From NCBI GenBank assembly GCA_905480195.1, contig CAJQPN010000005.1, positions 1 to 64,000 on the forward strand: a stretch of DNA of 64,000 nucleotides, read 5' to 3'. A program made the position numbers and the translations under genes. Below, in pieces: positions 1 to 64,000 of the stretch; within the stretch, counting starts at the first letter, position 1, and each line of letters opens with the position of its first letter. Source of the DNA: an uncultured Acidimicrobiales bacterium. Lineage in GTDB: Bacteria; Actinomycetota; Acidimicrobiia; Acidimicrobiales; Aldehydirespiratoraceae. Under the pieces are notes generated by a model. The model had not been told where the DNA came from, did no database searches, and was given only the letters and a program-made list of their open reading frames with translations.

Positions 1-727
1 CGATCAGCAGCCAAGCGATCATGCCCGCAGCACCGGCGACGAAGGTGTTGAGGACAGCCTGGGCTGCTACACCATCGGCGGCGAAGGCCGAACCGCCGTT
101 GAACCCGAACCACCCGAACCAAAGGATGCCTACCCCCAGCATCACGAACGGCAGGTTGTGGGGCGGCATCGCCGTACTCGGCCAACCCACCCGCTTGCCA
201 AGCACCAAAACCAGCGCAAGCGACGCGACACCGGCATTGATATGGATGGCGGTGCCACCGGCGAAGTCGATGGCGGCCGGGTCGAGCTTGCTGTGATGCC
301 AGCCGTAATAGACCCAGTAGAAGACCGGGGTGTAGACGAGGAGGCTCCAGACGGGGACGAAGACGACCCACGCCGAGAACTTCATCCGATCGGCGACGGC
401 GCCGGCGATAAGCGCCGGTGTGATCGCGGCGAACGTCATCGAGAAGGCGACGGCGATCAGCGCATCGGTGCCCTTGACATCGGAGAGCCCAAGCGCATCG
501 AGGTTGCCGATGAATGCCTCCAGGCCCTCACCATCGCCGCTGTTGCCCAACGAGAACGTGAGCAGCACCCAGAGCAGCGGCACGATACCGAGACAATACG
601 TGTTCATGTTCAGCATGTTCAGAACATTCTTCGAACGGACCATGCCCCCGTAGAACAAGGCCAGACCCGGCACCATGAACAGCACGAGTGCAGTGCTGAT
701 CAACATCCAGGCGGTGTTGCCTTCCAT
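1..727 (-). CDS. amt: Ammonium transporter Amt (3' part cut by window edge)
   Basis: Amt/MEP/Rh-family channel that moves ammonium/ammonia across the cytoplasmic membrane. Reading the minus strand from the ATG at 727 gives about 242 residues beginning MEGNTAWMLIST, then GLALFYGGMVRSKNVLN, and later the family block DFAGGTAIHINAG, whose His is one of the paired pore histidines. Hydrophobic helices continue to the window edge, so the C-terminal helices lie outside. A purine-rich GAGGAAGT sits just upstream of the start. A GlnR-like box lies 65-102 bp upstream (separate entry), which fits nitrogen-limitation control. A PII gene often follows amt but would be off the left edge. The family call is secure; subtype is not resolvable. 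Confidence 0.93.
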   Translation of the reverse strand, partial: MEGNTAWMLISTALVLFMVPGLALFYGGMVRSKNVLNMLNMNTYCLGIVPLLWVLLTFSLGNSGDGEGLEAFIGNLDALGLSDVKGTDALIAVAFSMTFAAITPALIAGAVADRMKFSAWVVFVPVWSLLVYTPVFYWVYYGWHHSKLDPAAIDFAGGTAIHINAGVASLALVLVLGKRVGWPSTAMPPHNLPFVMLGVGILWFGWFGFNGGSAFAADGVAAQAVLNTFVAGAAGMIAWLLI

Positions 728-791
728 TGACTTCCTCCAGTCCTTCGCCCCGCAGCTAGCCCAGGGACTGACCGAACGGTAAAGATCGAAG

Positions 792-829
792 GTTTCTAGA
801 TTGTTTCTGGAGGCTGATCGGTCTGTTAC
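792..829 (-). promoter_or_regulatory. GlnR-box-like operator upstream of amt
   Basis: On the minus strand GTAAC (829-825), GAAAC (807-803) and GAAAC (796-792) occur at offsets 0, 22 and 33. This matches the 11-bp periodicity of the actinobacterial GlnR box (GTnAC-n6-GAAAC repeated), with the second half-site at offset 11 degenerate. It lies directly before amt, a classical GlnR target in Streptomyces and Mycobacterium. The motif spacing is seen; GlnR binding is inferred. Confidence 0.45.
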
Positions 830-844
830 CGAGCCGGGGCCGTC

Positions 845-1144
845 TCAGCCCAGCAGCTCCGCGGCGCGGCGAAAGACGATCGAGCGCGCAAGCGCATCGG
901 CACAACCTGCTTCCCTGGCCGCCGAGAGCGCGTCGTCATCCACGTGCGCGCCATAGGCGATGACGGTGCGACCATCAGCCACGATCGCAGCCAGATCGAG
1001 ACCGAGTGCAAGGTCGACCAGTACCAAGGTGGCATCGGTGAGCGCGTCGTCCGTGGCCGACCGCACGATGGTGACCCCAGGAGCAGCCGATCGAAAGCGG
1101 CTGCCATCCATCAGGTCTCGGGTGATGACGACCTTCTCAGCCAT
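845..1144 (-). CDS. Small CheY-like (receiver-fold) protein of unknown function
   Basis: Predicted 99 residues starting MAEKVVITRDLMDG. The alternation of strands and helices (VVITRD, LVLVDLALG, RTVIAYGAHVDDDAL, GCADALARS) resembles a response-regulator receiver fold, with an Asp after the third strand (LVLVDL) but no obvious complete acidic pocket. I chose the ATG at 1144 because it overlaps the stop of the upstream gene by 8 bp (ATGGCTGA), implying translational coupling. No DNA-binding or output domain is present. Function unknown; the fold call is an inference from pattern only. Confidence 0.6.
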   Translation of the reverse strand: MAEKVVITRDLMDGSRFRSAAPGVTIVRSATDDALTDATLVLVDLALGLDLAAIVADGRTVIAYGAHVDDDALSAAREAGCADALARSIVFRRAAELLG

Positions 1145-1616
1145 CGCCAACCTCGCGACGACGTCGGAGGTGAACGTGAGCCCTGGCTGCGCCCCACAAC
1201 AGCCCCGGTTCGTGGAGGGAGGGGTCGATATCGCTGAAGGCTGCCGGGCCGAGTCCGAACGGGTCATTCGGGAACTGCCGCTCCTGGAACTCGTCCCTCG
1301 GCGGGCGGGGCGATCCCCATGCTTCCAGGCACCTGGTCATTGCGCCGACGCCGGCCCTGAGCGACGCCAGCGGAGAGCCCACAGTCGCGTCGACATCAGC
1401 GGCGAGGAGCACTCGAAGCGATGGCATGACCACGGCGGCGGTCTCGACCGCAACACCGGATGCGGTCACCGGGTCGAACGCTGCGCCACCCCTCGCTCGA
1501 AGCGAACGCTCAACCCAGTCCGGGATCGCAGCCTCAACGCGATCGGCAAGGTCGAACGCAAACGCAGCGAGGCGCGCCTCGTCGTCTGCGAGCGTCACTT
1601 CGGGCTGCGCGTCCAC
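1137..1616 (-). CDS. Conserved-looking hypothetical protein
   Basis: GTG-started reading frame of 159 residues beginning with Met-Asp-Ala-Gln-Pro. The first half is helical and acidic (LADDEARLAAFAFDLADRV), with a middle segment DATVGSPLASLRAGVGAM and a basic tail (HVHLRRRREVGDG). There is no signal peptide or membrane segment. It is transcribed divergently from the aconitase X operon, with only 23 bp between the two starts, and overlaps the start of the receiver-like gene downstream by 8 bp, so the two probably act together. I do not recognise the family. The start codon is uncertain because no clear ribosome-binding site is visible. Confidence 0.6.
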   Translation of the reverse strand: MDAQPEVTLADDEARLAAFAFDLADRVEAAIPDWVERSLRARGGAAFDPVTASGVAVETAAVVMPSLRVLLAADVDATVGSPLASLRAGVGAMTRCLEAWGSPRPPRDEFQERQFPNDPFGLGPAAFSDIDPSLHEPGLLWGAARAHVHLRRRREVGDG

Positions 1617-1639
1617 GCCGTCAGACTACGGTGACGCCG

Positions 1640-2908
1640 ATGCCACTCACCCTCGACGACCGCGACCAAGCGCTTCTCAACGGCGATGGCGGTCCAGCCG
1701 CCGCCCTCGCAATGCGCATCGTCAGCCGGACCGCCGAAGTGATGCGAGCAGAGCGACTTGTCGACATCACCGGTGCCCACATCGACTCGTGCCTGTACAA
1801 CGGCCAGGCGAGCGTCGACTTTCCCAAGCGCCTCGCCGACGGTGGCGCTCAGGTCGTCGTGCCCGCGACCCTCAACGTCAGTTCACTCGACCTGATCCAC
1901 CCCGAACTCTTTCGAGGTGACGCCCACACCGCTTCGCAAGGGCGACTGTTGATGGAGCTCTACGAAGGCATGGGCTGCCAGCCGACGTTCACCTGCGCCC
2001 CGTACCAACAAGACAACCGACCCAACGTTGGTGAGCACGTTGCATGGGCCGAGTCCAACGCGATCGTGTTCGCCAACTCGGTCCTCGGCGCCCGCACACA
2101 CCGCTATGGCGATTTCCTCGACATCTCGGCTGCGATCACCGGGCGCGCTCCGCTCGCCGGCCTGCATCTCGACGCCAATCGCCGAGCGACGGTCGTCTTC
2201 GATGTGAGCGCTGTGCCCGAGCGACTGATCGCACTCGATGCGTTCTACCCTTTGCTCGGCCACCACATCGGCAAGCGGGTCGGCAAGGCGGTGCCGGTGG
2301 TGGTCGGCGCTCCGAACCACGTCGCCGAACATCTCCTCAAGGCCCTCGGCGCTGCCAGCGCAGCTGCCGGCGCAGTCGGCATGTTCCACCTCGTTGGCTC
2401 GACCCCGGAGGCACCGACGCTCGATGCCGCGCTCGGCGGCGAGCGCGCCGCCGAGACCTCTGTCGTGACCGCAGCTGACCTCCGACTGGCTCGAGATCAG
2501 CTGACCACCTCGACGTCGTCGAAGCTCGGTGTCGTAAGTCTGGGCACGCCGCATTACTCGGTGGCCGAATTCGGACGGGTGGTCGAGGCCCTCGACGGCC
2601 GCCGAGTCCATCCGAGTGTTCGGCTCTACATCAATACCGGCCGCAGCGTCGCCAACGAGATCGCACTGCGCGGTTGGATCCCGCTCCTCGAGGCCAGCGG
2701 GGTACAGATCGTCACCGACACCTGCACCTACATCACACCGATCATGGAAGATATCGACGGCGTCGCCATGACCGACTCCGCGAAATGGGCCTACTACGCC
2801 CCCGGCAATCTGGGCGTCGATGTTGCGTTCGGCTCGGTAGAAGATTGCATCGAATCGGCCGTGCGAGGCGAAATCGTCCGCGACGAAGGCGTGTGGGCCG
2901 ATGCCTGA
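1640..2908 (+). CDS. Aconitase X catalytic (large) subunit, cis-3-hydroxy-L-proline dehydratase type
   Basis: AcnX large-subunit family (DUF521), 422 residues from the ATG at 1640. Bacterial two-subunit AcnX enzymes dehydrate cis-3-hydroxy-L-proline to delta1-pyrroline-2-carboxylate, using an Fe-S cofactor and paired Cys residues. Visible family blocks are YNGQASVDFPKRLADGG near residue 50, FTCAPYQQDNRPNVGEHVAW around 115-135 and TDTCTYITPIMED around 360. The small (swivel) subunit follows with an 8-bp overlap, and a pyrroline-2-carboxylate reductase homologue faces it downstream, which supports a hydroxyproline role. The alternative known AcnX activity, archaeal phosphomevalonate dehydratase, is unlikely because ispD/ispF of the MEP pathway are in this window. 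The family is sure; the substrate is inferred from context. Confidence 0.88.
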   Translation: MPLTLDDRDQALLNGDGGPAAALAMRIVSRTAEVMRAERLVDITGAHIDSCLYNGQASVDFPKRLADGGAQVVVPATLNVSSLDLIHPELFRGDAHTASQGRLLMELYEGMGCQPTFTCAPYQQDNRPNVGEHVAWAESNAIVFANSVLGARTHRYGDFLDISAAITGRAPLAGLHLDANRRATVVFDVSAVPERLIALDAFYPLLGHHIGKRVGKAVPVVVGAPNHVAEHLLKALGAASAAAGAVGMFHLVGSTPEAPTLDAALGGERAAETSVVTAADLRLARDQLTTSTSSKLGVVSLGTPHYSVAEFGRVVEALDGRRVHPSVRLYINTGRSVANEIALRGWIPLLEASGVQIVTDTCTYITPIMEDIDGVAMTDSAKWAYYAPGNLGVDVAFGSVEDCIESAVRGEIVRDEGVWADA

Positions 2909-3311
2909 CGCCGAGCGCGTGTTGATGAGCGGTGAGGCCCGCGGCCCAGTTCTTCATCTCGAGGAGCCGATCAGCTTCTGGGGTGGCCTCGACCCGTGGA
3001 GTGGCACCATCATCGACCAGGCCCACCCCCAGGTCGGTGAGTCCATCGTCGGCCGCATCCTGTTGCTGCCGTCGGGGCGAGGCTCAAGCAGCGGTTCGTC
3101 GGTTCTGACCGAGGTTCTCCGAGCCGGGATCGGTCCGGCTGGGATCGTAATGCGGCACGCCGACGAGATTCTCGTGATCGGCGCACTCGCCGCCGAGGAG
3201 CTCTACGACATCACCGTGCCGATCTTCACGGTCGACGAAGCAACCTACGGCGCCCTCACCGCTGCCGACGCGATCGTGATGGCGCCGGATGGCACAATCA
3301 CGACCGGCTGA
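2901..3311 (+). CDS. Aconitase X swivel (small) subunit
   Basis: 136-residue protein of the DUF126/AcnX swivel-domain family, which packs on the large subunit to close the active site. The block ILLLPSGRGSSSGSSVL around residues 55-70 is the conserved substrate-binding PSGRGSSSGS loop. FWGGLDPWSGTIID near residues 29-42 is also typical. The ATG at 2901 overlaps the end of the large-subunit gene by 8 bp (ATGCCTGA), so the subunits are translationally coupled in a 1:1 arrangement. The usual length is about 130-140 residues, so it looks intact. Confidence 0.88.
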   Translation: MPDAERVLMSGEARGPVLHLEEPISFWGGLDPWSGTIIDQAHPQVGESIVGRILLLPSGRGSSSGSSVLTEVLRAGIGPAGIVMRHADEILVIGALAAEELYDITVPIFTVDEATYGALTAADAIVMAPDGTITTG

Positions 3312-3394
3312 CGCAGATAACCATTCGGAGTTCACCGGGTCGACCGCTCCACCGACCGAACCTTGCGAGCTCTCCAGCCAGCCGGCGTCGTCGA

Positions 3395-4324
3395 TCAGCC
3401 GAGGGCGAGGCGAGCAGCCGCCAGATCCTCGAGCGCCGTTCCCGCCGACTTGAACATCGTGATCTCGTCGTTGCGGGTGCGGCCCGGATGGGTTCCGGCG
3501 ACGAGTTCGGCGAGGTCGGCGGCCAGATCGGCTCGGGTGAGGACACCGGACTCGAGAGGCTGCGCGATATCGCCAGCAATGACCGCATCGTCGTAGGTGT
3601 CGACGAAAACCGATGCCCGTCGTACGACGTCGTCATCGGCTTCACGCATGGCGCGGTTGAAGCCCCCGATCAGATCGACGTGCGTCCCTTCGCGCAGCAG
3701 TGCACCGCGCACGATCGGCTGTGTGGCCCCGGTGACACACGAGATGACGTCGGCGTCGGCCACTGCAGCATCGAGATCCGTGACCACGTCGGCCGACAGC
3801 CCTTCTGCAGCCAGCGCATCGACGACCGCTGCCGCCTTCGCTCGGTCGCGCCCCCAGACCCGGATTGAGTCGAAGTCTCGAACCGCAGCATGGGCCTGCG
3901 CAGCCATTGGTGCCAGCGCACCCGACCCAACCACCAGCAACGTTCGGGCATCAGGTCGGGCAAGGCGCTTCGCAGCGACCGCCGAGGCCGCTGCGGTGCG
4001 GCGAGTGGTCAGCACGTTTGCTTCGCAGGCCCCGACGAGCGATCCCGTCGTACCGTCGAACAGCAATACGCCTGCTTGCACCATCGGGAGCTCCTGCGCA
4101 CCGTTGTCAGGGAAGACCGTCACCGCCTTCACCCCGATCAATTCCCCAGCGACCCACCCAGGCTTCAAGAGGAACGAAGCATCGTTGCCGTTGCCGTCGG
4201 GCACCGTGTGGAGCGTGCGAGCCGGCGAGGTGGCACCCGGCTCGACCATGATCTGCTCAATCGCCTCGATCAGGGCTGGCCACGGCAGCGCTGCTCCGAT
4301 GTCGGCGTCGGTGAAGAATCTCAC
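3395..4324 (-). CDS. Ornithine cyclodeaminase/mu-crystallin family reductase, probable delta1-pyrroline-2-carboxylate reductase
   Basis: About 309 residues of the OCD/mu-crystallin fold: an N-terminal dimerisation part (RFFTDADIGAALPWPALIEA), then a Rossmann NAD(P)-binding segment LLVVGSGALAPMAAQAH near residue 125, and THVDLIGGFNRAMREAD with DTYDDAV in the C-terminal half. Family members reduce delta1-pyrroline-2-carboxylate to L-proline, or deaminate ornithine or alanine. Its position facing aconitase X, whose product is delta1-pyrroline-2-carboxylate, favours the reductase role. I chose GTG at 4324 because GTGA overlaps the upstream stop and a GGGGGGA stretch lies 6 nt before it; an ATG at 4339 is the alternative. 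Translation is probably coupled to the AhpD-like gene. Confidence 0.82.
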   Translation of the reverse strand: MRFFTDADIGAALPWPALIEAIEQIMVEPGATSPARTLHTVPDGNGNDASFLLKPGWVAGELIGVKAVTVFPDNGAQELPMVQAGVLLFDGTTGSLVGACEANVLTTRRTAAASAVAAKRLARPDARTLLVVGSGALAPMAAQAHAAVRDFDSIRVWGRDRAKAAAVVDALAAEGLSADVVTDLDAAVADADVISCVTGATQPIVRGALLREGTHVDLIGGFNRAMREADDDVVRRASVFVDTYDDAVIAGDIAQPLESGVLTRADLAADLAELVAGTHPGRTRNDEITMFKSAGTALEDLAAARLALG

Positions 4325-4902
4325 CCGTCGTCCCCCCAATGACCCATCGGTGGCTCCGGTGGGTACCAGTCTTCGATTTCGATCCCGAGGCCATCGGCGA
4401 TCCGATTGGCATACGCGTAGTAGGCCGTCACGTCGCAGATGTCGAGGACATCGCGATCAGTGAAACCGGCAGCTCGCAGTGCGTCGACGTCGGCCTCGAC
4501 CATTTCGCCCGGCGTCCGCGTGAGCTTGACTGCATAGGTGAGCATTGCCGTCCGCTTGAGGTCGAGCCCGGCGGTCTCCCAACCCTCGTCGATCCGGGCG
4601 AGCAGTGCATCGTCTTTGAGAAGTCGGCGCAGACCGCGACGGTGGTGCGTAAGTCAATAGTGACAGTCGTTGATGTCGGAGACGATGTAGGCAATCAACT
4701 CTCGTTCGACCTTGCGCAACGTCTTCGTTCCCGCCATCGCCGACCGATACAACGCATCGTGGGCGGCAACGCTCGCTGCGTTGAGCGAATGGACGCTCAT
4801 GATGTTGTCGATCCGGTTCGCATCGCGGTCCACGACCCGTTCGCGGAGCGGTTCGAGATCGCCACTCCAGTTGTCGTCCGGAACCCGTTCGATCCACGCC
4901 AT
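4321..4902 (-). CDS. AhpD-like peroxidase-related protein, candidate selenoprotein (in-frame TGA = Sec83)
   Basis: A single reading frame of 193 residues if the TGA at 4656-4654 is read as an amino acid. The family (AhpD/carboxymuconolactone decarboxylase superfamily, peroxidase-related branch) has the redox signature E-x11-C-x2-C-x3-H. Here E68, C80 and H87 are all present and the TGA falls exactly on the second Cys (DCHY-TGA-LTHH). The 110 residues after the TGA continue the family sequence without a frame change (RGLRRLLKDDALL, TAMLTYAVKLTRTPGEM, DVLDICDVTAYYAYANRIADG). A SECIS-like hairpin follows the TGA (separate entry). AGGAGGAG lies 5 nt before the ATG at 4902. The downstream reductase starts within the final stop (GTGA), which needs ribosomes to reach that stop. 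Likely role: thiol/selenol peroxidase or disulfide reductase. If TGA is not decoded, the product is an 82-residue fragment. Confidence 0.85.
4621..4656 (-). promoter_or_regulatory. SECIS-like element immediately after the TGA codon
   Basis: Minus strand. After the TGA (4656-4654) come 18 nt and then GGTCTGC (4635-4629). A CGC/GCG stem (4638-4636 with 4630-4628) closes a GGTCT loop, with GTCG/CGAC (4640-4637 with 4626-4623) as an alternative or outer pairing. In E. coli fdhF the UGA is also followed by 18 nt and then a GGUCU apical loop that SelB binds. The spacing and loop are seen; SelB binding is inferred. Confidence 0.7.
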
Positions 4903-4943
4903 GACCGCTCCTCCTGAAGAACGAGGACGCTAGCGTACGTCGC

Positions 4944-5750
4944 ATGACTCACCCGGACCTCGCAGGGAAGGTCGTCGTCGTCACCGGCGCCGGCAAGGGA
5001 ATCGGCCAGGCAATCGCAGAACGCTTCGGCTCGGTCGGCTCATCGGTCGTCGTAAACGACGTCGACACGACCACAGCAGAGGGGGTGGCCGCCGGCATCA
5101 ACGACGCCGGCGGCACCGCGATCGCCGCCCCCGCCGACGTATCCGACAGCGGTCAGGTCGGGGGCATGTTCGACCGCACCGTCGATACCTTCGGCACCGT
5201 TGATGTGCTGGTCAACAATGCCGGCCTCGTGAGCCCGATGTTGCACTTCTTTGACGCCGACGAAACGTGGTGGCGGCGGATCATCGACGTGAACCTCACC
5301 GGGCACTTCCTGTGCTGTCACGTCGCCGCCCGCATCATGGCCAAGAAGGGCGGGGGCTCAATCATCAATATGAGTTCCGGCGGGGCCACGCGGGCCCATC
5401 GAAGCTTCACCGCCTACGACGCAAGCAAGGGTGGTATCGAGGCGCTCACACGCGCGATGGCGCTCGACCTCGGCCCCTACAACGTTCGGGTCAATGCCTT
5501 GATGCCCGGCTCGATCGATACCGCCGGCATGGACGAGGAGGCTCGGGCCTACCGAGGCCTCAACATTCCCGCAGGGCGGATCGGCGATCCGTACGACATG
5601 ACCGGGCCCGCACTGTTCCTCGCCAGTGACGACGCCGCCTACATCACCGGTGACGTCATCAAGGTCGACGGCGGCATGCTCGCCCAGCAGCGATCGGCAA
5701 CCGTCGACATCGTGCACCCCGACACGTTTCCCGCAGTCGAAGACCTTTAG
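4944..5750 (+). CDS. Short-chain dehydrogenase/reductase (SDR)
   Basis: 268-residue classical SDR, a cytoplasmic NAD(P)-dependent oxidoreductase. Visible motifs are the cofactor-binding TGAGKGIG at about residues 15-22, NNAG near 90, the catalytic Ser in NMSSGG and the YDASK (Tyr-x3-Lys) active site around 157-161, then the PG motif in NALMPGSID. An Asp after the second strand (VVNDVD) suggests NAD preference. It starts 41 bp after the divergent AhpD-like gene and is followed, after 3 bp, by the ThDP enzyme, so these two form one transcription unit. The substrate cannot be told; a 3-hydroxyacyl- or sugar-type alcohol dehydrogenase are both possible. Confidence 0.85.
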   Translation: MTHPDLAGKVVVVTGAGKGIGQAIAERFGSVGSSVVVNDVDTTTAEGVAAGINDAGGTAIAAPADVSDSGQVGGMFDRTVDTFGTVDVLVNNAGLVSPMLHFFDADETWWRRIIDVNLTGHFLCCHVAARIMAKKGGGSIINMSSGGATRAHRSFTAYDASKGGIEALTRAMALDLGPYNVRVNALMPGSIDTAGMDEEARAYRGLNIPAGRIGDPYDMTGPALFLASDDAAYITGDVIKVDGGMLAQQRSATVDIVHPDTFPAVEDL

Positions 5751-5753
5751 GCC

Positions 5754-7406
5754 GTGGGCGCGATCCGTACCGGTGGCCAAATCGTTGTCGACGCCCTCGT
5801 CTCCCACGGAGTCACTCACGCCTTCGGCGTACCCGGCGAGAGCTACCTCGCGGTGCTCGATGCCCTTCACGACACCGACATCGACTTCGTCATCTGCCGC
5901 CAGGAAGGCGGAGCTGCCTACATGGCCGAAGCCTGGGGCCGACTCACCGGCTCACCCGGTATCTGCATGGTCACCCGCGGGCCGGGAGCAACCAACGCGT
6001 CAGCCGGCATCCACGCCGCACGCGAGAACTCCCAACCGATGGTGGTGCTGATCGGGCAGGTCAGTACCCATGAGATTGGGCGTGAAGCCTTTCAAGAGCT
6101 CGACTACCAGCGCTTTCTCGGTTCACTCACCAAATGGGTGAACCAAGTCGACCACGTCGACGACCTCGCCGAAACAATGCAGCACGCGTTCAAGATCGCC
6201 GTGTCGGGTCGGCCCGGACCAGTAGCAATCGCGCTCCCCGAGGACATGCTTCGGGCATCGACCGCGGCGACTGACGTAACACCACTCGAGATCGAACGCG
6301 CAACGCCGACCGACGCCGAGATCGATGCGATCATCGCCGAACTGGAAACAGCCGAACGCCCCGTGATCATCGCCGGCGGTGGTCGCTGGACGCTCGATGC
6401 TCGCGTCGACCTCGCCGCGTTTGCCGAGGACAACGACATTCCAGTCGTCGCTGCGTGGCGGTTTCACGACCTCATGGACAACCACAGCGGCCACTTCGTG
6501 GGTGAAGCAGGCATCGCGATGGTGGCGGCTGTGCGAGACACGATCCTCGATGCCGATGTCATTGTCGGGCTCGGCATCCGGTTCGGTGAGATGACAACCG
6601 CCGCCTGGACCCTGATCGATCTCGACGAGCCCACCCAGCGAATCGTTCACGTACACCCCGAGAGGACCCAGATCGGCCGGATCTACCCGACCACCGTGGG
6701 CGTCTGTGGCGACCCATCGGTAACCATTGGCCTCCTCCGCAATCGCACCGTGGCAGGAGCCGAGCAGCGGGCCGAATGGCGGACCACGCGTCGGGCCGCC
6801 TTCCTCGACGGCTTCGGAGCGCCACCCCAGCCTGGAGATCTCGACATGGCCGAGGGGATGCGCTGGCTCGAGGCCAACCTCCCCGACGACGTGATCCTCA
6901 CCAACGGCGCCGGCAACTTCTCGATCTGGAACGGCAAGCTCTTCCGTTACGGCGCCGAAGCGCGTCTCTTGGCCCCCCAGAACGGCACCATGGGCTATGG
7001 CCTGCCGGCCGCCATCGCGGCCAAGGCCGCGTACCCCGATCGCACGGTCATCTGTTTCGCCGGCGACGGTGACTTCCAGATGACAATGCAGGAACTGGGA
7101 ACGGCTCGACAGGCCGGACTCGAACCCATCGTGCTCGTATTCGACAACGCGATGTACGGCACGATCCGAGCCCACCAGGAACGTAGCTATCCCGAGCGAA
7201 TCAGCGGGACGCCGATCGTCAACCCTGACTTCGTCGCGATCGCCGAGGCCTACGGCATGCACGCCGAGCGGATCGAGCGGACCGAACAGTTCGGCCCGGC
7301 GATGAAGCGAGCGATGGCGTCGGGGACCGGCGCACTCCTGCACTTAGTGATGCCGGCTGACCGGCTCACCCCCTGGGCATCCGTCGCCGACGTTCGGCCC
7401 GACTGA
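5754..7406 (+). CDS. Thiamine-diphosphate enzyme, acetolactate synthase large-subunit-like
   Basis: 550 residues with the three-domain ThDP fold. The N-terminal PYR domain carries GVPGESYLAVLDAL (the catalytic Glu that activates ThDP) and RQEGGAAYMAEAWGRLTG. The middle domain follows, and the C-terminal PP domain has MGYGLPAAIAAKAA and the GDG...N metal/ThDP motif (GDGDFQMTMQEL then FDN). It begins with GTG 3 bp after the SDR stop. No small regulatory subunit or KARI follows, so biosynthetic IlvB is unlikely. A catabolic decarboxylase or ligase of the glyoxylate carboligase/benzoylformate decarboxylase type is as likely. The exact reaction is not assignable from sequence. Confidence 0.82.
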   Translation: MGAIRTGGQIVVDALVSHGVTHAFGVPGESYLAVLDALHDTDIDFVICRQEGGAAYMAEAWGRLTGSPGICMVTRGPGATNASAGIHAARENSQPMVVLIGQVSTHEIGREAFQELDYQRFLGSLTKWVNQVDHVDDLAETMQHAFKIAVSGRPGPVAIALPEDMLRASTAATDVTPLEIERATPTDAEIDAIIAELETAERPVIIAGGGRWTLDARVDLAAFAEDNDIPVVAAWRFHDLMDNHSGHFVGEAGIAMVAAVRDTILDADVIVGLGIRFGEMTTAAWTLIDLDEPTQRIVHVHPERTQIGRIYPTTVGVCGDPSVTIGLLRNRTVAGAEQRAEWRTTRRAAFLDGFGAPPQPGDLDMAEGMRWLEANLPDDVILTNGAGNFSIWNGKLFRYGAEARLLAPQNGTMGYGLPAAIAAKAAYPDRTVICFAGDGDFQMTMQELGTARQAGLEPIVLVFDNAMYGTIRAHQERSYPERISGTPIVNPDFVAIAEAYGMHAERIERTEQFGPAMKRAMASGTGALLHLVMPADRLTPWASVADVRPD

Positions 7407-7424
7407 CGCAAGCTGCAGTCGAAC

Positions 7425-8165
7425 TCAGCGTTTGCCGTCGCCGAGATAGCTGGCCCGGAGGTCCGGATTCGCAAGCAGCGCATCGGCGGAATCGTCGAGC
7501 ACGACTCGGCCGGTCTGGAGCACCCAACCCCGGTCGGCGATTGACAACGCCATGTTGGCGTTCTGTTCCACCATGAAGATCGCGACACCTTCCTCGTGGA
7601 TCTGCTGGATCAACTCGAAGTTGGTTTGCACCAGTGCGGGGGCCAACCCCATCGACGGCTCATCCATCAGCAACACCCGAGGTTTGGCCATCAGGGCTCG
7701 GCCCACGGCCACCATCTGTTGCTCGCCACCTGAGAGGGTGCCCGACTTCTGGTTGAGGCGCTCCTTCACCCGAGGGAACATCTCGTAGATCCGCTCGAGA
7801 TCGCGTTCGATACCGTCCTTGTCGGTGCGCAGATACGCCCCCAACTGCAGGTTCTCCTTGACCGACAACCGCTTGAAGAGGCGTCGATTCTCGGGAACCA
7901 TCGTGACGCCCCGCTCGACGCGGTAGGACGTGGGTTTGTCGTTGACCACCTCACCATCGAGCACGACTTCACCCGTCGTCGGAGTGACCATTCCGAGCAG
8001 GGTCTTGAGCGTGGTCGACTTCCCCGACGCATTCCCGCCGAGCAAGCACACCAGTTCACCGGGGTAGATCGCCAGGTCGACGTCCTTGAGGATGTGGACG
8101 GCACCGTAGTGGGTGTTGACACCCCGAAACTCGAGCAGGGGTGTGGCTGTGGTCTGGTCGGTCAC
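7425..8165 (-). CDS. livF: Branched-chain amino acid ABC transporter ATP-binding protein LivF
   Basis: 246-residue ABC ATPase of the HAAT (branched-chain amino acid/amide) uptake system. Walker A is GGNASGKST near residue 38, the signature is LSGGEQQMVAVGRAL near 140 and Walker B is LLMDEPSMGLAP near 160. The short LivF form without the LivG insertion separates it from its neighbour. It is the last gene of the livK-livH-livM-livG-livF operon; its ATG overlaps the livG stop by 4 bp (ATGA). Confidence 0.92.
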   Translation of the reverse strand: MTDQTTATPLLEFRGVNTHYGAVHILKDVDLAIYPGELVCLLGGNASGKSTTLKTLLGMVTPTTGEVVLDGEVVNDKPTSYRVERGVTMVPENRRLFKRLSVKENLQLGAYLRTDKDGIERDLERIYEMFPRVKERLNQKSGTLSGGEQQMVAVGRALMAKPRVLLMDEPSMGLAPALVQTNFELIQQIHEEGVAIFMVEQNANMALSIADRGWVLQTGRVVLDDSADALLANPDLRASYLGDGKR

Positions 8166-8953
8166 GATGCTTCCTCCGCAGGTCGACCGAGATAGGCCTC
8201 GATCACGTCTGGGTTGGTCGAGACTTCGTCGTAGCTGCCCTGAGCGATGGTCTCACCATGATCGAGCACCACGACCCGGTCCGAGACATCACGGACGACG
8301 CCCATGTCGTGCTCGATCATCACCACCGTGAAGCCCCACTCGCTGCGCAGTTCCCCGATGAGCGCCGTCAGTTCCTCGGACTCCTTCGGGTTCATGCCTG
8401 CCACCGGTTCGTCGAGAAGAATCACCTCGGGCTTCGTGGCCATCGCCCGCGCGATCTCCAGGCGGCGTCGGTTGGCGTACGACAACACCGATGCGGGCTG
8501 CTCGAGGCGGTATCCAACGAGACGTGATCCGAAGAACCCGAGGACCTTCTCCCCATGGGCCCGGATCGCTGCCTCCTCCTCCTTGAACGATTTGGTGTTG
8601 AACAGGGCACCGAACAGTCCCTGCTTCGTGCGGCAATGCTGGGCGACCATCACGTTCTCGAGGATCGTCATGTTCGCAAAGAGGCGAACGTTCTGGAATG
8701 TCCGGGCGATGCCGCGGGCTGTGACCTGATTGGGATCGAGGCCGATCAGCGATTCGCCCTTGAAGAGGATGTCGCCTTCGGTGGGGGTGACCATGCCTGA
8801 GATCATGTTGAAGAACGTCGTTTTGCCGGCGCCATTCGGGCCGATCACCGACACGATCTCACCTTGATCGACGTGGAAGTCGAGATTGCGCAGGGCGTGT
8901 AGGCCACCGAACGTGACGCTCAGGTTGTCGATGGTGAGGAGTCGTTCACTCAT
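8162..8953 (-). CDS. livG: Branched-chain amino acid ABC transporter ATP-binding protein LivG
   Basis: 263 residues from MSERLLTIDNL. Walker A is GPNGAGKTTFFNMISG near residue 38, the LivG-type ARGIARTFQNVRLF follows, the signature region reads SYANRRRLEIARA, and Walker B is LLDEPVAGMNP. The start at 8953 was chosen because it overlaps the livM stop by 4 bp (ATGA) and gives the usual family length; a longer frame upstream adds an Arg-rich, non-homologous tail. It pairs with LivF to energise the LivHM permease. Confidence 0.92.
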   Translation of the reverse strand: MSERLLTIDNLSVTFGGLHALRNLDFHVDQGEIVSVIGPNGAGKTTFFNMISGMVTPTEGDILFKGESLIGLDPNQVTARGIARTFQNVRLFANMTILENVMVAQHCRTKQGLFGALFNTKSFKEEEAAIRAHGEKVLGFFGSRLVGYRLEQPASVLSYANRRRLEIARAMATKPEVILLDEPVAGMNPKESEELTALIGELRSEWGFTVVMIEHDMGVVRDVSDRVVVLDHGETIAQGSYDEVSTNPDVIEAYLGRPAEEAS

Positions 8954-10773
8954 GCCGGGGCCACCCCTCCCTCGGAAGGATCGGCATCGGTGTCGATCTC
9001 CCCCCGCAGCCATGCGTCCTGGAGGAACTCCTCTTGGTGCAACTCTCTGGTGCGGCGAACGTTCGGTATCAACCCCTCCGGCTTCTGCAGCATCATCCAG
9101 ATGAGCAACGCGCCGTAGATGAGCAGCTTGAAGTTGGAGAACTCCTGCAGCAGACCGGGCTGCTTCGGGCCGCCGAGCACACCGATCAGCACCACCGCAC
9201 CGGCGATCACACCTGCGATGTTGCCCATCCCGCCGACGATTACAACCACCAGGATCACGATCGAGACAAGAATGATGAACGAGGTCGGAAAGATCGACCC
9301 GACCTTGGCGGCGAAGATGGCACCCGAGAACGAGGCCAGCACAGCACCCACGACAAACGCCATCAGCTTCACGTTCACCGTGTTGATGCCCATCGCCTCA
9401 GCGACCGACTCGTCCTCCCGGACCGCCATCCAAGCCCGACCGAGGCGCGACTTCTCGAGACGCCACGACACATAGATGGCGACCGCGCAGAACGCCGCAA
9501 CCAGGTAGAACACGGCCTGCGGATTCGTTCCCTTGACCGTCGTTAATCCGAAGACGTTCACACCGGGGATGTTGGTGATGCCCTGAGCGGCGCCGGTGTA
9601 GCCCCCGAGCCAGTCCGAAAGGAACAGCAGGCGAATGATCTCACCGAAGCCGAGGGTCACGATCGCGAGGTAGTCACCGCGCATCCGGATGACCGGTGCA
9701 CCGATGAAAAGACCGGTGAGCGCAGCGAAGACCATGACCAACAACAAGGCGGCGAACCACGGGGTGTCGGGCATCCAGTCGGGCCACGACTCCCCACGGT
9801 TAGGGGAGGTGAGAATTGCGGTCGTGTACCCGCCGATCGCAAAGAACGCGACATAGCCGAGATCGAGGATGCCGGCGAGGCCCACCACAATATTGAGACC
9901 GAGGGCCAGCAGAACGAACAGACCGACATTGGCAAGCAACTCGTTGGTGATACCGCCGAGCACCATCGGCAGGACCACGGTGGCAACAGCGACGAGCCCG
10001 AAGGCGATGGCATTGCCTCTCGTGCGGTCTGCACCCTCGAGGCTCTGGAACCGTTCCTTGGCCTCCTGAGCCCGCACCCGACCCCACCACGAATAAGCAC
10101 CGGAGAGGACAGCCACAAGCACCACACCGACGATCGTGAGACCGCCGCGCTTGGCGTACACGATGTCGGCGAGCCACTCGAGCGCGATGTCCTCGGAGAT
10201 GTCGCTCAGAACGGTCTCGAGAATCGCAATGAGGAACACCGAGACCAACATCGTGACGAAAAGTCGACGTGGCCGTTCAGAAAGCACGTGGAGCGACCCC
10301 CCGACGCCACCGATCGCGGCGCCCGCGACCAGCCACAGCACCACACCGCTGCCGACGCTGCCGCCGAGCGACAACTTCTCGAGGGTCTGGGGGCTCCAGT
10401 TGATCAGCGGATCCCGGAGATCGAAGTTGTCGATCAACACGGCGAGGACCGAGAGGCCGGCTGCGGCGACCGCGCCGGTGCACGCACCGGCCACGATGTC
10501 GCGTGGCCCCCGGGCATGGGTGGTCATGCCCTCAAGCACGACTTCCTTGCCGACGGCGAAACCGGCCACCAACAGCAGCCACCACAGCGAGACATCGCCG
10601 AGGGTGACCTGGTCTGCGATGAGATCGAAGGTCTCCATCGAGACCGGCATGTTCGACAAGGCGACGAAAATGAGACTGAGGGCGATCAGCCCACCGAAGC
10701 GGCCGATACGACCCCAGTCCTGATCGAGGACCGCACGAGGCGGAGCGAGTTCGGGAGTCATGGTCTTGCTCAT
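8950..10773 (-). CDS. livM: Branched-chain amino acid ABC permease LivM with long N-terminal membrane extension
   Basis: 607 residues, roughly 250 more than a standard LivM. The C-terminal part is canonical (GLNIVVGLAGILDLGYVAFFAIGGYT near residue 290, IRMRGDYLAIVTLGFGEIIRL, GRAWMAVREDESVAEAMGIN, and the tail GLIPNVRRTRELH). The first ~230 residues hold about six extra hydrophobic segments (for example IALSLIFVALSNM, LWWLLLVAGFAVG, LFVTMLVSVFLIAILETVL) not part of the core permease. The ATG at 10773 overlaps the livH stop; an in-frame ATG at 10761 is also possible. The role of the extension is unknown. Confidence 0.9.
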   Translation of the reverse strand: MSKTMTPELAPPRAVLDQDWGRIGRFGGLIALSLIFVALSNMPVSMETFDLIADQVTLGDVSLWWLLLVAGFAVGKEVVLEGMTTHARGPRDIVAGACTGAVAAAGLSVLAVLIDNFDLRDPLINWSPQTLEKLSLGGSVGSGVVLWLVAGAAIGGVGGSLHVLSERPRRLFVTMLVSVFLIAILETVLSDISEDIALEWLADIVYAKRGGLTIVGVVLVAVLSGAYSWWGRVRAQEAKERFQSLEGADRTRGNAIAFGLVAVATVVLPMVLGGITNELLANVGLFVLLALGLNIVVGLAGILDLGYVAFFAIGGYTTAILTSPNRGESWPDWMPDTPWFAALLLVMVFAALTGLFIGAPVIRMRGDYLAIVTLGFGEIIRLLFLSDWLGGYTGAAQGITNIPGVNVFGLTTVKGTNPQAVFYLVAAFCAVAIYVSWRLEKSRLGRAWMAVREDESVAEAMGINTVNVKLMAFVVGAVLASFSGAIFAAKVGSIFPTSFIILVSIVILVVVIVGGMGNIAGVIAGAVVLIGVLGGPKQPGLLQEFSNFKLLIYGALLIWMMLQKPEGLIPNVRRTRELHQEEFLQDAWLRGEIDTDADPSEGGVAPA

Positions 10774-11894
10774 GCTCGATCGTCCGCCGAGAGACGCTCA
10801 CCGAAGAGGCCGGTGGGCTTCACCAACAACACCAGGATCAGAGCGGAGAACGCCACCGCATCACGCAACTGCGAGACCCCCCGAACACCGAGCGGCTCGA
10901 GGATCAGCAGCGGTGCCACCGATTCGGCGGTGCCGAGAGTGAGACCACCCGCCATGGCGCCCCCGAGATTGCCGATACCGCCAACGACGGCAGCAGAGAA
11001 GGCCTTGATGCCGGGAAGAAAGCCGGTCGTGTGGACGACCGATCGGAACATGATCCCCCACAAGATCCCGGCCACACCCGCCATCGCGCCACCGACGGCA
11101 AACGTCGTGACGATGATCCGATTGACGTTGATACCCATGAGAGAAGCAATCTCCTTGTCCTCGGCCACCGCCCGCATGGCTTTGCCAGTCTTGGTGCGTT
11201 CGACGAGGTACCACAGGGCCCCCATCGCCACTGCGGCGACGACCACGACGAGCAGGCGCGTCCGTTGGACCTCGAGGAACCCGATCGTCTGGGTCTCGGT
11301 CCACCAGTCGGGAAGGTCGGGATAGGCCTTCGCTCCCGGGCCGAGTAGCACCACCGACACATTCTGAATGAAGAACGAGATACCGATCGAGGTGATCAAC
11401 GGGATAAGACGGGGTGAGCCTCGAAGCGGCCGGTAGGCGACCCGCTCCATCACGACGGCGGTGAGGGTCGAGACGACGACCGCAACCATCACGATGAAAA
11501 GCAGCGAGGCGATGAAGTTGCTCTCCCAGGCACCCGCCTCCAACAACTTGTTGCTGGTGATCATGCCGGTCATGGCACCAACCATGAAAACCTCACCGTG
11601 GGCGAAGTTGATGAATCCGAGGACGCCGTAGACCATCGAGTAGCCCAAGGCGATCAGGCCATACATCGCACCTTGCGACACGCCAGAGATGATCAGGCCT
11701 TCGAACTGGTCAGCGGTGAGACCGGTGGCGTCGTCGTTGATCTGCTGAGCGAGCCAGTTGTTCGGATCGATCTGTTGCAGCACGAAGGCAAAAAGGCCGA
11801 ATCCGATGACCGAGAACATTGCGACCTTGAGGACCAGGAGAAACCAGTCCACGCCGGTTCGCGGCGCGGCCTTGTGCCTCATTGCAGTAGTCAA
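10770..11894 (-). CDS. livH: Branched-chain amino acid ABC permease LivH
   Basis: 374-residue inner-membrane permease. An N-terminal hydrophobic segment (VAMFSVIGFGLFAFVLQQI) and an extra loop precede the canonical LivH core: GVSQGAMYGLIALGYSMVYGVLGFINFAHGEVFM, then FRSVVHTTGFLPGIKAFSAAVVGGIGNLGGAMAGG. A TTG at 11894 lies 4 nt after GGAGGGG and gives the longest form; an ATG at 11882 would remove four residues. The gene follows livK after 141 bp containing a strong hairpin, so livHMGF may be expressed below livK level. Confidence 0.9.
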   Translation of the reverse strand: MTTAMRHKAAPRTGVDWFLLVLKVAMFSVIGFGLFAFVLQQIDPNNWLAQQINDDATGLTADQFEGLIISGVSQGAMYGLIALGYSMVYGVLGFINFAHGEVFMVGAMTGMITSNKLLEAGAWESNFIASLLFIVMVAVVVSTLTAVVMERVAYRPLRGSPRLIPLITSIGISFFIQNVSVVLLGPGAKAYPDLPDWWTETQTIGFLEVQRTRLLVVVVAAVAMGALWYLVERTKTGKAMRAVAEDKEIASLMGINVNRIIVTTFAVGGAMAGVAGILWGIMFRSVVHTTGFLPGIKAFSAAVVGGIGNLGGAMAGGLTLGTAESVAPLLILEPLGVRGVSQLRDAVAFSALILVLLVKPTGLFGERLSADDRA

Positions 11895-11937
11895 GATTCC
11901 CCTCCAAGCGACCCCGGGACTGAGTCAGGGTAACGCG

Positions 11938-11974
11938 AACGGCCCCCCTCCACCACAGGTAAAGGGGGGCCGTT
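11938..11974 (-). terminator. Strong hairpin between livK and livH
   Basis: A 12-bp perfect stem (11938-11949 with 11963-11974, six consecutive G:C pairs in the middle) encloses a 13-nt loop. No T-run follows on the minus strand, so it may be an attenuator or mRNA-stabilising end for livK rather than a full terminator. That would be consistent with the excess of binding protein usual in ABC systems. Confidence 0.6.
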
Positions 11975-12035
11975 GCTTGCGGAAGTCAGAGCCGACCGAG
12001 ATCAGCTCAGCACCGCTGAGTCGACGTAGTGTCGC

Positions 12036-13304
12036 TTAGGGGGCGTACTCGAAGACGACGTTGGACATGCCAGCGTCGACCATGCTCGAGTCGGTGTGGT
12101 ACACGACCGTGATCTTCTGCGAACCACAGTCACCGAAGTCGTCACAGTTGATCGTGCCAATAAGGCCGCTGTAACCACGCAGCGCCGTGATGTAGGCACG
12201 GATACCGGCCTTGTCGATCACGAGTTGGCCAGCGTCATTGACGGTGGCGTTGTTCGCGATTGCCTCAAGGAGAATCGCGGCGGCGTCGTAGCTGTGACCC
12301 CAGAACGGAGCGGACGGCGCCTCACCGTGGTTGGCCTCGTAGTCGGCGAGGACCTCGGACGCAGACTTGCCGGTGCCCTGGTTGGTGTTGGTGCCGAAGC
12401 GCACGTCAGGACCCGAGAAGTACATACCCTCGGACTGGCTAAGCGCCAAGTAGTCGGTGTTCAGGAGGCCATCAGCTGCAAGGAGCTGCGTGTTCTCAAG
12501 ACCCGAAACGCCCGGAGCCAGTTCAGCGATGAAGTCACCGGCGGGCTAGAAGATCGGGAAGAACAATGCTTCTGGAGAACCGGCGGCGATCTCGGTGAGG
12601 ACCGGGACCATGTCGGTGTCTTCCTTCGCGACAGCGGTGAAGCCGGTCACCGTGCCACCGAGCAACTCGAAGGCGTTGGTGAAGGCCGAGGCGAGACCCT
12701 CGGTGTAGGGGTCACCGTCGTGGATCGCCGCAGCGGTGGTCATGCCCAGCTCGTTGTAGACGAACGCAGCCATGGCAGCACCCTGGTAGAGGTCGTTGTG
12801 CGCCGTGCGGTAGTAGCCCGGGTGGTAGTTGTCCCCGGCGGTGCCCTGCAGGTCAGAGGTCAGCGCAGGCGAGGTGTTCGAGCCCGAGATCATGACGATG
12901 CCGGCCTCGCTGATCAGGGGGGCGGCAGCGGTCGCCGCACCCGAGCACGAGGTGCCGATCACACCGACGATCTGGGCGTCAGCAACGATGGTCTGCGCGG
13001 CGGCCTGGCCACCGTCAGCGGAGCAGAGGTCGTCGAGACCCTGACCCATCGAGACGGAGAATCCCTCGATATCGCCATAGTCAGCGATGGCGGCCTCAAC
13101 CGCGTTCTGGTTCGGAACGCCGAGGAAGGCGACGTCACCGGTGATCGCGTTCAGCGACCGGATCTGAATCTCTTCGCCTTCGTTGACGACGATAAAATCG
13201 TCGTCGGTGACCGCCTCTTCGGCGTCGTCACCGCACGCTGCAGCAAGCAGCGAGAGCGACAACAGCGCAGCGGTCACCATGGTGAGCTTGCGTGAAAGCT
13301 TCAT
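12036..13304 (-). pseudogene. livK: Branched-chain amino acid binding lipoprotein LivK, interrupted by an in-frame TAG
   Basis: One continuous frame of 423 codons with a single internal stop. The N-terminus is a lipoprotein signal peptide (LSLSLLAAAC, with Cys after the lipobox) followed by an Asp/Glu-rich linker and a periplasmic-binding fold type 1 (LNAITGDVAFLG, GVIGTSCSGAATAAAPLISEAG, YYRTAHNDLYQGAAMA). At codon 253 the sequence reads FFPIF-TAG-PAGDFIAEL and then continues as normal family sequence (LLAADGLLNTDYLA, FWGHSYDAAAILLEAI) to TAA-type end EYAP. The family usually has Gln here, so one C-to-T change (CAG to TAG) explains it. It may be a real nonsense mutation, a suppressed codon or a sequence error. 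GGAGGGG precedes the ATG. Confidence 0.85.
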
Positions 13305-13330
13305 GGATTAGTCCCCTCCATATGGGATGA

Positions 13331-13350
13331 CGCGGTGATACGGCACCGCG
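13331..13350. promoter_or_regulatory. Perfect inverted repeat in the livK leader
   Basis: CGCGGTG (13331-13337) and CACCGCG (13344-13350) form a 7-bp perfect dyad around 6 nt, 27-46 bp upstream of the livK ATG and just beyond its ribosome-binding site. It could be an operator for a liv regulator or a 5'-UTR hairpin. Nothing else identifies the regulator. Confidence 0.3.
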
Positions 13351-13402
13351 AACCGTAACTACGGAGTCTAGCGCCTCGACGCGCCGGCCCAGCACAGACG
13401 GC

Positions 13403-14080
13403 TCAGGTGGTGCGCGCGACGATCTCCTCGACGGGCCCCGTCATGCCTGTATAGAACGGTCCGAAGTCCGCGTAGAGCGCCGATGCGGTGTCGTAACGCA
13501 TCGTGTAGACGGTGTCTTTGAGGTCATCGAGCTTGACCCCGAAAAGCGTCACCCCCCACTCCCAGTCGTCGAGACCGGTCGAGGCCGTAATCAGCTGCAC
13601 GATTCGCCCAGCGAACTGGCGGCCCGACGAACCGTGTTCGTACATCAGCTCCTTGCGCTCGTCATAGGAAAGGCGATACCAGTTCTGTTCGGCCTCACGG
13701 CGTTTGGTCATCGGGTAGAAGCACCACGCATTCTTTCCCTCTGGTGGCAGGTCCGGGTAGAGCCGCATGTTCTTCATCTCTTCGGGAATGCCCTGGGCAT
13801 ATTCAGAGAGCTCGGTGATCGACACGAAGCTGTCGACGACCTTCAGCCCGGCGTTGATGAGCCCGGTCTGGAGATCACGGAGTTTCCAGGAATCAGCGTG
13901 CAGAGCCATGAAACACAGCTCCGCCTTGTGGCCGAGGACCGCGACGGCGACCACCTGCACCTCAGCCGCCTGTGCATTCTCGACTGCGGCGATCACGGCT
14001 TGGTCGTCGGTGTCGGGCGTGCGGCAACAAAAGAGGTGGACGACGGCGACGCCCTCGGAGGTCAAGACGGGTTCGAGCAT
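13403..14080 (-). CDS. hemQ: Coproheme decarboxylase HemQ (chlorite dismutase family)
   Basis: 225 residues. HemQ carries out the last step of the coproporphyrin-dependent heme pathway of Actinobacteria and Firmicutes, oxidative decarboxylation of coproheme to heme b. Family blocks include FYPMTKRREAEQNWYRLSYDERKELMYEHGSSGR split around residue 130-155, where the His in YEHG is the expected proximal heme ligand, and the Tyr in WYRLSYDER is a catalytic candidate. GLDDWEWGVTLFG follows. Length matches HemQ (about 230) rather than short chlorite dismutases. No other heme genes are adjacent. Confidence 0.9.
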   Translation of the reverse strand: MLEPVLTSEGVAVVHLFCCRTPDTDDQAVIAAVENAQAAEVQVVAVAVLGHKAELCFMALHADSWKLRDLQTGLINAGLKVVDSFVSITELSEYAQGIPEEMKNMRLYPDLPPEGKNAWCFYPMTKRREAEQNWYRLSYDERKELMYEHGSSGRQFAGRIVQLITASTGLDDWEWGVTLFGVKLDDLKDTVYTMRYDTASALYADFGPFYTGMTGPVEEIVARTT

Positions 14081-14089
14081 GCGACGAGT

Positions 14090-14857
14090 CTACGGGGGGT
14101 CGGTCTGGCCGTTCGAAGCGTGCATCCGAAACTGCGCCGGGGTCGTGCCGGTCAACCGCGCAAAGCGACGCGTGAAGTCCGGTTGGTCGTAGAAGCCGCA
14201 GTTCGCCGCAACCTGAGCAATCGGCTGATCGGTGTCGGCGAGCAGCCGGGTCGCAGCCTCGACCCGCACGCGAAGGACGTGCTGCGTGGCGGTCACGCCG
14301 AACACACGCTTCATCCGACGCTCGAGCTGTGCTTCTGAGCAGTCTGCGAGAACCGCGAGATCGGCAATCCGAATCGGTTCGGCAAAGCGCTCCTGGATGT
14401 GACGAACCACGCCTCGTAGTTGATCGAGCCCGATGCGGTCGTCGGGCGGCGCCACAAGATCGCGACTTACCGACACAAGCCCGACGATGTCGTCGCCAGG
14501 GCCCCGGACTGGGAGTTTGGTGGTGAGGTACCACCCAAGGTGGCCATCGGGTCGCCGGATCAACTCGAGTTCGTCGTAGAGCGGTTCGCCCGTTCCGAGG
14601 ACAAGAGCATCTTGCTCTTCGTAACGCTCAGCCAACTCGGTGGCGAAGTGGTCCGATGCGCGGGTACCGATCACATCGGCCTTCGACGACTTCCCGGTCC
14701 GACGGACGAAGGCCGAGTTCACCTCGACGTAGACACCGTCTCGATCCTTCGCACAAAAGATCACATGGATCAACGTCTCGAACAGCGCGAGCAGTTCCGG
14801 CTGGCAGTCGAACAGACCGTCGTCAGCATTTGGCTTGATCAGCATTGTGCGAAACAT
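14090..14857 (-). CDS. PAS-domain AraC-family transcriptional regulator
   Basis: 255 residues with an N-terminal PAS fold (residues about 20-135: VIFCAKDRDGVYVEVNSAFVRRTG, IGTRASDHF, LVSVSRDL) and a C-terminal AraC/XylS helix-turn-helix pair (residues about 145-250: IRIADLAVLADCSEAQLERRMK, then GFYDQPDFTRRFARLTGTTPAQFR). It is divergent from putA with 59 bp between starts, so it most likely controls putA and perhaps itself in response to a small ligand or redox state sensed by the PAS domain. An internal ATG at 14845 is an alternative start. The target is inferred from position only. Confidence 0.87.
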   Translation of the reverse strand: MFRTMLIKPNADDGLFDCQPELLALFETLIHVIFCAKDRDGVYVEVNSAFVRRTGKSSKADVIGTRASDHFATELAERYEEQDALVLGTGEPLYDELELIRRPDGHLGWYLTTKLPVRGPGDDIVGLVSVSRDLVAPPDDRIGLDQLRGVVRHIQERFAEPIRIADLAVLADCSEAQLERRMKRVFGVTATQHVLRVRVEAATRLLADTDQPIAQVAANCGFYDQPDFTRRFARLTGTTPAQFRMHASNGQTDPP

Positions 14858-14916
14858 CCACCCTCGATGAGCGGATCGTACAAGAGCGTTCGAGGAGGCT
14901 CCGTCAAAGTGGTGCC

Positions 14917-17900
14917 ATGACCCTCACCGGCACCGACGACGCACTCGCAGCGATCGAACCCGCGATCGCGATGGTCGAACAATGGCTCGGCGAAGCCGCG
15001 GCATACGAGACCCGTCGATCCCGGCAGACGATGAAGCGACTCGAGGGCGTGGTGACCGATCCGGTCGGCCTCGGGTTCGTGATGAAGTTCATCGACCGGG
15101 TTGCCCGACCCGACGACACTCGGGTCGCGGCGATACAGCTGCGAGTCGTGGTCGAAGATGGGCCGCTCCCCCGCTTCCTCTCGTCCCTCGACCGCCTCCT
15201 GCTTCGAGGCGGTGCCCGACTCGGGCCAACCATGCCGTGGCTCGTCATTCCGCTTGCTCGCCGCCGTATGCGTGCCATCGTGGGGCACCTCATCGCACCC
15301 GCCGATGCAGACGAACTTGCTGATCACTTGGCCGAACAACACGACGGTGGCTGGGCGTCGAACGTAAACCTGCTCGGAGAGGCGGTCCTCGGTGACGAGG
15401 AAGCTGACCGGCGTTGCGCCGCGCTGATCGACCTGATTGCACAACCCGACGTCGACTATGTGTCGGTCAAGCTCTCGAGTGTCGTAGCTCAGCTGAATCC
15501 GTGGGCGTGGGAAGAAAGTCTCGACCGAGTCTGCGAGCGATTGACCGACCTCGTCGAACACGCGAGTAAGGCCGACCCTCCGACATTCATCAACGTCGAC
15601 ATGGAGGAGTACCGCGACCTCGAACTGACCCTGGAAGCCTTCGAGCGTGTGCTCGGCCATCCGGCTCGGCGCCACATCGAGGCCGGAATCGTCCTTCAGG
15701 CCTACCTCCCCGACGCACTCCCAGCCCTGCAACGGCTCAGCGCCTGGGCCGCGAACCGCGTCGATGCCGGTGGTGCACCGATCAAGGTGCGCTTGGTCAA
15801 GGGTGCAAACCTCGCGATGGAACAGGTCGACGCTGCGATCCATGGATGGGAGCAGGCGCCCTACTCGACGAAAGCCGACACTGACGCGAACTACGCTCGC
15901 TGCCTCGACTGGGTGCTCGATCCCCAACGGCTGCGGGGTCTCCGGATCGGTCTCGCAAGCCACAACCTCTTCCACCTCGCCTGGACCCTGATCCTCGCCC
16001 AAGAGCGAGGCGTTTACGCGCGAGTTCAGGTCGAGATGCTGCAAGGGATGGCGGAGGACCAAGCCGCAGCGGTGGCCGCAACACTCCCGAACAACACCCG
16101 TCCGCTCCTCTATACACCCGCAGTCGATCCGTCCGACTTCGATGTCGCAGTCGGCTACCTGTTCCGACGCCTCGACGAGAACGCAGCCGCTGACAACTTC
16201 CTGCGGGCCCTGTTCGACCTCCGGCCCGGGTCCGCCGTATTTGAAGCCGAAACAACCCGCTTCCGCTCGTCGATTGCGAATCGGGCGGAGCCTTCTCTGG
16301 GTCCTCGACGCAAGCAGCTTCGATCCGGCACCTCGCGCTCGGCGTTCGAACCCGCGCAGCCGTTTCGCAACGAGGCCGAGACGGACCCGACCTTGCCCTC
16401 GAACCGGGCATGGTTGCGGCACGTTCGCAGCCTCGAACCAGCCCGAACAAACGGTTCGCAGATCGACGACCCGGCTGCGGTCGACGCAGTCGCCGAACGC
16501 GCACGACAGGCGCAGCTTCTGTGGAGCGCGACCCCGGCAGCCGAACGCAGACAGGCACTGCACCGTGTCGCCGACGAACTGGACGCAAGACGGGGCCGAC
16601 TGCTTCGGACGATGGCCGACGAAGCCGGAAAGACCGTCGCCGAAGCGGACGTCGAGATCTGCGAGGCCATCGACTTCGCCCGCTACTACGCGGAGCGGAT
16701 CGGCGAGCTCAACCATCCTCGGGCACGATTCACCCCCCACGGGTTGATCGCCGTGATTCCACCGTGGAACTTCCCCGTGGCGATACCTGCCGGTGGCGTG
16801 CTCGCAGCGCTGGCGGCGGGCAACGCGGTGCTGCTCAAGCCGGCACCGGAGACAGTCCGCTGCGCCTCGGTCGTGCACGAAGCGATCGTCGCAGCCGGGA
16901 TCTCGCCGGATCTGTGCGCTTTGGTCAGAACCGGTGATGACGAGTCGGGCCGCCGCGTCGTGGAGACGTCCGACACCGTGATCCTCACCGGCTCGACGGA
17001 AACTGCCGAGCTGTTCCGGAGCTGGAATCCGGCAATCCGACTCTTTGCCGAGACCTCCGGGAAGAACGCGCTCGTCATCACCCCCCACGCCGACATCGAC
17101 CTCGCAGTCACCGACCTCGTTCGCTCCGCCTTCGGGCACGCCGGGCAGAAGTGCTCAGCCGCGAGCCTGGCGATCCTCGTGGGATCGGTCTACACGTCTC
17201 CTCGATTCCGCCGACAACTGATCGACGCAGTGCGGTCGCTCCGGCTCGGCGGCGCCAACGAGTCCGCAACGGTCATGGGACCGCTGATCGGACCGCCCAA
17301 CGAACGCCTGCAACGGGCATTCGAGCGACTCGAACCGGGCGAAACCTGGTTGGTCGAACCGGAGTTGATCGATCGCAATACGAATCTCTGGTCTCCAGGC
17401 GTTCGGATCGGCGTGAAGCCGGGCTCGTGGTTTCACAGAACGGAATGCTTTGGTCCAGTCCTCGGACTCATGCACGCAACCGACCTCGAGCACGCCATCC
17501 GGCTCCAGAACGACACCGCCTTCGGCCTGACCGGTGGTCTGCACTCCCTCGACCCGAGCGAGATCGAGCGATGGACCGAAGCCGTCGACGTTGGGAACGC
17601 CTACGTGAACCGCCACATCACCGGTGCCGTCGTCCAGCGTCAGCCCTTTGGCGGATGGAAAGGATCGACGGTCGGACCGGGGGCGAAGGCCGGTGGACCG
17701 AACTATGTCGCCCAGCTCGGGACCTGGTCGCCGACCAGCCGTGACCCCGACGACTTCGAGCAGGTCTGGGCCGATCACTTCGTGCCCGAGCATGACCCCA
17801 CCGGCCTGTTTTGCGAGCAAAACGTGTTCCGGTACCGCCGGCTCCAGCGGGTACTCCTCCGCCACGGACCGGGGGCCGATGCCCGCGATCTGGAGCTGGT

Positions 17901-18207
17901 CCGCCGCGCCGCACGCGTCGCCGGCGTGGTGCTCGTGGAGAGCGACACCACCTCCGAACCCGAGGACGCACTTGCTGGCCGACTCGGCACGCTCGGTGTA
18001 CAGCGAACGCGTGTCGTCGGCGCACCGATCGGAGCAGATCTACGAGCCGCAGCGAACGAGGCGAACGTGCATCTCGCCGATGCGCCGGTCATCGCCGTCG
18101 GCCGGATCGAACTTCTGCACTACGTGCGGGAACAGGCGGTCAGCACAACACTCCACCGATTCGGCAACCTCCCCCCGGCTCACCGCGCCACCCCTGGACC
18201 GGCCTAA
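14917..18207 (+). CDS. putA: Bifunctional proline dehydrogenase / L-glutamate-gamma-semialdehyde dehydrogenase PutA
   Basis: 1096 residues. The N-terminal half is an FAD proline dehydrogenase barrel (DYVSVKLSSVVAQLNPW, FINVDMEEYRDLELT, GAPIKVRLVKGANLAMEQ, LRIGLASHNLFHLAW). After a linker near residues 440-480, an NAD-dependent aldehyde dehydrogenase follows: PPWNFPVAIPAGG, FAETSGKNALVITPHAD, GHAGQKCSA with the catalytic Cys. A C-terminal tail (LELVRRAARVAGVVL) resembles the oligomerisation/ALDH-like extension of long PutAs. It lacks an N-terminal ribbon-helix-helix, so it does not self-regulate; the divergent PAS-AraC protein is the likely regulator. It oxidises proline to glutamate in two steps. 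The ATG at 14917 is chosen over an upstream extension with no homology. Confidence 0.93.
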   Translation: MTLTGTDDALAAIEPAIAMVEQWLGEAAAYETRRSRQTMKRLEGVVTDPVGLGFVMKFIDRVARPDDTRVAAIQLRVVVEDGPLPRFLSSLDRLLLRGGARLGPTMPWLVIPLARRRMRAIVGHLIAPADADELADHLAEQHDGGWASNVNLLGEAVLGDEEADRRCAALIDLIAQPDVDYVSVKLSSVVAQLNPWAWEESLDRVCERLTDLVEHASKADPPTFINVDMEEYRDLELTLEAFERVLGHPARRHIEAGIVLQAYLPDALPALQRLSAWAANRVDAGGAPIKVRLVKGANLAMEQVDAAIHGWEQAPYSTKADTDANYARCLDWVLDPQRLRGLRIGLASHNLFHLAWTLILAQERGVYARVQVEMLQGMAEDQAAAVAATLPNNTRPLLYTPAVDPSDFDVAVGYLFRRLDENAAADNFLRALFDLRPGSAVFEAETTRFRSSIANRAEPSLGPRRKQLRSGTSRSAFEPAQPFRNEAETDPTLPSNRAWLRHVRSLEPARTNGSQIDDPAAVDAVAERARQAQLLWSATPAAERRQALHRVADELDARRGRLLRTMADEAGKTVAEADVEICEAIDFARYYAERIGELNHPRARFTPHGLIAVIPPWNFPVAIPAGGVLAALAAGNAVLLKPAPETVRCASVVHEAIVAAGISPDLCALVRTGDDESGRRVVETSDTVILTGSTETAELFRSWNPAIRLFAETSGKNALVITPHADIDLAVTDLVRSAFGHAGQKCSAASLAILVGSVYTSPRFRRQLIDAVRSLRLGGANESATVMGPLIGPPNERLQRAFERLEPGETWLVEPELIDRNTNLWSPGVRIGVKPGSWFHRTECFGPVLGLMHATDLEHAIRLQNDTAFGLTGGLHSLDPSEIERWTEAVDVGNAYVNRHITGAVVQRQPFGGWKGSTVGPGAKAGGPNYVAQLGTWSPTSRDPDDFEQVWADHFVPEHDPTGLFCEQNVFRYRRLQRVLLRHGPGADARDLELVRRAARVAGVVLVESDTTSEPEDALAGRLGTLGVQRTRVVGAPIGADLRAAANEANVHLADAPVIAVGRIELLHYVREQAVSTTLHRFGNLPPAHRATPGPA

Positions 18208-18217
18208 CGTGACGCCT

Positions 18218-19138
18218 ATGGCCCGCAGCACGCATCAGGCGCTCGCCGACGAGCGCAACGAGACGATCGAGATCTACATCAACGGGGAGTTCTTCCCTCG
18301 CCATGAAGCGAAGATCTCGGTCTTCGATTCTGGCTTTCTGGTCGGTGACGGCGTGTGGGAGGGCATCCGGCTGCACCACGGCCGGTTCGCCCACCTCGAC
18401 CGCCATCTCGACCGTCTCTTCGCCGGCGCTGCCGCCATCGACCTCGACATCGGGATGGACCGGTCCGGGGTCGAAGCGGCATTGCGGGCAACGGTTGACC
18501 GCAATGCCATGGACGACATGGTGCACATACGCCTCATGGTGACCCGGGGTGACAAGAAGACACCCAGTCAGCACCCATCGAACAACATCGGTGGCCCGAA
18601 CATCGTCATCATCGCCGAGCACAAGGCCGCCGATCCCGACGTGCGCGACCGCGGGATTTCACTTTTCACCGCCACCGTGCGCCGACCGCCGCCCGACACG
18701 CTCGATCAGAAGCTGAACTGTCACAGCAAGCTCCACGAGATCATCGCCTTGATCCAGGCCACCAACGCGGGTGCCGACGAAGCCCTCATGCTCGACCCGA
18801 CCGGCGCGGTCGCCACGTGCAACGCCACCAACTTCTTCGTGATCCGAAAAGGAGAGGTCTGGACGGCGACGGGTCAGTACAACCTCAACGGCATCACCTC
18901 GGCGCTGGTGTGTGAGGTGGCCGAAGCTGCCGGCATCCGGGTGCATCGGGCGCCGTTCTCGTTGACCGACGTGTACTCCGCTGACGAGGCATTCGTGACC
19001 GGCACGTTCGGTGGGCTCACACCGGTACACACCGTCGACGGCCGCACGATCGGCACCGGTGAGCAGGGCCCCTTCACGATCCGGCTGCGAGAACTCTACG
19101 AAGCCGAGATTGAGGCCGACGTAAGCGACCGATCATGA
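18218..19138 (+). CDS. Class IV PLP aminotransferase (branched-chain / D-amino acid type)
   Basis: 306 residues of fold-type IV aminotransferase. IYINGEFFPRHEAKISVFDSGFLVGDGVWEGIR (in two blocks, residues 17-50) is the typical N-terminus; the PLP Lys is in LNCHSKLHEIIA near residue 170; EALMLDPTGAVATCNATNFFVI near 190-210 is the cofactor phosphate region. Family members include IlvE, D-alanine aminotransferase and aminodeoxychorismate lyase; the sequence alone does not separate them, though a catabolic or D-amino-acid role is plausible next to putA. It begins 10 bp after putA. The sulfotransferase-like gene follows and is likely co-transcribed. Confidence 0.85.
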   Translation: MARSTHQALADERNETIEIYINGEFFPRHEAKISVFDSGFLVGDGVWEGIRLHHGRFAHLDRHLDRLFAGAAAIDLDIGMDRSGVEAALRATVDRNAMDDMVHIRLMVTRGDKKTPSQHPSNNIGGPNIVIIAEHKAADPDVRDRGISLFTATVRRPPPDTLDQKLNCHSKLHEIIALIQATNAGADEALMLDPTGAVATCNATNFFVIRKGEVWTATGQYNLNGITSALVCEVAEAAGIRVHRAPFSLTDVYSADEAFVTGTFGGLTPVHTVDGRTIGTGEQGPFTIRLRELYEAEIEADVSDRS

Positions 19139-19178
19139 TCCCGCAGGCTGCCGCCGTCAGGGCATACAGCGACCGGCG

Positions 19179-19886
19179 ATGATCATTCAGTGCTGGTCAG
19201 GGCCACGCAACATCTCCACCGCGCTGATGTACTCATGGCGAGAGCGGCCCGATTTCACGGTGCTCGACGAGCCGTTCTACGCGTTCAACATGACGCTCGA
19301 CACTCGCGGGCATCCAGGAACCGACGAGGTCATTGCAAGCCAGTCGACCGATCCGATCGACGTGATCGAGAACGTGATCTTTGGTGAGCACCCAACACCG
19401 CACCTCTACGTCAAGCAGATGGCGCACCATCTCAAGGGCGTCGATCGAGCCCACCTGGCCCGGTGTGAGAACCTGCTCCTGACGCGCGACCCGGTGCAGA
19501 TGTTGGCGTCGCTGTCAGTCCAGCTCCCGGGCTGCACGCTCGCCGACACCGGCTTGACCGAGTGCGTCGAGTTGCTCGACGCCGTCTTGGCCCAAGGGGG
19601 CACGCCGATCGTGATCGACTCTCAACGGCTCTTGGCCGATCCCGCTGGCGTACTCGGCACCGTGTGTGCATCGCTCGGCCTCGCCTTCGACCCGGCCGTG
19701 CTGTCATGGCCAGCCGGCCCCAAACCCGAGGATGGCGTGTGGGCCAAGCACTGGTACCACAGCGTTCACGAGACCACAGGCTTCGCGTCGCGTCCACCGT
19801 CCAACCACCCTGTCCCCGATCGGCTCGGTCCGATCCTTGAGGCCGCGCTGCCTCTCTATGAGCGGCTTCTCGAGTACGCCGTCTGA
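19179..19886 (+). CDS. Sulfotransferase-like P-loop protein
   Basis: 235 residues starting MIIQCWSGPRNISTALMYSW. The SGPRNISTAL stretch after the first strand corresponds to the 5'-phosphosulfate-binding loop of sulfotransferase-family proteins, and LDEPFYAF and LLLTRDPVQMLASL (the 3'-phosphate-binding Arg/Ser region) follow in the right order. The tail HPVPDRLGPILEAALPLYERL is typical of small family members. It lies 40 bp after the aminotransferase, a pairing that suggests a shared substrate such as a hydroxylated amino acid. No acceptor is known. It could also bind another nucleotide rather than PAPS. Confidence 0.7.
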   Translation: MIIQCWSGPRNISTALMYSWRERPDFTVLDEPFYAFNMTLDTRGHPGTDEVIASQSTDPIDVIENVIFGEHPTPHLYVKQMAHHLKGVDRAHLARCENLLLTRDPVQMLASLSVQLPGCTLADTGLTECVELLDAVLAQGGTPIVIDSQRLLADPAGVLGTVCASLGLAFDPAVLSWPAGPKPEDGVWAKHWYHSVHETTGFASRPPSNHPVPDRLGPILEAALPLYERLLEYAV

Positions 19887-19887
19887 G

Positions 19888-20670
19888 CTACCAGCTACAC
19901 CGAAGCGACATGCACGAGAGTCCGCCGTCGATGCGAGCGGCCTCGTCGGCGTCGGTCGTCACAACGTCATAGCCCGCTTCGGTCAGGAGCCTCTCGGTGG
20001 CGGGAAAGCCGGTGCGCATCACGACAACGTCGTTTACCCGAATGAGGTTGGCAGCCGCCTCCTCACCGGTAGGGCAGACGACGACGTCGTAGCCCTCGAA
20101 GCAACCACTCGCTGCAAGTCGAGCGGTCGAGAAGATCGTGCGCTCGTCGACGATCGCACAGTCGGTCTTGAAGTGAAGGACGTCGCTTGGAGTCTCGACG
20201 ATCCGGATCGCCAGACCGGTCGACGCCAGGGCCGACATGAGCGCCCCGGCACCGGCTCGGTCGGTGCGGGCCGACAGCCCGATCAGCACCTCGTCCGCAG
20301 TGACGAGAATGTCGCCCCCGTCGACGAAGCCCTCCGTGACTCGGGTGACCTTGGAAAAGCGCGCCTCAAGGTCAGCAACGATTGCGTCAGCCTCTCCCGA
20401 CCGGCTCGGCGCTCCGGGCCGGAGCACAACGGCAAGGGAGCCGACGCACAGCGCAGCGTCCTCGACAAACACGGCATCGGGGTGGTCGGGCAACTCAGCC
20501 ATGACCTCCACCATCAGACCGGCGGCCTGCAACACTGCGACGTACGCAGCGTGCTCATCAGCAAAGCGCGCAAAATCGGGGTCGGGGCCGTCGATTGCGC
20601 GTAGCCCATCGACAACACTCGGGGTGGGGGGCCGGACGAGCGCCTGACGAAACCGGATCGGGCTCAGCAT
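19888..20670 (-). CDS. Dimethylarginine dimethylaminohydrolase (DDAH)-like amidinotransferase-fold enzyme
   Basis: 260 residues of the guanidine-modifying (pentein) superfamily. HPDAVFVEDAALCVG supplies the acidic substrate-binding residues, GFVDGGDILVTADEVLIGLS and DVLHFKTDC carry the catalytic Asp and His, and DGGLSCMSLRCSW at the C-terminus carries the nucleophilic Cys. DDAH hydrolyses methylated arginines to citrulline plus methylamines. Arginine deiminase proper is longer (about 400 residues). The stop lies 2 bp from the convergent sulfotransferase-like gene. Just upstream on the same strand is a polar amino-acid ABC transporter, which may import the substrate. Confidence 0.85.
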   Translation of the reverse strand: MLSPIRFRQALVRPPTPSVVDGLRAIDGPDPDFARFADEHAAYVAVLQAAGLMVEVMAELPDHPDAVFVEDAALCVGSLAVVLRPGAPSRSGEADAIVADLEARFSKVTRVTEGFVDGGDILVTADEVLIGLSARTDRAGAGALMSALASTGLAIRIVETPSDVLHFKTDCAIVDERTIFSTARLAASGCFEGYDVVVCPTGEEAAANLIRVNDVVVMRTGFPATERLLTEAGYDVVTTDADEAARIDGGLSCMSLRCSW

Positions 20671-20673
20671 CGG

Positions 20674-21411
20674 TCAGGTCTCGAGAACCATGCGGAGGAA
20701 CTGCTTCGTGCGGTCCTCTTTCGGGTTGCGGAGGACGTCGTCGGGGCTGCCCTCCTCGACCACGACACCATCATCCATGAAGACGACGCGGTCGGCGACT
20801 TCCTGGGCAAACCCGATCTCGTGGGTGACGACCATCATCGTCATGCCCTCGCCGGCGAGTGTTCGCATGACATCGAGCACCTCACCGACGAGTTCAGGAT
20901 CGAGCGCGGACGTAGGCTCGTCGAACAGCATCATCTTCGGCTTCATGCTGAGCGCTCGGGCGATCGCGACCCGCTGCGCCTGACCGCCCGACAGATGAGC
21001 CGGGTACTCATGGATCTTGTCGGACAGGCCGACCCGCTCGAGCATCTGGCGGGCGATACCGATCGCTTCGTCCTTCGATCGCTTGAGGACACCGGTCTGC
21101 GCAACGGTCAGGTTCTTCAGCACGGTGAGGTGCGGGAAGAGATTGAACTGCTGGAAGACCATGCCGATGTTGCTCCGGAGCTGGTCGACGTCGGCATCGA
21201 TGTCGGTGATGTCCTCACCATCGATCAGGATTGTCCCCGAATTCGACTCCTCGAGTCGGTTCAGACACCGAAGCAACGTCGACTTGCCCGAACCCGACGG
21301 ACCGAGCACACAGACGACCTCGCCGGAATCGACCGTGAAGTCGATTCCCTTCAGGACTTCGAGATCACCGAAGGACTTGTGAAGTTGTCGGACGTCGATG
21401 GCGTGTGTCAT
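20674..21411 (-). CDS. Polar amino acid ABC transporter ATP-binding protein (GlnQ type)
   Basis: 245 residues starting [16 protein letters not shown]. Walker A is [15 protein letters not shown] near residue 37, then [16 protein letters not shown], the signature [15 protein letters not shown], Walker [14 protein letters not shown] and [15 protein letters not shown]. This is the PAAT/GlnQ family that drives uptake of polar amino acids. The ATG at 21411 overlaps the permease stop by 4 bp. The gene is followed after 3 bp by the DDAH-like gene. Substrate could be an arginine derivative, glutamine, glutamate or similar. Confidence 0.9.
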
Positions 21412-22205
21412 CGGGCTTTGGCTGCCGATCGTTCGAGCCGCCGCACGAGGAACGTGAGTGGCAGGGTGATGAGGAGGTAGAGCGCCGCTACGACCGTGAG
21501 CGGCGTGGCGTTGCGCTCGGCGTTCATGAAGTCGCGGGCGAACTTCGTGAGTTCCTTCGTGCCAGGGGTCGAACCGAGGATGAAGAACAGCGACGTGTCC
21601 TTGATCAACAGCACCAGTTCGTTGGTGAGGGGCGGAATGATGATGCGAAACGCCTGCGGCAAGATGATCGTGAACATCGTGCGCGTCTGCGACATGCCGA
21701 GCGACCGCGCCGCCTCGGTCTGCCCCTTGGGAACGGCCTCGATCCCAGCCCGGATCGTCTCGGCCATGTACGCACCTGCAACAAGGGCCAAGCCAACAGA
21801 ACCGCGCCCGAGCACCCCACCCGGAATCCGGAAACCGCTGAACGCAATCGGCAGGCCAAAGCCGACGAACAGCAACGTGATGAGCGCCGGGAGCCCCCGG
21901 AAGAGTTCGATGTATCCAATCGCAAACGCTCGGAACGCCTTGAGGCTCGACAGGCGCATCAGCGCCAACCCGAGGGCGAGGATCATGCCGAGCACGAACG
22001 ACACAAGCGTGTACAACGCCGTGTTCTTGACCGCCGAGGTGATGACCTCGGGGAACATTTCGGCTGCGATCTCGGAGTTGAAGAAGTTCTTCTGGATCTT
22101 CGACCAATCCGCTGCGAACACGACCACCAACGTGACCACGGCCGCGACCGCGTACATGGTGATCTGGTAGTAGCGGGCGCGCTGGCGGTGAGTGAACTTC
22201 GTCAT
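21408..22205 (-). CDS. Polar amino acid ABC transporter permease (HisM/GlnP type)
   Basis: 265 residues from [14 protein letters not shown], with about five membrane helices. [46 protein letters not shown] and the EAA-type loop [38 protein letters not shown] are characteristic. It ends in a basic tail ([11 protein letters not shown]). The start at 22205 gives a normal length; a longer frame adds an Arg-rich stretch without support. The order binding protein, permease, ATPase is an operon on the minus strand. Confidence 0.9.
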
Positions 22206-22223
22206 GATGCGAAAACGTGTGAG

Positions 22224-22242
22224 GGGCCGGACCATACGGCCC
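22224..22242 (-). terminator. Small hairpin between binding-protein and permease genes
   Basis: GGGCCG (22224-22229) and CGGCCC (22237-22242) form a 6-bp GC stem with a 7-nt loop in the 71-bp gap after the solute-binding protein gene. Like the one behind livK, it may be an attenuator or processing signal setting the binding protein above the permease. There is no T-run, so confidence is low. Confidence 0.35.
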
Positions 22243-22276
22243 GACCCCTTCTCAGATCAGCCGTCGCGGTTCAGGC

Positions 22277-23059
22277 TCAGGCGCCCGGGAACCATTCGCC
22301 GTAGATGTCATCGTAGGTGCCGTTGTCCTGCAGCTTGGCCAAGGACTCGTTGACGGCGGCGAGGAGATCCTCGGCGCCCTCTTCCTGGACGGCGAAGCCG
22401 TAGAACTCACCGGTCTCATATGACTCGATGACCATGGCGCCGCCGGTGTCGTCGGCGTAGCCCTGGTTGCCGACAAGGTCGGTGACGACACCGTCGACGT
22501 CTCCGGCCTCGAGGGCAAGGTAGAGCGCACCGATGTCATCGAACGCAACGACCTCGACGCCAGCCGGGGTGTTGTCTTGCAGCCAGATCTCGCCGGTGGT
22601 GCCGGACTGAACGGCCACGGCGCTGAGATCAGCGAGGGTGCTGGCCGAACTGCCGTCAGAGACGAGCAACGACTGCTTTCCTTCGAAGTACGGCTCGGAG
22701 AAGTCGATGTTCTCCTCGCGCTCTTCGGTGATCGTGATCGATGCAGCCGAGATATCGCAGTCGCCGGCCTCGGTGGCAAGACCACTGGTGATGGCATCCC
22801 AGCCCGGAGTCGCAACCGCGAGGCCGAGACCGAGATCGTCGGCAATCGCACGCATCAACTCGATGTCGAAGCCGGTGAAGCCACCTTCGGCATTGGGATC
22901 CTCGAACTCCATCGGCGGGTAGGGAACATCGGTGCACACGGTGAGCGTGCCCGAGGTGACGAGACCGAGCTCGCCACCATCGTCGTCATCACCACATGCG
23001 GCGGCGAACAGACCGAGAGTGAGCAGCAGCGCAAGAAGCTGCAGCAGTCGCTTGGACAT
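22277..23059 (-). CDS. Polar amino acid ABC transporter substrate-binding lipoprotein
   Basis: 260 residues. The signal peptide MSKRLLQLLALLLTLGLFAAAC ends in a lipobox Cys, followed by GDDDDGG, so the mature protein is lipid-anchored outside the membrane. The body is a type 2 periplasmic-binding fold (SBP_bac_3): CTDVPYPPMEFEDP, GFTGFDIELMRAIADDLG, DISAASITITEEREENIDFSEPYFEG, and GYADDTGGAMVIES. The start at 23059 follows GGAGGATTC closely. It is the first gene of the transporter operon. The acidic pocket residues hint at a cationic amino acid, but this cannot be resolved by eye. Confidence 0.91.
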   Translation of the reverse strand: MSKRLLQLLALLLTLGLFAAACGDDDDGGELGLVTSGTLTVCTDVPYPPMEFEDPNAEGGFTGFDIELMRAIADDLGLGLAVATPGWDAITSGLATEAGDCDISAASITITEEREENIDFSEPYFEGKQSLLVSDGSSASTLADLSAVAVQSGTTGEIWLQDNTPAGVEVVAFDDIGALYLALEAGDVDGVVTDLVGNQGYADDTGGAMVIESYETGEFYGFAVQEEGAEDLLAAVNESLAKLQDNGTYDDIYGEWFPGA

Positions 23060-23145
23060 GAATCCTCCAGAAGGTTTCGCTCTCGACATACCGAGAACCT
23101 CAAAATGCTATCCAGTTCGCGTCAAGAGCGTCGCCAAGAAAGCAT

Positions 23146-23949
23146 TCAGAGCATCAAGCCCAGCAGTTCGCGGAAGATCTTCGCACCCACCATCGCCGTG
23201 AGTCCGTGAACGTCGAGTTCGGGATTGATCTCCACCAGGTCGGCACCAACGACCTCGGTCTCCTGCGCCGCAATCTGGCCGAGCGCGCCGAGCAATTGAC
23301 GCGTCGACCAGCCGCCGGGCTCGAAGTGCGATACGCCGGGAGCGAACGCAGGGTCGAGCACGTCGATGTCGATCGAGACATAGACCGGGCCCTCGAGAGC
23401 CGGCACGACAACACCGGTGTCCCGCGCCTCGTACACCTCGACGCCGAACCGATCAGCTTGCTCGCGCTGATGCGGCGTCATGGTGCGAATGCCCATCTGC
23501 ACGAGGCGGGCGACCTTTCCTTCTTCCATGATTCGGGCGAACGGACAAGCGTGCGAATAGCGGTCGCCGTCGAGGTCGTCATAGAGATCAGGGTGAGCGT
23601 CGAAGTGAACGATCGTGACGTCGTCGTAGCGGTCGGCCACCGCCTGAACCAGAGGCCAAGCCACGAGATGGTCACCACCGAGCGAAAGCAACTTCGAGCC
23701 ATCGGCGATCGCTTCAGTCGCGGCGCGGCGGATCAGCGCCGTCGCCTGGTGCACATCGTCGGAAAGGTCCAGATCACCCAGATCGGTCCAGTCGGCACCC
23801 CTGTCAGGATCGAGATCACGCCCGTCCTCCGTGCACCAGTTGGCCGAACCGTTGTTCAATGCGGCGCGAACCGCCGGGGGGGCCGACGCCGGACCTCGCA
23901 GATACGAAGAGTGGGCGTCGTAGGGAACACCGAGGACCTTGACCGTCAC
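23146..23949 (-). CDS. Ureohydrolase (agmatinase/arginase family)
   Basis: 267 residues with the complete binuclear Mn site: SLGGDHLV, HFDAHPDLYD (Asp-x-His-x-Asp) and VSIDIDVLDPAFAPG (Asp-x-Asp). Such enzymes cleave guanidino compounds (agmatine, arginine, guanidinobutyrate, formiminoglutamate) to release urea or formamide. The GTG at 23949 is preceded by GGAGGA with 6 nt spacing and matches the family N-terminus; the longer frame upstream is not homologous. It precedes the polar amino-acid ABC operon and DDAH, so guanidino-nitrogen use is a plausible common theme. The exact substrate is unresolved. Confidence 0.87.
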   Translation of the reverse strand: MTVKVLGVPYDAHSSYLRGPASAPPAVRAALNNGSANWCTEDGRDLDPDRGADWTDLGDLDLSDDVHQATALIRRAATEAIADGSKLLSLGGDHLVAWPLVQAVADRYDDVTIVHFDAHPDLYDDLDGDRYSHACPFARIMEEGKVARLVQMGIRTMTPHQREQADRFGVEVYEARDTGVVVPALEGPVYVSIDIDVLDPAFAPGVSHFEPGGWSTRQLLGALGQIAAQETEVVGADLVEINPELDVHGLTAMVGAKIFRELLGLML

Positions 23950-23959
23950 TGTGTCCTCC

Positions 23960-24757
23960 TCAGCTATCGACGTAGATCTCGAGCGCACCGTCCCGAGCAA
24001 ACCCGCCGAGCTGAAGACCGGCTCGTTCCGCAGTCACTACCGCAAGCGCCGTCGGCGCGCTGACGGCCACCAGGGCTCGGAAGCCGGCTGCCCACGCCTT
24101 GTGGACGAGCTCGAAGCTGGCCCGTCCGCTCACCACGACCGCTTTGCCCGTCGCCGGCAGCTGACCGTCGAGGAGCATCCGGCCTGCGAGCTTGTCGACT
24201 GCGTTGTGGCGGCCGACGTCTTCTCGGGCCAGCACAACTCCACCCTCGGCATCGACCACACCCGCCGCATGTACGGCACCGGTGGCATCAAACAGGTCCT
24301 GCGTCGGTCGCAGCGTGGAGGGCGCCTCGGCCAGCACGCTCCAATCGACCGCGTCCCCCGTGACGGGAGCCAGTTTTGCGGCAAGCTCATCGATCTCGTC
24401 CGTGCCGCAGAACCCGCACGACGAGGTAGTGGTGGCGAGGCGAGGCCTCGGTTCAGGGGCCTTGCCGCCGGTCGAGACCGTGACAATGTTGAACGCGGTC
24501 GCCGCAGCCGAGCCATCGGCGCAGTACTTCACCTCGAGCACCTTGTGGCCGTCGAGAAGACCCTCGTTGTGGCAGAAGCCGACCGCGAGTTCGAAGTCGT
24601 TCCCCGGTGTGCGCATCGTGGTTGCGACTCGATAGCCGTCAAGCTCAATGGCCATCGGCTCCTCGACCGCAAGGGTCACTGGCCGCCGGCCGCGACTCGG
24701 CTCATCGAACGACCAAGGCCGGACCAGTCGCTGCTCGCTGCGCTTGCGCGGGCTCAT
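23960..24757 (-). CDS. fdhD: FdhD sulfurtransferase for formate dehydrogenase maturation
   Basis: 265 residues. FdhD moves sulfur from IscS to the bis-MGD molybdenum cofactor, a step needed for active formate dehydrogenases. VEEPMAIELDGYRVATTMRTPGNDFELAVGF is spread over residues 30-65, the Cys-x2-Cys loop is SSCGFCGTDEID near residue 125, and AREDVGRHNAVDKLAGRML and VSGRASFELVHKA follow. The start ATG at 24757 overlaps, on the opposite strand, the start of the luciferase-like fragment. No formate dehydrogenase is in the window. Many FDH enzymes are selenoproteins, which is of interest given the candidate selenoprotein at 4.3-4.9 kb. Confidence 0.92.
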   Translation of the reverse strand: MSPRKRSEQRLVRPWSFDEPSRGRRPVTLAVEEPMAIELDGYRVATTMRTPGNDFELAVGFCHNEGLLDGHKVLEVKYCADGSAAATAFNIVTVSTGGKAPEPRPRLATTTSSCGFCGTDEIDELAAKLAPVTGDAVDWSVLAEAPSTLRPTQDLFDATGAVHAAGVVDAEGGVVLAREDVGRHNAVDKLAGRMLLDGQLPATGKAVVVSGRASFELVHKAWAAGFRALVAVSAPTALAVVTAERAGLQLGGFARDGALEIYVDS

Positions 24758-25328
24758 GGATCCCAGGCTATGCCTGCGCCACATCAACTACCGTCTCTTC
24801 TTGACCGACATCGGTGCCATGCTCATGCGGGAGATCCCGCCGGAAGACCTCGTATCGACAGCCACAGAGATCGCGCCACCCGTCGACGAGCTCTGGGTCA
24901 TCGAAGACCTCAACTGGGCGGGCGGGGTCAGCCAACTCGGCACCATCCTCCAAGCGACCGACAACGACGCGTGCGGCCGACCCGTGCTGGGGCACGGCAT
25001 TGCACCGGTGCCATTCCGTAACCCTGCGGCTCTGGCCATGGAGTGGGCCACGCTCGCTCGCATGTTTCCGGGTCGGCTCCACTGCGGCATCGGCAATGGC
25101 CTGCCCCACTGGATGGCGTGGATCGGTGAGAAGGTCGAGTCCCCGCTCACGCTGCTTCGCGAGACCGTCGAGTCCACCCGACAGATCCTGCGCGGCAACG
25201 CGATCGACTACGTCGGCCGATACGTGAACATCAGCGGGGTCAAGATCGGATCGGCCATGGGAGCCGCTCCCCCGCCGCCCGAGGACACCCCCGACAACTG
25301 GGTTGCCGTCACCGACGACGCCGATTAG
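24756..25328 (+). CDS. Truncated luciferase-like (LLM) flavin oxidoreductase
   Basis: 190 residues if started at the ATG at 24756 (MDPRLCLRH), or shorter if the later ATG near LMREIPPEDL is used. Segments DELWVIEDLNWAGGVSQL, GHGIAPVPFRNPAALAMEWATLARMFPGRLHCGIGNG and SPLTLLRETVESTRQIL match the N-terminal half of bacterial luciferase-like monooxygenases. The family normally runs about 300 residues; here the similarity stops after GRYVNISGVKIG and is replaced by a Pro-rich tail ending at TAG. Read-through does not restore homology, so the barrel is incomplete. This is probably a decaying gene. Confidence 0.6.
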   Translation: MDPRLCLRHINYRLFLTDIGAMLMREIPPEDLVSTATEIAPPVDELWVIEDLNWAGGVSQLGTILQATDNDACGRPVLGHGIAPVPFRNPAALAMEWATLARMFPGRLHCGIGNGLPHWMAWIGEKVESPLTLLRETVESTRQILRGNAIDYVGRYVNISGVKIGSAMGAAPPPPEDTPDNWVAVTDDAD

Positions 25329-25374
25329 ATGGAGCGCTTTCAGACCGAGGTACGGCCCCCGCCTGGCGACCTAG

Positions 25375-25863
25375 CTACCCCTGGCGGGTCAGTCTGCTCG
25401 TCAAGTGATGCGTGAGCGGTTCACCCATCGCCGCCATCCAGAAATCGAAGGTGAGCGTGTCGCCCTCGACCACGTAACGCCGGCGGGTCTCTCTCACGAG
25501 CTTGGCCGAGGGGGCGGTGTGCACGCCGACCGACGACACATCGACTTCGACGCCGGCCTCTGTCTCGGTGATCGACCCGGTGAGGATCTCGACGATCCCC
25601 GACGGCTGGCTCAGCACCAACTCGGTCGAGCCATCGCCCTGCGGGCGGAAGTACCCGGCCTCCGCATGTAACGGCACACCCGACTTGCGCTCTTTGGTGC
25701 GCTGATTCATCGCCACGAATGGCTTGCCGGCGTGCCCGAACACCAATGTCTCCCCGTACGAGAACGACTCGATCGTGGGGTACGCGCCCTCGCCTGGACC
25801 CTGCCACTCACCGAGCAGCGGAATCAGCGGCGCGTTCAACGGATGCAGCACGAGACCCGACAT
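25375..25863 (-). CDS. Nitrobindin / FABP-like heme-binding beta-barrel protein
   Basis: 162 residues of the DUF1794/THAP4-C nitrobindin family. The GxWxGxGxGxYPT-type opening is present as LLGEWQGPGEGAYPTIESF near residue 18, followed by antiparallel strands (YGETLVFGHAGKPFVAMNQRT, AGYFRPQGDGSTELVLSQPSG) and a C-terminal His in LTHHLTSRLTR that fits the proximal heme ligand. Homologues bind ferric heme and isomerise peroxynitrite. Cytosolic, no signal peptide. It is convergent with the truncated LLM gene. Confidence 0.85.
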   Translation of the reverse strand: MSGLVLHPLNAPLIPLLGEWQGPGEGAYPTIESFSYGETLVFGHAGKPFVAMNQRTKERKSGVPLHAEAGYFRPQGDGSTELVLSQPSGIVEILTGSITETEAGVEVDVSSVGVHTAPSAKLVRETRRRYVVEGDTLTFDFWMAAMGEPLTHHLTSRLTRQG

Positions 25864-25892
25864 GGACGAACCCTAACCCACCAACAAAACGG

Positions 25893-25923
25893 GCTCGACC
25901 CCCGCACGCAGCGAGGGCCGAGC
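25893..25923 (-). terminator. Hairpin downstream of groEL copy 1
   Basis: GCTCG (25893-25897) pairs with CGAGC (25919-25923), with an inner CCC/GGG helix. It lies beyond the groEL1 stop at 25988, about 65-95 bp downstream on the minus strand. There is no long T-run; a factor-independent terminator is possible. Confidence 0.4.
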
Positions 25924-25940
25924 TTCCGATGTTCGAGTTG

Positions 25941-25959
25941 CGAGACCTCGCAGGTCTCG
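25941..25959 (-). terminator. Second hairpin downstream of groEL copy 1
   Basis: CGAGACC (25941-25947) and GGTCTCG (25953-25959) form a perfect 7-bp stem with a 5-nt loop, about 30 bp beyond the groEL1 stop on the minus strand. Together with the next hairpin it may form a tandem terminator separating groEL1 from the nitrobindin-like gene. Confidence 0.45.
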
Positions 25960-25987
25960 ACTGGCTCTCAGGAATGCGCTTGCTACG

Positions 25988-27662
<1,675 letters not shown>

Positions 27663-27705
27663 GTGAACCGCAGTACGTCCCAAATCGCAACCCGGGTTTC
27701 GTCGA

Positions 27706-27978
27706 TCAACCGCCGGCAACCGCAGGAACGATGACGATGACAGAATCAGGGTCGATCGGCGTCGTCAACCCGTCGAGCGTGCGGCACTCGACCTCGCCGA
27801 CGAAGACGTTGACGAAGCCGAACAGGCGGCCCTTCTCGTCGAGGACCCGCTCCGAAAGACCCGGGTAATCGGCCCCGAGCAACCGAATCACCGAACCGAG
27901 ATCGCCTGCATCGACCTCGACCTCAGCCGCACCGCCGACAAGAGGACGCAGGCTGTTCGAGATCCGGACAACGGCCAT
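27706..27978 (-). CDS. MoaD/ThiS-family ubiquitin-like sulfur carrier
   Basis: 90 residues from MAVVRISNSLRPLVGG. The beta-grasp pattern (DLGSVIRLLGADYPGL, FGFVNVFVGEVE, DSVIVIVPAVAGG) ends in Gly-Gly, the C-terminus that is adenylated and thiocarboxylated in MoaD, ThiS and CysO. No MoaE, MoeB, ThiG or CysM gene is adjacent, so molybdopterin, thiamine and cysteine roles cannot be separated. The CysO-like length (about 90) is slightly favoured. The start at 27978 is chosen because longer frames add an unrelated N-terminus. Confidence 0.8.
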   Translation of the reverse strand: MAVVRISNSLRPLVGGAAEVEVDAGDLGSVIRLLGADYPGLSERVLDEKGRLFGFVNVFVGEVECRTLDGLTTPIDPDSVIVIVPAVAGG

Positions 27979-28123
27979 AGGTGACGATGGTACCGACCCA
28001 ACCCGAGGTGGATGGGTGTAGCTGATCAAGCCGTTGGGTCGATTCTGGCGAAAAAGATTCAGCCGACGGGTGTTGGGGACGACAACTCCTTCGAAAGGTA
28101 CCCACCAACAGCTGGAGTGTTCC

Positions 28124-28327
28124 ATGTCCGCTGAAACCGCCCTCCTCCACGACAGGTTGAGCGAATTTGTCGCCTACCTCAGCGGCACACCCGAAAAAGC
28201 CGTCCGTGATCTGGTCGAACAGTCAATGCAGACGCACAGCGAGGCCGATGCGCTTCGCCACGTGGCCACTGCGTTGGTATGGCTGCGCCAGCGCGACCCA
28301 CACCGACCGGCCGGCTTTGCCGCCTGA
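28124..28327 (+). CDS. Small helical hypothetical protein
   Basis: 67 residues from MSAETALLHDRLSEFVAYLSG, ending PHRPAGFAA. A GGAG lies 7 nt before the ATG at 28124. The sequence is amphipathic (KAVRDLVEQSMQTHSEADALRHVATALVWL) with no membrane segment, motif or known family that I recognise. It is divergent from the MoaD-like gene and followed 45 bp later by a small membrane protein. Confidence 0.55.
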   Translation: MSAETALLHDRLSEFVAYLSGTPEKAVRDLVEQSMQTHSEADALRHVATALVWLRQRDPHRPAGFAA

Positions 28328-28372
28328 CTTGGCCGACGGCCCGTGCAGTGCGGACAGCCGTAGAGTCAGGGC

Positions 28373-28570
28373 ATGACGACGGAGCAGCCCCCATCCACCG
28401 ACCGATCGCTTCCGGCCCGAGTCTTCATCGGTGCCGTGATGGCGCTGATCGCCGTCGTGTTGCTCCGGTGGGTCGCCATCACGGTCCTCGGAACACTCCG
28501 ATTCGTCTTGATCCTGATCGCGATTGCGGCTGCTGTCCTCTGGGCGATCACCGCGAAAGCCAACCGCTGA
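28373..28570 (+). CDS. Small two-helix membrane protein
   Basis: 65 residues with a polar N-terminus (MTTEQPPSTDRSLPAR), two hydrophobic helices at about residues 17-38 and 41-60, and a short basic end (AKANR). No motif identifies a function. Its last 23 bp overlap the convergent glycerate kinase gene. Confidence 0.55.
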   Translation: MTTEQPPSTDRSLPARVFIGAVMALIAVVLLRWVAITVLGTLRFVLILIAIAAAVLWAITAKANR

Positions 28571-29540
28571 CCGACTCAGCGACACAGAGCGCCGTCTCTG
28601 CCATCGCGCGATCGGCGCCGAACGACTCGCTGAGATCGACCCAGCCCACACCTGCGTCATCGAGGCGTACCCGAGCCACATCGTCGACCACACCACCGAC
28701 CACGAGCAGCGCCCGCTCCGCAGCTTGACCGAGGTCGACGACCGTGCCCACGACCTTGCCATCGAAACTGGTGGCATCGACGCGACCCTCACCCGTGATG
28801 ACGAGCTCGCACGCCTCGATCTGGTCATAGAGCTGCACTGCCTCTGCGATAAGCATCGCCCCTGACTCGATCCGCGCCCCAGCGGCCACCAGGCCCCCAG
28901 CGAGACCTCCAGCCGCCCCAGCACCACGGAGTTCCGATACGTCAGTTCCATGCTCGTTCTTGTAAACCTCCACCAACCGCTCAAGACGAGCTGTCAAGAG
29001 CCCGATCTGAGCCCTCGATGCTCCCTTCTGCGGCCCAAAGACGCGCGCTGCGTCGGTGAATCGCGTCTCGACATCGCACGCAAGAACGAGATCGATGCCC
29101 TTGAGCCGCGAAGGAGACGGCAGCGCACGCAGCGCCCCGAGCCCGCCGTCGGTAGTTGCCGACCCCCCAAGGCCGACGATGACCTCATCGGCACCTGCCT
29201 CGACCGCTCTGCCGATTAGCTCACCCGTGCCGGCGGTGGTGGCACCCATCGGATCGTTGCCCTCGACCCCCCCAGCGAGCACCAAGCCCGACGCTTGCGC
29301 CATCTCGATCACAGCGCGTCCCCGCGAAAGACGCCAGCCAGCATCAACCATCGTGCCGAGGGGACCGGTCACGGCAGTGGAGCGGTTCGCTCCACCGAAG
29401 GCGAGAAGTGTGCCTTCACCACCATCAGCCATCGGCTGGGCGGTCACCTCATGACCAGGTGCGCCGGCCGCCACCGCCGCCGCAAACCCGACGGCATCGA
29501 GCGTTCCGCGAAACTTGTCGGCGCAGGCGAGCAGGTGCAT
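28548..29540 (-). CDS. Glycerate 2-kinase (GlxK/GarK family)
   Basis: 330 residues. The family phosphorylates D-glycerate with ATP, linking glycerate and glyoxylate metabolism to glycolysis. ACADKFRGTLDAVGFAAA at the start, MADGGEGTLLAFGG near residue 40, GLGGSATTDGGLGALRAL near 122-140, GAAGGLAGGLVAAGARIESG and ITGEGRVDATSFDGKVVGTV near 245-270 are diagnostic. It is slightly shorter than the usual 370-380 residues but keeps the conserved blocks. The start uses the ATG at 29540. The glyoxylate-carboligase-like ThDP enzyme at 5.75 kb could be in the same metabolic area, but they are not linked. Confidence 0.9.
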   Translation of the reverse strand: MHLLACADKFRGTLDAVGFAAAVAAGAPGHEVTAQPMADGGEGTLLAFGGANRSTAVTGPLGTMVDAGWRLSRGRAVIEMAQASGLVLAGGVEGNDPMGATTAGTGELIGRAVEAGADEVIVGLGGSATTDGGLGALRALPSPSRLKGIDLVLACDVETRFTDAARVFGPQKGASRAQIGLLTARLERLVEVYKNEHGTDVSELRGAGAAGGLAGGLVAAGARIESGAMLIAEAVQLYDQIEACELVITGEGRVDATSFDGKVVGTVVDLGQAAERALLVVGGVVDDVARVRLDDAGVGWVDLSESFGADRAMAETALCVAESVSGWLSR

Positions 29541-29666
29541 CTTCCCATCCTGCCCGAACTGCGATTGCGAGGTGACGGCTCGGGCCGTTCTCGTCTTCGC
29601 TGCGATGGGGTGGGCGCCTCGACCACCTAGCCGGACGCCGTTACCACTCGCTTGCGCGCACGGTGG

Positions 29667-30302
29667 TCAGCCAAGGACCCGATCGGAGCCGAGGATGACG
29701 AAAATGTGGAAGCCTTCGATCTGGTTGGGGTCGGCTACCAGTTCTTCGGGACTCGTCGCCGGCCGCAGCACCGCACCGGTGGCGCCAAGCTCCAGTGCGA
29801 CAGCTTCAGCCTCGAGGGCGTACCCGTCCACGTAGTACACAGCCGAAAGCTCGGTGTTGTTCTTTGCGTTGACCGCAATGGTCACGAACCCGGCTGTCTT
29901 GAGCAGCTCGGACTGCTGGCCGGCGAGTCCTGACACGCCTACACCGTTGGCGATCGCAACCTTGACCTCACCCAGCGGGCGAGTGGTAGGTGTGACCGGC
30001 GTGGTATCGGTGGTTGCGCCTGAGTCCTCGTCGAGAGCAGCGTCGTCACCGTCGCCCGAGCCGTCATCGGCAGGGGCATCGTCGGTTCCTCCGGACGATG
30101 CGTCTTCGTTGCCCGCATCGATCGATGCGTCGTCGGCAGCGGCGACTTCCGGTGAGCTATCTCCTCCGACGCCTCCCTGCCACAGCAAAAGAAAGCCGAT
30201 CACAACCGCAACCGCTATCAGTACGAGTCCTTTGGTAGCAGCGTTACCGGTGGATTGTGCGAACGACGAATCCGAAGCGGTATAGCGTCCGTGGGTGGTC
30301 AT
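29667..30302 (-). CDS. LytR_C-domain membrane protein
   Basis: 211 residues from MTTHGRYTASDSS. One transmembrane helix (GLVLIAVAVVIGFLLLW, about residues 27-43) is followed by a long low-complexity Asp/Gly/Thr linker and a C-terminal LytR_C domain (VKVAIANGVGVSGLAGQQSELLKTAGF, ALELGATGAVLRPATSPEELV). The C-terminal part is therefore outside the membrane. LytR_C domains occur in cell-envelope proteins of Actinobacteria, alone or behind LytR-CpsA-Psr domains; here the catalytic LCP domain is absent. A longer start at 30359 is possible. Confidence 0.82.
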   Translation of the reverse strand: MTTHGRYTASDSSFAQSTGNAATKGLVLIAVAVVIGFLLLWQGGVGGDSSPEVAAADDASIDAGNEDASSGGTDDAPADDGSGDGDDAALDEDSGATTDTTPVTPTTRPLGEVKVAIANGVGVSGLAGQQSELLKTAGFVTIAVNAKNNTELSAVYYVDGYALEAEAVALELGATGAVLRPATSPEELVADPNQIEGFHIFVILGSDRVLG

Positions 30303-30429
30303 CGGCTCTGAAACTCCCTCGTCGAGACGCCGCCCTGCGGCGTTCTTCTCCGACAGCATGGCAGATTCGGCGGCGGGGGCGGCGCCGCGACCTCTAGCCT
30401 GATCCAGGTCGCTCCGTTTTCGGCGCTTC

Positions 30430-30502
30430 GCCCGTGTAGCTCAGTTGGTAGAGCAGCTGTCTTGTAAACAGCAGGTCGCAGGTTCGATCCCTGTCGCGGG
30501 CT
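30430..30502 (+). tRNA. tRNA-Thr (anticodon TGT)
   Basis: A 73-nt cloverleaf: acceptor arm GCCCGTG paired with CGCGGGC (one G-U), D-arm GCTC...GAGC, anticodon arm GCTGT/ACAGC around the loop CTTGTAA, giving anticodon TGT for threonine ACA and related codons, and T-arm with GGTTCGATCC. The discriminator is T and CCA is not encoded. It sits between the LytR_C gene and the 3' end of rlmB. Confidence 0.95.
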
Positions 30503-30506
30503 CGGT

Positions 30507-31466
30507 TCACTCGCCGGACGCTTCGAGCCGGCGACGGGTGATCTCATAGACCGCAACCGCTGCCGCATTGCTGACGTTGAGGCTGTCGAGCACCCCTGCC
30601 ATCGGAATGCTCGCAACGGTGTCACAGCGTTCTCGCACGAGTCGGGAAAGACCCGGACCTTCGGCGCCGAGTGCCAAGGCAACCGGCTCATCGGCCACCG
30701 GCAGATCGAAGAGGCTGCGATCGCCGCCAGCATCGAGGCCGACCGTCCAGATCCCGCTCTGGGCCAAGGTCTTCATTGCGGCCGGTAGGCCACCGACGAC
30801 CGCGATGCGCAAATGTTCGATCGCCCCCGCCGCCGTCTTGGTGACCGTCGGTGTGATGTGCGCAGCACGGTGCCGGGGAAGAACCACCCCCGTCACCCCC
30901 GCACACTCGGCAGTGCGAAGAATCGCCCCAAGGTTGCCCGGGTCTGTAATCCCGTCGAGCAAGAGCAGGAACGGCAGGGTCCCGTCACGCTCAGGATCGA
31001 GTAGATCTTCCAGCGGCGTGGGGCGCAGCGGCTGCGCCATCGCCAAAACACCCTGAGCACCGTCGGTCCGGGTCATCGACTCGAACTTGCTGCGCGAGAG
31101 CTCACGGATCGTCACCTTCTGCTCATCGGCCAGATCGATGATGTCGTCGAGGATCGGCGCGTGATCAAGATCTCCGGCAAAGATCACTTCTCGCGTCCGT
31201 CGGGTTCCCGCCATGAGGAGCTCCCGAACGGCATGACGCCCCTCGACCTGATCACCACCAAGGTGCGATCCTCCACGTCCCTCGTCGGCGGCACGGATCG
31301 GCGTGGTGCCTCGCTGGCCGTCACCGCGCCGCTGACCACGATCGCTGCGTCGGCTACCGCTTGTGCCCTTTCCGCCGCGCCGGGCGACCTTCTTTGCCGG
31401 TGGGCGGCTCCGGCCCCCCTTCGGACCCTTGCTTCCCGGGCCTCTGCTCGAGCCGCGGCCGCTCAT
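30507..31466 (-). CDS. rlmB: 23S rRNA (guanosine-2'-O-)-methyltransferase RlmB (TrmH/SpoU family)
   Basis: 319 residues. A basic, Gly/Arg/Lys-rich N-terminal tail of about 70 residues (RNA-binding, usual in actinobacterial members) precedes the L30e-like substrate-binding domain (EGRHAVRELLMAGTRRTREV) and the SPOUT knot: LDGITDPGNLGAILRTAECAG, LALGAEGPGLS and SLNVSNAAAVAVYE. The start at 31466 overlaps the ispF stop by 4 bp. It methylates G2251-type or similar rRNA positions; the exact target could differ. Part of ispD-ispF-rlmB. Confidence 0.9.
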   Translation of the reverse strand: MSGRGSSRGPGSKGPKGGRSRPPAKKVARRGGKGTSGSRRSDRGQRRGDGQRGTTPIRAADEGRGGSHLGGDQVEGRHAVRELLMAGTRRTREVIFAGDLDHAPILDDIIDLADEQKVTIRELSRSKFESMTRTDGAQGVLAMAQPLRPTPLEDLLDPERDGTLPFLLLLDGITDPGNLGAILRTAECAGVTGVVLPRHRAAHITPTVTKTAAGAIEHLRIAVVGGLPAAMKTLAQSGIWTVGLDAGGDRSLFDLPVADEPVALALGAEGPGLSRLVRERCDTVASIPMAGVLDSLNVSNAAAVAVYEITRRRLEASGE

Positions 31467-31951
31467 CGCACGACCAGGGCAACGGCCCACGCGGCGATTC
31501 CCTCGCCTCGGCCAAGGGCACCCAAGCCTTCGGTGCGGCGGCCGGTGATCGTGACCGGCGCGCCAACGGCTACAGACAGGTTGGTTTGCATCTGATCTTT
31601 CACGGGAGCGAGCTTTGGCGAATCGAGAACGACCGAACAGTCGATGTTGCCAGGTCGCCAGCCTGCCGAACGTACAGAAGAAACGGCGCGACGCAAGAGG
31701 TCGACACTGTCTGCCCCGGTGAGTGCCGGATCGGTGTCAGGGAACATCTGGCCGATGTCACCGAGCCCGGCGGCTCCCAGAAGTGCATCGGCGCATACGT
31801 GGGCGACCACGTCGGCATCACTGTGGCCGGCAAGCCCACGCTCACCTTCGAACACAACGCCGCCAAGGACCAGCGCGCGAGCACGGTCATCGGAATAGGC
31901 GTGAATGTCGAATGCCTGGCCAACCCGGAACGGGATGTCGGCATCGGTCAT
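31463..31951 (-). CDS. ispF: 2-C-methyl-D-erythritol 2,4-cyclodiphosphate synthase IspF
   Basis: 162 residues, full length. IspF cyclises CDP-methylerythritol 2-phosphate in the MEP isoprenoid pathway. The metal site is FDIHAY (Asp-x-His) near residue 14 plus HSDADVVAH near 45; DIGQMFPDTDPALTGADS and the substrate-binding TTGRRTEGLG-type ITGRRTEGLGALGRGEGIAA complete it. The ATG overlaps the ispD stop by 4 bp. Confidence 0.95.
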   Translation of the reverse strand: MTDADIPFRVGQAFDIHAYSDDRARALVLGGVVFEGERGLAGHSDADVVAHVCADALLGAAGLGDIGQMFPDTDPALTGADSVDLLRRAVSSVRSAGWRPGNIDCSVVLDSPKLAPVKDQMQTNLSVAVGAPVTITGRRTEGLGALGRGEGIAAWAVALVVR

Positions 31952-32607
31952 GACGGAGCCTCCTCGGTGAGGACAAGACGGGCGACCTCGAGATCGAACG
32001 GGGTGGTGAGCTTCACGTTGCGAGTGTCTCCCTCGACGATGACGACCGCATGGCCGGAAGCCTCCACCAACGTGGCGTCATCAAACGCATCGGCGCCCGA
32101 CTGGTGAGCGGCTCGGAGCGTCCGGGCATCGAACCCCTGTGGGGTCTGGACGGCAAGCAGCGCGCTGCGGTCGACCGCACCGGTTTCGCGGTGTCGAACG
32201 GAGTCTGCGATCGGTACGGCCGGCACCACACCGACGGCCCCATCGCGAACCGCAGCGATCACTCGCTCATAGACAGCTGCCGACGCCAAGGGACGAGCAC
32301 CGTCGTGCACCAAGACCACACCACAGTCCACCGGCACGGCAGCAAGGCCGTTACGAACCGATTCCGAACGAGACTCGCCGCCCGCCACCACCACCAACGC
32401 AGTGCCTGTCGCAACAACCGGCTCATCGAGTGCATCAGCTGGCAACACGAGGACGACACCGTCGCTGTGGGTAGCAGCAGTGGCGACCGTGTGATCGATC
32501 ACCCGAATCCCGCCCAGATCGAGGAACTGTTTGCGCGCGCCGAAGCGAGTGCCCGAACCGGCCGCGACCACGACCGTCCATACCGAAGCATCCTCGACAC
32601 TGCTCAT
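31948..32607 (-). CDS. ispD: 2-C-methyl-D-erythritol 4-phosphate cytidylyltransferase IspD
   Basis: 219 residues. IspD transfers CMP to methylerythritol 4-phosphate. The nucleotide-binding VVVAAGSGTRFGARKQFLDLGG near residue 12-33, VVLVHDGARPL near 98, and LLAVQTPQGFDARTL near 150 are the family signatures. It is the first gene of ispD-ispF-rlmB and is divergent from the Crp/Fnr-family gene with a 23-bp gap, so promoters must overlap the coding starts. Confidence 0.94.
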   Translation of the reverse strand: MSSVEDASVWTVVVAAGSGTRFGARKQFLDLGGIRVIDHTVATAATHSDGVVLVLPADALDEPVVATGTALVVVAGGESRSESVRNGLAAVPVDCGVVLVHDGARPLASAAVYERVIAAVRDGAVGVVPAVPIADSVRHRETGAVDRSALLAVQTPQGFDARTLRAAHQSGADAFDDATLVEASGHAVVIVEGDTRNVKLTTPFDLEVARLVLTEEAPS

Positions 32608-32630
32608 GTCACCTAGTCTGGGCCGCGCTG

Positions 32631-33302
32631 ATGTCTGACACCACCATGCTCGCCTCCCTGCTCCGATCGACCTTGCTCTTCGCCGATATCGGCGACGATT
32701 TCCTCAAACAAATCACGAGCGCAGCGATCCAGCGGAGTCTCCGTCGCGGGGATGTCTTGTTCACTGAGGGCGACGAACCGGCCTCGTTGTTCGTCGTGAC
32801 GTCCGGTCGGATCGCGATCGCCAACCGTTCCATCGACGGCCGCGAGAGTGTCGTCGCCCTCATGGAGCCCGGAGACCTCTTCGGTGAGATGGGCTTGTTT
32901 GACGGGTTGGGGCGTTCGGCCGAGGCCCGAGCTCTCGAACCTTCCGGTGCCATCGAGATCCCGTATGCACCGGTGCAGGCGCTCTACGAGGACCGGCCGG
33001 GTGAACTCTGGAACGTCGTGAAGCTGCTTGCCACTCGCCTACGGTCCATGGACGAGGCGCTCGCCGACTCGGTGTTCCTCGACGTCACCGGTCGCACGGC
33101 GAAGCGACTCCTGGAGCTCGCTGGCGAGAGCGACGAGTTCACCCTTCCCGTCACCCAGGAAGAACTTGCCGGGATGGTCGGCGCAAGTCGAGAGCGGGTC
33201 AACAAGGCGATTGCGTCCTTCGTCCGACTCGGTTGGCTCGCCCAGAACGACCGGCGCTACATCATCACCAACCGCGAGCAGCTCTCGATTCGGAGCCGCT
33301 GA
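32631..33302 (+). CDS. Crp/Fnr-family transcriptional regulator
   Basis: 223 residues. The N-terminal cyclic-nucleotide-binding roll (RRGDVLFTEGDEPASLFVVTSGRIAI, MEPGDLFGEMGLFDGLGRSAEARAL, residues 38-105) contains a GEMGLFDG...RSAEARA segment like the cAMP-binding cassette of CRP. A dimerisation helix and a winged helix-turn-helix (LPVTQEELAGMVGASRERVNKAIASFVRLGWL, residues 170-205) follow. This is close in form to mycobacterial Crp (Rv3676) in length. It is monocistronic, between ispD (divergent) and radA (convergent). Ligand and regulon are unknown. Confidence 0.9.
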   Translation: MSDTTMLASLLRSTLLFADIGDDFLKQITSAAIQRSLRRGDVLFTEGDEPASLFVVTSGRIAIANRSIDGRESVVALMEPGDLFGEMGLFDGLGRSAEARALEPSGAIEIPYAPVQALYEDRPGELWNVVKLLATRLRSMDEALADSVFLDVTGRTAKRLLELAGESDEFTLPVTQEELAGMVGASRERVNKAIASFVRLGWLAQNDRRYIITNREQLSIRSR

Positions 33303-33311
33303 CCGGCTCGG

Positions 33312-34673
33312 TCAGCCCTCACCACCAACATCGGCCAGGGCTACCGCGGCCCGCAAGGTGGGGGCCTGCAGCGTCTGTAGCCCATCGACCTGTACTGCGG
33401 TGCCCTGAGGCACGATCGCACGACGGAATCCCATACGAGCGGCTTCCCTCAGCCGTCGATCGAGATGACTGACCTGACGCAGTTCGCCACCGAGGCCGAC
33501 CTCACCGACGGCCACCACATCGTCACCCAACGGCTGGCCAGACAGCGACGACGCAATAGCCAACGCCAGTGCGGTATCAGCACCGGGGTCGAACACCCGC
33601 GCTCCACCGACCGCAAGGGTGTAAACGTCATTGGTGCCGACCTGGAGACCGCAACGGCGTTCGAGTACGGCAAGCAGCATGGCGAGCCGGCCCGAGTCGA
33701 CCCCCTGGGCGGAACGGCGCGGATTGCTGAGACTCGACTGGGCGACCAACGCCTGAACCTCGACGAGGAGTGGGCGGTTGCCATCGACGGTGGGCACGAC
33801 AGCCGAGCCGCTGATGCCGGTCACTCGGTCGGCCAGAAAAAGCCCACTCGGGTCTGCGACCGTTGCGAGGCCATCCGTATCCATCTGCAGTAAGCCGACC
33901 TCGGTGGTGGCACCGAAACGATGCTTTGACGCTCGAAGGAGCCGCAGACCGTGATGCCGGTCCCCGTCGAACTCGAGGACGGTGTCTACGACGTGCTCGA
34001 GAACGCGAGGGCCTGCGAGCGTGCCTTCTTTCGTGACGTGCCCGACGAGCAGAACGACCGTGCCGTGTCGCTTCGCATGCGCCACCAGTCGGCTCGCACA
34101 TTCTCGGACCTGGGCAACCGATCCAGGCGCCGATGCCAGCGCCGGATCGTGCAGCGTCTGCACGGAGTCGATCACCACTACATCGGGCTTGATCGATTCG
34201 AGAGCCGTGAGGATATGCGGCAACGACGTCTCGGCGAGCAGCCAGAGGTCGTCGTGAATCGCACCCAGTCGATCGGCGCGCGCCCTCACCTGACCGGCCG
34301 ACTCCTCACCAGAGACGTACAAGCTCACCGACCCCAACCTTGCGGTGGAGCCAACCACTTGGAGCAGCAGGGTCGACTTGCCGATTCCAGGCTCGCCGCC
34401 GACCAGCGTGACCGAGCCGTCGACCAGCCCACCACTGAGCACCCGATCGACCTCCCCAACGCCGGTTGGGCGCGTTGTGGCGCCGGCGTCGGTCACATCG
34501 CGGATGCGGATCGGATCGGACGTGGGAGGACCGACCGCAACAGAAGCGGTAGTGCGAACGTCGAGCTCTTCCACGAGAGAATTCCATTCACCACAGCCAT
34601 CGCAACGACCCGCCCACTTGGCGGACTCCCACCCGCAGGCGGCACAGCGATGAACGGATCTCGTCTTGGCCAT
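33312..34673 (-). CDS. radA: DNA repair protein RadA (Sms)
   Basis: 453 residues. The N-terminal zinc finger has Cys-x2-Cys twice (CAACGWESAKWAGRCDGCGEW), the RecA-like core carries Walker A GGEPGIGKSTLLLQV near residue 95 and Walker B VVVIDSVQT, and the RadA signature is SKHRFGATTEVG (KNRFG type, here KHRFG). A Lon-protease-like C-terminal domain follows (DPGADTALALAIASSLSG). RadA drives branch migration in recombination repair. Convergent with the Crp/Fnr-family gene and 33 bp from the next gene downstream on its own strand's upstream side. Confidence 0.95.
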   Translation of the reverse strand: MAKTRSVHRCAACGWESAKWAGRCDGCGEWNSLVEELDVRTTASVAVGPPTSDPIRIRDVTDAGATTRPTGVGEVDRVLSGGLVDGSVTLVGGEPGIGKSTLLLQVVGSTARLGSVSLYVSGEESAGQVRARADRLGAIHDDLWLLAETSLPHILTALESIKPDVVVIDSVQTLHDPALASAPGSVAQVRECASRLVAHAKRHGTVVLLVGHVTKEGTLAGPRVLEHVVDTVLEFDGDRHHGLRLLRASKHRFGATTEVGLLQMDTDGLATVADPSGLFLADRVTGISGSAVVPTVDGNRPLLVEVQALVAQSSLSNPRRSAQGVDSGRLAMLLAVLERRCGLQVGTNDVYTLAVGGARVFDPGADTALALAIASSLSGQPLGDDVVAVGEVGLGGELRQVSHLDRRLREAARMGFRRAIVPQGTAVQVDGLQTLQAPTLRAAVALADVGGEG

Positions 34674-34706
34674 GGAAGCAAACCCTACGCGCCGGGTGAG
34701 ACGCGC

Positions 34707-36194
34707 TCAGGAGCCGCGACTACGGAGGAGATCATCGAAACCGCGCACGATTGTGTGATCGGTCTCTGGCGCCATCTCGGCACTGGTCACGAACAAGCCG
34801 GTGGCAATCCCGAGTTCGCGCGCCGCATCGAGATGCCCAACGTTGTTCGACAGATAGAAGCAGTCGTAGAGATCTACCGACATGGTGCGTCGAGTGGCCT
34901 CAAACAGGGCCGGTTCAGGCAAAGCCGAGCCGACATCGCCACTTACCATCCAATTCGTGATGGAAGCCTCGAGTGAGGCCATGCGACGCAGGCGCTCACC
35001 CCAGACCCGGGGCTGGTTGCCGATCGCGGCGACGGGAAGACGCGCAGTCGCCATCCGGTCGAGGAACGGGTGCAGGCCCGGCACGAGTCGGAATGAGGAC
35101 AAGTAGCGGGTCTCGATCTCATCAGCCATGGGGCCGAGCCCGACCTCGCTCCAGAACTCCTCGGGCGACGATCGGCCCAGGGTGAGCTGGCGATGATGGT
35201 GACGGATCCGCTCGGGGTCAGCGCCGGGACGTTCGGCGGTGATGAGAGGAATCAACAGACCTTCGACCGGGTCGGAGGGGCGCACGATGACACCGTGTAC
35301 ATCGACGATCAGGAGCCGAAGCAGGCGACGTCGAGGCCGGTTGGCTTCAGCTTCGCGAGTGGCAGCTCGCTGAGCACGCTGACGTTGATCTCGCCGACGC
35401 CGTCCCTTCGGCGTCCGCAGCTTCGCCACAACGAAGGTGGCGATCTGACTAACGACGACCAAGACGAACAGGATCGAGGCGATGATCGCGATAAGCGCCC
35501 AGACCCTCGGCAAGATGTCGTCGACCGATGCCGTGGCATCGACCTGGGTGGCCGGATCGCCATAGGCGAATGTCCACGTCACCGTGTCGTCGATGACCTC
35601 GCCGGAGCCGGAAGCGGCACCCGAAGGCATCGTGACGTTCAGCGTGAGGCGGAGAGCCGTGCTGAACGACGAGACACCGGCGTCAGTCTCGATTCGCAAC
35701 AGCGGCCGGCCGAGCGGCTGCTGGTCGAGAACTGCAGCCAACCCGTCGTCGCCGAGCAGTTCGAGGTCGGGGGCCGGGTCGACCGTTGCGATGAAGTCAT
35801 ACGAGGTGGTTGCCGGCCGAAGGCCGATGGCCGAGAATTCGTGCTCCTGCTCGAGCGACACATCGGTGAACAACAGACCGTCGCCCAAGATCTCACCCAA
35901 CACGCGGCTGAGTTCGGCCGACGAGAGAAACGCCTTGGATGCCGTGAGCGTGATTCCACCATCGTCGACCAGTGGGCCAGTCACTTCCCAACCGGCATCG
36001 GTCAGGTCGTCGAAGATCAGGCTCGTCGGGTCATCCGTGAGCAGCGAGACAGCTGCCGAGTCGGCGGCAATCGTGACGCCAACGCGACCAGAGCCGTCTT
36101 CATCGATCGTGACATCGACCGTGGTGTCAACCTGGCATGCAGAGGCGAAGAGCACGATCAGCACTGCAGCAATGACGAGCCTCGCCCGGGTCAT
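34707..36194 (-). CDS. LppM-like lipoprotein fused through a membrane helix to a degenerate HAD domain
   Basis: 495 residues from MTRARLVIAA. A lipoprotein signal peptide ends at Cys20 (FASAC). Residues 21-225 resemble the LppM/DUF3153 extracytoplasmic domain (VDVTIDEDGSGRVGVTI, DDLTDAGWEVTGPLVDDGG). A transmembrane helix at about 231-258 is followed by a strongly basic stretch (KGRRRRDQRQRAQR), placing the rest in the cytosol. Residues 293-495 form a HAD-like hydrolase fold, but motif I is DVHG (second Asp replaced), motif II IGNQ, motif III LPEP in place of KPxP, and motif IV YLSNN in place of the acidic pair. The catalytic residues are therefore largely missing. The architecture suggests a signalling or binding protein. 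The longer upstream frame is not supported. Confidence 0.72.
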   Translation of the reverse strand: MTRARLVIAAVLIVLFASACQVDTTVDVTIDEDGSGRVGVTIAADSAAVSLLTDDPTSLIFDDLTDAGWEVTGPLVDDGGITLTASKAFLSSAELSRVLGEILGDGLLFTDVSLEQEHEFSAIGLRPATTSYDFIATVDPAPDLELLGDDGLAAVLDQQPLGRPLLRIETDAGVSSFSTALRLTLNVTMPSGAASGSGEVIDDTVTWTFAYGDPATQVDATASVDDILPRVWALIAIIASILFVLVVVSQIATFVVAKLRTPKGRRRRDQRQRAQRAATREAEANRPRRRLLRLLIVDVHGVIVRPSDPVEGLLIPLITAERPGADPERIRHHHRQLTLGRSSPEEFWSEVGLGPMADEIETRYLSSFRLVPGLHPFLDRMATARLPVAAIGNQPRVWGERLRRMASLEASITNWMVSGDVGSALPEPALFEATRRTMSVDLYDCFYLSNNVGHLDAARELGIATGLFVTSAEMAPETDHTIVRGFDDLLRSRGS

Positions 36195-36413
36195 GGTCCT
36201 TGACGCTAGACGGTCGATACCGCTGTGCGGGTCCACGCCACCGATCGGCCGCAGTGCTCGACCAGAGTTCGCGACCGCTCGGGATCCCAGAGCGTCATCA
36301 CAGAACTGTTCGCCTCCAGCAACCACCTCGACGCGGGACGACTTGAAAAAAGACAGGATCATCGTCACAGAACTCAGAAGAACGGTGACCTACGACGATC
36401 AGCTGCCGCTGGT

Positions 36414-38960
36414 CTAGAACGAGTCGAGAGCGTCTTCGAGTTCGGGCGCCGGAGGCTCGAAGCCCTCGATCGCCCGGAACACGATCTGCAGTTCACCCGG
36501 CGCGTCGTTGTCTGGTTCGACATCGACGATGATGATCTCGCCGGCTCGGAACTCCTTGTCGAGGAGCCTTTCCGACAGCGGATCTTCGACCAGGTGCTGG
36601 ATCGCACGACGAAGCGGACGGGCACCGAGTGTGGGGTCATACCCCTTCTTGGCAAGGTGGTCCTTGGCGGCGTCGCTCAGCTCGAGACCCATACCTTGGG
36701 CGGCCAGTTGGCTGGCTGTGCGAGCGATCATCAGATCGACGATCTGGCGAACTTCGGGCTGGCTCAACTCGTGGAAGACAATGGTGTCGTCAATGCGATT
36801 GAGGAACTCGGGCCGGAAGTGGGCCTTGAGCGCATCGTTGACCTTCTCCTTCATCTTCTCGTAGTTCACCGCCTCGTCACCCTTACTGAAGCCGAGGTTC
36901 GCCTTACGGAGATCCTGGGTTCCGAGGTTTGAGGTCATGATCAACACAGTGTTTCGGAAGTCGACGGATCGACCCTGCGCGTCGGTGAGGCGCCCCTCCT
37001 CGAGAATCTGCAACAACGTGTTGAAGACATCGGGGTGGGCCTTTTCTACTTCGTCGAACAGCACGACGGAGAAAGGCTTGCGACGCACTTTTTCGGTGAG
37101 CTGTCCACCCTCGTCATACCCGATGTAGCCGGGGGGAGAGCCGACAAGCCGGCTGACCGTGTGCTTTTCTTGATACTCCGACATGTCAAGGCTGATGAGC
37201 GCCGACTCATCACCGAAGAGGAACTCGGCGAGCGTTTTGGCGAGCTCGGTCTTCCCGACGCCTGACGGACCAAGGAAGATGAATGAACCGGACGGTCGCT
37301 TCGGGTCTTTCAGGCCGGCACGGGTGCGGCGGATCGCCTTGGAGACCGCCTTGATGGAGTCTTCCTGACCGATGACCCGCTTGTGCAATTCTTCTTCCAT
37401 TCGCAGGAGCTTGGCCGTCTCCTCCTCGGTCAGCTTGTAGACCGGGATCCCGGTCCACAGCGAGAGGACGTCGGCGATCGCTTCTTCGTCGACTTCGTCG
37501 AAAAGGTCGAGACCGGTGGCCTTGGCCTCCGACTCCATCGCCTCCCGGCGAGCAAGGAGCTCTTTTTCTTTGTCGCGCAGACGACCAGCCTCTTCGAACT
37601 GCTGGCCTTCGACCGCTTCCTTCTTTTGGCGGACAACGTCGACGATCTCCGCCTCGAGTTCTTTGAACTCCGGAGGGGTCTCCATGCGCTTGATCCGAAG
37701 ACGAGAGCCGGACTCGTCGATCAGGTCGATCGCTTTGTCGGGGAGCTGTCGATCAGAGATATAACGATCGGCGAGGTTGGCTGCAGCCACGAGCGCCTGA
37801 TCGGTGATCGTGACGCGATGGAAGGTTTCGTAGCGATCACGAAGACCCTTGAGAATCTCGATCGTGTGGGCGACTGACGGCTCCTCGACCACAACTTTTT
37901 GGAAGCGGCGCTCCAGTGCAGCGTCCTTCTCGAGGTGCTTACGGAACTCGTCGAGCGTGGTGGCACCGATGGTCTGAAGTTCGCCACGGGCCAGCATCGG
38001 CTTGAGGATCGACGCTGCGTCGATGGCCCCCTCAGCCGCACCGGCACCGACAAGCGTGTGGATCTCATCGATGAACAAGATGATGTCGCCGCGAGTCTTG
38101 ATCTCTTTCAAGACTTTCTTGAGCCGCTCCTCGAAATCGCCGCGATAACGCGACCCGGCAACGAGCGCGCCGAGGTCGAGGGTGTAGACCTGCTTGTTGC
38201 GCAGCGTTTCGGGAACGGTGTCGTCGGCGATCGCCTGCGCAAGGCCTTCGATGATGGCGGTCTTACCGACGCCCGGCTCACCGACCAACACCGGGTTGTT
38301 CTTGGTGCGGCGGCTGAGGATCTGCATGACCCGCTCGGTCTCGCGGCTTCGGCCGATGACCGGGTCGAGTGCCTTCTCGCGCGCCGCTTGGGTGAGGTTG
38401 CGGCCGAACTGGTCAAGCACAGCCGAGCCCGACGCGTCGCTGCCACCGGACCCTCCACTGGTGGCACCAGCTTTGTCGCCGGAACCTGACGCCGAGCCTG
38501 CGTCTCCACCCGAACCCGACCCGGAGTAGCCGGACAGGAGTTGGATGACCTGTTGGCGCACGCGGCTGAGATCGGCGCCAAGTTTGACGAGTACCTGGGC
38601 AGCGACACCCTCACCTTCACGGATGAGGCCGAGCAGGATGTGCTCGGTACCGATGTAGTTGTGGCCGAGTTGCAGGGCCTCGCGGAGGCTCAACTCGAGA
38701 ACCTTCTTCGCCCGCGGCGTGAAGGGGATATGACCGCTGGGCGAGGATCCTCCTTGGCCGATGATCTCCTCGACCTGACTACGAACGGCTTCAAGGCTGA
38801 TCCCCAACGACTCGAGAGCCTTGGCGGCAACACCTTCACCCTCGTGGATGAGACCCAACAAGATGTGCTCGGTGCCGATGTAGTTGTGGTTGAGCAGACG
38901 CGCTTCTTCTTGCGCCAGCACCACCACTCGTCGAGCCCTGTCGGTGAACCGCTCGAACAT
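36414..38960 (-). CDS. clpC: ATP-dependent Clp protease ATP-binding subunit ClpC
   Basis: 848-residue Hsp100 unfoldase that feeds substrates to ClpP. Two N-terminal Clp repeats ([37 protein letters not shown] in blocks, then [24 protein letters not shown]) are followed by a Gly/Ser-rich linker, AAA1 with Walker [16 protein letters not shown], the UVR/coiled-coil middle part ([18 protein letters not shown], characteristic of ClpC rather than ClpB), and AAA2 with [16 protein letters not shown] and a C-terminal D2-small domain. Full length. It is preceded by a 253-bp intergenic region holding a perfect palindrome. Confidence 0.96.
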
Positions 38961-39030
38961 CGGGTTGTCCTCCCTGGAGTTGGGTTCGGAATGAAAGGCC
39001 GGGTGGCCACTTCTCTGAGTCTACCGGTGC

Positions 39031-39052
39031 GTCGACGGCTGCCGCCGTCGAC
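39031..39052. promoter_or_regulatory. Perfect 9-bp palindrome upstream of clpC
   Basis: GTCGACGGC (39031-39039) and GCCGTCGAC (39044-39052) form a perfect dyad with a 4-nt centre, 71-92 bp before the clpC ATG and about 160 bp before the divergent polyprenyl synthase. It could be an operator or a leader hairpin. It does not match CIRCE or the HspR HAIR element. The rest of the 253-bp gap (38961-39213) shows nothing I can assign. Confidence 0.35.
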
Positions 39053-39213
39053 TACCACACATGCTCGCCTGAGCACGGCCTGCACTCACTATCGATCACA
39101 CTGCATGCAAGTGACTCGGGTTTACGTTCGTACGTGGGTGTGCGGATGCGTGGCATCAGGCACAGCACGAGGGATGGCCGATCTTCCGACGATCGGCGTA
39201 CCCTTTATTCTCG

Positions 39214-40203
39214 ATGGGGCACCCGCTCGCGATCCTGCCTCCCATGATGGAGGATCTCGCTCGAACCGAGCAGGAACTCCTGCGCGTCGTTGGCACCGAC
39301 GGCGATTTCCTCACCGATATCGCGAGCCATCTGATCAAGGCCGGCGGCAAGCGCGTGCGCCCAGGGTTCACCATGGCTGCAGCCGCCGCCCTTGATCCCG
39401 CCGGAACCCCAGCCACGCTCGACGTCATCCGCGGAGGTTGCGCGGTCGAACTCGTGCATATCGGATCGCTCTACCACGACGACGTCATGGATGACGCAAC
39501 CATTCGCCGCGGGGTGGCCAGCGTCAATGCCCAGTGGGGAAACCACCGAGCCATTCTTGCCGGTGACTACTTGCTCGGGCGCGCATCGGAACTGGCCGCA
39601 GCCCTGGGCACCGAGGTCGCCGGACTACTCGCAACCACGATCACGCAGCTCTGCGACGGTCAGATCCAAGAACTTCAAGCACAGTTCGACGCCAACCGAT
39701 CGATCGAGGCCTACGAGCGCTCAATCACCGGCAAGACGGCCTCTCTACTCGGTACCGCGTGTCGGATCGGTTCGATTGTCGGTGGTCTGCCACGGCCGGT
39801 CATCGAGTCACTCACCGAGTTCGGGCTTGCGTACGGCATGGCCTTCCAAATCGTCGACGACATTCTCGACGTCATCGCCTCCGACGAGACGGCCGGCAAG
39901 CCCACGGGCAACGACCTCCTCGAGGGCATCTACACTCTTCCTGTGCTTCATGCGCTCGACGATCCTGTGGTCGGTTCCGAACTTCGCTCGCTCCTCACCG
40001 CGCAGATCACAATGCAAGAGCGTGACTGCGCCCTCAACCTCATCCGCGAAACCAGCGGCGTCACGATCGCCCTCGATATCGCTCAGAGCTTCGCCGACAA
40101 GGCTGCAGGCGCACTGTCGGATCTTCCCGATACACCGGGTGCGGCGGCCTTACGCGCCGCGAGCGATGACCTCATCGCGCGGGCCCATGCCCCCCTCAGC
40201 TGA
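39214..40203 (+). CDS. Trans-isoprenyl diphosphate (polyprenyl) synthase
   Basis: 329 residues of the all-helical IPPS fold. The first Asp-rich motif is YHDDVMDDA (DDxxD) near residue 88 with the chain-length region just upstream (VELVHIGSLYH), and the second is FQIVDDILD near residue 214. KAGGKRVRPGF supplies the diphosphate-binding Lys/Arg. The DDxxD spacing (without the two-residue insertion of bacterial FPP synthases) points to a medium- or long-chain product such as the menaquinone side chain. It uses IPP from the MEP pathway genes upstream in the window. Confidence 0.91.
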   Translation: MGHPLAILPPMMEDLARTEQELLRVVGTDGDFLTDIASHLIKAGGKRVRPGFTMAAAAALDPAGTPATLDVIRGGCAVELVHIGSLYHDDVMDDATIRRGVASVNAQWGNHRAILAGDYLLGRASELAAALGTEVAGLLATTITQLCDGQIQELQAQFDANRSIEAYERSITGKTASLLGTACRIGSIVGGLPRPVIESLTEFGLAYGMAFQIVDDILDVIASDETAGKPTGNDLLEGIYTLPVLHALDDPVVGSELRSLLTAQITMQERDCALNLIRETSGVTIALDIAQSFADKAAGALSDLPDTPGAAALRAASDDLIARAHAPLS

Positions 40204-40263
40204 CCCTACGCTCGGAGAAGAGCCGTACCCAAGGGTCTCCTTCGACAGTCGAGGGTCGGGCCG

Positions 40264-42009
40264 ATGAGTCGCGTGCTTGTCGCCTTCGCCGTTGCCGCCT
40301 CAATCGCTGCGGGATGTGCCGGCAACGGCACCGATGACATGACCGCTCCGGCGATGTCGTCCTCCACCACCACAACGACGTCATCGACCACAGCACCCCC
40401 ACCGCAAGACCAGTGCGAGGGCGAACCTGTGCTCGGCGAACTGGGGGAGGTCACCATCACCCAAACCGACCATCCTCTCCTTGCCGAGCTTCGAGGCGAA
40501 GTTCCAGCCCGATACGAAGCGATCGTCGTCGTGTCGGAGCCCGGTGGCCACCAACCAGCATCTCCGCCGATTGAACGCAACGGCGATGTGATCGAAGCGC
40601 TGCTCGCCGGGTTGCGCGCAGAGACGACCTACACCGTCGAAGTGCGCCTGCTCGATGGCAAATGCACCGTCGGCCGGACCCAACCGGTCACGATCACGAC
40701 GGGGAACCTGCCCGACGGCTTGCCTCCCCTGGTCACCAACACAGCACAACCAGAGGCGACGCAGGATGGCGTCACCTTGTTCAACCTCCTCGACATCCGG
40801 GAAGGGTTCGGGATTGAGGTCGACCGGGGAGGTCAGCCGCCACGAACTGGCTGGCTCGTTATGGTCGACCATGAGGGTGAGGTCGTGTGGTTCCACCACG
40901 CCGATCACAACATGGGCGACGCCGAGATGCTCGACGACGGCACAATCCTCGTTGAATACAACGACACGCTCGCCCGTCGGATCAACCTCAGGGGCGAGGT
41001 CCTCGACGAGTGGGCCGGCTCGATCATCACCGGTCGATATCTGATCGACGAATACGGACGGCAGGTGCCGAGCGACGACCCTGTCGTCGTCGATACCGAC
41101 TCGATGCATCACGAGCACTCGCTGCTCCCCGATGGCACCCATGCCACCCTCTCGACTGAGGTGCGGATCCTCGACGGCTTCGACACCCCGGTGTGCGGCG
41201 AAGACCCGACCGAGTTCGACGGGGCCTACCACCTGATCGCCGACATCGTCGTGCTGTTCGACCCGACGTCGGGCGAAAAACTGAACGAGTTCTCGCTGTT
41301 CGACTACTTCGACCCGCGCGCGAACCCGACCGCGTTCAACCTTTGTGGCCTGCCCCTGCCCTGGGTCTTCCCGAACTGGTTGTACGCGCCGCTCGACCCG
41401 TTAGTGCGCGACTGGACACATGCGAACGCAATTGAGGCCGATACGGAGACCAACACACTGCTCGTCTCGATCCGGCACCTCGATGCCGTCATCGCCGTGC
41501 GCTGGAAGGACGACACCAACGGCGCAGCCGGCGAACTCCTCTGGCACTCCGGTCCTTTCGGCGACCTCCAACTTCTTACCGGCGACTGGCACCGGTACCA
41601 GCACGCCCCAGAGTTCGGGCCTGGGTCGTCCCTGCTCGTCTACGACAACGGCAACCGGCGCGTCGGAGCCGACGGCGCACCAAACCTCTACTCTCGAGCC
41701 GTCGAGTACGTGCTCGACACCGACGCGAAGACGATTTCGCAGGTGTGGGAGTACCGGGCCGAGAAGAACGGTACCCCATTGTTCGCCGCCTTCGTCGGTG
41801 ACGTCGACCGGCTCGCCAACGGAAACATTCTCATTGTCGACGGCGGCCTCAATGGCACCGAACCTTTCCCCGAGTTGTCAGCTCGTATCGTCGAGGTGGT
41901 GCCGGCCGACGGCTCAGGAGGCGATCTCGTATGGGGCCTCGAGATTCAAGGCGGTCCGGGCTGGGTTGTCTACCGCGCGGAACGGCTGTCGTCGGTGTAC
42001 CAACCCTGA
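40264..42009 (+). CDS. Arylsulfotransferase-like (ASST family) lipoprotein
   Basis: 581 residues. A signal peptide ends at a lipobox Cys (SIAAGC), followed by a Ser/Thr-rich linker, a fibronectin-like N-terminal domain (TITQTDHPLLAELRGEVPARYEA, residues about 65-150), and a beta-propeller of the arylsulfotransferase family: LVMVDHEGEVVWFHHADHNMGDAEMLDDG, SMHHEHSLLPDG, VRDWTHANAIEADTETN, SIRHLDAVIAV. The repeated His positions (HHEH, THAN, RHLD) correspond to the catalytic/binding histidines of AssT, which moves sulfate between phenolic compounds without PAPS. Extracytoplasmic, membrane-anchored. Activity on any aryl sulfate is unproven. Confidence 0.8.
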   Translation: MSRVLVAFAVAASIAAGCAGNGTDDMTAPAMSSSTTTTTSSTTAPPPQDQCEGEPVLGELGEVTITQTDHPLLAELRGEVPARYEAIVVVSEPGGHQPASPPIERNGDVIEALLAGLRAETTYTVEVRLLDGKCTVGRTQPVTITTGNLPDGLPPLVTNTAQPEATQDGVTLFNLLDIREGFGIEVDRGGQPPRTGWLVMVDHEGEVVWFHHADHNMGDAEMLDDGTILVEYNDTLARRINLRGEVLDEWAGSIITGRYLIDEYGRQVPSDDPVVVDTDSMHHEHSLLPDGTHATLSTEVRILDGFDTPVCGEDPTEFDGAYHLIADIVVLFDPTSGEKLNEFSLFDYFDPRANPTAFNLCGLPLPWVFPNWLYAPLDPLVRDWTHANAIEADTETNTLLVSIRHLDAVIAVRWKDDTNGAAGELLWHSGPFGDLQLLTGDWHRYQHAPEFGPGSSLLVYDNGNRRVGADGAPNLYSRAVEYVLDTDAKTISQVWEYRAEKNGTPLFAAFVGDVDRLANGNILIVDGGLNGTEPFPELSARIVEVVPADGSGGDLVWGLEIQGGPGWVVYRAERLSSVYQP

Positions 42010-42010
42010 G

Positions 42011-42838
42011 TCAGCCGACGCGTCCCAGCCAGTCAGCGATCAACTGGCCTGCTATCGACATCGTCGGCGGCGTCATCGGCAGTTCGTCCGGCGCGAACCA
42101 CTGGGCGTCGATGACCTCCTCGCCGTCGACGTGGATCTCACCGCTGTCATAGGTGGCGACGAAGCCCAGCATCAGCGAATTGGGGAAAGGCCAGGGTTGC
42201 GAACCGAAATAGCGGATTTCCTTGACACGAACCCCGACCTCCTCAAAAACCTCGCGGTGAACCGTGTCCTCGAGGGTCTCCCCTGGCTCTACGAAGCCGG
42301 CCAGCGTGCTGTACATCGGGATATCCCACAGACCGTTGCGGCCGAGCAGACAGCGGCCGTCGTCCTCCCGCTCGATCAGCACGATCACGGCGGGGGACAG
42401 ACGCGGAAACGACGTAAGCCCACACTGCGGGCATTGCATCGCGCGCATACTCGACGCCGGCTCAGTCCGGGAGCCACAGCGACCGCAGAACCGATGGTCG
42501 CGCTGCCAGTCGAGGAGCTGTGTTGCGCGCCCGGCGATGTTCCACTCGTCGTCGCTGAGGCGGCCGTGAAGCGATCGGAGATCGGAGAGGACATGATCGT
42601 CGGGTAACTCTGGGTCGAGGTCGACGTCGAGATGCGACGCCCAGTAGTGCACATCTCCGAGCCGCCCGAGGAGGAGATCACCAGGGGTGCGACCCAAAAG
42701 TTCGGCAGCCTCATCTCGGTACAGCGACCGCGAAGCTGCATCGCCGTGGGCGCGCACGATGACCCGCGACCGGGCCACGATCATGTGACGGTGCTCACCG
42801 ACATCGGGGTCGGCACCGGTGTGCAACGGCTCGAACAT
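42011..42838 (-). CDS. nudC: NAD+/NADH diphosphatase NudC (Nudix)
   Basis: 275 residues. A zinc ribbon of two Cys-x2-Cys pairs (FCGRCGSRTEP near residue 118 and MQCPQCGLTSFPR near 133) precedes the Nudix box GFVEPGETLEDTVHREVFEEVG near residues 181-203 and the NADH-pyrophosphatase signature SQPWPFPNSLM near 213. These together are diagnostic of NudC, which hydrolyses NADH and removes NAD caps from RNA. The stop is one base from the convergent ASST gene. Members are usually about 260-310 residues, so this is intact. Confidence 0.93.
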   Translation of the reverse strand: MFEPLHTGADPDVGEHRHMIVARSRVIVRAHGDAASRSLYRDEAAELLGRTPGDLLLGRLGDVHYWASHLDVDLDPELPDDHVLSDLRSLHGRLSDDEWNIAGRATQLLDWQRDHRFCGRCGSRTEPASSMRAMQCPQCGLTSFPRLSPAVIVLIEREDDGRCLLGRNGLWDIPMYSTLAGFVEPGETLEDTVHREVFEEVGVRVKEIRYFGSQPWPFPNSLMLGFVATYDSGEIHVDGEEVIDAQWFAPDELPMTPPTMSIAGQLIADWLGRVG

Positions 42839-43043
42839 CGTCGCCAGCCTGTCAGCACTCGGTGAGCTGGTCCAACGACGGCAACGAACCTGACCAGTCG
42901 TTCACACACAGCTCACCCATCGCTCCCAGACCGTTCCCGATGAGCCCTTGATCCACCACCACCATCTCGAGCTGTAGGAAGGGGGCCTATGCCCGCAAGC
43001 TCAAGGCGGTCGACGCAGTCGTCTTGCCGTTCGACCCCGACCG
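42839..43043. other. 205-bp intergenic region, nothing firm
   Basis: Between the nudC start and the lysS stop. A short plus-strand open stretch ending at about 43048 encodes GAYARKLKAVDAVVLPFDPDR before a stop and looks like a protein C-terminus without a body, perhaps a gene remnant. No hairpin or promoter stands out. Confidence 0.3.
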
Positions 43044-44492
43044 CTAGTGCGGATGGTCGACCGTCTCGCCGCTCTCGGCGGTGCCGCGACCCTGTTCGGG
43101 CTTGAGCGTCGGGAACAACACGACGTCACGGATGGTGGTCGTTCCGGTGAGCAGCATCACCAAGCGATCAACCCCGACGCCAAGCCCAGCCGTGCCGGGC
43201 AAGCCGTACTCGAGTGCCCGCAGGTAGTCCTCGTCAACAACCATCGCTTCGTCGTCACCAGCATCGCGATCGGCTTCCTGAGCTTCGAAACGTTGGCGCT
43301 GGATCAGTGGATCGGTCAACTCCGAGAAGCCGTTGCAGAGCTCCCGTCCCGCCACGATGGCCTCGAACCGCTCCGTGTACCCCGGGCGCTCACGATGCTC
43401 CCGAGACAACGGTGACACTTCGACGGGATAGTCGGTGACGAACACCGGACCCCACAGTTCGGCTTCACAGGTCTTTTCGTACAACTCGAGGATGAGCTTG
43501 CCCGGGCCGTAATGAGCCTTGGTCTCGACACCAAACCGCTCACAAATGGCCCGCAATTCGTCGATTGGCGTATCGAGGTTCACATCGACCCCGGCGTACT
43601 CGGCGATCAACTCCTCCATCGTGGCGCGACGCCACGGTGTCGAGAGGTCGACCTCGCGGCCGTCGTACTCGATCGTCGTCGTGCCGAGGACCTCGGAAGC
43701 GATGCCGGCGACGAGCTCTTCGGTGAGCTGCATCATGTCGGCATGGTCGGCGTACGCCCAGTAGAGCTCCAACATCGTGAACTCAGGATTGTGGCGCGTC
43801 GACATTCCTTCGTTTCGGAACACGCGGCCAATCTCAAAGACTTTCTCCACCCCGCCGACAACGAGCCGCTTCAGGTAGAGCTCGGGAGCGATACGCAGGT
43901 AGAGATCTTCGCCGAGCGCATTGTGATGGGTGACGAACGGCCGAGCGAGTGCACCACCGGGAATCGGATGCAGCATTGGTGTCTCGACCTCGATGAACTC
44001 CTGGGCATGCAGGATTCGACGCATCGACGCCACGATCTGGCTTCGCCGGATGAAGGTCTGCCGTGCTTCCTCGGTGACCCACAGGTCGACGTACCGTTGC
44101 CGGTAGCGAGTGTCGGGATCGGAGATGCCGTGCCACTTGTCGGGAAACGGGCGTCCGGCATGCGCAAGCAAAGCCCACTCATCGACGCGGACGCTGAGCT
44201 CACCGCGACGGGTCATCATCACGATGCCGGTGACAGCGATCCAGTCGCCGATCGACAGTCCCGTGAACCCCTCGTACTCGGGCGTGGACTTCGCCATCGC
44301 AAAGAGTTGAACGCGGCCGCTCGAATCCTGCAGCGAACCGAAGGCGAGCTTGCCCTGGTCACGCCGCAACATCAGACGACCAGCAACCGTCACCACAGTG
44401 TCGGTCTCGGCACCGGGTTCGAGGTTGGCGTGCGCGTCGACGACCTCGCACACACGGTGTGTCACATCGAAGCGGTAGGGGGCGTTGCTCAT
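43044..44492 (-). CDS. lysS: Lysyl-tRNA synthetase (class II)
   Basis: 482 residues. The N-terminal OB-fold anticodon-binding domain (VVTVAGRLMLRRDQGKLAFGSLQDSSG) is followed by class II motif 1, motif 2 (FEIGRVFRNEGMSTRHNPEFTMLELYWAYAD near residue 235-265) and motif 3 (GLPGTAGLGVGVDRLVMLLTG near 440). The length is usual for LysS without the lysX extension. The ATG overlaps the coaX stop by one base (TGATG), so it is translated from the same mRNA. Confidence 0.95.
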   Translation of the reverse strand: MSNAPYRFDVTHRVCEVVDAHANLEPGAETDTVVTVAGRLMLRRDQGKLAFGSLQDSSGRVQLFAMAKSTPEYEGFTGLSIGDWIAVTGIVMMTRRGELSVRVDEWALLAHAGRPFPDKWHGISDPDTRYRQRYVDLWVTEEARQTFIRRSQIVASMRRILHAQEFIEVETPMLHPIPGGALARPFVTHHNALGEDLYLRIAPELYLKRLVVGGVEKVFEIGRVFRNEGMSTRHNPEFTMLELYWAYADHADMMQLTEELVAGIASEVLGTTTIEYDGREVDLSTPWRRATMEELIAEYAGVDVNLDTPIDELRAICERFGVETKAHYGPGKLILELYEKTCEAELWGPVFVTDYPVEVSPLSREHRERPGYTERFEAIVAGRELCNGFSELTDPLIQRQRFEAQEADRDAGDDEAMVVDEDYLRALEYGLPGTAGLGVGVDRLVMLLTGTTTIRDVVLFPTLKPEQGRGTAESGETVDHPH

Positions 44493-45283
44493 CAGGGATT
44501 CCGGTTGTGCACGATCCGCAGACCGTGAAGAGTGAGGAAGGGTTCGACGTGTTCGATGGTGGAGGAAACCGGCGAGATGAGGTGGGCCAAGCCGCCGGTC
44601 GCCACGACGTTGATTTCGCCGAGAACGGCGGCGAAACGGTTCACCATGCCATCGATCATCGCGGCGAAGCCGTAGACACTGCCGCTCTGGATCGACTCGA
44701 CCGTCGACTTGCCGATCACGCTGCGCGGTTCGACCAAGTCGACGGCGCGAAGCGCAGCTGCTCGTCCGAAGAGCGCGTCGAGGCTGATCTCGATACCAGG
44801 AGCGATCGCGCCACCGAGGAATTCACCGTTCTCACTGATGACATCAAAGTTGTTGCCGGTGCCAAAGTCGACGACGACCGTCGGTCCGCCGTAGAGGTCG
44901 TAGGCAGCTACCGCATTCGCGATCCGGTCTGCGCCAACCTCCTTGGGGTTGTCGTAGAGGATCGGCATTCCGGTCTTGATGCCGGGTTCGATCACGATCG
45001 GCTCGAATGACTGGTAGCGCATCACCATCTGCCGAAGGCTCGCAAGGACGCGTGGCACACCAGAGCAGATGGCCGCGCCACTGAGGTCTTCGTCAAAGTC
45101 CACGCCTGCGGTTTCGAGCAGCGACCGAACCAGGACCGAGTACTCATCCGCCGTTCGTTCATGGTCAGTGGAGAGGCGCCAGTGGTCGACGAGGCCGACT
45201 CCTGCCCCCTCGCCGTGGTCGGCTCCGGGGTCGTAGAGGCCCAAGACCGTCTGGGTGTTGCCGACGTCGATCGTGAGGAGCAC
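44492..45283 (-). CDS. coaX: Type III pantothenate kinase CoaX
   Basis: 263 residues of the ASKHA fold. The N-terminal phosphate loop LLTIDVGNTQTVLGLYD, the pantothenate-binding GADRIANAVAAYDLYGG near residue 128, VVVDFGTGNNFDVI and GGAIAPGIEISLDALFGRAA near 160-180 match CoaX. It performs the first step of coenzyme A synthesis. In many Actinobacteria coaX is grouped with panC/panD and lysS; here only lysS follows. Confidence 0.93.
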   Translation of the reverse strand: MLLTIDVGNTQTVLGLYDPGADHGEGAGVGLVDHWRLSTDHERTADEYSVLVRSLLETAGVDFDEDLSGAAICSGVPRVLASLRQMVMRYQSFEPIVIEPGIKTGMPILYDNPKEVGADRIANAVAAYDLYGGPTVVVDFGTGNNFDVISENGEFLGGAIAPGIEISLDALFGRAAALRAVDLVEPRSVIGKSTVESIQSGSVYGFAAMIDGMVNRFAAVLGEINVVATGGLAHLISPVSSTIEHVEPFLTLHGLRIVHNRNP

Positions 45284-45343
45284 GCAGAAAACCTACCGGG
45301 CTGAACGTACGGCTGAGTCTGGTGCGTTTGTTGATCGCCAGAT

Positions 45344-45796
45344 TCAGTGCTTCGGGGAGGCAATGAAGACGGGAATTGTTCGCCCCGCTTCGGCCGCACT
45401 GACTGCGTAGTCGGTGTATGGCGGGTAGACGGCCTCACCTCGGGCGTACCACTCGGCTCGTTCATCACCGTCGACCTCGCGAATCGAATACACGCCCGGC
45501 GCAGGACCATCCTGGAGCTCGATTTCATCGACTTCGAGCAGGTTGTAGTACCACCCTGGGTGGGAGGGAGCACCACCCTTCGACGCGACCAGCGCATACT
45601 CGCCGTCGTGCTCGACCCGCATCAGCGGCACCTTGCGGACCTTTCCACTCTTGTGCCCCATCATGGTGGTGACGATGATCGGGATCCCGGTATCCATCAG
45701 CGTGTTCGCCTCGGTGCCACCTGATGCCTCGTACTTCGCAACCTGGTCGCTAACCCAGCCCCAGGTGCTCGGCTCGTAGTCGCCTTCGATGCCCAT
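45344..45796 (-). CDS. Ddn-like deazaflavin (F420)-dependent nitroreductase-family protein
   Basis: 150 residues from [15 protein letters not shown]. The split-barrel FDOR-B/Ddn family pattern is clear: [36 protein letters not shown] (in blocks) followed by [19 protein letters not shown] and the C-terminal ARTIPVF-like [10 protein letters not shown]. Homologues use F420H2 to reduce quinones or nitro compounds. Start at the ATG at 45796 (1 bp after the thiolase stop) preferred over a TTG 15 bp upstream. Confidence 0.86.
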
Positions 45797-45797
45797 G

Positions 45798-47021
45798 TCA
45801 GATCCGTTCAATGATGATGGCCGGAGCCATGCCGCCGGCGGCGCACATGGTGATCAGGCCAAGCTGCTTGTCTTGGCGCTCGAGTTCGTCAAGGGCGGTG
45901 TTGATGAGAACGGCACCCGTGGCGCCGATCGGATGACCGAGAGCCATGGCCCCACCGTTGATGTTGACCTTCTCGCGGTCGACATTGAGATCGCGCTGGA
46001 ACTTCTCGGACACGACGGCGAACGCTTCGTTGATCTCGATCACATCGATGTCGTCGAGCGTCATACCGGCCTTCTCGAGCACCTTTCGAGCGGCCGGCAC
46101 TGGAGCGTTGAGCATGAGCGTCGGATCATCACCCATGTTGGCCATCGCCACGATCCGGGCTCGCGGCTTGAGACCGTGGGCCCGGACATAGTCCTCGCTG
46201 GCCCAGAGGATCGCAGCCGAACCGTCGACGACGCCGGAGCTGTTCCCCGCATGGTGGAAGTGCTTGATCTCGACGTCTGGGTACCTTCGGTTGATTTGCT
46301 CGCGGAACGTCTTGGCGTCCTCGCTGTGGCGATAGTCGGCCACGGCTTCGAACGATGGCTGCAGCTTCGCCAGCCCCTCGAGCGTGGTCCCGGGACGTGG
46401 GAACTCTTCTCGGTCGAGCGCAACCGACCCATCGGGGTTGAGCACCGGAATCAGGCTCTTGTCGAAGCGGCCCTCTCTGATCGCGGTTTCGGCGCGGTTC
46501 TGGGTGAGCACTGCGAGCGAGTCGAGCGCCTCGCGAGAGATGCCTTCCATCGTGGCGATCGCGTCTGCACACACCCCCTGGTGGGCCTGCGGATGAAGCT
46601 CGTCGAGTGCCGGGTTGCCACCGCCCATGGGGAGGAGGCCCTTCTTCGGAAGTGACATCATCTCGGTACCACCCGAGATCACCAGATCTTCCAGCCCTGA
46701 CTTGACCGACGCAGCGGCGATGTTGGCTGAGGTGATGCCCGAACCACAGAACCGATCGAGCGTCACGCCACTGGCCTTGATGTCGTAACCAGCCGCAAGG
46801 GCCGACATGCGGCCGATGTCGCCAGACTGCTCGACGACCTGAGAACTGGTGCCCCAAACGACATCATCGACCTCCGCCGTGTCGAACCCATTGCGCTCCT
46901 GGAGCGCCTTCAACACCGTGGCACCGAGGTGCTGTGGGTGGAGATGGGCCAGGGAACCCTTGCCTTGCTTGCCGATCCCGCGGGGGGTGCGGCATGCGTC
47001 GATGATGTACGCCTCACTCAT
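45798..47021 (-). CDS. Acetyl-CoA C-acyltransferase (thiolase)
   Basis: 407 residues from [17 protein letters not shown]. The acyl-accepting Cys is in [16 protein letters not shown] near residue 90, and the C-terminal His and Cys are in [17 protein letters not shown] and [23 protein letters not shown] is also typical. The family condenses or cleaves acyl-CoAs in beta-oxidation or polyester and steroid side-chain metabolism. It lies upstream of the Ddn-like gene (1-bp gap), so they are one transcription unit. The chain-length preference is not readable. Confidence 0.9.
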
Positions 47022-47091
47022 ACCCTCAGCGTGGCACAGCGCCGACGCATGGGCACCATCACATGGTCTCCGCCGGCCCTGCCGGAGGTAG

Positions 47092-47580
47092 TCAGCCCAC
47101 GTCGCCGAGCGATCCGAGCCGTCGGACGCCCTCGGTATCGGCGGCGACGACGACGTCGTAACCATCGGGTAACACGTCGGGGGCCACATCGGCGACCGGG
47201 ACCAAGACGAACGCCCGCTCGAACATACGCTCATGAGGGACAATCAACTCTGGCGGGTCGTCAATCGTCTCGTCGTCGACCCACAAGACGTCGACATCGA
47301 GGGTGCGCGGACCCCACCTGACCTCACGTTCCCGCGCGGCAGCCATCTCGCAGGCGCGGCACACCTCGAGAAGCTCATACGGCGTCAGATCGGTGTCGAG
47401 CATCACGACGAGGTTGAGGAACGGCTGCTGATCCGGCCCACCGACCGGGTCGGTCTCGTAAGTGAACGACACGTCGACAACGTCGGGAATCGCTGCGACA
47501 GCGTCACGCAAGAACGCCGCTCGATCACCCAGGTTGGACCCGAGGGCCAGGAGCGCTCGCCGACGAGGGCGCTCGCTCAT
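47092..47580 (-). CDS. folK: 2-amino-4-hydroxy-6-hydroxymethyldihydropteridine diphosphokinase FolK
   Basis: 162 residues. HPPK transfers diphosphate from ATP to hydroxymethyldihydropterin in folate synthesis. ALLALGSNLGDRAAFLRDAV at the N-terminus, QPFLNLVVML near residue 52, and RWGPRTLDVDVLWVDDE near 90-106 with the Mg-binding Asp-Val-Asp are diagnostic. The ATG overlaps the folB stop by 4 bp. Last gene of the folate operon. Confidence 0.94.
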   Translation of the reverse strand: MSERPRRRALLALGSNLGDRAAFLRDAVAAIPDVVDVSFTYETDPVGGPDQQPFLNLVVMLDTDLTPYELLEVCRACEMAAAREREVRWGPRTLDVDVLWVDDETIDDPPELIVPHERMFERAFVLVPVADVAPDVLPDGYDVVVAADTEGVRRLGSLGDVG

Positions 47581-47948
47581 GCCTCGACGGTGAGCCGGAT
47601 GCCGCTCGACGCGATGTCCTGCGGGACCGGTGGGCGAAGCTTGCGGACCTCGACGGTGACCGCGTCGATGCGCCGGTCTTCGAGGATTGCTTCCGCAACC
47701 CTCGTCGCCATCCGCTCGAACAGTTGGAACGACTCGGTGGCTGTGACAGCCTCGATGCGGGCGAGCACGGCGCCGTAGTCAATCGTGTCGTCGAGGTTGT
47801 CGGTGGTGACAGCAGCAACGTCGGCAACGATGTCGATGTCGAACTCGTAGGGCTGACGCCGGTCTTGCTCTTCGGGCAGGGCGCCACAGACGCAGGTGAG
47901 CCGCAGACCTCTGAGCTGGATCACAGGCGGGCCCGCCATCTCAGTCAT
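47577..47948 (-). CDS. folB: Dihydroneopterin aldolase FolB
   Basis: 123 residues from MTEMAGPPVIQLRGLRLTC. The family features are the N-terminal strand with LRGLRLTCVCGALPEEQ, FDIDIVADV, the conserved TIDYGAVLARIEAV near residue 60 and LFERMATRVAEAIL near 78. It cleaves dihydroneopterin to hydroxymethyldihydropterin. The chosen ATG at 47948 overlaps the stop of the phosphatase-like gene by 8 bp; an ATG three codons on (47939) is possible. Confidence 0.88.
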   Translation of the reverse strand: MTEMAGPPVIQLRGLRLTCVCGALPEEQDRRQPYEFDIDIVADVAAVTTDNLDDTIDYGAVLARIEAVTATESFQLFERMATRVAEAILEDRRIDAVTVEVRKLRPPVPQDIASSGIRLTVEA

Positions 47949-48522
47949 CGAGGTCTTCCTCACCACCGTCGTCGATCTCCTCGGGTGGTGTGTGGGCGAA
48001 CGCATCGACGGGCACATCGGCCGACACATCGCACTTTGCGACGAGTGCAACGGTTTCGCGAGCGATCTGACCGAGTTCCCGCTCGAACAGTCGCTCGGAG
48101 ATGGCGATGGCCTGTGGGCCGTTCGGGACGAGTTCCATCCAAAGTAGGTAAGCGGCGACGAGACCAAAGACCCGTTCGCCGAGCTGATCGCGATGCAGCA
48201 CGATCTTGTCGCCAGCGTTCACATGATCACGGATCGACGACATCGCCCGGGTGAGGCTCAACTGCCCAGCCGCGGGTCCACTGAACGGCACGTGATGAAA
48301 CGGAACGCCCATCTCCTCGTAATTGTGCAGGTTGGCGTTGGAGCCGCACAGAGACAGCACAAAATCGAAGCCGTTCTGACGGATCCAGATGATCTCCTCC
48401 TGTCGTCGAACCTTCCGATGGTTCGAACCGAACCCGCCGGGCCGTTCGCAAACCGCCACGCGGTCCTTGAGCACCCACGTGAAATTGCGCGGCTGAATCC
48501 CCTGCGCCCACTTGCCCCTCAT
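47941..48522 (-). CDS. Dual-specificity-phosphatase-like protein lacking the catalytic Cys
   Basis: 193 residues from MRGKWAQGIQPRNFTWVLKD. The middle part follows the DSP/PTP layout (EEIIWIRQNGFDFVLSLC, VPFHHVPFSGPAAG, then KIVLHRDQLGERVFGLVAAYLL). The signature Cys-x5-Arg loop is present as H110-R-D-Q-L-G-E-R117, with Arg111 where the nucleophilic Cys should be and the Gly shifted by one. A helical region and an acidic tail (EEIDDGGEEDLDD) follow. It is embedded in the folate operon, overlapping folP by 4 bp and folB by 8 bp. A pseudophosphatase or binding role is inferred; the family assignment rests on pattern only. Confidence 0.7.
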   Translation of the reverse strand: MRGKWAQGIQPRNFTWVLKDRVAVCERPGGFGSNHRKVRRQEEIIWIRQNGFDFVLSLCGSNANLHNYEEMGVPFHHVPFSGPAAGQLSLTRAMSSIRDHVNAGDKIVLHRDQLGERVFGLVAAYLLWMELVPNGPQAIAISERLFERELGQIARETVALVAKCDVSADVPVDAFAHTPPEEIDDGGEEDLDD

Positions 48523-49298
48523 CGAGCGATCACTCCCACGGCGTGGACGGTAGCCCGCACATCGTGCACTCGGACGAGGTCGGCCCCCAAAAGACCTCCC
48601 CATGTCGCGATCGCAAGCGCTGCCTCGAGGCGATCATCGACCGAAGTCGGCTCGTCGAGTCCGTCACTACGGGCGTGAAGCACCCCAAGACTTCGTTTCC
48701 GACTCACGGCCACGACCGTCGGAGCGATCGCAACGAAGTCGTCGAGGTTGGCGAGAAGGTCGAGATTTTGGTCGAACGTCTTGCCGAAGCCGAAACCCGG
48801 ATCGATCCAGATGTCGCGCACACCGGCCGCACGTCCCCGCTCGACGGCATACGCCAAGAAGTCGGCAACCTCACCAATGACATCACGAGAGCCGGGGTCG
48901 TGAGACAGGACTTGCCCCGAACCGCCGGCGTGCATTGCGATCCAGCCCAGACCGTTGCGGGCGGCCGCGTGCTCGAGTGACGCCGTGACGTCGTTGAGGA
49001 TGCTGGCCCCGGCAGCAGCGGCTGCATCGGCCACGGCCGCCTTGCTGGTGTCAATCGAGATCACCGTGCCCGGACGTTCGGCCAGGATCCCTTCGACCAC
49101 CGGCACGGCACGCGTGATCTCGGTCGCCTCGTCGACCGGGATCGCTCCCGGTCGAGTCGATTCACCACCGATGTCAATGATGTCGGCACCGTCGTCGAGC
49201 AATGCGAGCCCGTGAGCAATCGCCGCGTCGACGGCGTCGTGGAGACCGCCGTCGCTAAAGGAATCGGGCGTGACATTGAGGACGCCCATCACCCGCAT
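48519..49298 (-). CDS. folP: Dihydropteroate synthase FolP
   Basis: 259 residues. DHPS joins para-aminobenzoate to the pterin diphosphate. VMGVLNVTPDSFSDGG at the N-terminus, DIIDIGGESTRPGAIPV near residue 40-58, VISIDTSKAAVADAA and DIWIDPGFGFGKTFDQNLDLL near 170 are the family motifs; the C-terminal HDVRATVHAV carries the conserved Arg-His region (VRVHDV). The start at 49298 lies 6 bp inside the end region of folE, so the two are coupled. ATG at 49289 is the alternative. Confidence 0.93.
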   Translation of the reverse strand: MRVMGVLNVTPDSFSDGGLHDAVDAAIAHGLALLDDGADIIDIGGESTRPGAIPVDEATEITRAVPVVEGILAERPGTVISIDTSKAAVADAAAAAGASILNDVTASLEHAAARNGLGWIAMHAGGSGQVLSHDPGSRDVIGEVADFLAYAVERGRAAGVRDIWIDPGFGFGKTFDQNLDLLANLDDFVAIAPTVVAVSRKRSLGVLHARSDGLDEPTSVDDRLEAALAIATWGGLLGADLVRVHDVRATVHAVGVIAR

Positions 49299-49303
49299 GC
49301 CGG

Positions 49304-49921
49304 TCAGCGCCCTCCAAGGAAGCGCATAGCCTCGGCTCGCGTCGCAACGTTTTCGCGGAAGATGCCGGTTACCGAGGAGGTAACCGTAGAGCTTCCTGCC
49401 TTTCGGACACCGCGCATGGACATGCACAGGTGCTCGGCCTCGATCACCACGAGCACGCCACGAGGATGGAGAGTCGCCTCGACCGCCGCGGCGATCTGGC
49501 TCGTGAGTCGTTCTTGGACCTGCGGACGCTTGGCGAATCCGTCAACGACCCGGGCGATCTTCGACAAGCCGGTGACGAAGCCGTCAGCGCCAGGGATGTA
49601 CGCAACGTGGACCGTCCCCAGGAACGGGATCAGGTGGTGCTCGCACAGCGAGTAGAGAGGAATGTCGCGAACCATGACCATCTCGTCGTGGTCGGCCTCA
49701 AACTGGGTGAGTAGATGTTCAGACGGCTCCTCATGCAGCCCGGCACAGATCTCTGCATACATGCGGGCGACCCTCGATGGCGTCTTGAGCAGACCGTCTC
49801 GGTCTGGATCTTCGCCGATGGCGAACAGGATCTCGCGCACAGCGGCAGCAATTCGTTCCTGATCGACCTCAGGTGCGTGGACGCCTGCGATGAGGGGCTT
49901 CGGGCTAACCGGCTCGGACAT
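49304..49921 (-). CDS. folE: GTP cyclohydrolase I FolE
   Basis: 205 residues. FolE opens GTP to dihydroneopterin triphosphate, the first folate step. [40 protein letters not shown] with the zinc-binding Cys and His residues, [23 protein letters not shown] and [21 protein letters not shown] with the third zinc ligand are all present. The zinc-dependent type IA enzyme. It heads folE-folP-phosphatase-like-folB-folK and is itself 27 bp downstream of hpt. Confidence 0.96.
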
Positions 49922-49948
49922 TACGTGGAGGTTAGTGGGCCAGCCCCC

Positions 49949-50479
49949 TTAGGCGGGCTCGAATACGTGGATCGCGTCGAGCTCGCGATAGTGCTCTGCG
50001 ACGTCGAGCCCGTAGCCCACGACGAAGTCGGGAGGGATCGGAAAGCCGAAATACTTGGCGCCACCATCCTCTGCCCCCTCGCGCACCAGCAGGGCGCAGA
50101 TCTCGAGGCTCGCTGGCCTGCGATCACCGAGGACCTGGGTGAGATATTTGAGGGTCAGACCCGAATCAACGATGTCCTCGACCAAGATGACATCACGACC
50201 TTCGATGTCAGTCTCGAGGTCCTTCACGATCCGGACCACGCCGCTCGATGAGGTGCCCGAACCGTACGACGACACTGCCATGAAGTCGATTTCGACCGGC
50301 AAATCGATCGACCGAGCGAGATCACTCATGAAGACGAACGCCCCCTTCAGCACACCGACGAGCAGTGGTTGACGGCCACGATAGTCCTCGGTTACCTGTG
50401 CCCCGATCTCGGCCACTCTTGCGGCCAGGTCATCGGCAGCGATCACGACACGGCCGATCGAGCCGGCAGGAATCGACAT
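49949..50479 (-). CDS. hpt: Hypoxanthine phosphoribosyltransferase
   Basis: 176 residues from MSIPAGSIGRVVIAADD. The PRPP-binding loop VILVEDIVDSGLTLKYL near residue 100 with the paired acidic residues, VGVLKGAFVFMSDLARSI near residue 45 and the C-terminal FVVGYGLDVAEHYRELDAIHVFEP are typical of bacterial HPRT, which salvages hypoxanthine and guanine. In other Actinobacteria hpt lies between tilS and ftsH ahead of folE; both tilS and ftsH are absent here, so the region has been rearranged. Confidence 0.93.
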   Translation of the reverse strand: MSIPAGSIGRVVIAADDLAARVAEIGAQVTEDYRGRQPLLVGVLKGAFVFMSDLARSIDLPVEIDFMAVSSYGSGTSSSGVVRIVKDLETDIEGRDVILVEDIVDSGLTLKYLTQVLGDRRPASLEICALLVREGAEDGGAKYFGFPIPPDFVVGYGLDVAEHYRELDAIHVFEPA

Positions 50480-50550
50480 GATGCCGACCGTAGTCGGCTG
50501 AAGCCCAGTCCGCGAGCTGACGCTCGCGAACCTCGTGCCCCGCGTCGCCG

Positions 50551-50697
50551 TCAGCCCCTGTAGACCCCCATGAGTGTGATGATTTCTTCGTCGTAGTCGA
50601 CGAACACGGGGCCGCCGACGGTGTCGGAGAACGGCGACGGCCCCGGGATCGAGCCCGGGGCCGTCGGTCGAATCAGCTCGGCTGAGCGTCGGGTCAC
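50551..50697 (-). CDS. Possible 48-residue ORF between groEL2 and hpt
   Basis: GTG-started frame with GGAG just ahead. Its C-terminal part, PFSDTVGGPVFVDYDEEIIT then LMGVYRG, looks protein-like, while the middle encodes the GC hairpin that probably terminates groEL2. It could be a real small protein, a remnant of a lost gene (the tilS/ftsH region is missing here) or chance. No family recognised. Confidence 0.25.
   Translation of the reverse strand: MTRRSAELIRPTAPGSIPGPSPFSDTVGGPVFVDYDEEIITLMGVYRG
50635..50666 (-). terminator. Strong hairpin downstream of groESL
   Basis: A 13-bp perfect GC-rich stem (50635-50647 with 50654-50666) with a 6-nt loop, 63-94 bp beyond the groEL2 stop on the minus strand. 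No T-run follows, as is common in high-GC Actinobacteria. It separates groESL from the hpt-fol operon. Confidence 0.65.
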
Positions 50698-50728
50698 TCT
50701 CCGTCAAGAGGAGGTGACGCCGAAGGCA

Positions 50729-52671
<1,943 letters not shown>

Positions 52672-52726
52672 TCGATCCTCCGAGATCGGGTTGTCTTATA
52701 CCTAGGATGAGCCGACTCTGAAGCGG

Positions 52727-52753
52727 TTAGCACTCGGAACCGGCGAGTGCTAA
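52727..52753 (-). promoter_or_regulatory. CIRCE element (HrcA operator) upstream of groESL
   Basis: TTAGCACTC (52727-52735), a 9-nt spacer, then GAGTGCTAA (52745-52753): a perfect match to the CIRCE consensus, 56-82 bp upstream of the groES ATG. HrcA binds this element and represses groESL until heat shock. No hrcA gene is in the window. Confidence 0.97.
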
Positions 52754-52816
52754 GGCTAGAACGAGCCGCCCGAGATCACAACGCGAACTTTCTCCTCCGA
52801 CGTCAACGATGACAAG

Positions 52817-53824
52817 TCAGCCGACAATGGGTAGGCGTAGTGACGGGTCTGCCCCGATGTCGAGGGGAGATGGACCATCGACCTGCAGCCGCCACCAGGC
52901 AGCAGCGGCAACCATCGCCGCGTTGTCGGTGCACATCGCCCGGCTCGGCAGGAACGCCCGATAGCCGTCAGCGGCACACACGTCGAGCGTCTTTTCACGG
53001 AGTCGGGAGTTGGCCGCCACACCGCCCGCAAGACAGAGTCCCTTGGCTCCTACCTCGCGAGCGGCGTCGCGGGCCTTGTCAACCAACACGTCGATCACGG
53101 CTTCCTGGAACGAGGCGGCAACGTCGCCCACATCGGCATCGGGGTGCTTGCGGACGTGGTTGACCACTGCGGTCTTGACTCCGGAGAACGAGAAGTCCCA
53201 ACCCTCATTGGCCATGGCCCGAGGGAACCGAATCGCAGCAGGGTCGCCTTGCGTGGCGAGCTCGTCGATGACCGGCCCTCCCGGGTAGCCAAGGTTCATG
53301 TAACGCGCCACCTTGTCGAACGCCTCACCCGCAGCGTCATCAACGGTGCCACCGAGCACCCGGTATCGAAGATGACCCTCCATGACGATGAGCATCGTGT
53401 GGCCCCCCGAGACGAGCAGGATCACGAGTGGCATCTCGAGGTCGGGCTCTTCGAGAAACGCTGCATAGAGGTGCGCCTCCAGATGGTTGATGGCCACGAA
53501 CGGAACATCCCACACCATCGACATCGCCTTGGCGGCCGACACACCGACGAGCAGCGCGCCGACCAGGCCCGGCCCATGGGTCGCTGCGACCGCTTCGATC
53601 TCACGATCTTCAACCCCGGCCTCGACGATCGCCTGCGCGACAACGGGCATCAGGAGTTCGACGTGGGCGCGACTGGCGACCTCGGGGACGACACCGCCGT
53701 AGCGACGGTGGAGTTCGATCTGGCTCGAAACGACCGATGACATCACATCGCTCCCTCGCGCGACGATCGCTGCTGCGGTCTCATCACAGCTCGTCTCGAT
53801 TCCGAGGATGAGATCAGCGGTCAT
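52817..53824 (-). CDS. tsaD: tRNA N6-adenosine threonylcarbamoyltransferase TsaD
   Basis: 335 residues from MTADLILGIETSCDETAAAIV. The Kae1/Qri7 family motifs are present: VPEVASRAHVELL and NHLEAHLYAAFLE supply the metal-binding His residues, ATHGPGLVGALLVG, ILLVSGGHTMLI and CLAGGVAANSRLREK follow. With TsaB, TsaC and TsaE it makes the t6A37 modification of ANN-decoding tRNAs. The start overlaps the rimI stop by 4 bp. Confidence 0.95.
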   Translation of the reverse strand: MTADLILGIETSCDETAAAIVARGSDVMSSVVSSQIELHRRYGGVVPEVASRAHVELLMPVVAQAIVEAGVEDREIEAVAATHGPGLVGALLVGVSAAKAMSMVWDVPFVAINHLEAHLYAAFLEEPDLEMPLVILLVSGGHTMLIVMEGHLRYRVLGGTVDDAAGEAFDKVARYMNLGYPGGPVIDELATQGDPAAIRFPRAMANEGWDFSFSGVKTAVVNHVRKHPDADVGDVAASFQEAVIDVLVDKARDAAREVGAKGLCLAGGVAANSRLREKTLDVCAADGYRAFLPSRAMCTDNAAMVAAAAWWRLQVDGPSPLDIGADPSLRLPIVG

Positions 53825-54336
53825 GCGATGGCCTCCCCGGTCTCGACGACGGCGGCCACCGCTTCGATCCGGTCCTGTGCCTCCAACGACGACAGATCGT
53901 GCAGCCACATGATCACGGCGTCGTCGGTTGGCGCCGAGTAGTACGCACGTCGGACGCCGGCCGGGCTGAAGCCGAGACGGCCGTAGACACGATGCGTTCC
54001 TCGATCGGCGGCGCGGACCTCGAGGGTCGCTGCCTCGGCCCCGCGCTTGTTGCCAGACCGCAGGAGTTCGACGAGGAGTCGGGTGGCGTGACCGCTACCT
54101 CGGTGTTCGGGGTGGGTCGCGACATTGGTGATGTGCAATTCGTCGAGCATTTGCAGGCTGCCGGCATGGGCGACCACGACATCATCATGAATGACGACGA
54201 GGTGACACCGGTCGGCAGCTGCAAGCTCCCTGCGCCACATCGCTGCACTCCATTGACGGCTGTGACTGACAGCGTCGATCGCCATAACGGCATCGATGTG
54301 GCGCCCGGCCATCGATTCGATCCGAAGCCCGGTCAT
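53821..54336 (-). CDS. rimI: Ribosomal-protein-alanine N-acetyltransferase RimI-like (GNAT)
   Basis: 171 residues of the GNAT fold from MTGLRIESMAGRHID. ITNVATHPEHRGSGHATRLLVELL carries the acetyl-CoA loop (Arg-Gly-Ser-Gly-His-Ala, R/Q-x2-G-x-G/A type), and LEVRAADRGTHRVYGRLGF with Y/RLGF is the RimI signature. It lies between tsaB and tsaD with 4-bp overlaps on both sides, the usual actinobacterial arrangement. Acetylation target may be S18 or other N-termini. Confidence 0.86.
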   Translation of the reverse strand: MTGLRIESMAGRHIDAVMAIDAVSHSRQWSAAMWRRELAAADRCHLVVIHDDVVVAHAGSLQMLDELHITNVATHPEHRGSGHATRLLVELLRSGNKRGAEAATLEVRAADRGTHRVYGRLGFSPAGVRRAYYSAPTDDAVIMWLHDLSSLEAQDRIEAVAAVVETGEAIA

Positions 54337-55028
54337 GTGCCCGCCTTTGCTTCCCACTTGGCCTCGGCGTCGGGGCGTCTCAGATACAACGGCTCGATCT
54401 CGTCTGGCGGAACAAACTCTTCTCGCTGCGCTCGTGCGGAGGCGAGCGCCACCAGCGAGCCTGCTGACGGGTGAGCGAAGCTCTCGTCGGCCACCTCAAC
54501 GTGAGCACCACGGAACACCTCGACGTGTGCAGCCGCCCCGTCGCCCACGACCAAGACCGGCTCGCCGTCGGCCTCGATCGCAGCGACGAGGTCACCCGGA
54601 CGCGCAACGGCTGGTTCGGAGATCCGCTGCACGCCGCCGGGTCCTGGCTGGTACGAGGCGTGGAACACCTCCGCTCGGCGGGCATCGACCACCGCCACGA
54701 TCTTGCGGTCGGTCAGCGCAGCAGGGAATGCCAACAGATCCAGCGACGTGACACCGATCATTGGAACCCGCAGCGTCGTGGCGATCGAGAGCGCCGTCGT
54801 GACCCCGACCCGAAGACCCGTGTAGAGCCCTGGCCCGACGTCAACCGCGACTGCGTCGAGTTCGCGCAACGACACACCGGCCTGCTCCGCGATGAACTTG
54901 ATCTGAGGTGCCAGCGCCTCGGCGTGACGCCGGCCACGCGACGAGTGCGCCGAGGCGAGAACTCCCTCGAGGCTGCCGATCGCACAGCCCACTCGGGCGG
55001 TCGCAGACTCGATTCCGAGAATCAGCAT
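54333..55028 (-). CDS. tsaB: t6A scaffold protein TsaB
   Basis: 231 residues from [23 protein letters not shown]-fold TsaD paralogue: RHAEALAPQIKFIAEQAG, AVDVGPGLYTGLRVGVTTALSIA near residue 60-82, and VAVVDARRAEVFHA. It binds TsaD and TsaE to form the t6A complex. The start overlaps the tsaE stop by one base; the stop overlaps rimI. Confidence 0.93.
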   Translation of the reverse strand: MLILGIESATARVGCAIGSLEGVLASAHSSRGRRHAEALAPQIKFIAEQAGVSLRELDAVAVDVGPGLYTGLRVGVTTALSIATTLRVPMIGVTSLDLLAFPAALTDRKIVAVVDARRAEVFHASYQPGPGGVQRISEPAVARPGDLVAAIEADGEPVLVVGDGAAAHVEVFRGAHVEVADESFAHPSAGSLVALASARAQREEFVPPDEIEPLYLRRPDAEAKWEAKAGT

Positions 55029-55507
55029 CAGGCCACCCGCCAGTCGGCGACTGCTGTTTCGAGATCGGCCCAGCGCGCCGCCCATGCCGGCCCAACACCG
55101 GTGAGCTCGAGACGGCGATCGTCGTCGCCTTGCCCCAGCACGATACGGATCTCAAGGCGGCCCATCGGAAGAACCGGCGCGAGATTGTCGCCCCACTCGA
55201 TCAGCGTCACGCCGTCCTCCAACAGTTCTGGGAGCGCGAGATCCTCGGCCTCGCTGAGCTGCTCAACCCGGTACGCGTCGAGGTGGTTGATGATGATGTC
55301 GCCCACGTAGCGATTGGCGAGGGTGAAGGTGGGGCTGGTCACCCGGTCGGTGACGCCGAGCGCACGTGCGAAGCCCTGCGTGAAGTGGGTCTTGCCCGCC
55401 CCGAGGTCACCCACCAGCAGGATCAGATCGCCGTCCTGGGCGAGCCCAGCGACCGCAGCCGCCAGTGCGCAAGTGTGATCGACGTGGTGAGTTGCACAGA
55501 CGAGCAT
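55028..55507 (-). CDS. tsaE: t6A ATPase TsaE
   Basis: 159 residues. Walker A is [19 protein letters not shown] near residue 32-50, followed by [36 protein letters not shown], and [16 protein letters not shown]. The P-loop ATPase that resets the TsaBD complex. First of tsaE-tsaB-rimI-tsaD; it begins 22 bp after the P1 peptidase stop. Confidence 0.94.
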
Positions 55508-55529
55508 GGTGCCTCGTGTCGGCGGACAG

Positions 55530-56408
55530 CTACCCCGGAAGGATAGCTACCGCCCCGCGGATGGCTGTTTCCGTCGCAACGACCGCCGCAAGTCGCACCT
55601 CGTCGACTGTTGCGTCGACATCGCCGGTTGCAGCGGCAACGAACCCATCGCCGTCAGTGCGCATGTGAGGTGGGAACACAGCACGGGCGAGGCCGTCGTG
55701 GGCGCCTTGGGCCACGAGGAAACACCCAACCTTGTCGAGTGCAGCGTTGGTCACGACGACCCCGATGACCGTGTTGGGATCGCCCAGCCCGTCGGTCTCG
55801 TCGAGCTCAGGCCAGACACGATCCCCACCGAGCACACGGGCAGCGGTCGAGCCATCGTCGATGTCGCCGACCGCATTCACGGCGACGATTGCGGTGACGA
55901 CCAGAGCGCCCTGCTCGACTCGGTGGATACCGAGCCCGCCTCGACGGACCGCTTCGCGGCCACGCCACTTGCCGACGGTCGCACCGGTGCCGGCACCAAC
56001 CGGCCCGGTGGCCGGGTCAGATGACGCTGCGATCAACGCATCGAGACCCCAGGCGGCATCGGGTCGAACGGTGGAGTCACCGATCGCCAGATCGAAGAGC
56101 GACAAGCCGACAACAATCGGGACAATCGCGTCTTTGAGCTCGAAGCCGACCCCCTCCGCCTCCAAGGCCTGCATCACGCCGTCTCCGGCCGCGAGCCCAT
56201 ACGCAGAGCCACCCGAGAGCACAACTGCATCGAGGCGCTGCACCGAGCGCGTCGGGTCAAGGAGCGCAAACTCACGAGAGGCCGGCGCCCCACCCCGGAT
56301 TTCGCCGGAGCCCACCGTTCCCTCAGGAAGGCGCACCACCGTGCAGCCCGTCTTCGCCTGCTCGTCGGTGCGGTGTCCAACGAGTACGCCGTCGATACCG
56401 ATCTGCAT
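55530..56408 (-). CDS. P1-family (DmpA/NylC-type) N-terminal-nucleophile hydrolase
   Basis: 292 residues from MQIGIDGVLVGHRTDEQAK. Family S58/P1: GGAPASREFALLDPTRSVQRLDAVVLSGGSAYGLAAGDGV (in blocks), GPVGAGTGATVGKWRG, and GDPNTVIGVVVTNAALDK, where the Asn-Thr bond matches the autocleavage site of NylC and the Thr would become the new N-terminal nucleophile. Members include D-aminopeptidases, beta-peptidyl aminopeptidases and nylon oligomer hydrolases. Natural substrate unknown. It begins 10 bp after the glycosyltransferase stop. Confidence 0.85.
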   Translation of the reverse strand: MQIGIDGVLVGHRTDEQAKTGCTVVRLPEGTVGSGEIRGGAPASREFALLDPTRSVQRLDAVVLSGGSAYGLAAGDGVMQALEAEGVGFELKDAIVPIVVGLSLFDLAIGDSTVRPDAAWGLDALIAASSDPATGPVGAGTGATVGKWRGREAVRRGGLGIHRVEQGALVVTAIVAVNAVGDIDDGSTAARVLGGDRVWPELDETDGLGDPNTVIGVVVTNAALDKVGCFLVAQGAHDGLARAVFPPHMRTDGDGFVAAATGDVDATVDEVRLAAVVATETAIRGAVAILPG

Positions 56409-56418
56409 ACGACCGACG

Positions 56419-57531
56419 TTAGACGGCAGTGCGCCGTCGGAGCAGCCGCTCAACCCGCTCGTCAAGTGCTTTCGCCACCACCGACCAGTCGAACCGGGCC
56501 ATCGACGCGGCCAATCCGACAGGCGAAGGTTCCCCCGCCGTAACCCGACCGAGCACCTCACGAAGCCGAGTCCCGAGACCACCCCGCTCGTAGAGACAGG
56601 AGCCATGGAACTCGGTCGGGATCACCTCCGGGTAGGCGAGCGCATCGGGGACGACCGGCCACGCACCAGCCGCTATCGCTTCGACGACCGCGATTCCGAA
56701 GTTCTCGTTGCGCGCGGCCGACACGACCACGTCAGCTCGTCGTAGGACGTCGAGATACTCGTTTCGCGGAAGGTGACCTCGGACCACGACCGCCTTGCCC
56801 AACTCGTCGATGAGGGGCGCAAGGGCATCGGCCTCACCACCAGTCGGTTCGCCGAGCAGCGCAACGTCACAGTCGAAACCCCGGTCGAGTGCGGTTCGAA
56901 TAGCTCGAAGCACACTGCCGAGATCCTTGTCGTGATGCCAGCGTTGATTCGAAACCACCAGCGGCCGGCGCGGTCCCGAAGCGGGGAAGACACGGCGGCA
57001 TGCATCGAGATCGATCCCGAGATGACCGACCCACATCTTCGAGGCAATCGACGACGTGTCGACTGCTGACTCCGCTCCATCGTCGAGCATCATGAGGCTC
57101 TCCAAAAGCGCAGTGCGGTGGTACTCGCTGTTGCACCAGACCTCGTCGGCCGCCACAAGACCACGCCACTGCATCCACGCCAGACCCGAATCGAGTGGTT
57201 CGCCGACCTGACGGGGGTAGCTCAGTTGGTTCTCATGCATGAACTGCACGGTCGGTACGAAACCGAGTACTTCGCGGCTCAGGCCCAAGAACGACGCGAG
57301 ATCCAGCATGTTGGTCCCGACAACGAGGTCTGGCGAACCGTGGCTGGCCACCCACTCGGCCGCCCAATCGGCAAACATCGCCGACCCTGACCGCATGCTG
57401 CGACGCCATCGACCGCCGGAGCCACCCAGGACATGCACGTCGTGACGCGACGTCTGCCTCCAGCCTTCGGCCCAGGCCAGGTGCGATCCGGCCAAGAAGG
57501 GCTCGATGAGAAGGACCGTGCGTTCAGCCAC
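56419..57531 (-). CDS. GTDC1/QTMAN-like glycosyltransferase (possible tRNA-queuosine mannosyltransferase family)
   Basis: 370 residues. The N-terminal DUF3524-type domain is recognised by VLLIEPFLAGSHLAWAEGW, HVLGGSGGRWRRSMRSG and VPTVQFMHENQLSYPRQVG; the C-terminal GT1 Rossmann domain has VSNQRWHHDKDLGSVLRAI and ENFGIAVVEAIAAGAWPVVP. Animal GTDC1 is the tRNA-queuosine alpha-mannosyltransferase (QTMAN), which shares the SH...HENQL pattern. Bacterial members are uncharacterised, so the substrate here is open. The GTG at 57531 overlaps the nnrD stop by 8 bp (GTGGCTGA). It is downstream of tRNA-independent genes but two genes from the t6A cluster. Confidence 0.78.
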   Translation of the reverse strand: MAERTVLLIEPFLAGSHLAWAEGWRQTSRHDVHVLGGSGGRWRRSMRSGSAMFADWAAEWVASHGSPDLVVGTNMLDLASFLGLSREVLGFVPTVQFMHENQLSYPRQVGEPLDSGLAWMQWRGLVAADEVWCNSEYHRTALLESLMMLDDGAESAVDTSSIASKMWVGHLGIDLDACRRVFPASGPRRPLVVSNQRWHHDKDLGSVLRAIRTALDRGFDCDVALLGEPTGGEADALAPLIDELGKAVVVRGHLPRNEYLDVLRRADVVVSAARNENFGIAVVEAIAAGAWPVVPDALAYPEVIPTEFHGSCLYERGGLGTRLREVLGRVTAGEPSPVGLAASMARFDWSVVAKALDERVERLLRRRTAV

Positions 57532-58843
57532 GAAGCCACTCGAGTACAGCGGGAACCGCTGCGGGGAGATCGGAAGCGACCATGCCAGTTCGGCCCGACG
57601 CTGCGGCAGCATGGATCCACGCGCCGGCTGCAGCTGCATCAAAGGCGTCAGCACCACTCGCCATCAGCCCGGCGACCAAACCGGCCAACACGTCGCCGGT
57701 TCCGGCTGACGCGAGCTCGGGGCCGCCGTTCGTGACCATGCGAACCGCACCCTGGGGCGACGCGATCGTGGTCGTCGGTCCCTTGCGGAGCACGACCACT
57801 CCTAGGTCGGCAGCAAGGTCGCAGGTGGCGCTGATGCGGTCGGCGGTCGCGCTACCACCCAGTCGGGCGAACTCGCCATCGTGCGGAGTGATGATCGTCG
57901 GATGCGAGCGGGCTCTGATCGCCTCAGCCAGTTCGGGAACGAGCGCCGACGCATCGAGCAGCAACGGCCGAGCACAGCCAAGAAGGGGCACCAGCTCGCC
58001 CGGATCGCGGAGTCCCGGGCCGGCGAGCACAGCTCCGAACCGGTCGAGATCGGCCGCAGCGGTGCTCCCCCACGCTGCCGCCGGGAGCCACCTTCCGACC
58101 GCTTCCATCGGACGAGCGACCCCCTCACGGCCGGGCACGGCAACCTCGACATAGCCAGCGATGCGGCTCGCAGCGCTCGCTGCAAGCTCGACCGCCCCGG
58201 TCATGGCGGCGGAGCCACCGACGATCCGGAGGGCTGTCTTCCACTTGTGATGATCGGCCCCTCGACCCGGTACCCACGCGGCGGCGTCGGACCGCTCAAC
58301 GACGTGCGTCGACACCTCCTCGACCTCGAGGCCAGCGATCGACACAACTCGAACGCGACCGCAAAGTGATCGGCCCGGCTCGTGCAACAATCCCGGTTTG
58401 AGGGCTACGAACGTGACGGTCTCGTCAGCACGACGAGGACGACCAAGTGACTCGCCGGTCAAGCCGTCGACACCGGACGGGATGTCGACTGCGAGCACCG
58501 GTACACCGGGTGCGACCTCGGGAAACTCGTACGGACGCGACAACCCAGTGCCGTACGCAGCATCGATCACGAGGTCGATGCCGACCAGCACATCGAGCTC
58601 GTCGGGCGAAACGACCTGCACCCGAACGCCACGGCGCTCCAGCACCGTCGCCGCCACCCGCCCGTCGGCGCCGTTGTTCCCCGGCCCGGCGACGACGACT
58701 ACTCGCCGGCCGTAGACACCGCCAAGCATCCGCACCGCAGCACGCGCAACTGCGCGGCCCGCCCGATCGACCAGGACATCGACGGGTTCGAGGGCGGCTG
58801 CGTCGACCGCCCGCATCTCGTCTGGCGTGACGACCGGAATCAT
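57524..58843 (-). CDS. nnrD: Bifunctional NAD(P)H-hydrate epimerase / ADP-dependent NAD(P)H-hydrate dehydratase
   Basis: 439 residues. The N-terminal YjeF_N epimerase domain (VVVVAGPGNNGADGRVAATVLERRG near residue 50-75, DAAYGTGLSRP) is followed by the carbohydrate-kinase-like dehydratase domain (HKWKTALRIVGGSAAMTGA, PTIITPHDGEFARLGG, ASAGTGDVLAGLVAGLMA near 385-402, with the GTGD catalytic Asp). It repairs damaged NADH/NADPH hydrates. Ten bases downstream of acpS and overlapping the glycosyltransferase gene. Confidence 0.94.
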   Translation of the reverse strand: MIPVVTPDEMRAVDAAALEPVDVLVDRAGRAVARAAVRMLGGVYGRRVVVVAGPGNNGADGRVAATVLERRGVRVQVVSPDELDVLVGIDLVIDAAYGTGLSRPYEFPEVAPGVPVLAVDIPSGVDGLTGESLGRPRRADETVTFVALKPGLLHEPGRSLCGRVRVVSIAGLEVEEVSTHVVERSDAAAWVPGRGADHHKWKTALRIVGGSAAMTGAVELAASAASRIAGYVEVAVPGREGVARPMEAVGRWLPAAAWGSTAAADLDRFGAVLAGPGLRDPGELVPLLGCARPLLLDASALVPELAEAIRARSHPTIITPHDGEFARLGGSATADRISATCDLAADLGVVVLRKGPTTTIASPQGAVRMVTNGGPELASAGTGDVLAGLVAGLMASGADAFDAAAAGAWIHAAAASGRTGMVASDLPAAVPAVLEWLRG

Positions 58844-58852
58844 CAGCGCGCT

Positions 58853-59221
58853 CTAGGCGAGGGCCACCACGACCGCCTGGGCAAGGGTGTCGGTGTGGGT
58901 GAGTGAAACAAGAAAACGTCGTGCTCCCCTGCCAGCGGCGAAGTCGACTGCGTCGCCGTGCAGGACGAGCTCCGGGTGGCCGTCGTCATGACGGACGATC
59001 TCGATGTCGGTGAACCGCATCGAACCGAGACCGCTCGCCAACGACTTGAGCGCAGCCTCTTTCGCTGCGAACCGGGCCGCCAGCGGACGGGCCGGATCAC
59101 TCGACGTATCGGCGTAGGCCAACTCCGCTTCACAGAACAGACGGGTGCGCATGCCCGGGGTGCGCGCCAGGGTGGCACGGAAGCGGTCGATGTCGACCAG
59201 GTCGGTTCCGATTCCGATCAC
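58853..59221 (-). CDS. acpS: Holo-[acyl-carrier-protein] synthase AcpS
   Basis: 122 residues from the GTG at 59221 (VIGIGTDLVDIDRFRATL). The Mg-binding Asp is in GTDLVDIDR, and the second motif ARPLAARFAAKEAALKSLASG carries Glu for metal and the substrate helix, as in trimeric AcpS. The C-terminal LVSLTHTDTLAQAVVVALA is typical (SLSHT variant). It transfers phosphopantetheine from CoA to ACP, and the frame upstream is not homologous. Confidence 0.93.
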   Translation of the reverse strand: MIGIGTDLVDIDRFRATLARTPGMRTRLFCEAELAYADTSSDPARPLAARFAAKEAALKSLASGLGSMRFTDIEIVRHDDGHPELVLHGDAVDFAAGRGARRFLVSLTHTDTLAQAVVVALA

Positions 59222-59261
59222 AGGCCGGACCCTACTGGCCAGACGAGGCGTGATCGCCTGC

Positions 59262-62200
59262 TCAACTGGTGCGCCAGCGGTCGGCGAGATCCTGAATCGG
59301 CATCGTAAGGAGATCAATCACCGGCTGTCGGGCCAGCAGATCTTCACGGAAGGTGGGCTCGGTCTCGGTCACTGCGTCGCGCAGCGCTGTGTAGCGATGA
59401 CGGTAACCCTGCAGCACACCGCGAGCCGCAGCCGCACTCAACGTGTCGGCCAGCCTCACCTGTAAGAGGGTCATGCCGGTCGTGACGTTGTCCTTGAGTT
59501 CTGGAACGATCACCACCGTGCGATCGTCGCTTCGACCCCGGGCGACGAACACCCGCCGCTCGACCGCGACCTGGTGCTTCGTGCCCTTGAGGGTCGGGTT
59601 TCGATCGGTTCGTGACGGGATGTTTCGGCTGATGCCGCCCCGGTCGACGACCACCGCAGTGGCCTCGCCGTTGTTGTCGCCTTCCATACCCTCGATGCGG
59701 TACCTGGTGTGGCCGAGCACTTCGTCGATCGCTGGGTCGAGATCAGCCAACGTTCGCAACGAGGCATAGCTGAGCCGGTCGCGGGGCGCGCCCGCCTCGA
59801 GAACGGCTGCACTGAGCGCAACCTCGAGGAGTGTCTCATCGGAACGCGAAATGCCGACCGTGACGGTCTTGGCCTGATGCTTGATCGCATCGATGGGCCG
59901 TGTGAGCTCCTCGATCCCCAGCGTGAGTGCGGCAGCGAGGTCGTCAAGGACGACGGCAGGCGTGCCGACCTTGCCGTACTCGACCTGGTAGGCGTCGAGC
60001 GGCGAACTGCCGAGCGCGAAGCGCAAAAGTGACGCAATCTTGCTCGCAGTCGAGGCTTCGAGGTGGCCATTGAGCTCGCCCGTCCGCAAGAGATCAAAGT
60101 ACGCAGACGCGGCCTGGGTGAGCGTCGGTTCGACAGACTCCAGTGCCTGCTCGCCGTTCATGTCCGGGTACGTCGCAGCCTGCTCGATCGCGCTTCGTGC
60201 TTCGCGCAACGGAAGCGCCTGAGCATCGATGGCCAGTGCCGCCTCGTAGCCGAAGAGGTGACCGACCATCGTCGACAAGATGAAGCCAAGTCGCGGGTCG
60301 ACAACTGGCACCGGCAGCACCGCAAGGGCACTGGTGAAGCGACGCTGATCCTCGTCCGCTACCACGATCGGCGCCGCTTTATGGGCGCGGAAGATCGCAA
60401 CCTCTTTGGCAACATCGTCTGCGGTGGAACCGGTCAATCCGGCCGCGCACACGAAGATCAGCGGCTCCGACGAAAGGTCAATGTGTTTCTTGTCTTCGGT
60501 GCTGTCGGCAGCGATCGACTTGTAGCAGAGTTCGCTCAGCTTGACCCGTACTTCTTGCGCTGCGATGCGGTTGGGGCCGTTGCCAACCATCGCCCAATAC
60601 CGCCGACTCGGACAGAACTGCCGGGCCGCCTCTCCGATGACGTCACGACGACTCAGCACCGTCTCCATGGCCGCAGGAAGCTCACTGATTCCTGCGAGGA
60701 GCGCAGCGCGGTCGGCAATCATTTCATCGCCGAGCAACTCGTCGGTGAGAGCGACCGAGAGCAGCAAGCCTGCGGCAATCTGGGAGTAAAACGCCTTGGT
60801 CGAGGCGACCGACATCTCAACATCTCGGCCGTCGGACGTGTAGAGCACGCCGTCGGCTCGATCGGTGAGATCGCTACCTCGGCGGTTGACGATGGCGATG
60901 ACCTTTGCGCCACGGTTGCGAACGATGTCGACGGTGCGGTTTGTGTCGGTCGTCGTGCCCGACTGGCTGATCGCGATGACCAGCGTGTCACTCATGTCGG
61001 GGCGGAGCCGGAAGCCCGAGAGTTCGGTGGCAAGCACCGCTTCGACCTCGATCTCGCCATTCGGTGTGATGGCATCGAGTCCGGCGGCAAGCGCTTGACC
61101 GGCGACCGCAGCGGTCCCCTGCCCGATCGCAAGGACCCGCTTGATCTTGCGGTCACGAATGTCAGCACGAAGATCGTCGGGGATCACCGAGGGACCCAGA
61201 GAAACACGCATGCCGTCGTCGGTCTCGATGATCTTGCCGCGAAGGGTCTTGCGGAACGAACTCGGCGACTCGCCGATCTCCTTCATCAAGTAGTGCGGAT
61301 GATCGCCTCGATCGATGTCTCGGGTGGTGATCTGGGCCGATGCCACATCGTTGTCGGTGACGGGGAGGTCGGTGCCGTCGTACGCCCTGCGCAGCATCCC
61401 CCGGATGGTGCCAGCGAGGGTGCCATCGAGTTCGATGATCTGACCGCGGCTCGCGTTCGGATTGGCGGGGTTACCCGGCGTCTCACCATCCATGCGGACG
61501 TAGTCGGCGGTCTCCTCCACCACGCCGTACGGCTCGCTGGCGACGATATACGCGTCCTCGGCCAAGCCGATGTAGAGGGCCTGGCCCGAACCTCGCAGCG
61601 CAAGCTGCAGCTTGTCGGGAGCGGCTGCGGTGCAGGCGCCGATCGCAACCGAACCCTCAAAGGTCGACACGGTGCGACGGAAGGCTTCCGCCGAATCGAG
61701 TCCCTCGTCGAGCCGCTGGCTCGTGATCGACGGGATGACCTTGGCGTCGGTGGTGATCGCCGGGGTGACGGTGACACCCTCCTCTGCAATGAGGTCGGCA
61801 AAGTTGTCGACGTCGCCGTTCAACACGCCGACCACGTACGGGCCTGTCACGTCGAGCAGTTCGCTGTTCAGCGGGTGCGCATTCGGTTCGGAGATGATGC
61901 CGATCGATGCCCAACGAGTGTGGCCGAGCACCAGCGTGCGGGCGGTGTCGTTGGCGAGCGCAGCGCGCAAGAGTGCGTCGTTGGCAAAGCCCTCGCGAAT
62001 GACAGCCGCATTGTCGCCGAGTTCACCGATCTCGGCTGCGGTCTTGTGCACGATGCTGAGCACGCCGTCGACAAGGCGAACCGAACCACTACCGAAGTTA
62101 GGGTCCGAGGAACGACGTTCGATCTCGGCACCGATGAACGGATCGTTCATGTCGAGTGCGTGGGCGTCTACCAGCACGTGAAGTCCGGCGCTGTCGCGAC

Positions 62201-62699
62201 CGCGGACCTCGAGCCGATCGATTGCAGAAAGTGCCTGGTGGACCGACAGGAATGCTTCGAGCGCCCCTGCCGTTCGGAGGCCACCCGACAGTTCAGCGAC
62301 GACCTCTGCAGCCCGAAGCCGGTCGCGGGTGATCGCCCACACACCATCGCGAACCGTGATGAGCGCGTGGTTCCGCCGTTCGAGTTCGGCGGTCGCGAGA
62401 CCGCCGAACCGCTCGAGGCGTTCTTCTTCGGCGACAACTGCAGCAAGGATCTCGTCGCAGTGATGGACGAGCCTCGGCCCGAGACCGTCATCGGCGAGCA
62501 TGAGCCGAAGGCCCGGAACACCCCGCAAGAGCCTGTCAGCCTCGGCGAGGCGGCGGCCGATATCGGTCAGCGCATCGTCTAGGTCGGTGGCCCCGGACAC
62601 GAGCCGAACGGCCTGATCGGCCACGAGCGCGATGACAGCCTCTGCCGTTGGTGTCTCACGAGTCGATGGACGCCGGACAACGGCGATGATCCCGCACAC
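59262..62699 (-). CDS. glmS: Oversized glucosamine-6-phosphate synthase (GlmS-like), with insertion and C-terminal extension
   Basis: 1145 residues versus about 610 for normal GlmS. The N-terminal nucleophile Cys2 is intact (MCGIIAVV), but a helical insertion of about 130 residues separates it from the next gatase motif LEVRGRDSAG (166-172, usually near residue 25). VLGHTRWASIG, LNGDVDNF and TTDAKV continue the glutaminase. The first SIS domain has AISQSGTTTDTNRTVD and STKAFYSQ; the second has EVRVKLSELCYKSI and a His in EDKKHIDLS (normally GELKHGP). Residues after about 955 (following AKTVTVGISR, similar to the GlmS end) add nearly 190 residues of unknown fold. Adjacent glmM supports the amino-sugar role; altered residues leave room for a different sugar or regulation. 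Confidence 0.85.
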   Translation of the reverse strand: MCGIIAVVRRPSTRETPTAEAVIALVADQAVRLVSGATDLDDALTDIGRRLAEADRLLRGVPGLRLMLADDGLGPRLVHHCDEILAAVVAEEERLERFGGLATAELERRNHALITVRDGVWAITRDRLRAAEVVAELSGGLRTAGALEAFLSVHQALSAIDRLEVRGRDSAGLHVLVDAHALDMNDPFIGAEIERRSSDPNFGSGSVRLVDGVLSIVHKTAAEIGELGDNAAVIREGFANDALLRAALANDTARTLVLGHTRWASIGIISEPNAHPLNSELLDVTGPYVVGVLNGDVDNFADLIAEEGVTVTPAITTDAKVIPSITSQRLDEGLDSAEAFRRTVSTFEGSVAIGACTAAAPDKLQLALRGSGQALYIGLAEDAYIVASEPYGVVEETADYVRMDGETPGNPANPNASRGQIIELDGTLAGTIRGMLRRAYDGTDLPVTDNDVASAQITTRDIDRGDHPHYLMKEIGESPSSFRKTLRGKIIETDDGMRVSLGPSVIPDDLRADIRDRKIKRVLAIGQGTAAVAGQALAAGLDAITPNGEIEVEAVLATELSGFRLRPDMSDTLVIAISQSGTTTDTNRTVDIVRNRGAKVIAIVNRRGSDLTDRADGVLYTSDGRDVEMSVASTKAFYSQIAAGLLLSVALTDELLGDEMIADRAALLAGISELPAAMETVLSRRDVIGEAARQFCPSRRYWAMVGNGPNRIAAQEVRVKLSELCYKSIAADSTEDKKHIDLSSEPLIFVCAAGLTGSTADDVAKEVAIFRAHKAAPIVVADEDQRRFTSALAVLPVPVVDPRLGFILSTMVGHLFGYEAALAIDAQALPLREARSAIEQAATYPDMNGEQALESVEPTLTQAASAYFDLLRTGELNGHLEASTASKIASLLRFALGSSPLDAYQVEYGKVGTPAVVLDDLAAALTLGIEELTRPIDAIKHQAKTVTVGISRSDETLLEVALSAAVLEAGAPRDRLSYASLRTLADLDPAIDEVLGHTRYRIEGMEGDNNGEATAVVVDRGGISRNIPSRTDRNPTLKGTKHQVAVERRVFVARGRSDDRTVVIVPELKDNVTTGMTLLQVRLADTLSAAAARGVLQGYRHRYTALRDAVTETEPTFREDLLARQPVIDLLTMPIQDLADRWRTS

Positions 62700-62786
62700 A
62701 GGACGGTGCCTCCCAAGGCGAAGCGGTTGCGTCCGAGTCCCGCAACCGTGCTGATCAGTGTAGGACCGACATCCGGACGCACCCAG

Positions 62787-64000
62787 TCAGCCAAAGACTG
62801 AATCGACCGCCGCCGCAAGGCCGTCAGCTTCCATCTGAGCCTCCGCGTCGGTTTCTGCCTCGACCATCACGCGGATGAGAGGCTCTGTGCCGGAGGATCG
62901 GATCAAGACGCGGCCTCGGCCAGCCATCCGTGCGAGCGATGCATCGACGAATGGAGCCATCGGACCATCGACGTCGGCGGGCTGCGTCGCAACCCTGACG
63001 TTCTTCAGGACCTGGGGAAGACGGGTCATCGCAGCGGTTGCCAGCTCAGCAAGTGAACGACCGGAGCGAGCGACCACGTCAAGCAACTGCACGGCGGTGA
63101 GCAAACCATCACCGGTTGCAGCGAGCTCGCGAAAGATCACATGCCCGGACTGCTCGCCGCCGAGGGACAATTGCCTGGCATCGAGGGCCTCGAGCACATA
63201 GCGGTCGCCGACCTTGGTGTCGATGACCTCGATCCCGGCCGCCTCCATCGAACGACGAAAGCCGAGATTGGTCATCACCGTGACGACGACGGCATCTTGG
63301 ACGAGCGTTCCCCGCGCCTTTGCATCGAGCGCACACATCGCGATGATCTGATCGCCATCGACCAGCCCACCGGTGCCATCAATTGCGAGCACCCGGTCGG
63401 CATCGCCATCGAAGGCCACGCCGAGATGGGCGCCGTGCTCAACAACTGCCTCCTGCAGCGACTCGACATGCGTCGAGCCACATCCGGCGTTGATGTTGGT
63501 TCCGGTGGGCGTGGCGTGGATGAGCGTGACATCAGCTCCCAGCCGACGGAGTGCCTCGGGCGCAACCTCGAAGGCAGCACCATTGGCTGCATCGACCACG
63601 ACCCGTAGACCGCCGAGGCGTCGTCCCTGCAAGCTGGTGACCACGGCCGCAACGTGAGCCTCTACCGCAGCCGCGTGGGCATCGGTGATCTTGGGGCTCA
63701 CGAGAGCTTGTGGGCCGTCGAGGAATTCTTCGAAGCGGGCCTGAATCCGGTCTTGGACCGCGTCGCCGAGCTTGGTGCCGCCCGGAGCGAAGAATTTGAC
63801 CCCGTTGTCGTGCCACGGGTTGTGCGATGCAGAGATCATCGCGCCTGCCACCTGACGTTCGGCACACCACCGCGCGACCGCAGGCGTCGGGACCACGCCG
63901 AGATCGGTCGACGTTCCGCCGGCGTCGGCCACTCCCGCGTGCACGGCGGCAGCGAGATCAGCGCCGGACTGACGAGGATCCCGACCGACCGCAAAGGCGT
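62787..64000 (-). CDS. glmM: Phosphoglucosamine mutase GlmM (5' part cut by window edge)
   Basis: The frame stays open to the window edge (RDPRQSGADLAAAVHAG at the right end), so the N-terminus lies outside. The phosphoserine loop is GAMISASHNPWHDNG, the metal loop AFDGDADRVLAIDG, the sugar loop GGEQSGHVIFRE and the phosphate-binding loop VLIRSSGTEPLIRVM. The phosphoserine in SASHNP is present. GlmM converts glucosamine-6-phosphate to glucosamine-1-phosphate, the next step after GlmS, for UDP-GlcNAc. It precedes glmS in transcription order with an 87-bp gap. Nothing recognisable lies in that gap. Confidence 0.94.
   Translation of the reverse strand, partial: AFAVGRDPRQSGADLAAAVHAGVADAGGTSTDLGVVPTPAVARWCAERQVAGAMISASHNPWHDNGVKFFAPGGTKLGDAVQDRIQARFEEFLDGPQALVSPKITDAHAAAVEAHVAAVVTSLQGRRLGGLRVVVDAANGAAFEVAPEALRRLGADVTLIHATPTGTNINAGCGSTHVESLQEAVVEHGAHLGVAFDGDADRVLAIDGTGGLVDGDQIIAMCALDAKARGTLVQDAVVVTVMTNLGFRRSMEAAGIEVIDTKVGDRYVLEALDARQLSLGGEQSGHVIFRELAATGDGLLTAVQLLDVVARSGRSLAELATAAMTRLPQVLKNVRVATQPADVDGPMAPFVDASLARMAGRGRVLIRSSGTEPLIRVMVEAETDAEAQMEADGLAAAVDSVFG

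Follow-up and report, generated by a model that had tools for sequence, protein, structure and literature searches.

A predicted AhpD-like selenoprotein with a CxxU motif conserved in Acidimicrobiia

The locus described here lies in a stretch of 64,000 nucleotides, analysed as a whole and called the window below. It raises the question of whether a TGA inside an AhpD-like gene is a selenocysteine codon or marks the end, or the decay, of the gene. The minus-strand frame 4902-4321 is broken by the TGA at 4656-4654 alone. It starts with an ATG at 4902, with AGGAGGAGC just upstream, and continues for 110 codons beyond the TGA to a stop TGA (4323-4321) that shares bases with the GTG (4324-4322) opening a downstream reductase gene. 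Read through, the product has 193 amino acids. The TGA corresponds to residue 83 (Sec83) within the motif E68-x11-C80-H-Y-U83-L-T-H-H87, where Sec takes the second position of CxxC (CxxU). A preliminary description had proposed a frame split by this TGA only, with E68, C80 and H87 in place, the TGA at the second Cys, and 110 in-frame family codons ending in a stop that overlaps the next GTG. Each of these points was recovered from the minus-strand sequence, with E68 at C80-12. The features of the region are listed in Table 1.

Table 1. Features of the selenoprotein locus and its neighbourhood (positions in the window)
Feature	Position	Strand	Evidence or remark
Convergent neighbour	1517..2908	+	412 bits, under the full-length model's cut-off of 700; protein split here over two genes
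Aconitase X small part (DUF126-type)	2901..3311	+	Neighbour
Ornithine cyclodeaminase/mu-crystallin family, predicted Delta1-pyrroline-2-carboxylate/piperideine-2-carboxylate reductase	3395..4324	-	PRK06141; GTG start overlaps selenoprotein stop
Predicted AhpD-like selenoprotein gene, 193 aa with Sec83, TIGR01926 / CMD fold	4321..4902	-	Profiles, alignment, AlphaFold2, structure match
SECIS-like hairpin CGTCGC-GGTCT-GCGCCG	4625..4641	-	5/6 pairs form; one central U.C mismatch
In-frame UGA, predicted to be read as selenocysteine, second position of CxxU	4654..4656	-	Column common to all but one aligned clade-1 orthologue
SDR oxidoreductase, divergent neighbour	4944..5750	+	Profile match
Thiamine-pyrophosphate enzyme (PRK08199 subfamily), neighbour	5754..7406	+	Profile match

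The read-through product reaches 129.7 bits against TIGR01926 (cut-off 81.8), which places it among the COG2128-type AhpD-like peroxidase-related enzymes. It also matches PF02627 (44.2 bits, cut-off 23) in one stretch, residues 51-93, that spans the UGA. Membership of another AhpD-related CxxU family, AhpD_rel_CFYUT (NF041238), was ruled out by a score far under the cut-off (45.5 bits against 175). The AlphaFold2 model has a pLDDT of 91.4 and its best matches among solved structures are the peroxidase-related proteins 2pfx, 3c1l, 2prr and 6k40 (TM about 0.8); model and structure comparison together recover the all-helical fold of AhpD-like proteins. These Cys-type proteins and 2oyo share with the present product the fold (TM about 0.8), the E/C/C/H site and about 25-33% identity, but carry Cys where it has Sec. 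Residues E68, S75, N78, C80, Y82, position 83 (C or U) and H87 are invariant among 19 aligned Sec and Cys homologues. In Mycobacterium tuberculosis AhpD, a five-residue relay is formed by Glu118, Cys130, His132, Cys133 and His137, and the P. aeruginosa protein PA0269 has Tyr in place of His132 (PMC3141380). E68, C80, Y82, U83 and H87 match these five residues, so that U83 falls at the place of Cys133.

Of 395 genomes from the class, about 78 have a close homologue with an in-frame TGA (roughly 56-92% identity); 60 loci were aligned, and genomes outside these loci were counted by their number of in-frame stops only. The TGA occupies the residue-83 column in 36 of the 37 distinct clade-1 orthologues aligned. 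It had been argued beforehand that random nonsense would not be expected to fall exactly on the residue where Sec replaces Cys, an argument borne out by this common column; the alignment of homologues that had been suggested as a check also shows the downstream frame intact and free of decay. The exception (L047:224-763) has TTA (Leu) at the Sec column, which from its sequence may mean either that Sec was lost recently or that a base is in error. Its hairpin is still paired, and the genome that carries it is 79% complete and gave no selA hit. Compared with the two nearest relatives, L020 and L049, the region downstream of the TGA shows 31 and 42 differences at third codon positions, respectively, and 2-5 at first and second positions. 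Amino-acid identity to these relatives is 0.94 and 0.92 after the TGA and 0.90 and 0.91 before it. Purifying selection acts on the codons that follow the UGA.

The Sec form extends beyond the class to others of the same phylum, where identity is 54-60%. A 58-row tree requires two Sec/Cys changes, with a second Sec clade and the Cys homologues placed outside clade 1. One CxxU protein (L077) lies inside an otherwise Cys group of this tree, on a long branch whose place is unsure, which suggests a separate Cys/Sec change. Members of the second Sec-AhpD clade (L059-L065), which includes AT-rich genomes of ~1 Mb, carry the motif CxxU-xx-A-H. About 25 nt past the UGA they show another possible hairpin, CTCC-GGTC-GGAG, kept even where the surroundings are AT-rich. 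At one further locus, a second AhpD-like paralogue devoid of the CxxC/U motif (L056:3460-3897) lies immediately upstream of the Sec gene.

The genome from which the window derives (a 2.78 Mb draft, 86.96% complete) encodes the Sec machinery. Profile searches identified selA (374.9 bits, cut-off 267.9) and selB (281.3 bits, cut-off 242.25), side by side on contig 60, and selD (368.2 bits, cut-off 125). A tRNA-Sec with anticodon tca was recovered by Rfam (64 bits, cut-off 47) and ARAGORN concurs. The preliminary description had held that a genome lacking sel genes would speak against Sec; all four components were present, and this objection fails. Among the 78 orthologue-bearing genomes, selA was found in 73 (E <= 1e-40) and the remaining five are 56-84% complete. 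Judged by its sequence, the selD product of the source genome (L016:1501-2427) is itself a selenoprotein, with an in-frame UGA in GAGUGCK.

Codon usage just after the UGA follows a distinctive pattern. In 34 distinct clade-1 sequences the residues encoded there are N-N-H-H-R-R-G-L-R-R. Gly is always GGT (34/34), a codon with a share of 27% among the Gly codons of these genes; Leu is always CTG (34/34; share 38%) and the second Arg, before GGT, always CGC (34/34; share 37.5%). The resulting layout, CGx-CGC-[GGTCT]-GCG-yCG, leaves x:y as the sole variable pair, at synonymous third positions of Arg codons. The two bases are complementary in 33 of the 34 sequences (22 G-C, 6 C-G, 2 T-A, 1 A-T and 2 G-T), and none of 100,000 shuffles paired as well. 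In 20 of these sequences, nine changes at x:y affect both sides, and the covariation score exceeds that of all 500 shuffles and of all slid versions. Both sets of shuffles ignore relatedness. The window alone is unpaired at x:y (T 4639 opposite C 4627) while every other sequence pairs; by sequence, this U.C may be either a mismatch that is tolerated or an erroneous base. A SECIS hairpin after the UGA is therefore recovered at family level by covariation, the window copy being mismatched once.

The spacing from the UGA to GGUCUG is 18 nt. The SECIS of E. coli fdhF, whose sequence was verified against an E. coli genome collection (5,368 genomes), has the same 18 nt spacing from UGA to loop and the same GGUCUG apical loop but differs in stem sequence. 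Its bulged U17, four bases before the GGUCU loop, has the same offset as T 4639 of the window; in the relatives the equivalent base is paired, and the window is alone in having an unpaired U there. Minimum-free-energy folding of the window's local RNA does not select the hairpin, and a search of the 64-kb window with Rfam at gathering scores returned nothing but a tRNA. In the whole genome, UGA-N18-GGTCTG occurs 19 times against 12 in a backward control; the pattern alone is thus not diagnostic and was not used to identify other selenoproteins. Codon usage served to score the other TGA read-through candidates of the window; Pfam scans of five of them gave no match, so no second selenoprotein was found in the window in this way.

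Taken on its sequence context, the UGA at codon 83 is almost certainly decoded as selenocysteine. The complete reading, in which a 193-residue TIGR01926/COG2128 selenoprotein is produced by SelA, SelB, SelD and tRNA-Sec decoding the UGA via a SECIS, is held with high confidence. The machinery of the same genome would insert Sec at codon 83 under the direction of the hairpin in the codons right after the UGA. Sec would then replace the second Cys of the AhpD CxxC, with E68, C80, Y82 and H87 completing the predicted proton-relay site. The product is probably an AhpD-type selenol/thiol peroxidase or disulfide reductase, the analogy with AhpD pointing most likely to a hydroperoxide or a partner disulfide as substrate. 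In such a reaction the U83 selenolate, activated by H87 and E68, would attack the peroxide or disulfide. C80 would resolve the intermediate to give a C80-U83 selenenylsulfide, which a thioredoxin- or NADPH-linked partner may then reduce.

The gene neighbourhood raises another possible role, compatible with Sec decoding. The reductase whose start overlaps the selenoprotein stop scores 359.2 bits against PRK06141 (cut-off 322). Within the genus, the genes keep the order SDR/TPP enzyme - selenoprotein - reductase - aconitase X; other loci (L036/L091, L041, L054, L055 and L056) also have aconitase X close to the Sec gene. Many other orthologues have no aconitase X beside them and show other neighbours, such as the downstream gene in family f36, which we take from its sequence to be dipeptidase-like. 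The preliminary description had presented the protein as a version linked to a hydroxyproline-type reductase. The gene context supports the link itself, but linkage in the genus and in some others, and not in most orthologues, is no ground for regarding the protein as a new version. Aconitase X catalyses the first step, and its hydroxyproline gene clusters are covered by a 2016 paper (PMC5144071). The Sec-AhpD might thus be, in place of a general peroxidase-type enzyme, a redox partner or protective enzyme that in this lineage became dedicated to cis-3-hydroxy-L-proline/pyrroline-2-carboxylate catabolism, translationally coupled to the reductase. The stop/start overlap with the Pyr2C reductase and the nearby aconitase X pair, which some relatives from beyond the genus also have close to their Sec gene, speak for it. 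However, most orthologues beyond the aconitase X-linked ones have other neighbours, and the 2016 paper mentions neither AhpD nor carboxymuconolactone anywhere. Such a dedicated role appears unlikely, and the link to metabolism serves as a lead rather than as an established finding. If true, it would be the first physiological role for this selenoprotein family.

Three further alternatives concern the UGA itself. Translation might terminate there to give a functional 82-residue product, read-through being regulated and minor. An ORF of 82 amino acids exists and Sec decoding is often inefficient. However, the short form would be deprived of U83, H87 and most of the fold, and the C-terminal codons are conserved as much as the N-terminal ones, leaving this very improbable. 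A reading of UGA as another amino acid (e.g. Trp or Cys) through a changed code or natural suppression is slightly less probable still: a UGA-reading tRNA is present, but it is tRNA-Sec, and a changed code was rejected since the same gene ends in an ordinary UGA stop, selA, selB and selD are present and the fdhF-type hairpin is conserved. A pseudogene reading, with the TGA arising by nonsense mutation or assembly error in an ordinary Cys-type AhpD gene, as the hairpin mismatch of the window and the incomplete draft assembly might suggest, is scarcely conceivable and was rejected, the orthologues already refuting it by an identical TGA column in dozens of independently assembled species, purifying selection beyond the TGA and a covarying hairpin.

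A 2005 report on Sargasso Sea DNA (PMC1088965) described AhpD-like CxxU selenoproteins of COG2128, 'AhpD-like 1' was described in GOS in 2008 (PMC2398784), and the AhpD-like family is tabulated under TIGR01926 in a 2026 review (PMC13188914). The earlier statement that such proteins are known from marine metagenomes matches the first two of these reports. As far as the accessible text of the three sources goes, the proteins described share with the present one the family model, the CxxU motif, Sec at the second Cys and a SECIS immediately downstream; the family comes from metagenome reads with hosts not named, and is known by computational prediction with no established function. Here, compared with those parts of the reports, it is placed in Acidimicrobiia genomes with sel genes, a covarying SECIS and a gene context. 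Among the papers searched, three contain both selenocysteine and Acidimicrobi, and neither term appears in the title or abstract of any of these. The gene is a real selenoprotein gene and a well-supported addition to a known family; the family itself is not new.

Under the standard code this gene is reduced to a fragment of 82 residues and its tail is lost, so that genome records can easily conceal a conserved redox enzyme of the Acidimicrobiia. The gene encodes a widely conserved redox enzyme of this class, of predicted function. Its Sec state is near-fixed in the class and, together with the operon partner, offers a place to test the function of the protein and why selenium has been kept.

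Follow-up and report, generated by a model that had tools for sequence, protein, structure and literature searches.

CXXU AhpD-like selenoproteins were reported in 2005 from the Sargasso Sea (PMC1088965), and are also listed in PMC2398784. A 2026 family list tabulates an 'AhpD-like protein, TIGR01926, CxxU' (PMC13188914). The bSECIS model of the same article has an apical loop of 3-9 nt on an upper stem of 4-16 bp, a G at the first or second loop position, frequently with G or U after it, and 16-37 nt from the UGA to the apical loop (PMC13188914). No description of a UGA-18-GGUCU layout for the TIGR01926 AhpD-like family was found in the accessible parts of the texts, figures aside, of PMC1088965, PMC2398784, PMC13188914 and PMC12013277. 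A limited literature search, with databases outside its scope, returned no paper on selenocysteine or selenoprotein together with Acidimicrobi, nor on selenocysteine together with Actinomarina. The enzyme family is already known as a selenoprotein family, and the gene described here is a well-supported addition to it, not a new kind of system.

The gene lies in the window, by which we mean the whole 64-kb stretch of DNA that was analysed, taken from a draft genome of 2.78 Mb in 66 contigs (87 % complete). We consider it highly probable that codon 83, a UGA, is read as selenocysteine (Sec) by means of a downstream GGUCU hairpin, giving a full-length AhpD-like C80-x-x-U83 enzyme. The features of the locus are listed below, positive numbers counting nucleotides downstream of the UGA.

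4910..4915, minus strand: AGGAGG, Shine-Dalgarno-like, 7 nt 5' of the ATG, read from the sequence
4321..4902, minus strand: AhpD-like (TIGR01926) selenoprotein gene, 193 residues if the codon 83 TGA is read as Sec; stop TGA at 4321-4323
4663..4665, minus strand: Cys80 codon, partner Cys of the CxxU, conserved as Cys in 99/100 homologue loci
4654..4656, minus strand: in-frame UGA, codon 83, predicted Sec (U83) in the active site C80-x-x-U83-x-x-x-H87
4636..4653, minus strand: 18-nt spacer from UGA to loop, its last six bases (4636-4641) being the 5' arm
4636..4641, minus strand: 5' arm of the putative SECIS hairpin, CGUCGC (+13..+18), with the mismatch base U 4639 (+15)
4631..4635, minus strand: apical loop GGUCU (+19..+23), found in 56 of 58 clade A loci, the other two having GGGCU
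4625..4630, minus strand: 3' arm of the putative SECIS hairpin, GCGCCG (+24..+29), with C 4627 (+27) opposite U 4639

The gene starts with an ATG downstream of the AGGAGG. The read-through protein matches Pfam CMD PF02627 (44.2 bits) and the NCBIfam model TIGR01926 'peroxidase-related enzyme' (129.7 bits, above the cut-off of 81.8); the query protein used in the searches had one extra residue, the terminal stop TGA having also been translated. The best PDB matches of its structure model (pLDDT 94.2, from a 38-row alignment) by Foldseek are 3c1l, 2pfx and 2prr, and the nearest solved structures have a Cys at the position of the window's TGA (CYYC in 3c1l). The CMD domain, the all-helical AhpD fold and the E-C-C-H active site of the AhpD fold and CMD family were all found; E68, C80, U83 and H87 are conserved, and C80 and Y82 are kept among homologues. 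Relative to codon 83, Glu at -15, Cys at -3 and His at +4 are present in 58/58 clade A, 21/21 clade B and 20/21 Cys loci, a spacing that we take to be that of the AhpD active site (M. tuberculosis AhpD). The product is most likely a thiol-dependent hydroperoxide reductase or a related dithiol/selenothiol oxidoreductase. NF041238 AhpD_rel_CFYUT is likewise an AhpD-related CxxU family, but a separate one, and membership of it was rejected (45.5 bits against a cut-off of 175).

The window gene resembles the known AhpD-like TIGR01926 CxxU family in its TIGR01926 match and in having a predicted Sec for the second Cys of CxxC. It differs from the earlier members in being a chromosomal locus of an Acidimicrobiia-type genome with a full Sec pathway, and in belonging to a lineage with an RRGLRR peptide in which the SECIS is conserved and of the fdhF type.

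We assembled a homologue set of 100 loci, of which 30 and 60 were fetched from the matches listed and all 10 of a further search were added; the set leaves aside further TGA matches of the streamlined genomes f29/g65 and lower Cys matches. Codon 83, aligned with the second Cys of CxxC, is TGA in 79 loci and a Cys codon in 21. We define clade A as the loci with a tblastn E below 1e-60, which gives 58 loci including the window; some of the 10 added loci are probably the same species as survey genomes, and 57 of the 58 clade A 60-nt stretches are distinct. TGA is found at codon 83 in all 58, spread over many families of the class, and in 9/9 genus genomes. The remaining 21 TGA loci form clade B of AhpD-like Sec genes (L075-L083, L085-L088, L090-L093, L111-L114), which share the fold family and the TGA codon, but have the loop 6-7 nt further down, in other codons, and with other sequences (GGUC, GGGC, GUGC and others). 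In the tree, Sec clade A, Sec clade B and the Cys forms are separate, clades A and B each lying on one side of a supported branch; this is a quick protein tree with long Cys branches and an unsure root, and it is compatible with one or two gains of Sec.

The original prediction had held that the loop and its distance from the UGA are those of E. coli fdhF, and the coordinates and the E. coli genome bear out both. In the window the TGA (4654-4656, minus strand) is followed by 18 nt and then GGTCTGC (4629-4635), exactly as is the codon 140 TGA of fdhF in E. coli K-12 (NC_000913), and in both genes GGU CUG encodes Gly-Leu at Sec+7/+8. The protein and the stem sequence are different, and the E. 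coli stem is interrupted while the 6-7 bp of the window's relatives are unbroken. The 18-nt spacing and the GGUCU loop with its leading G also agree with the bSECIS model. Such a match had been thought unlikely by chance, which does not apply to the bare motif: TGA-N18-GGTCTGC occurs once in the 64-kb window with 0.25 expected, and 23 of 100 shuffles contain at least one. It does apply once the family is included. As the bare motif is not rare, what gives it weight is its setting in the gene and the family, where GGTCT stands at exactly +19..+23 in 56/58 clade A loci and GGGCT in 2/58 (L066, L041). Two genomes from outside the class (L135, L136) also have GGTCT at this distance.

The stem is more a property of the family than of the window. 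In clade A, 98.1 % of cells in the arms +13..+18 and +24..+29 pair (52 distinct rows), compared with at most 55.8 % when the partner is shifted by one to three columns. Changes on both sides occur in 10 cells, where shuffling gives a mean of 1.3. The RRGLRR peptide is near-invariant (55/58 clade A loci), so that it fixes most of the stem bases that fall on first or second codon positions. At +15/+27 two third-codon positions face each other; they pair in 57/58 rows (GC 42, CG 6, GU 5, AU 3, UA 1 and UC 1, the UC row being the window), and the quick protein tree requires 12 or more changes of this pair; an independent-pairs sign test for co-variation on that tree had too few pairs and was underpowered. 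Covariation in homologues, which had been proposed as a check, was examined with the result that the stem is kept and +15/+27 co-varies in clade A. The relatives show a clear stem of 6-7 bp with GGUCU as a pentaloop, the closing pair being broken in L044.

The hairpin of the window itself is weak, yet close to the E. coli element by folding energy. Counting outwards from the loop, its stem has three pairs, a U x C mismatch and two further pairs. With one program the hairpin energies are -3.5 kcal/mol for the window, -3.3 for the E. coli mini-hairpin (-4.2 kcal/mol in its own best fold) and -10.7 for the consensus stem of the relatives. In contexts of 41-61 nt, the window hairpin is not the predicted fold, does not outscore shuffles (z -0.04 to 0.35) and has pair probabilities of about 0.01; the stretch +11..+34 alone is predicted to form a bulged hairpin at -6.9 with the loop shifted by one base. 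Nor does the window do better than its synonymous recodings (z +0.38), and a search of 4560-4720 with Rfam gave no match to a SECIS family. When folded from the UGA to +42, the apical pair +17/+25 reaches a probability of at least 0.9 in 48/58 clade A loci, compared with 0.01 in the window. Measured against the bSECIS loop and stem, the family has a pentaloop with 6 bp in 52/58 loci, and the window a pentaloop on its three pairs, mismatch and two pairs, not as the favoured fold. The short GC stem that had been proposed to place GGTCT in the loop is therefore a 6-bp stem in the family and a mismatched, disfavoured one in the window, and the folding check that had been suggested gives a stable hairpin for the family and none for the window in its context. 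The U at +15 is silent, and sister species (91-92 % protein identity) have a G there. The mismatch may be tolerated, may mark an allele of lower efficiency, or may be an error of assembly.

The source genome contains what the decoding of UGA as Sec would require. SelA adjoins SelB (TIGR00474, 375.6 bits; TIGR00475, 300.6 bits; both over cut-off), and a tRNA-Sec is found at 64 bits, also called tRNA-SeC by ARAGORN. The SelD gene (L115, G000:C3:80795-81721) has an in-frame TGA followed after 32 nt by a 7-bp hairpin with the loop GGUCG, and is predicted to encode a Sec-containing selenophosphate synthetase. With SelA, SelB, tRNA-Sec and SelD, the Sec pathway that belongs with an AhpD-like TIGR01926 CxxU selenoprotein was found. 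The FdhA gene (L144, G000:C15:45546-47414; 621.5 bits spanning positions 51-672, under the cut-off of 666.25) has an in-frame TGA, 18 nt and a 7-bp hairpin with the loop GGUCU, with Gly-Leu again at +7/+8. As FdhA and the AhpD-like protein are unrelated, this likeness points to a shared solution for the same SelB and not to common coding descent. Across the class, the clade A gene was found in 49/296 genomes, among the matches listed. A tRNA-Sec is present in 44/49 of these genomes versus 149/247 others (p 3e-5; the 193 tRNA-Sec and 49 clade A genomes were compiled by hand), and SelB is over cut-off in 47/49, counted by eye, compared with 161/296 overall. One further clade A genome, G058, has SelB split over two contigs; five of the 49 have no tRNA-Sec match, and one of them (G245) has neither tRNA-Sec nor SelB over cut-off. 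Draft assemblies may explain the missing tRNA-Sec and SelB.

It is conceivable that the motif reflects coding constraint, from Arg-Arg-Gly-Leu-Arg-Arg in GC-rich codons, or chance, with the TGA decoded without the Sec machinery or terminating translation. The near-invariant peptide, the frequency of the bare motif and the imperfect stem of the window are all in line with such an explanation. What stands against it is that third-codon positions are constrained and co-vary. The Gly codon of the loop is GGT in 56/58 clade A loci, compared with 102 of 473 Gly codons elsewhere in the same genes. A synonymous recoding null, with codons drawn from the usage of the same genes, expects the full stem in 10.3 %, GGTCT in 17.9 % and both in 1.9 %, and we observed 52/58, 56/58 and 50/58 respectively in clade A. 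Coding constraint would also leave the same sequence in homologues with Cys, as the original prediction had pointed out. GGTCT is found at the loop site in 0/21 Cys loci, which have ATCCT (10), GCCCT (3), GGCCT (2) and others, although L053 and L054 encode Gly-Leu there too, with the Gly written GGC. The genome moreover encodes the Sec pathway along with two other Sec genes. On the codon bias, the recoding null and the Cys loci, we reject chance or coding constraint, which we judge very improbable. We also asked whether the RNA dictates the RRGLRR peptide; L053 and L054, both Cys homologues, already have Gly-Leu at +7/+8.

A different possibility is that the family consists of selenoproteins but the SECIS of the window allele is damaged, so that translation mostly ends at codon 82, in a decaying gene or a weak allele. 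The window is indeed the sole U x C row among 58, and its hairpin is not the predicted fold. The gene is however otherwise intact, with 91-92 % identity to the sister species and conserved active-site residues, it keeps the loop and the spacing, and its mismatched stem (-3.5) is on a par with the E. coli minimal one (-3.3); a single-base assembly error is possible as well. We regard a damaged allele as unlikely. A pseudogene, in which Cys or another codon was mutated to TGA in one lineage, gains something from the draft state of the assembly (66 contigs, 87 % complete), but with the TGA at the same codon throughout clade A and the genus this has a negligible probability and was rejected. Taken together, these results favour Sec at codon 83: the proposal of an fdhF-type SECIS-like element in a selenoprotein gene holds for the family and very probably for this gene, given its loop, spacing and genome context.

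Decoding of codon 83 as Sec would proceed by analogy with the E. coli mechanism. When the ribosome reaches the UGA, the downstream mRNA hairpin would present its GGUCU loop 18 nt past the codon, and SelB with GTP and Sec-tRNA(Sec) would bind the loop with the UGA still unread in the A site. Delivery of Sec-tRNA(Sec) would then out-compete release factor 2 and Sec would be inserted at residue 83, replacing the second Cys of CxxC and yielding an AhpD-like CxxU enzyme. SelB binding, Sec insertion, catalysis and substrate are steps that we infer.

Other arrangements were seen in related organisms. Small streamlined genomes of the class (L087, L088, L090-L093, L111, L112, L114; f29/g65, about 1 Mb) keep the Sec pathway, with a tRNA-Sec of about 75 bits, SelA beside a divergent SelB in L129 (the SelB at 194 bits, short of its curated cut-off of 242) and a Sec AhpD-like gene whose hairpin reads UCUCC-GGUC-GGAGA. 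Distant TIGR01926-like genes in other classes of the phylum (L137-L139, L141, L143) have TGA at the same codon but differ in the hairpins that follow it, some of which lack a GGUC loop. One protein family may contain several Sec lineages whose signals are placed differently.

The genes around the selenoprotein gene are the following.

3395..4324, minus strand: downstream gene of the Delta1-pyrroline-2-carboxylate reductase type (PRK06141), 361 bits, cut-off 322
1460..2908, plus strand: aconitase X large part, cis-3-hydroxy-L-proline dehydratase-like, context
2901..3311, plus strand: aconitase X swivel part, context
4944..5750, plus strand: SDR oxidoreductase, divergent, context
5754..7406, plus strand: thiamine-pyrophosphate enzyme, acetolactate-synthase-like, context

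The aconitase X parts and the reductase (1460-4324), conserved across the genus, resemble a hydroxyproline-type catabolic cluster, and the open reading frames indicate a Liv-type ABC transporter close by. Rfam detected a single RNA gene in the window, a tRNA-Thr (TGT) at 30430-30503. Aconitase X, pyrroline-carboxylate reductase, SDR and TPP enzyme recur as neighbours in the genus and in loci close to it. This neighbourhood is absent, bar a weak SDR match in L041, from 26 of 28 more distant clade A loci with at least 1.4 kb (exceptions L027 and L052), most of which were compared over about 1.5 kb on each side. The substrate is therefore not revealed by the neighbours. The GTG start of the reductase overlaps the selenoprotein stop in the window (GTGA), and an RTGA stop/start overlap is found in 8/8 loci examined, the window and seven relatives. 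This suggests that the selenoprotein and the reductase are probably translated in a coupled way. One could imagine a selenium-gated operon in which most of the reductase comes from ribosomes that have read through the UGA, so that SelB-dependent recoding, and with it selenium supply, sets the reductase level; we hold this to be distinctly unlikely. If true, selenium status would be linked to the hydroxyproline-type pathway of the neighbouring aconitase X and reductase genes.

The gene, which automated annotation might truncate at codon 82 or flag as defective, is very probably an intact selenoprotein gene. An AhpD-like and an FdhA gene in one actinobacterial genome, with the same UGA-18-GGUCU as E. 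coli fdhF, make a clean set for the requirements of SelB, and the single silent mismatch of the window would offer a natural mutant with which to test them.
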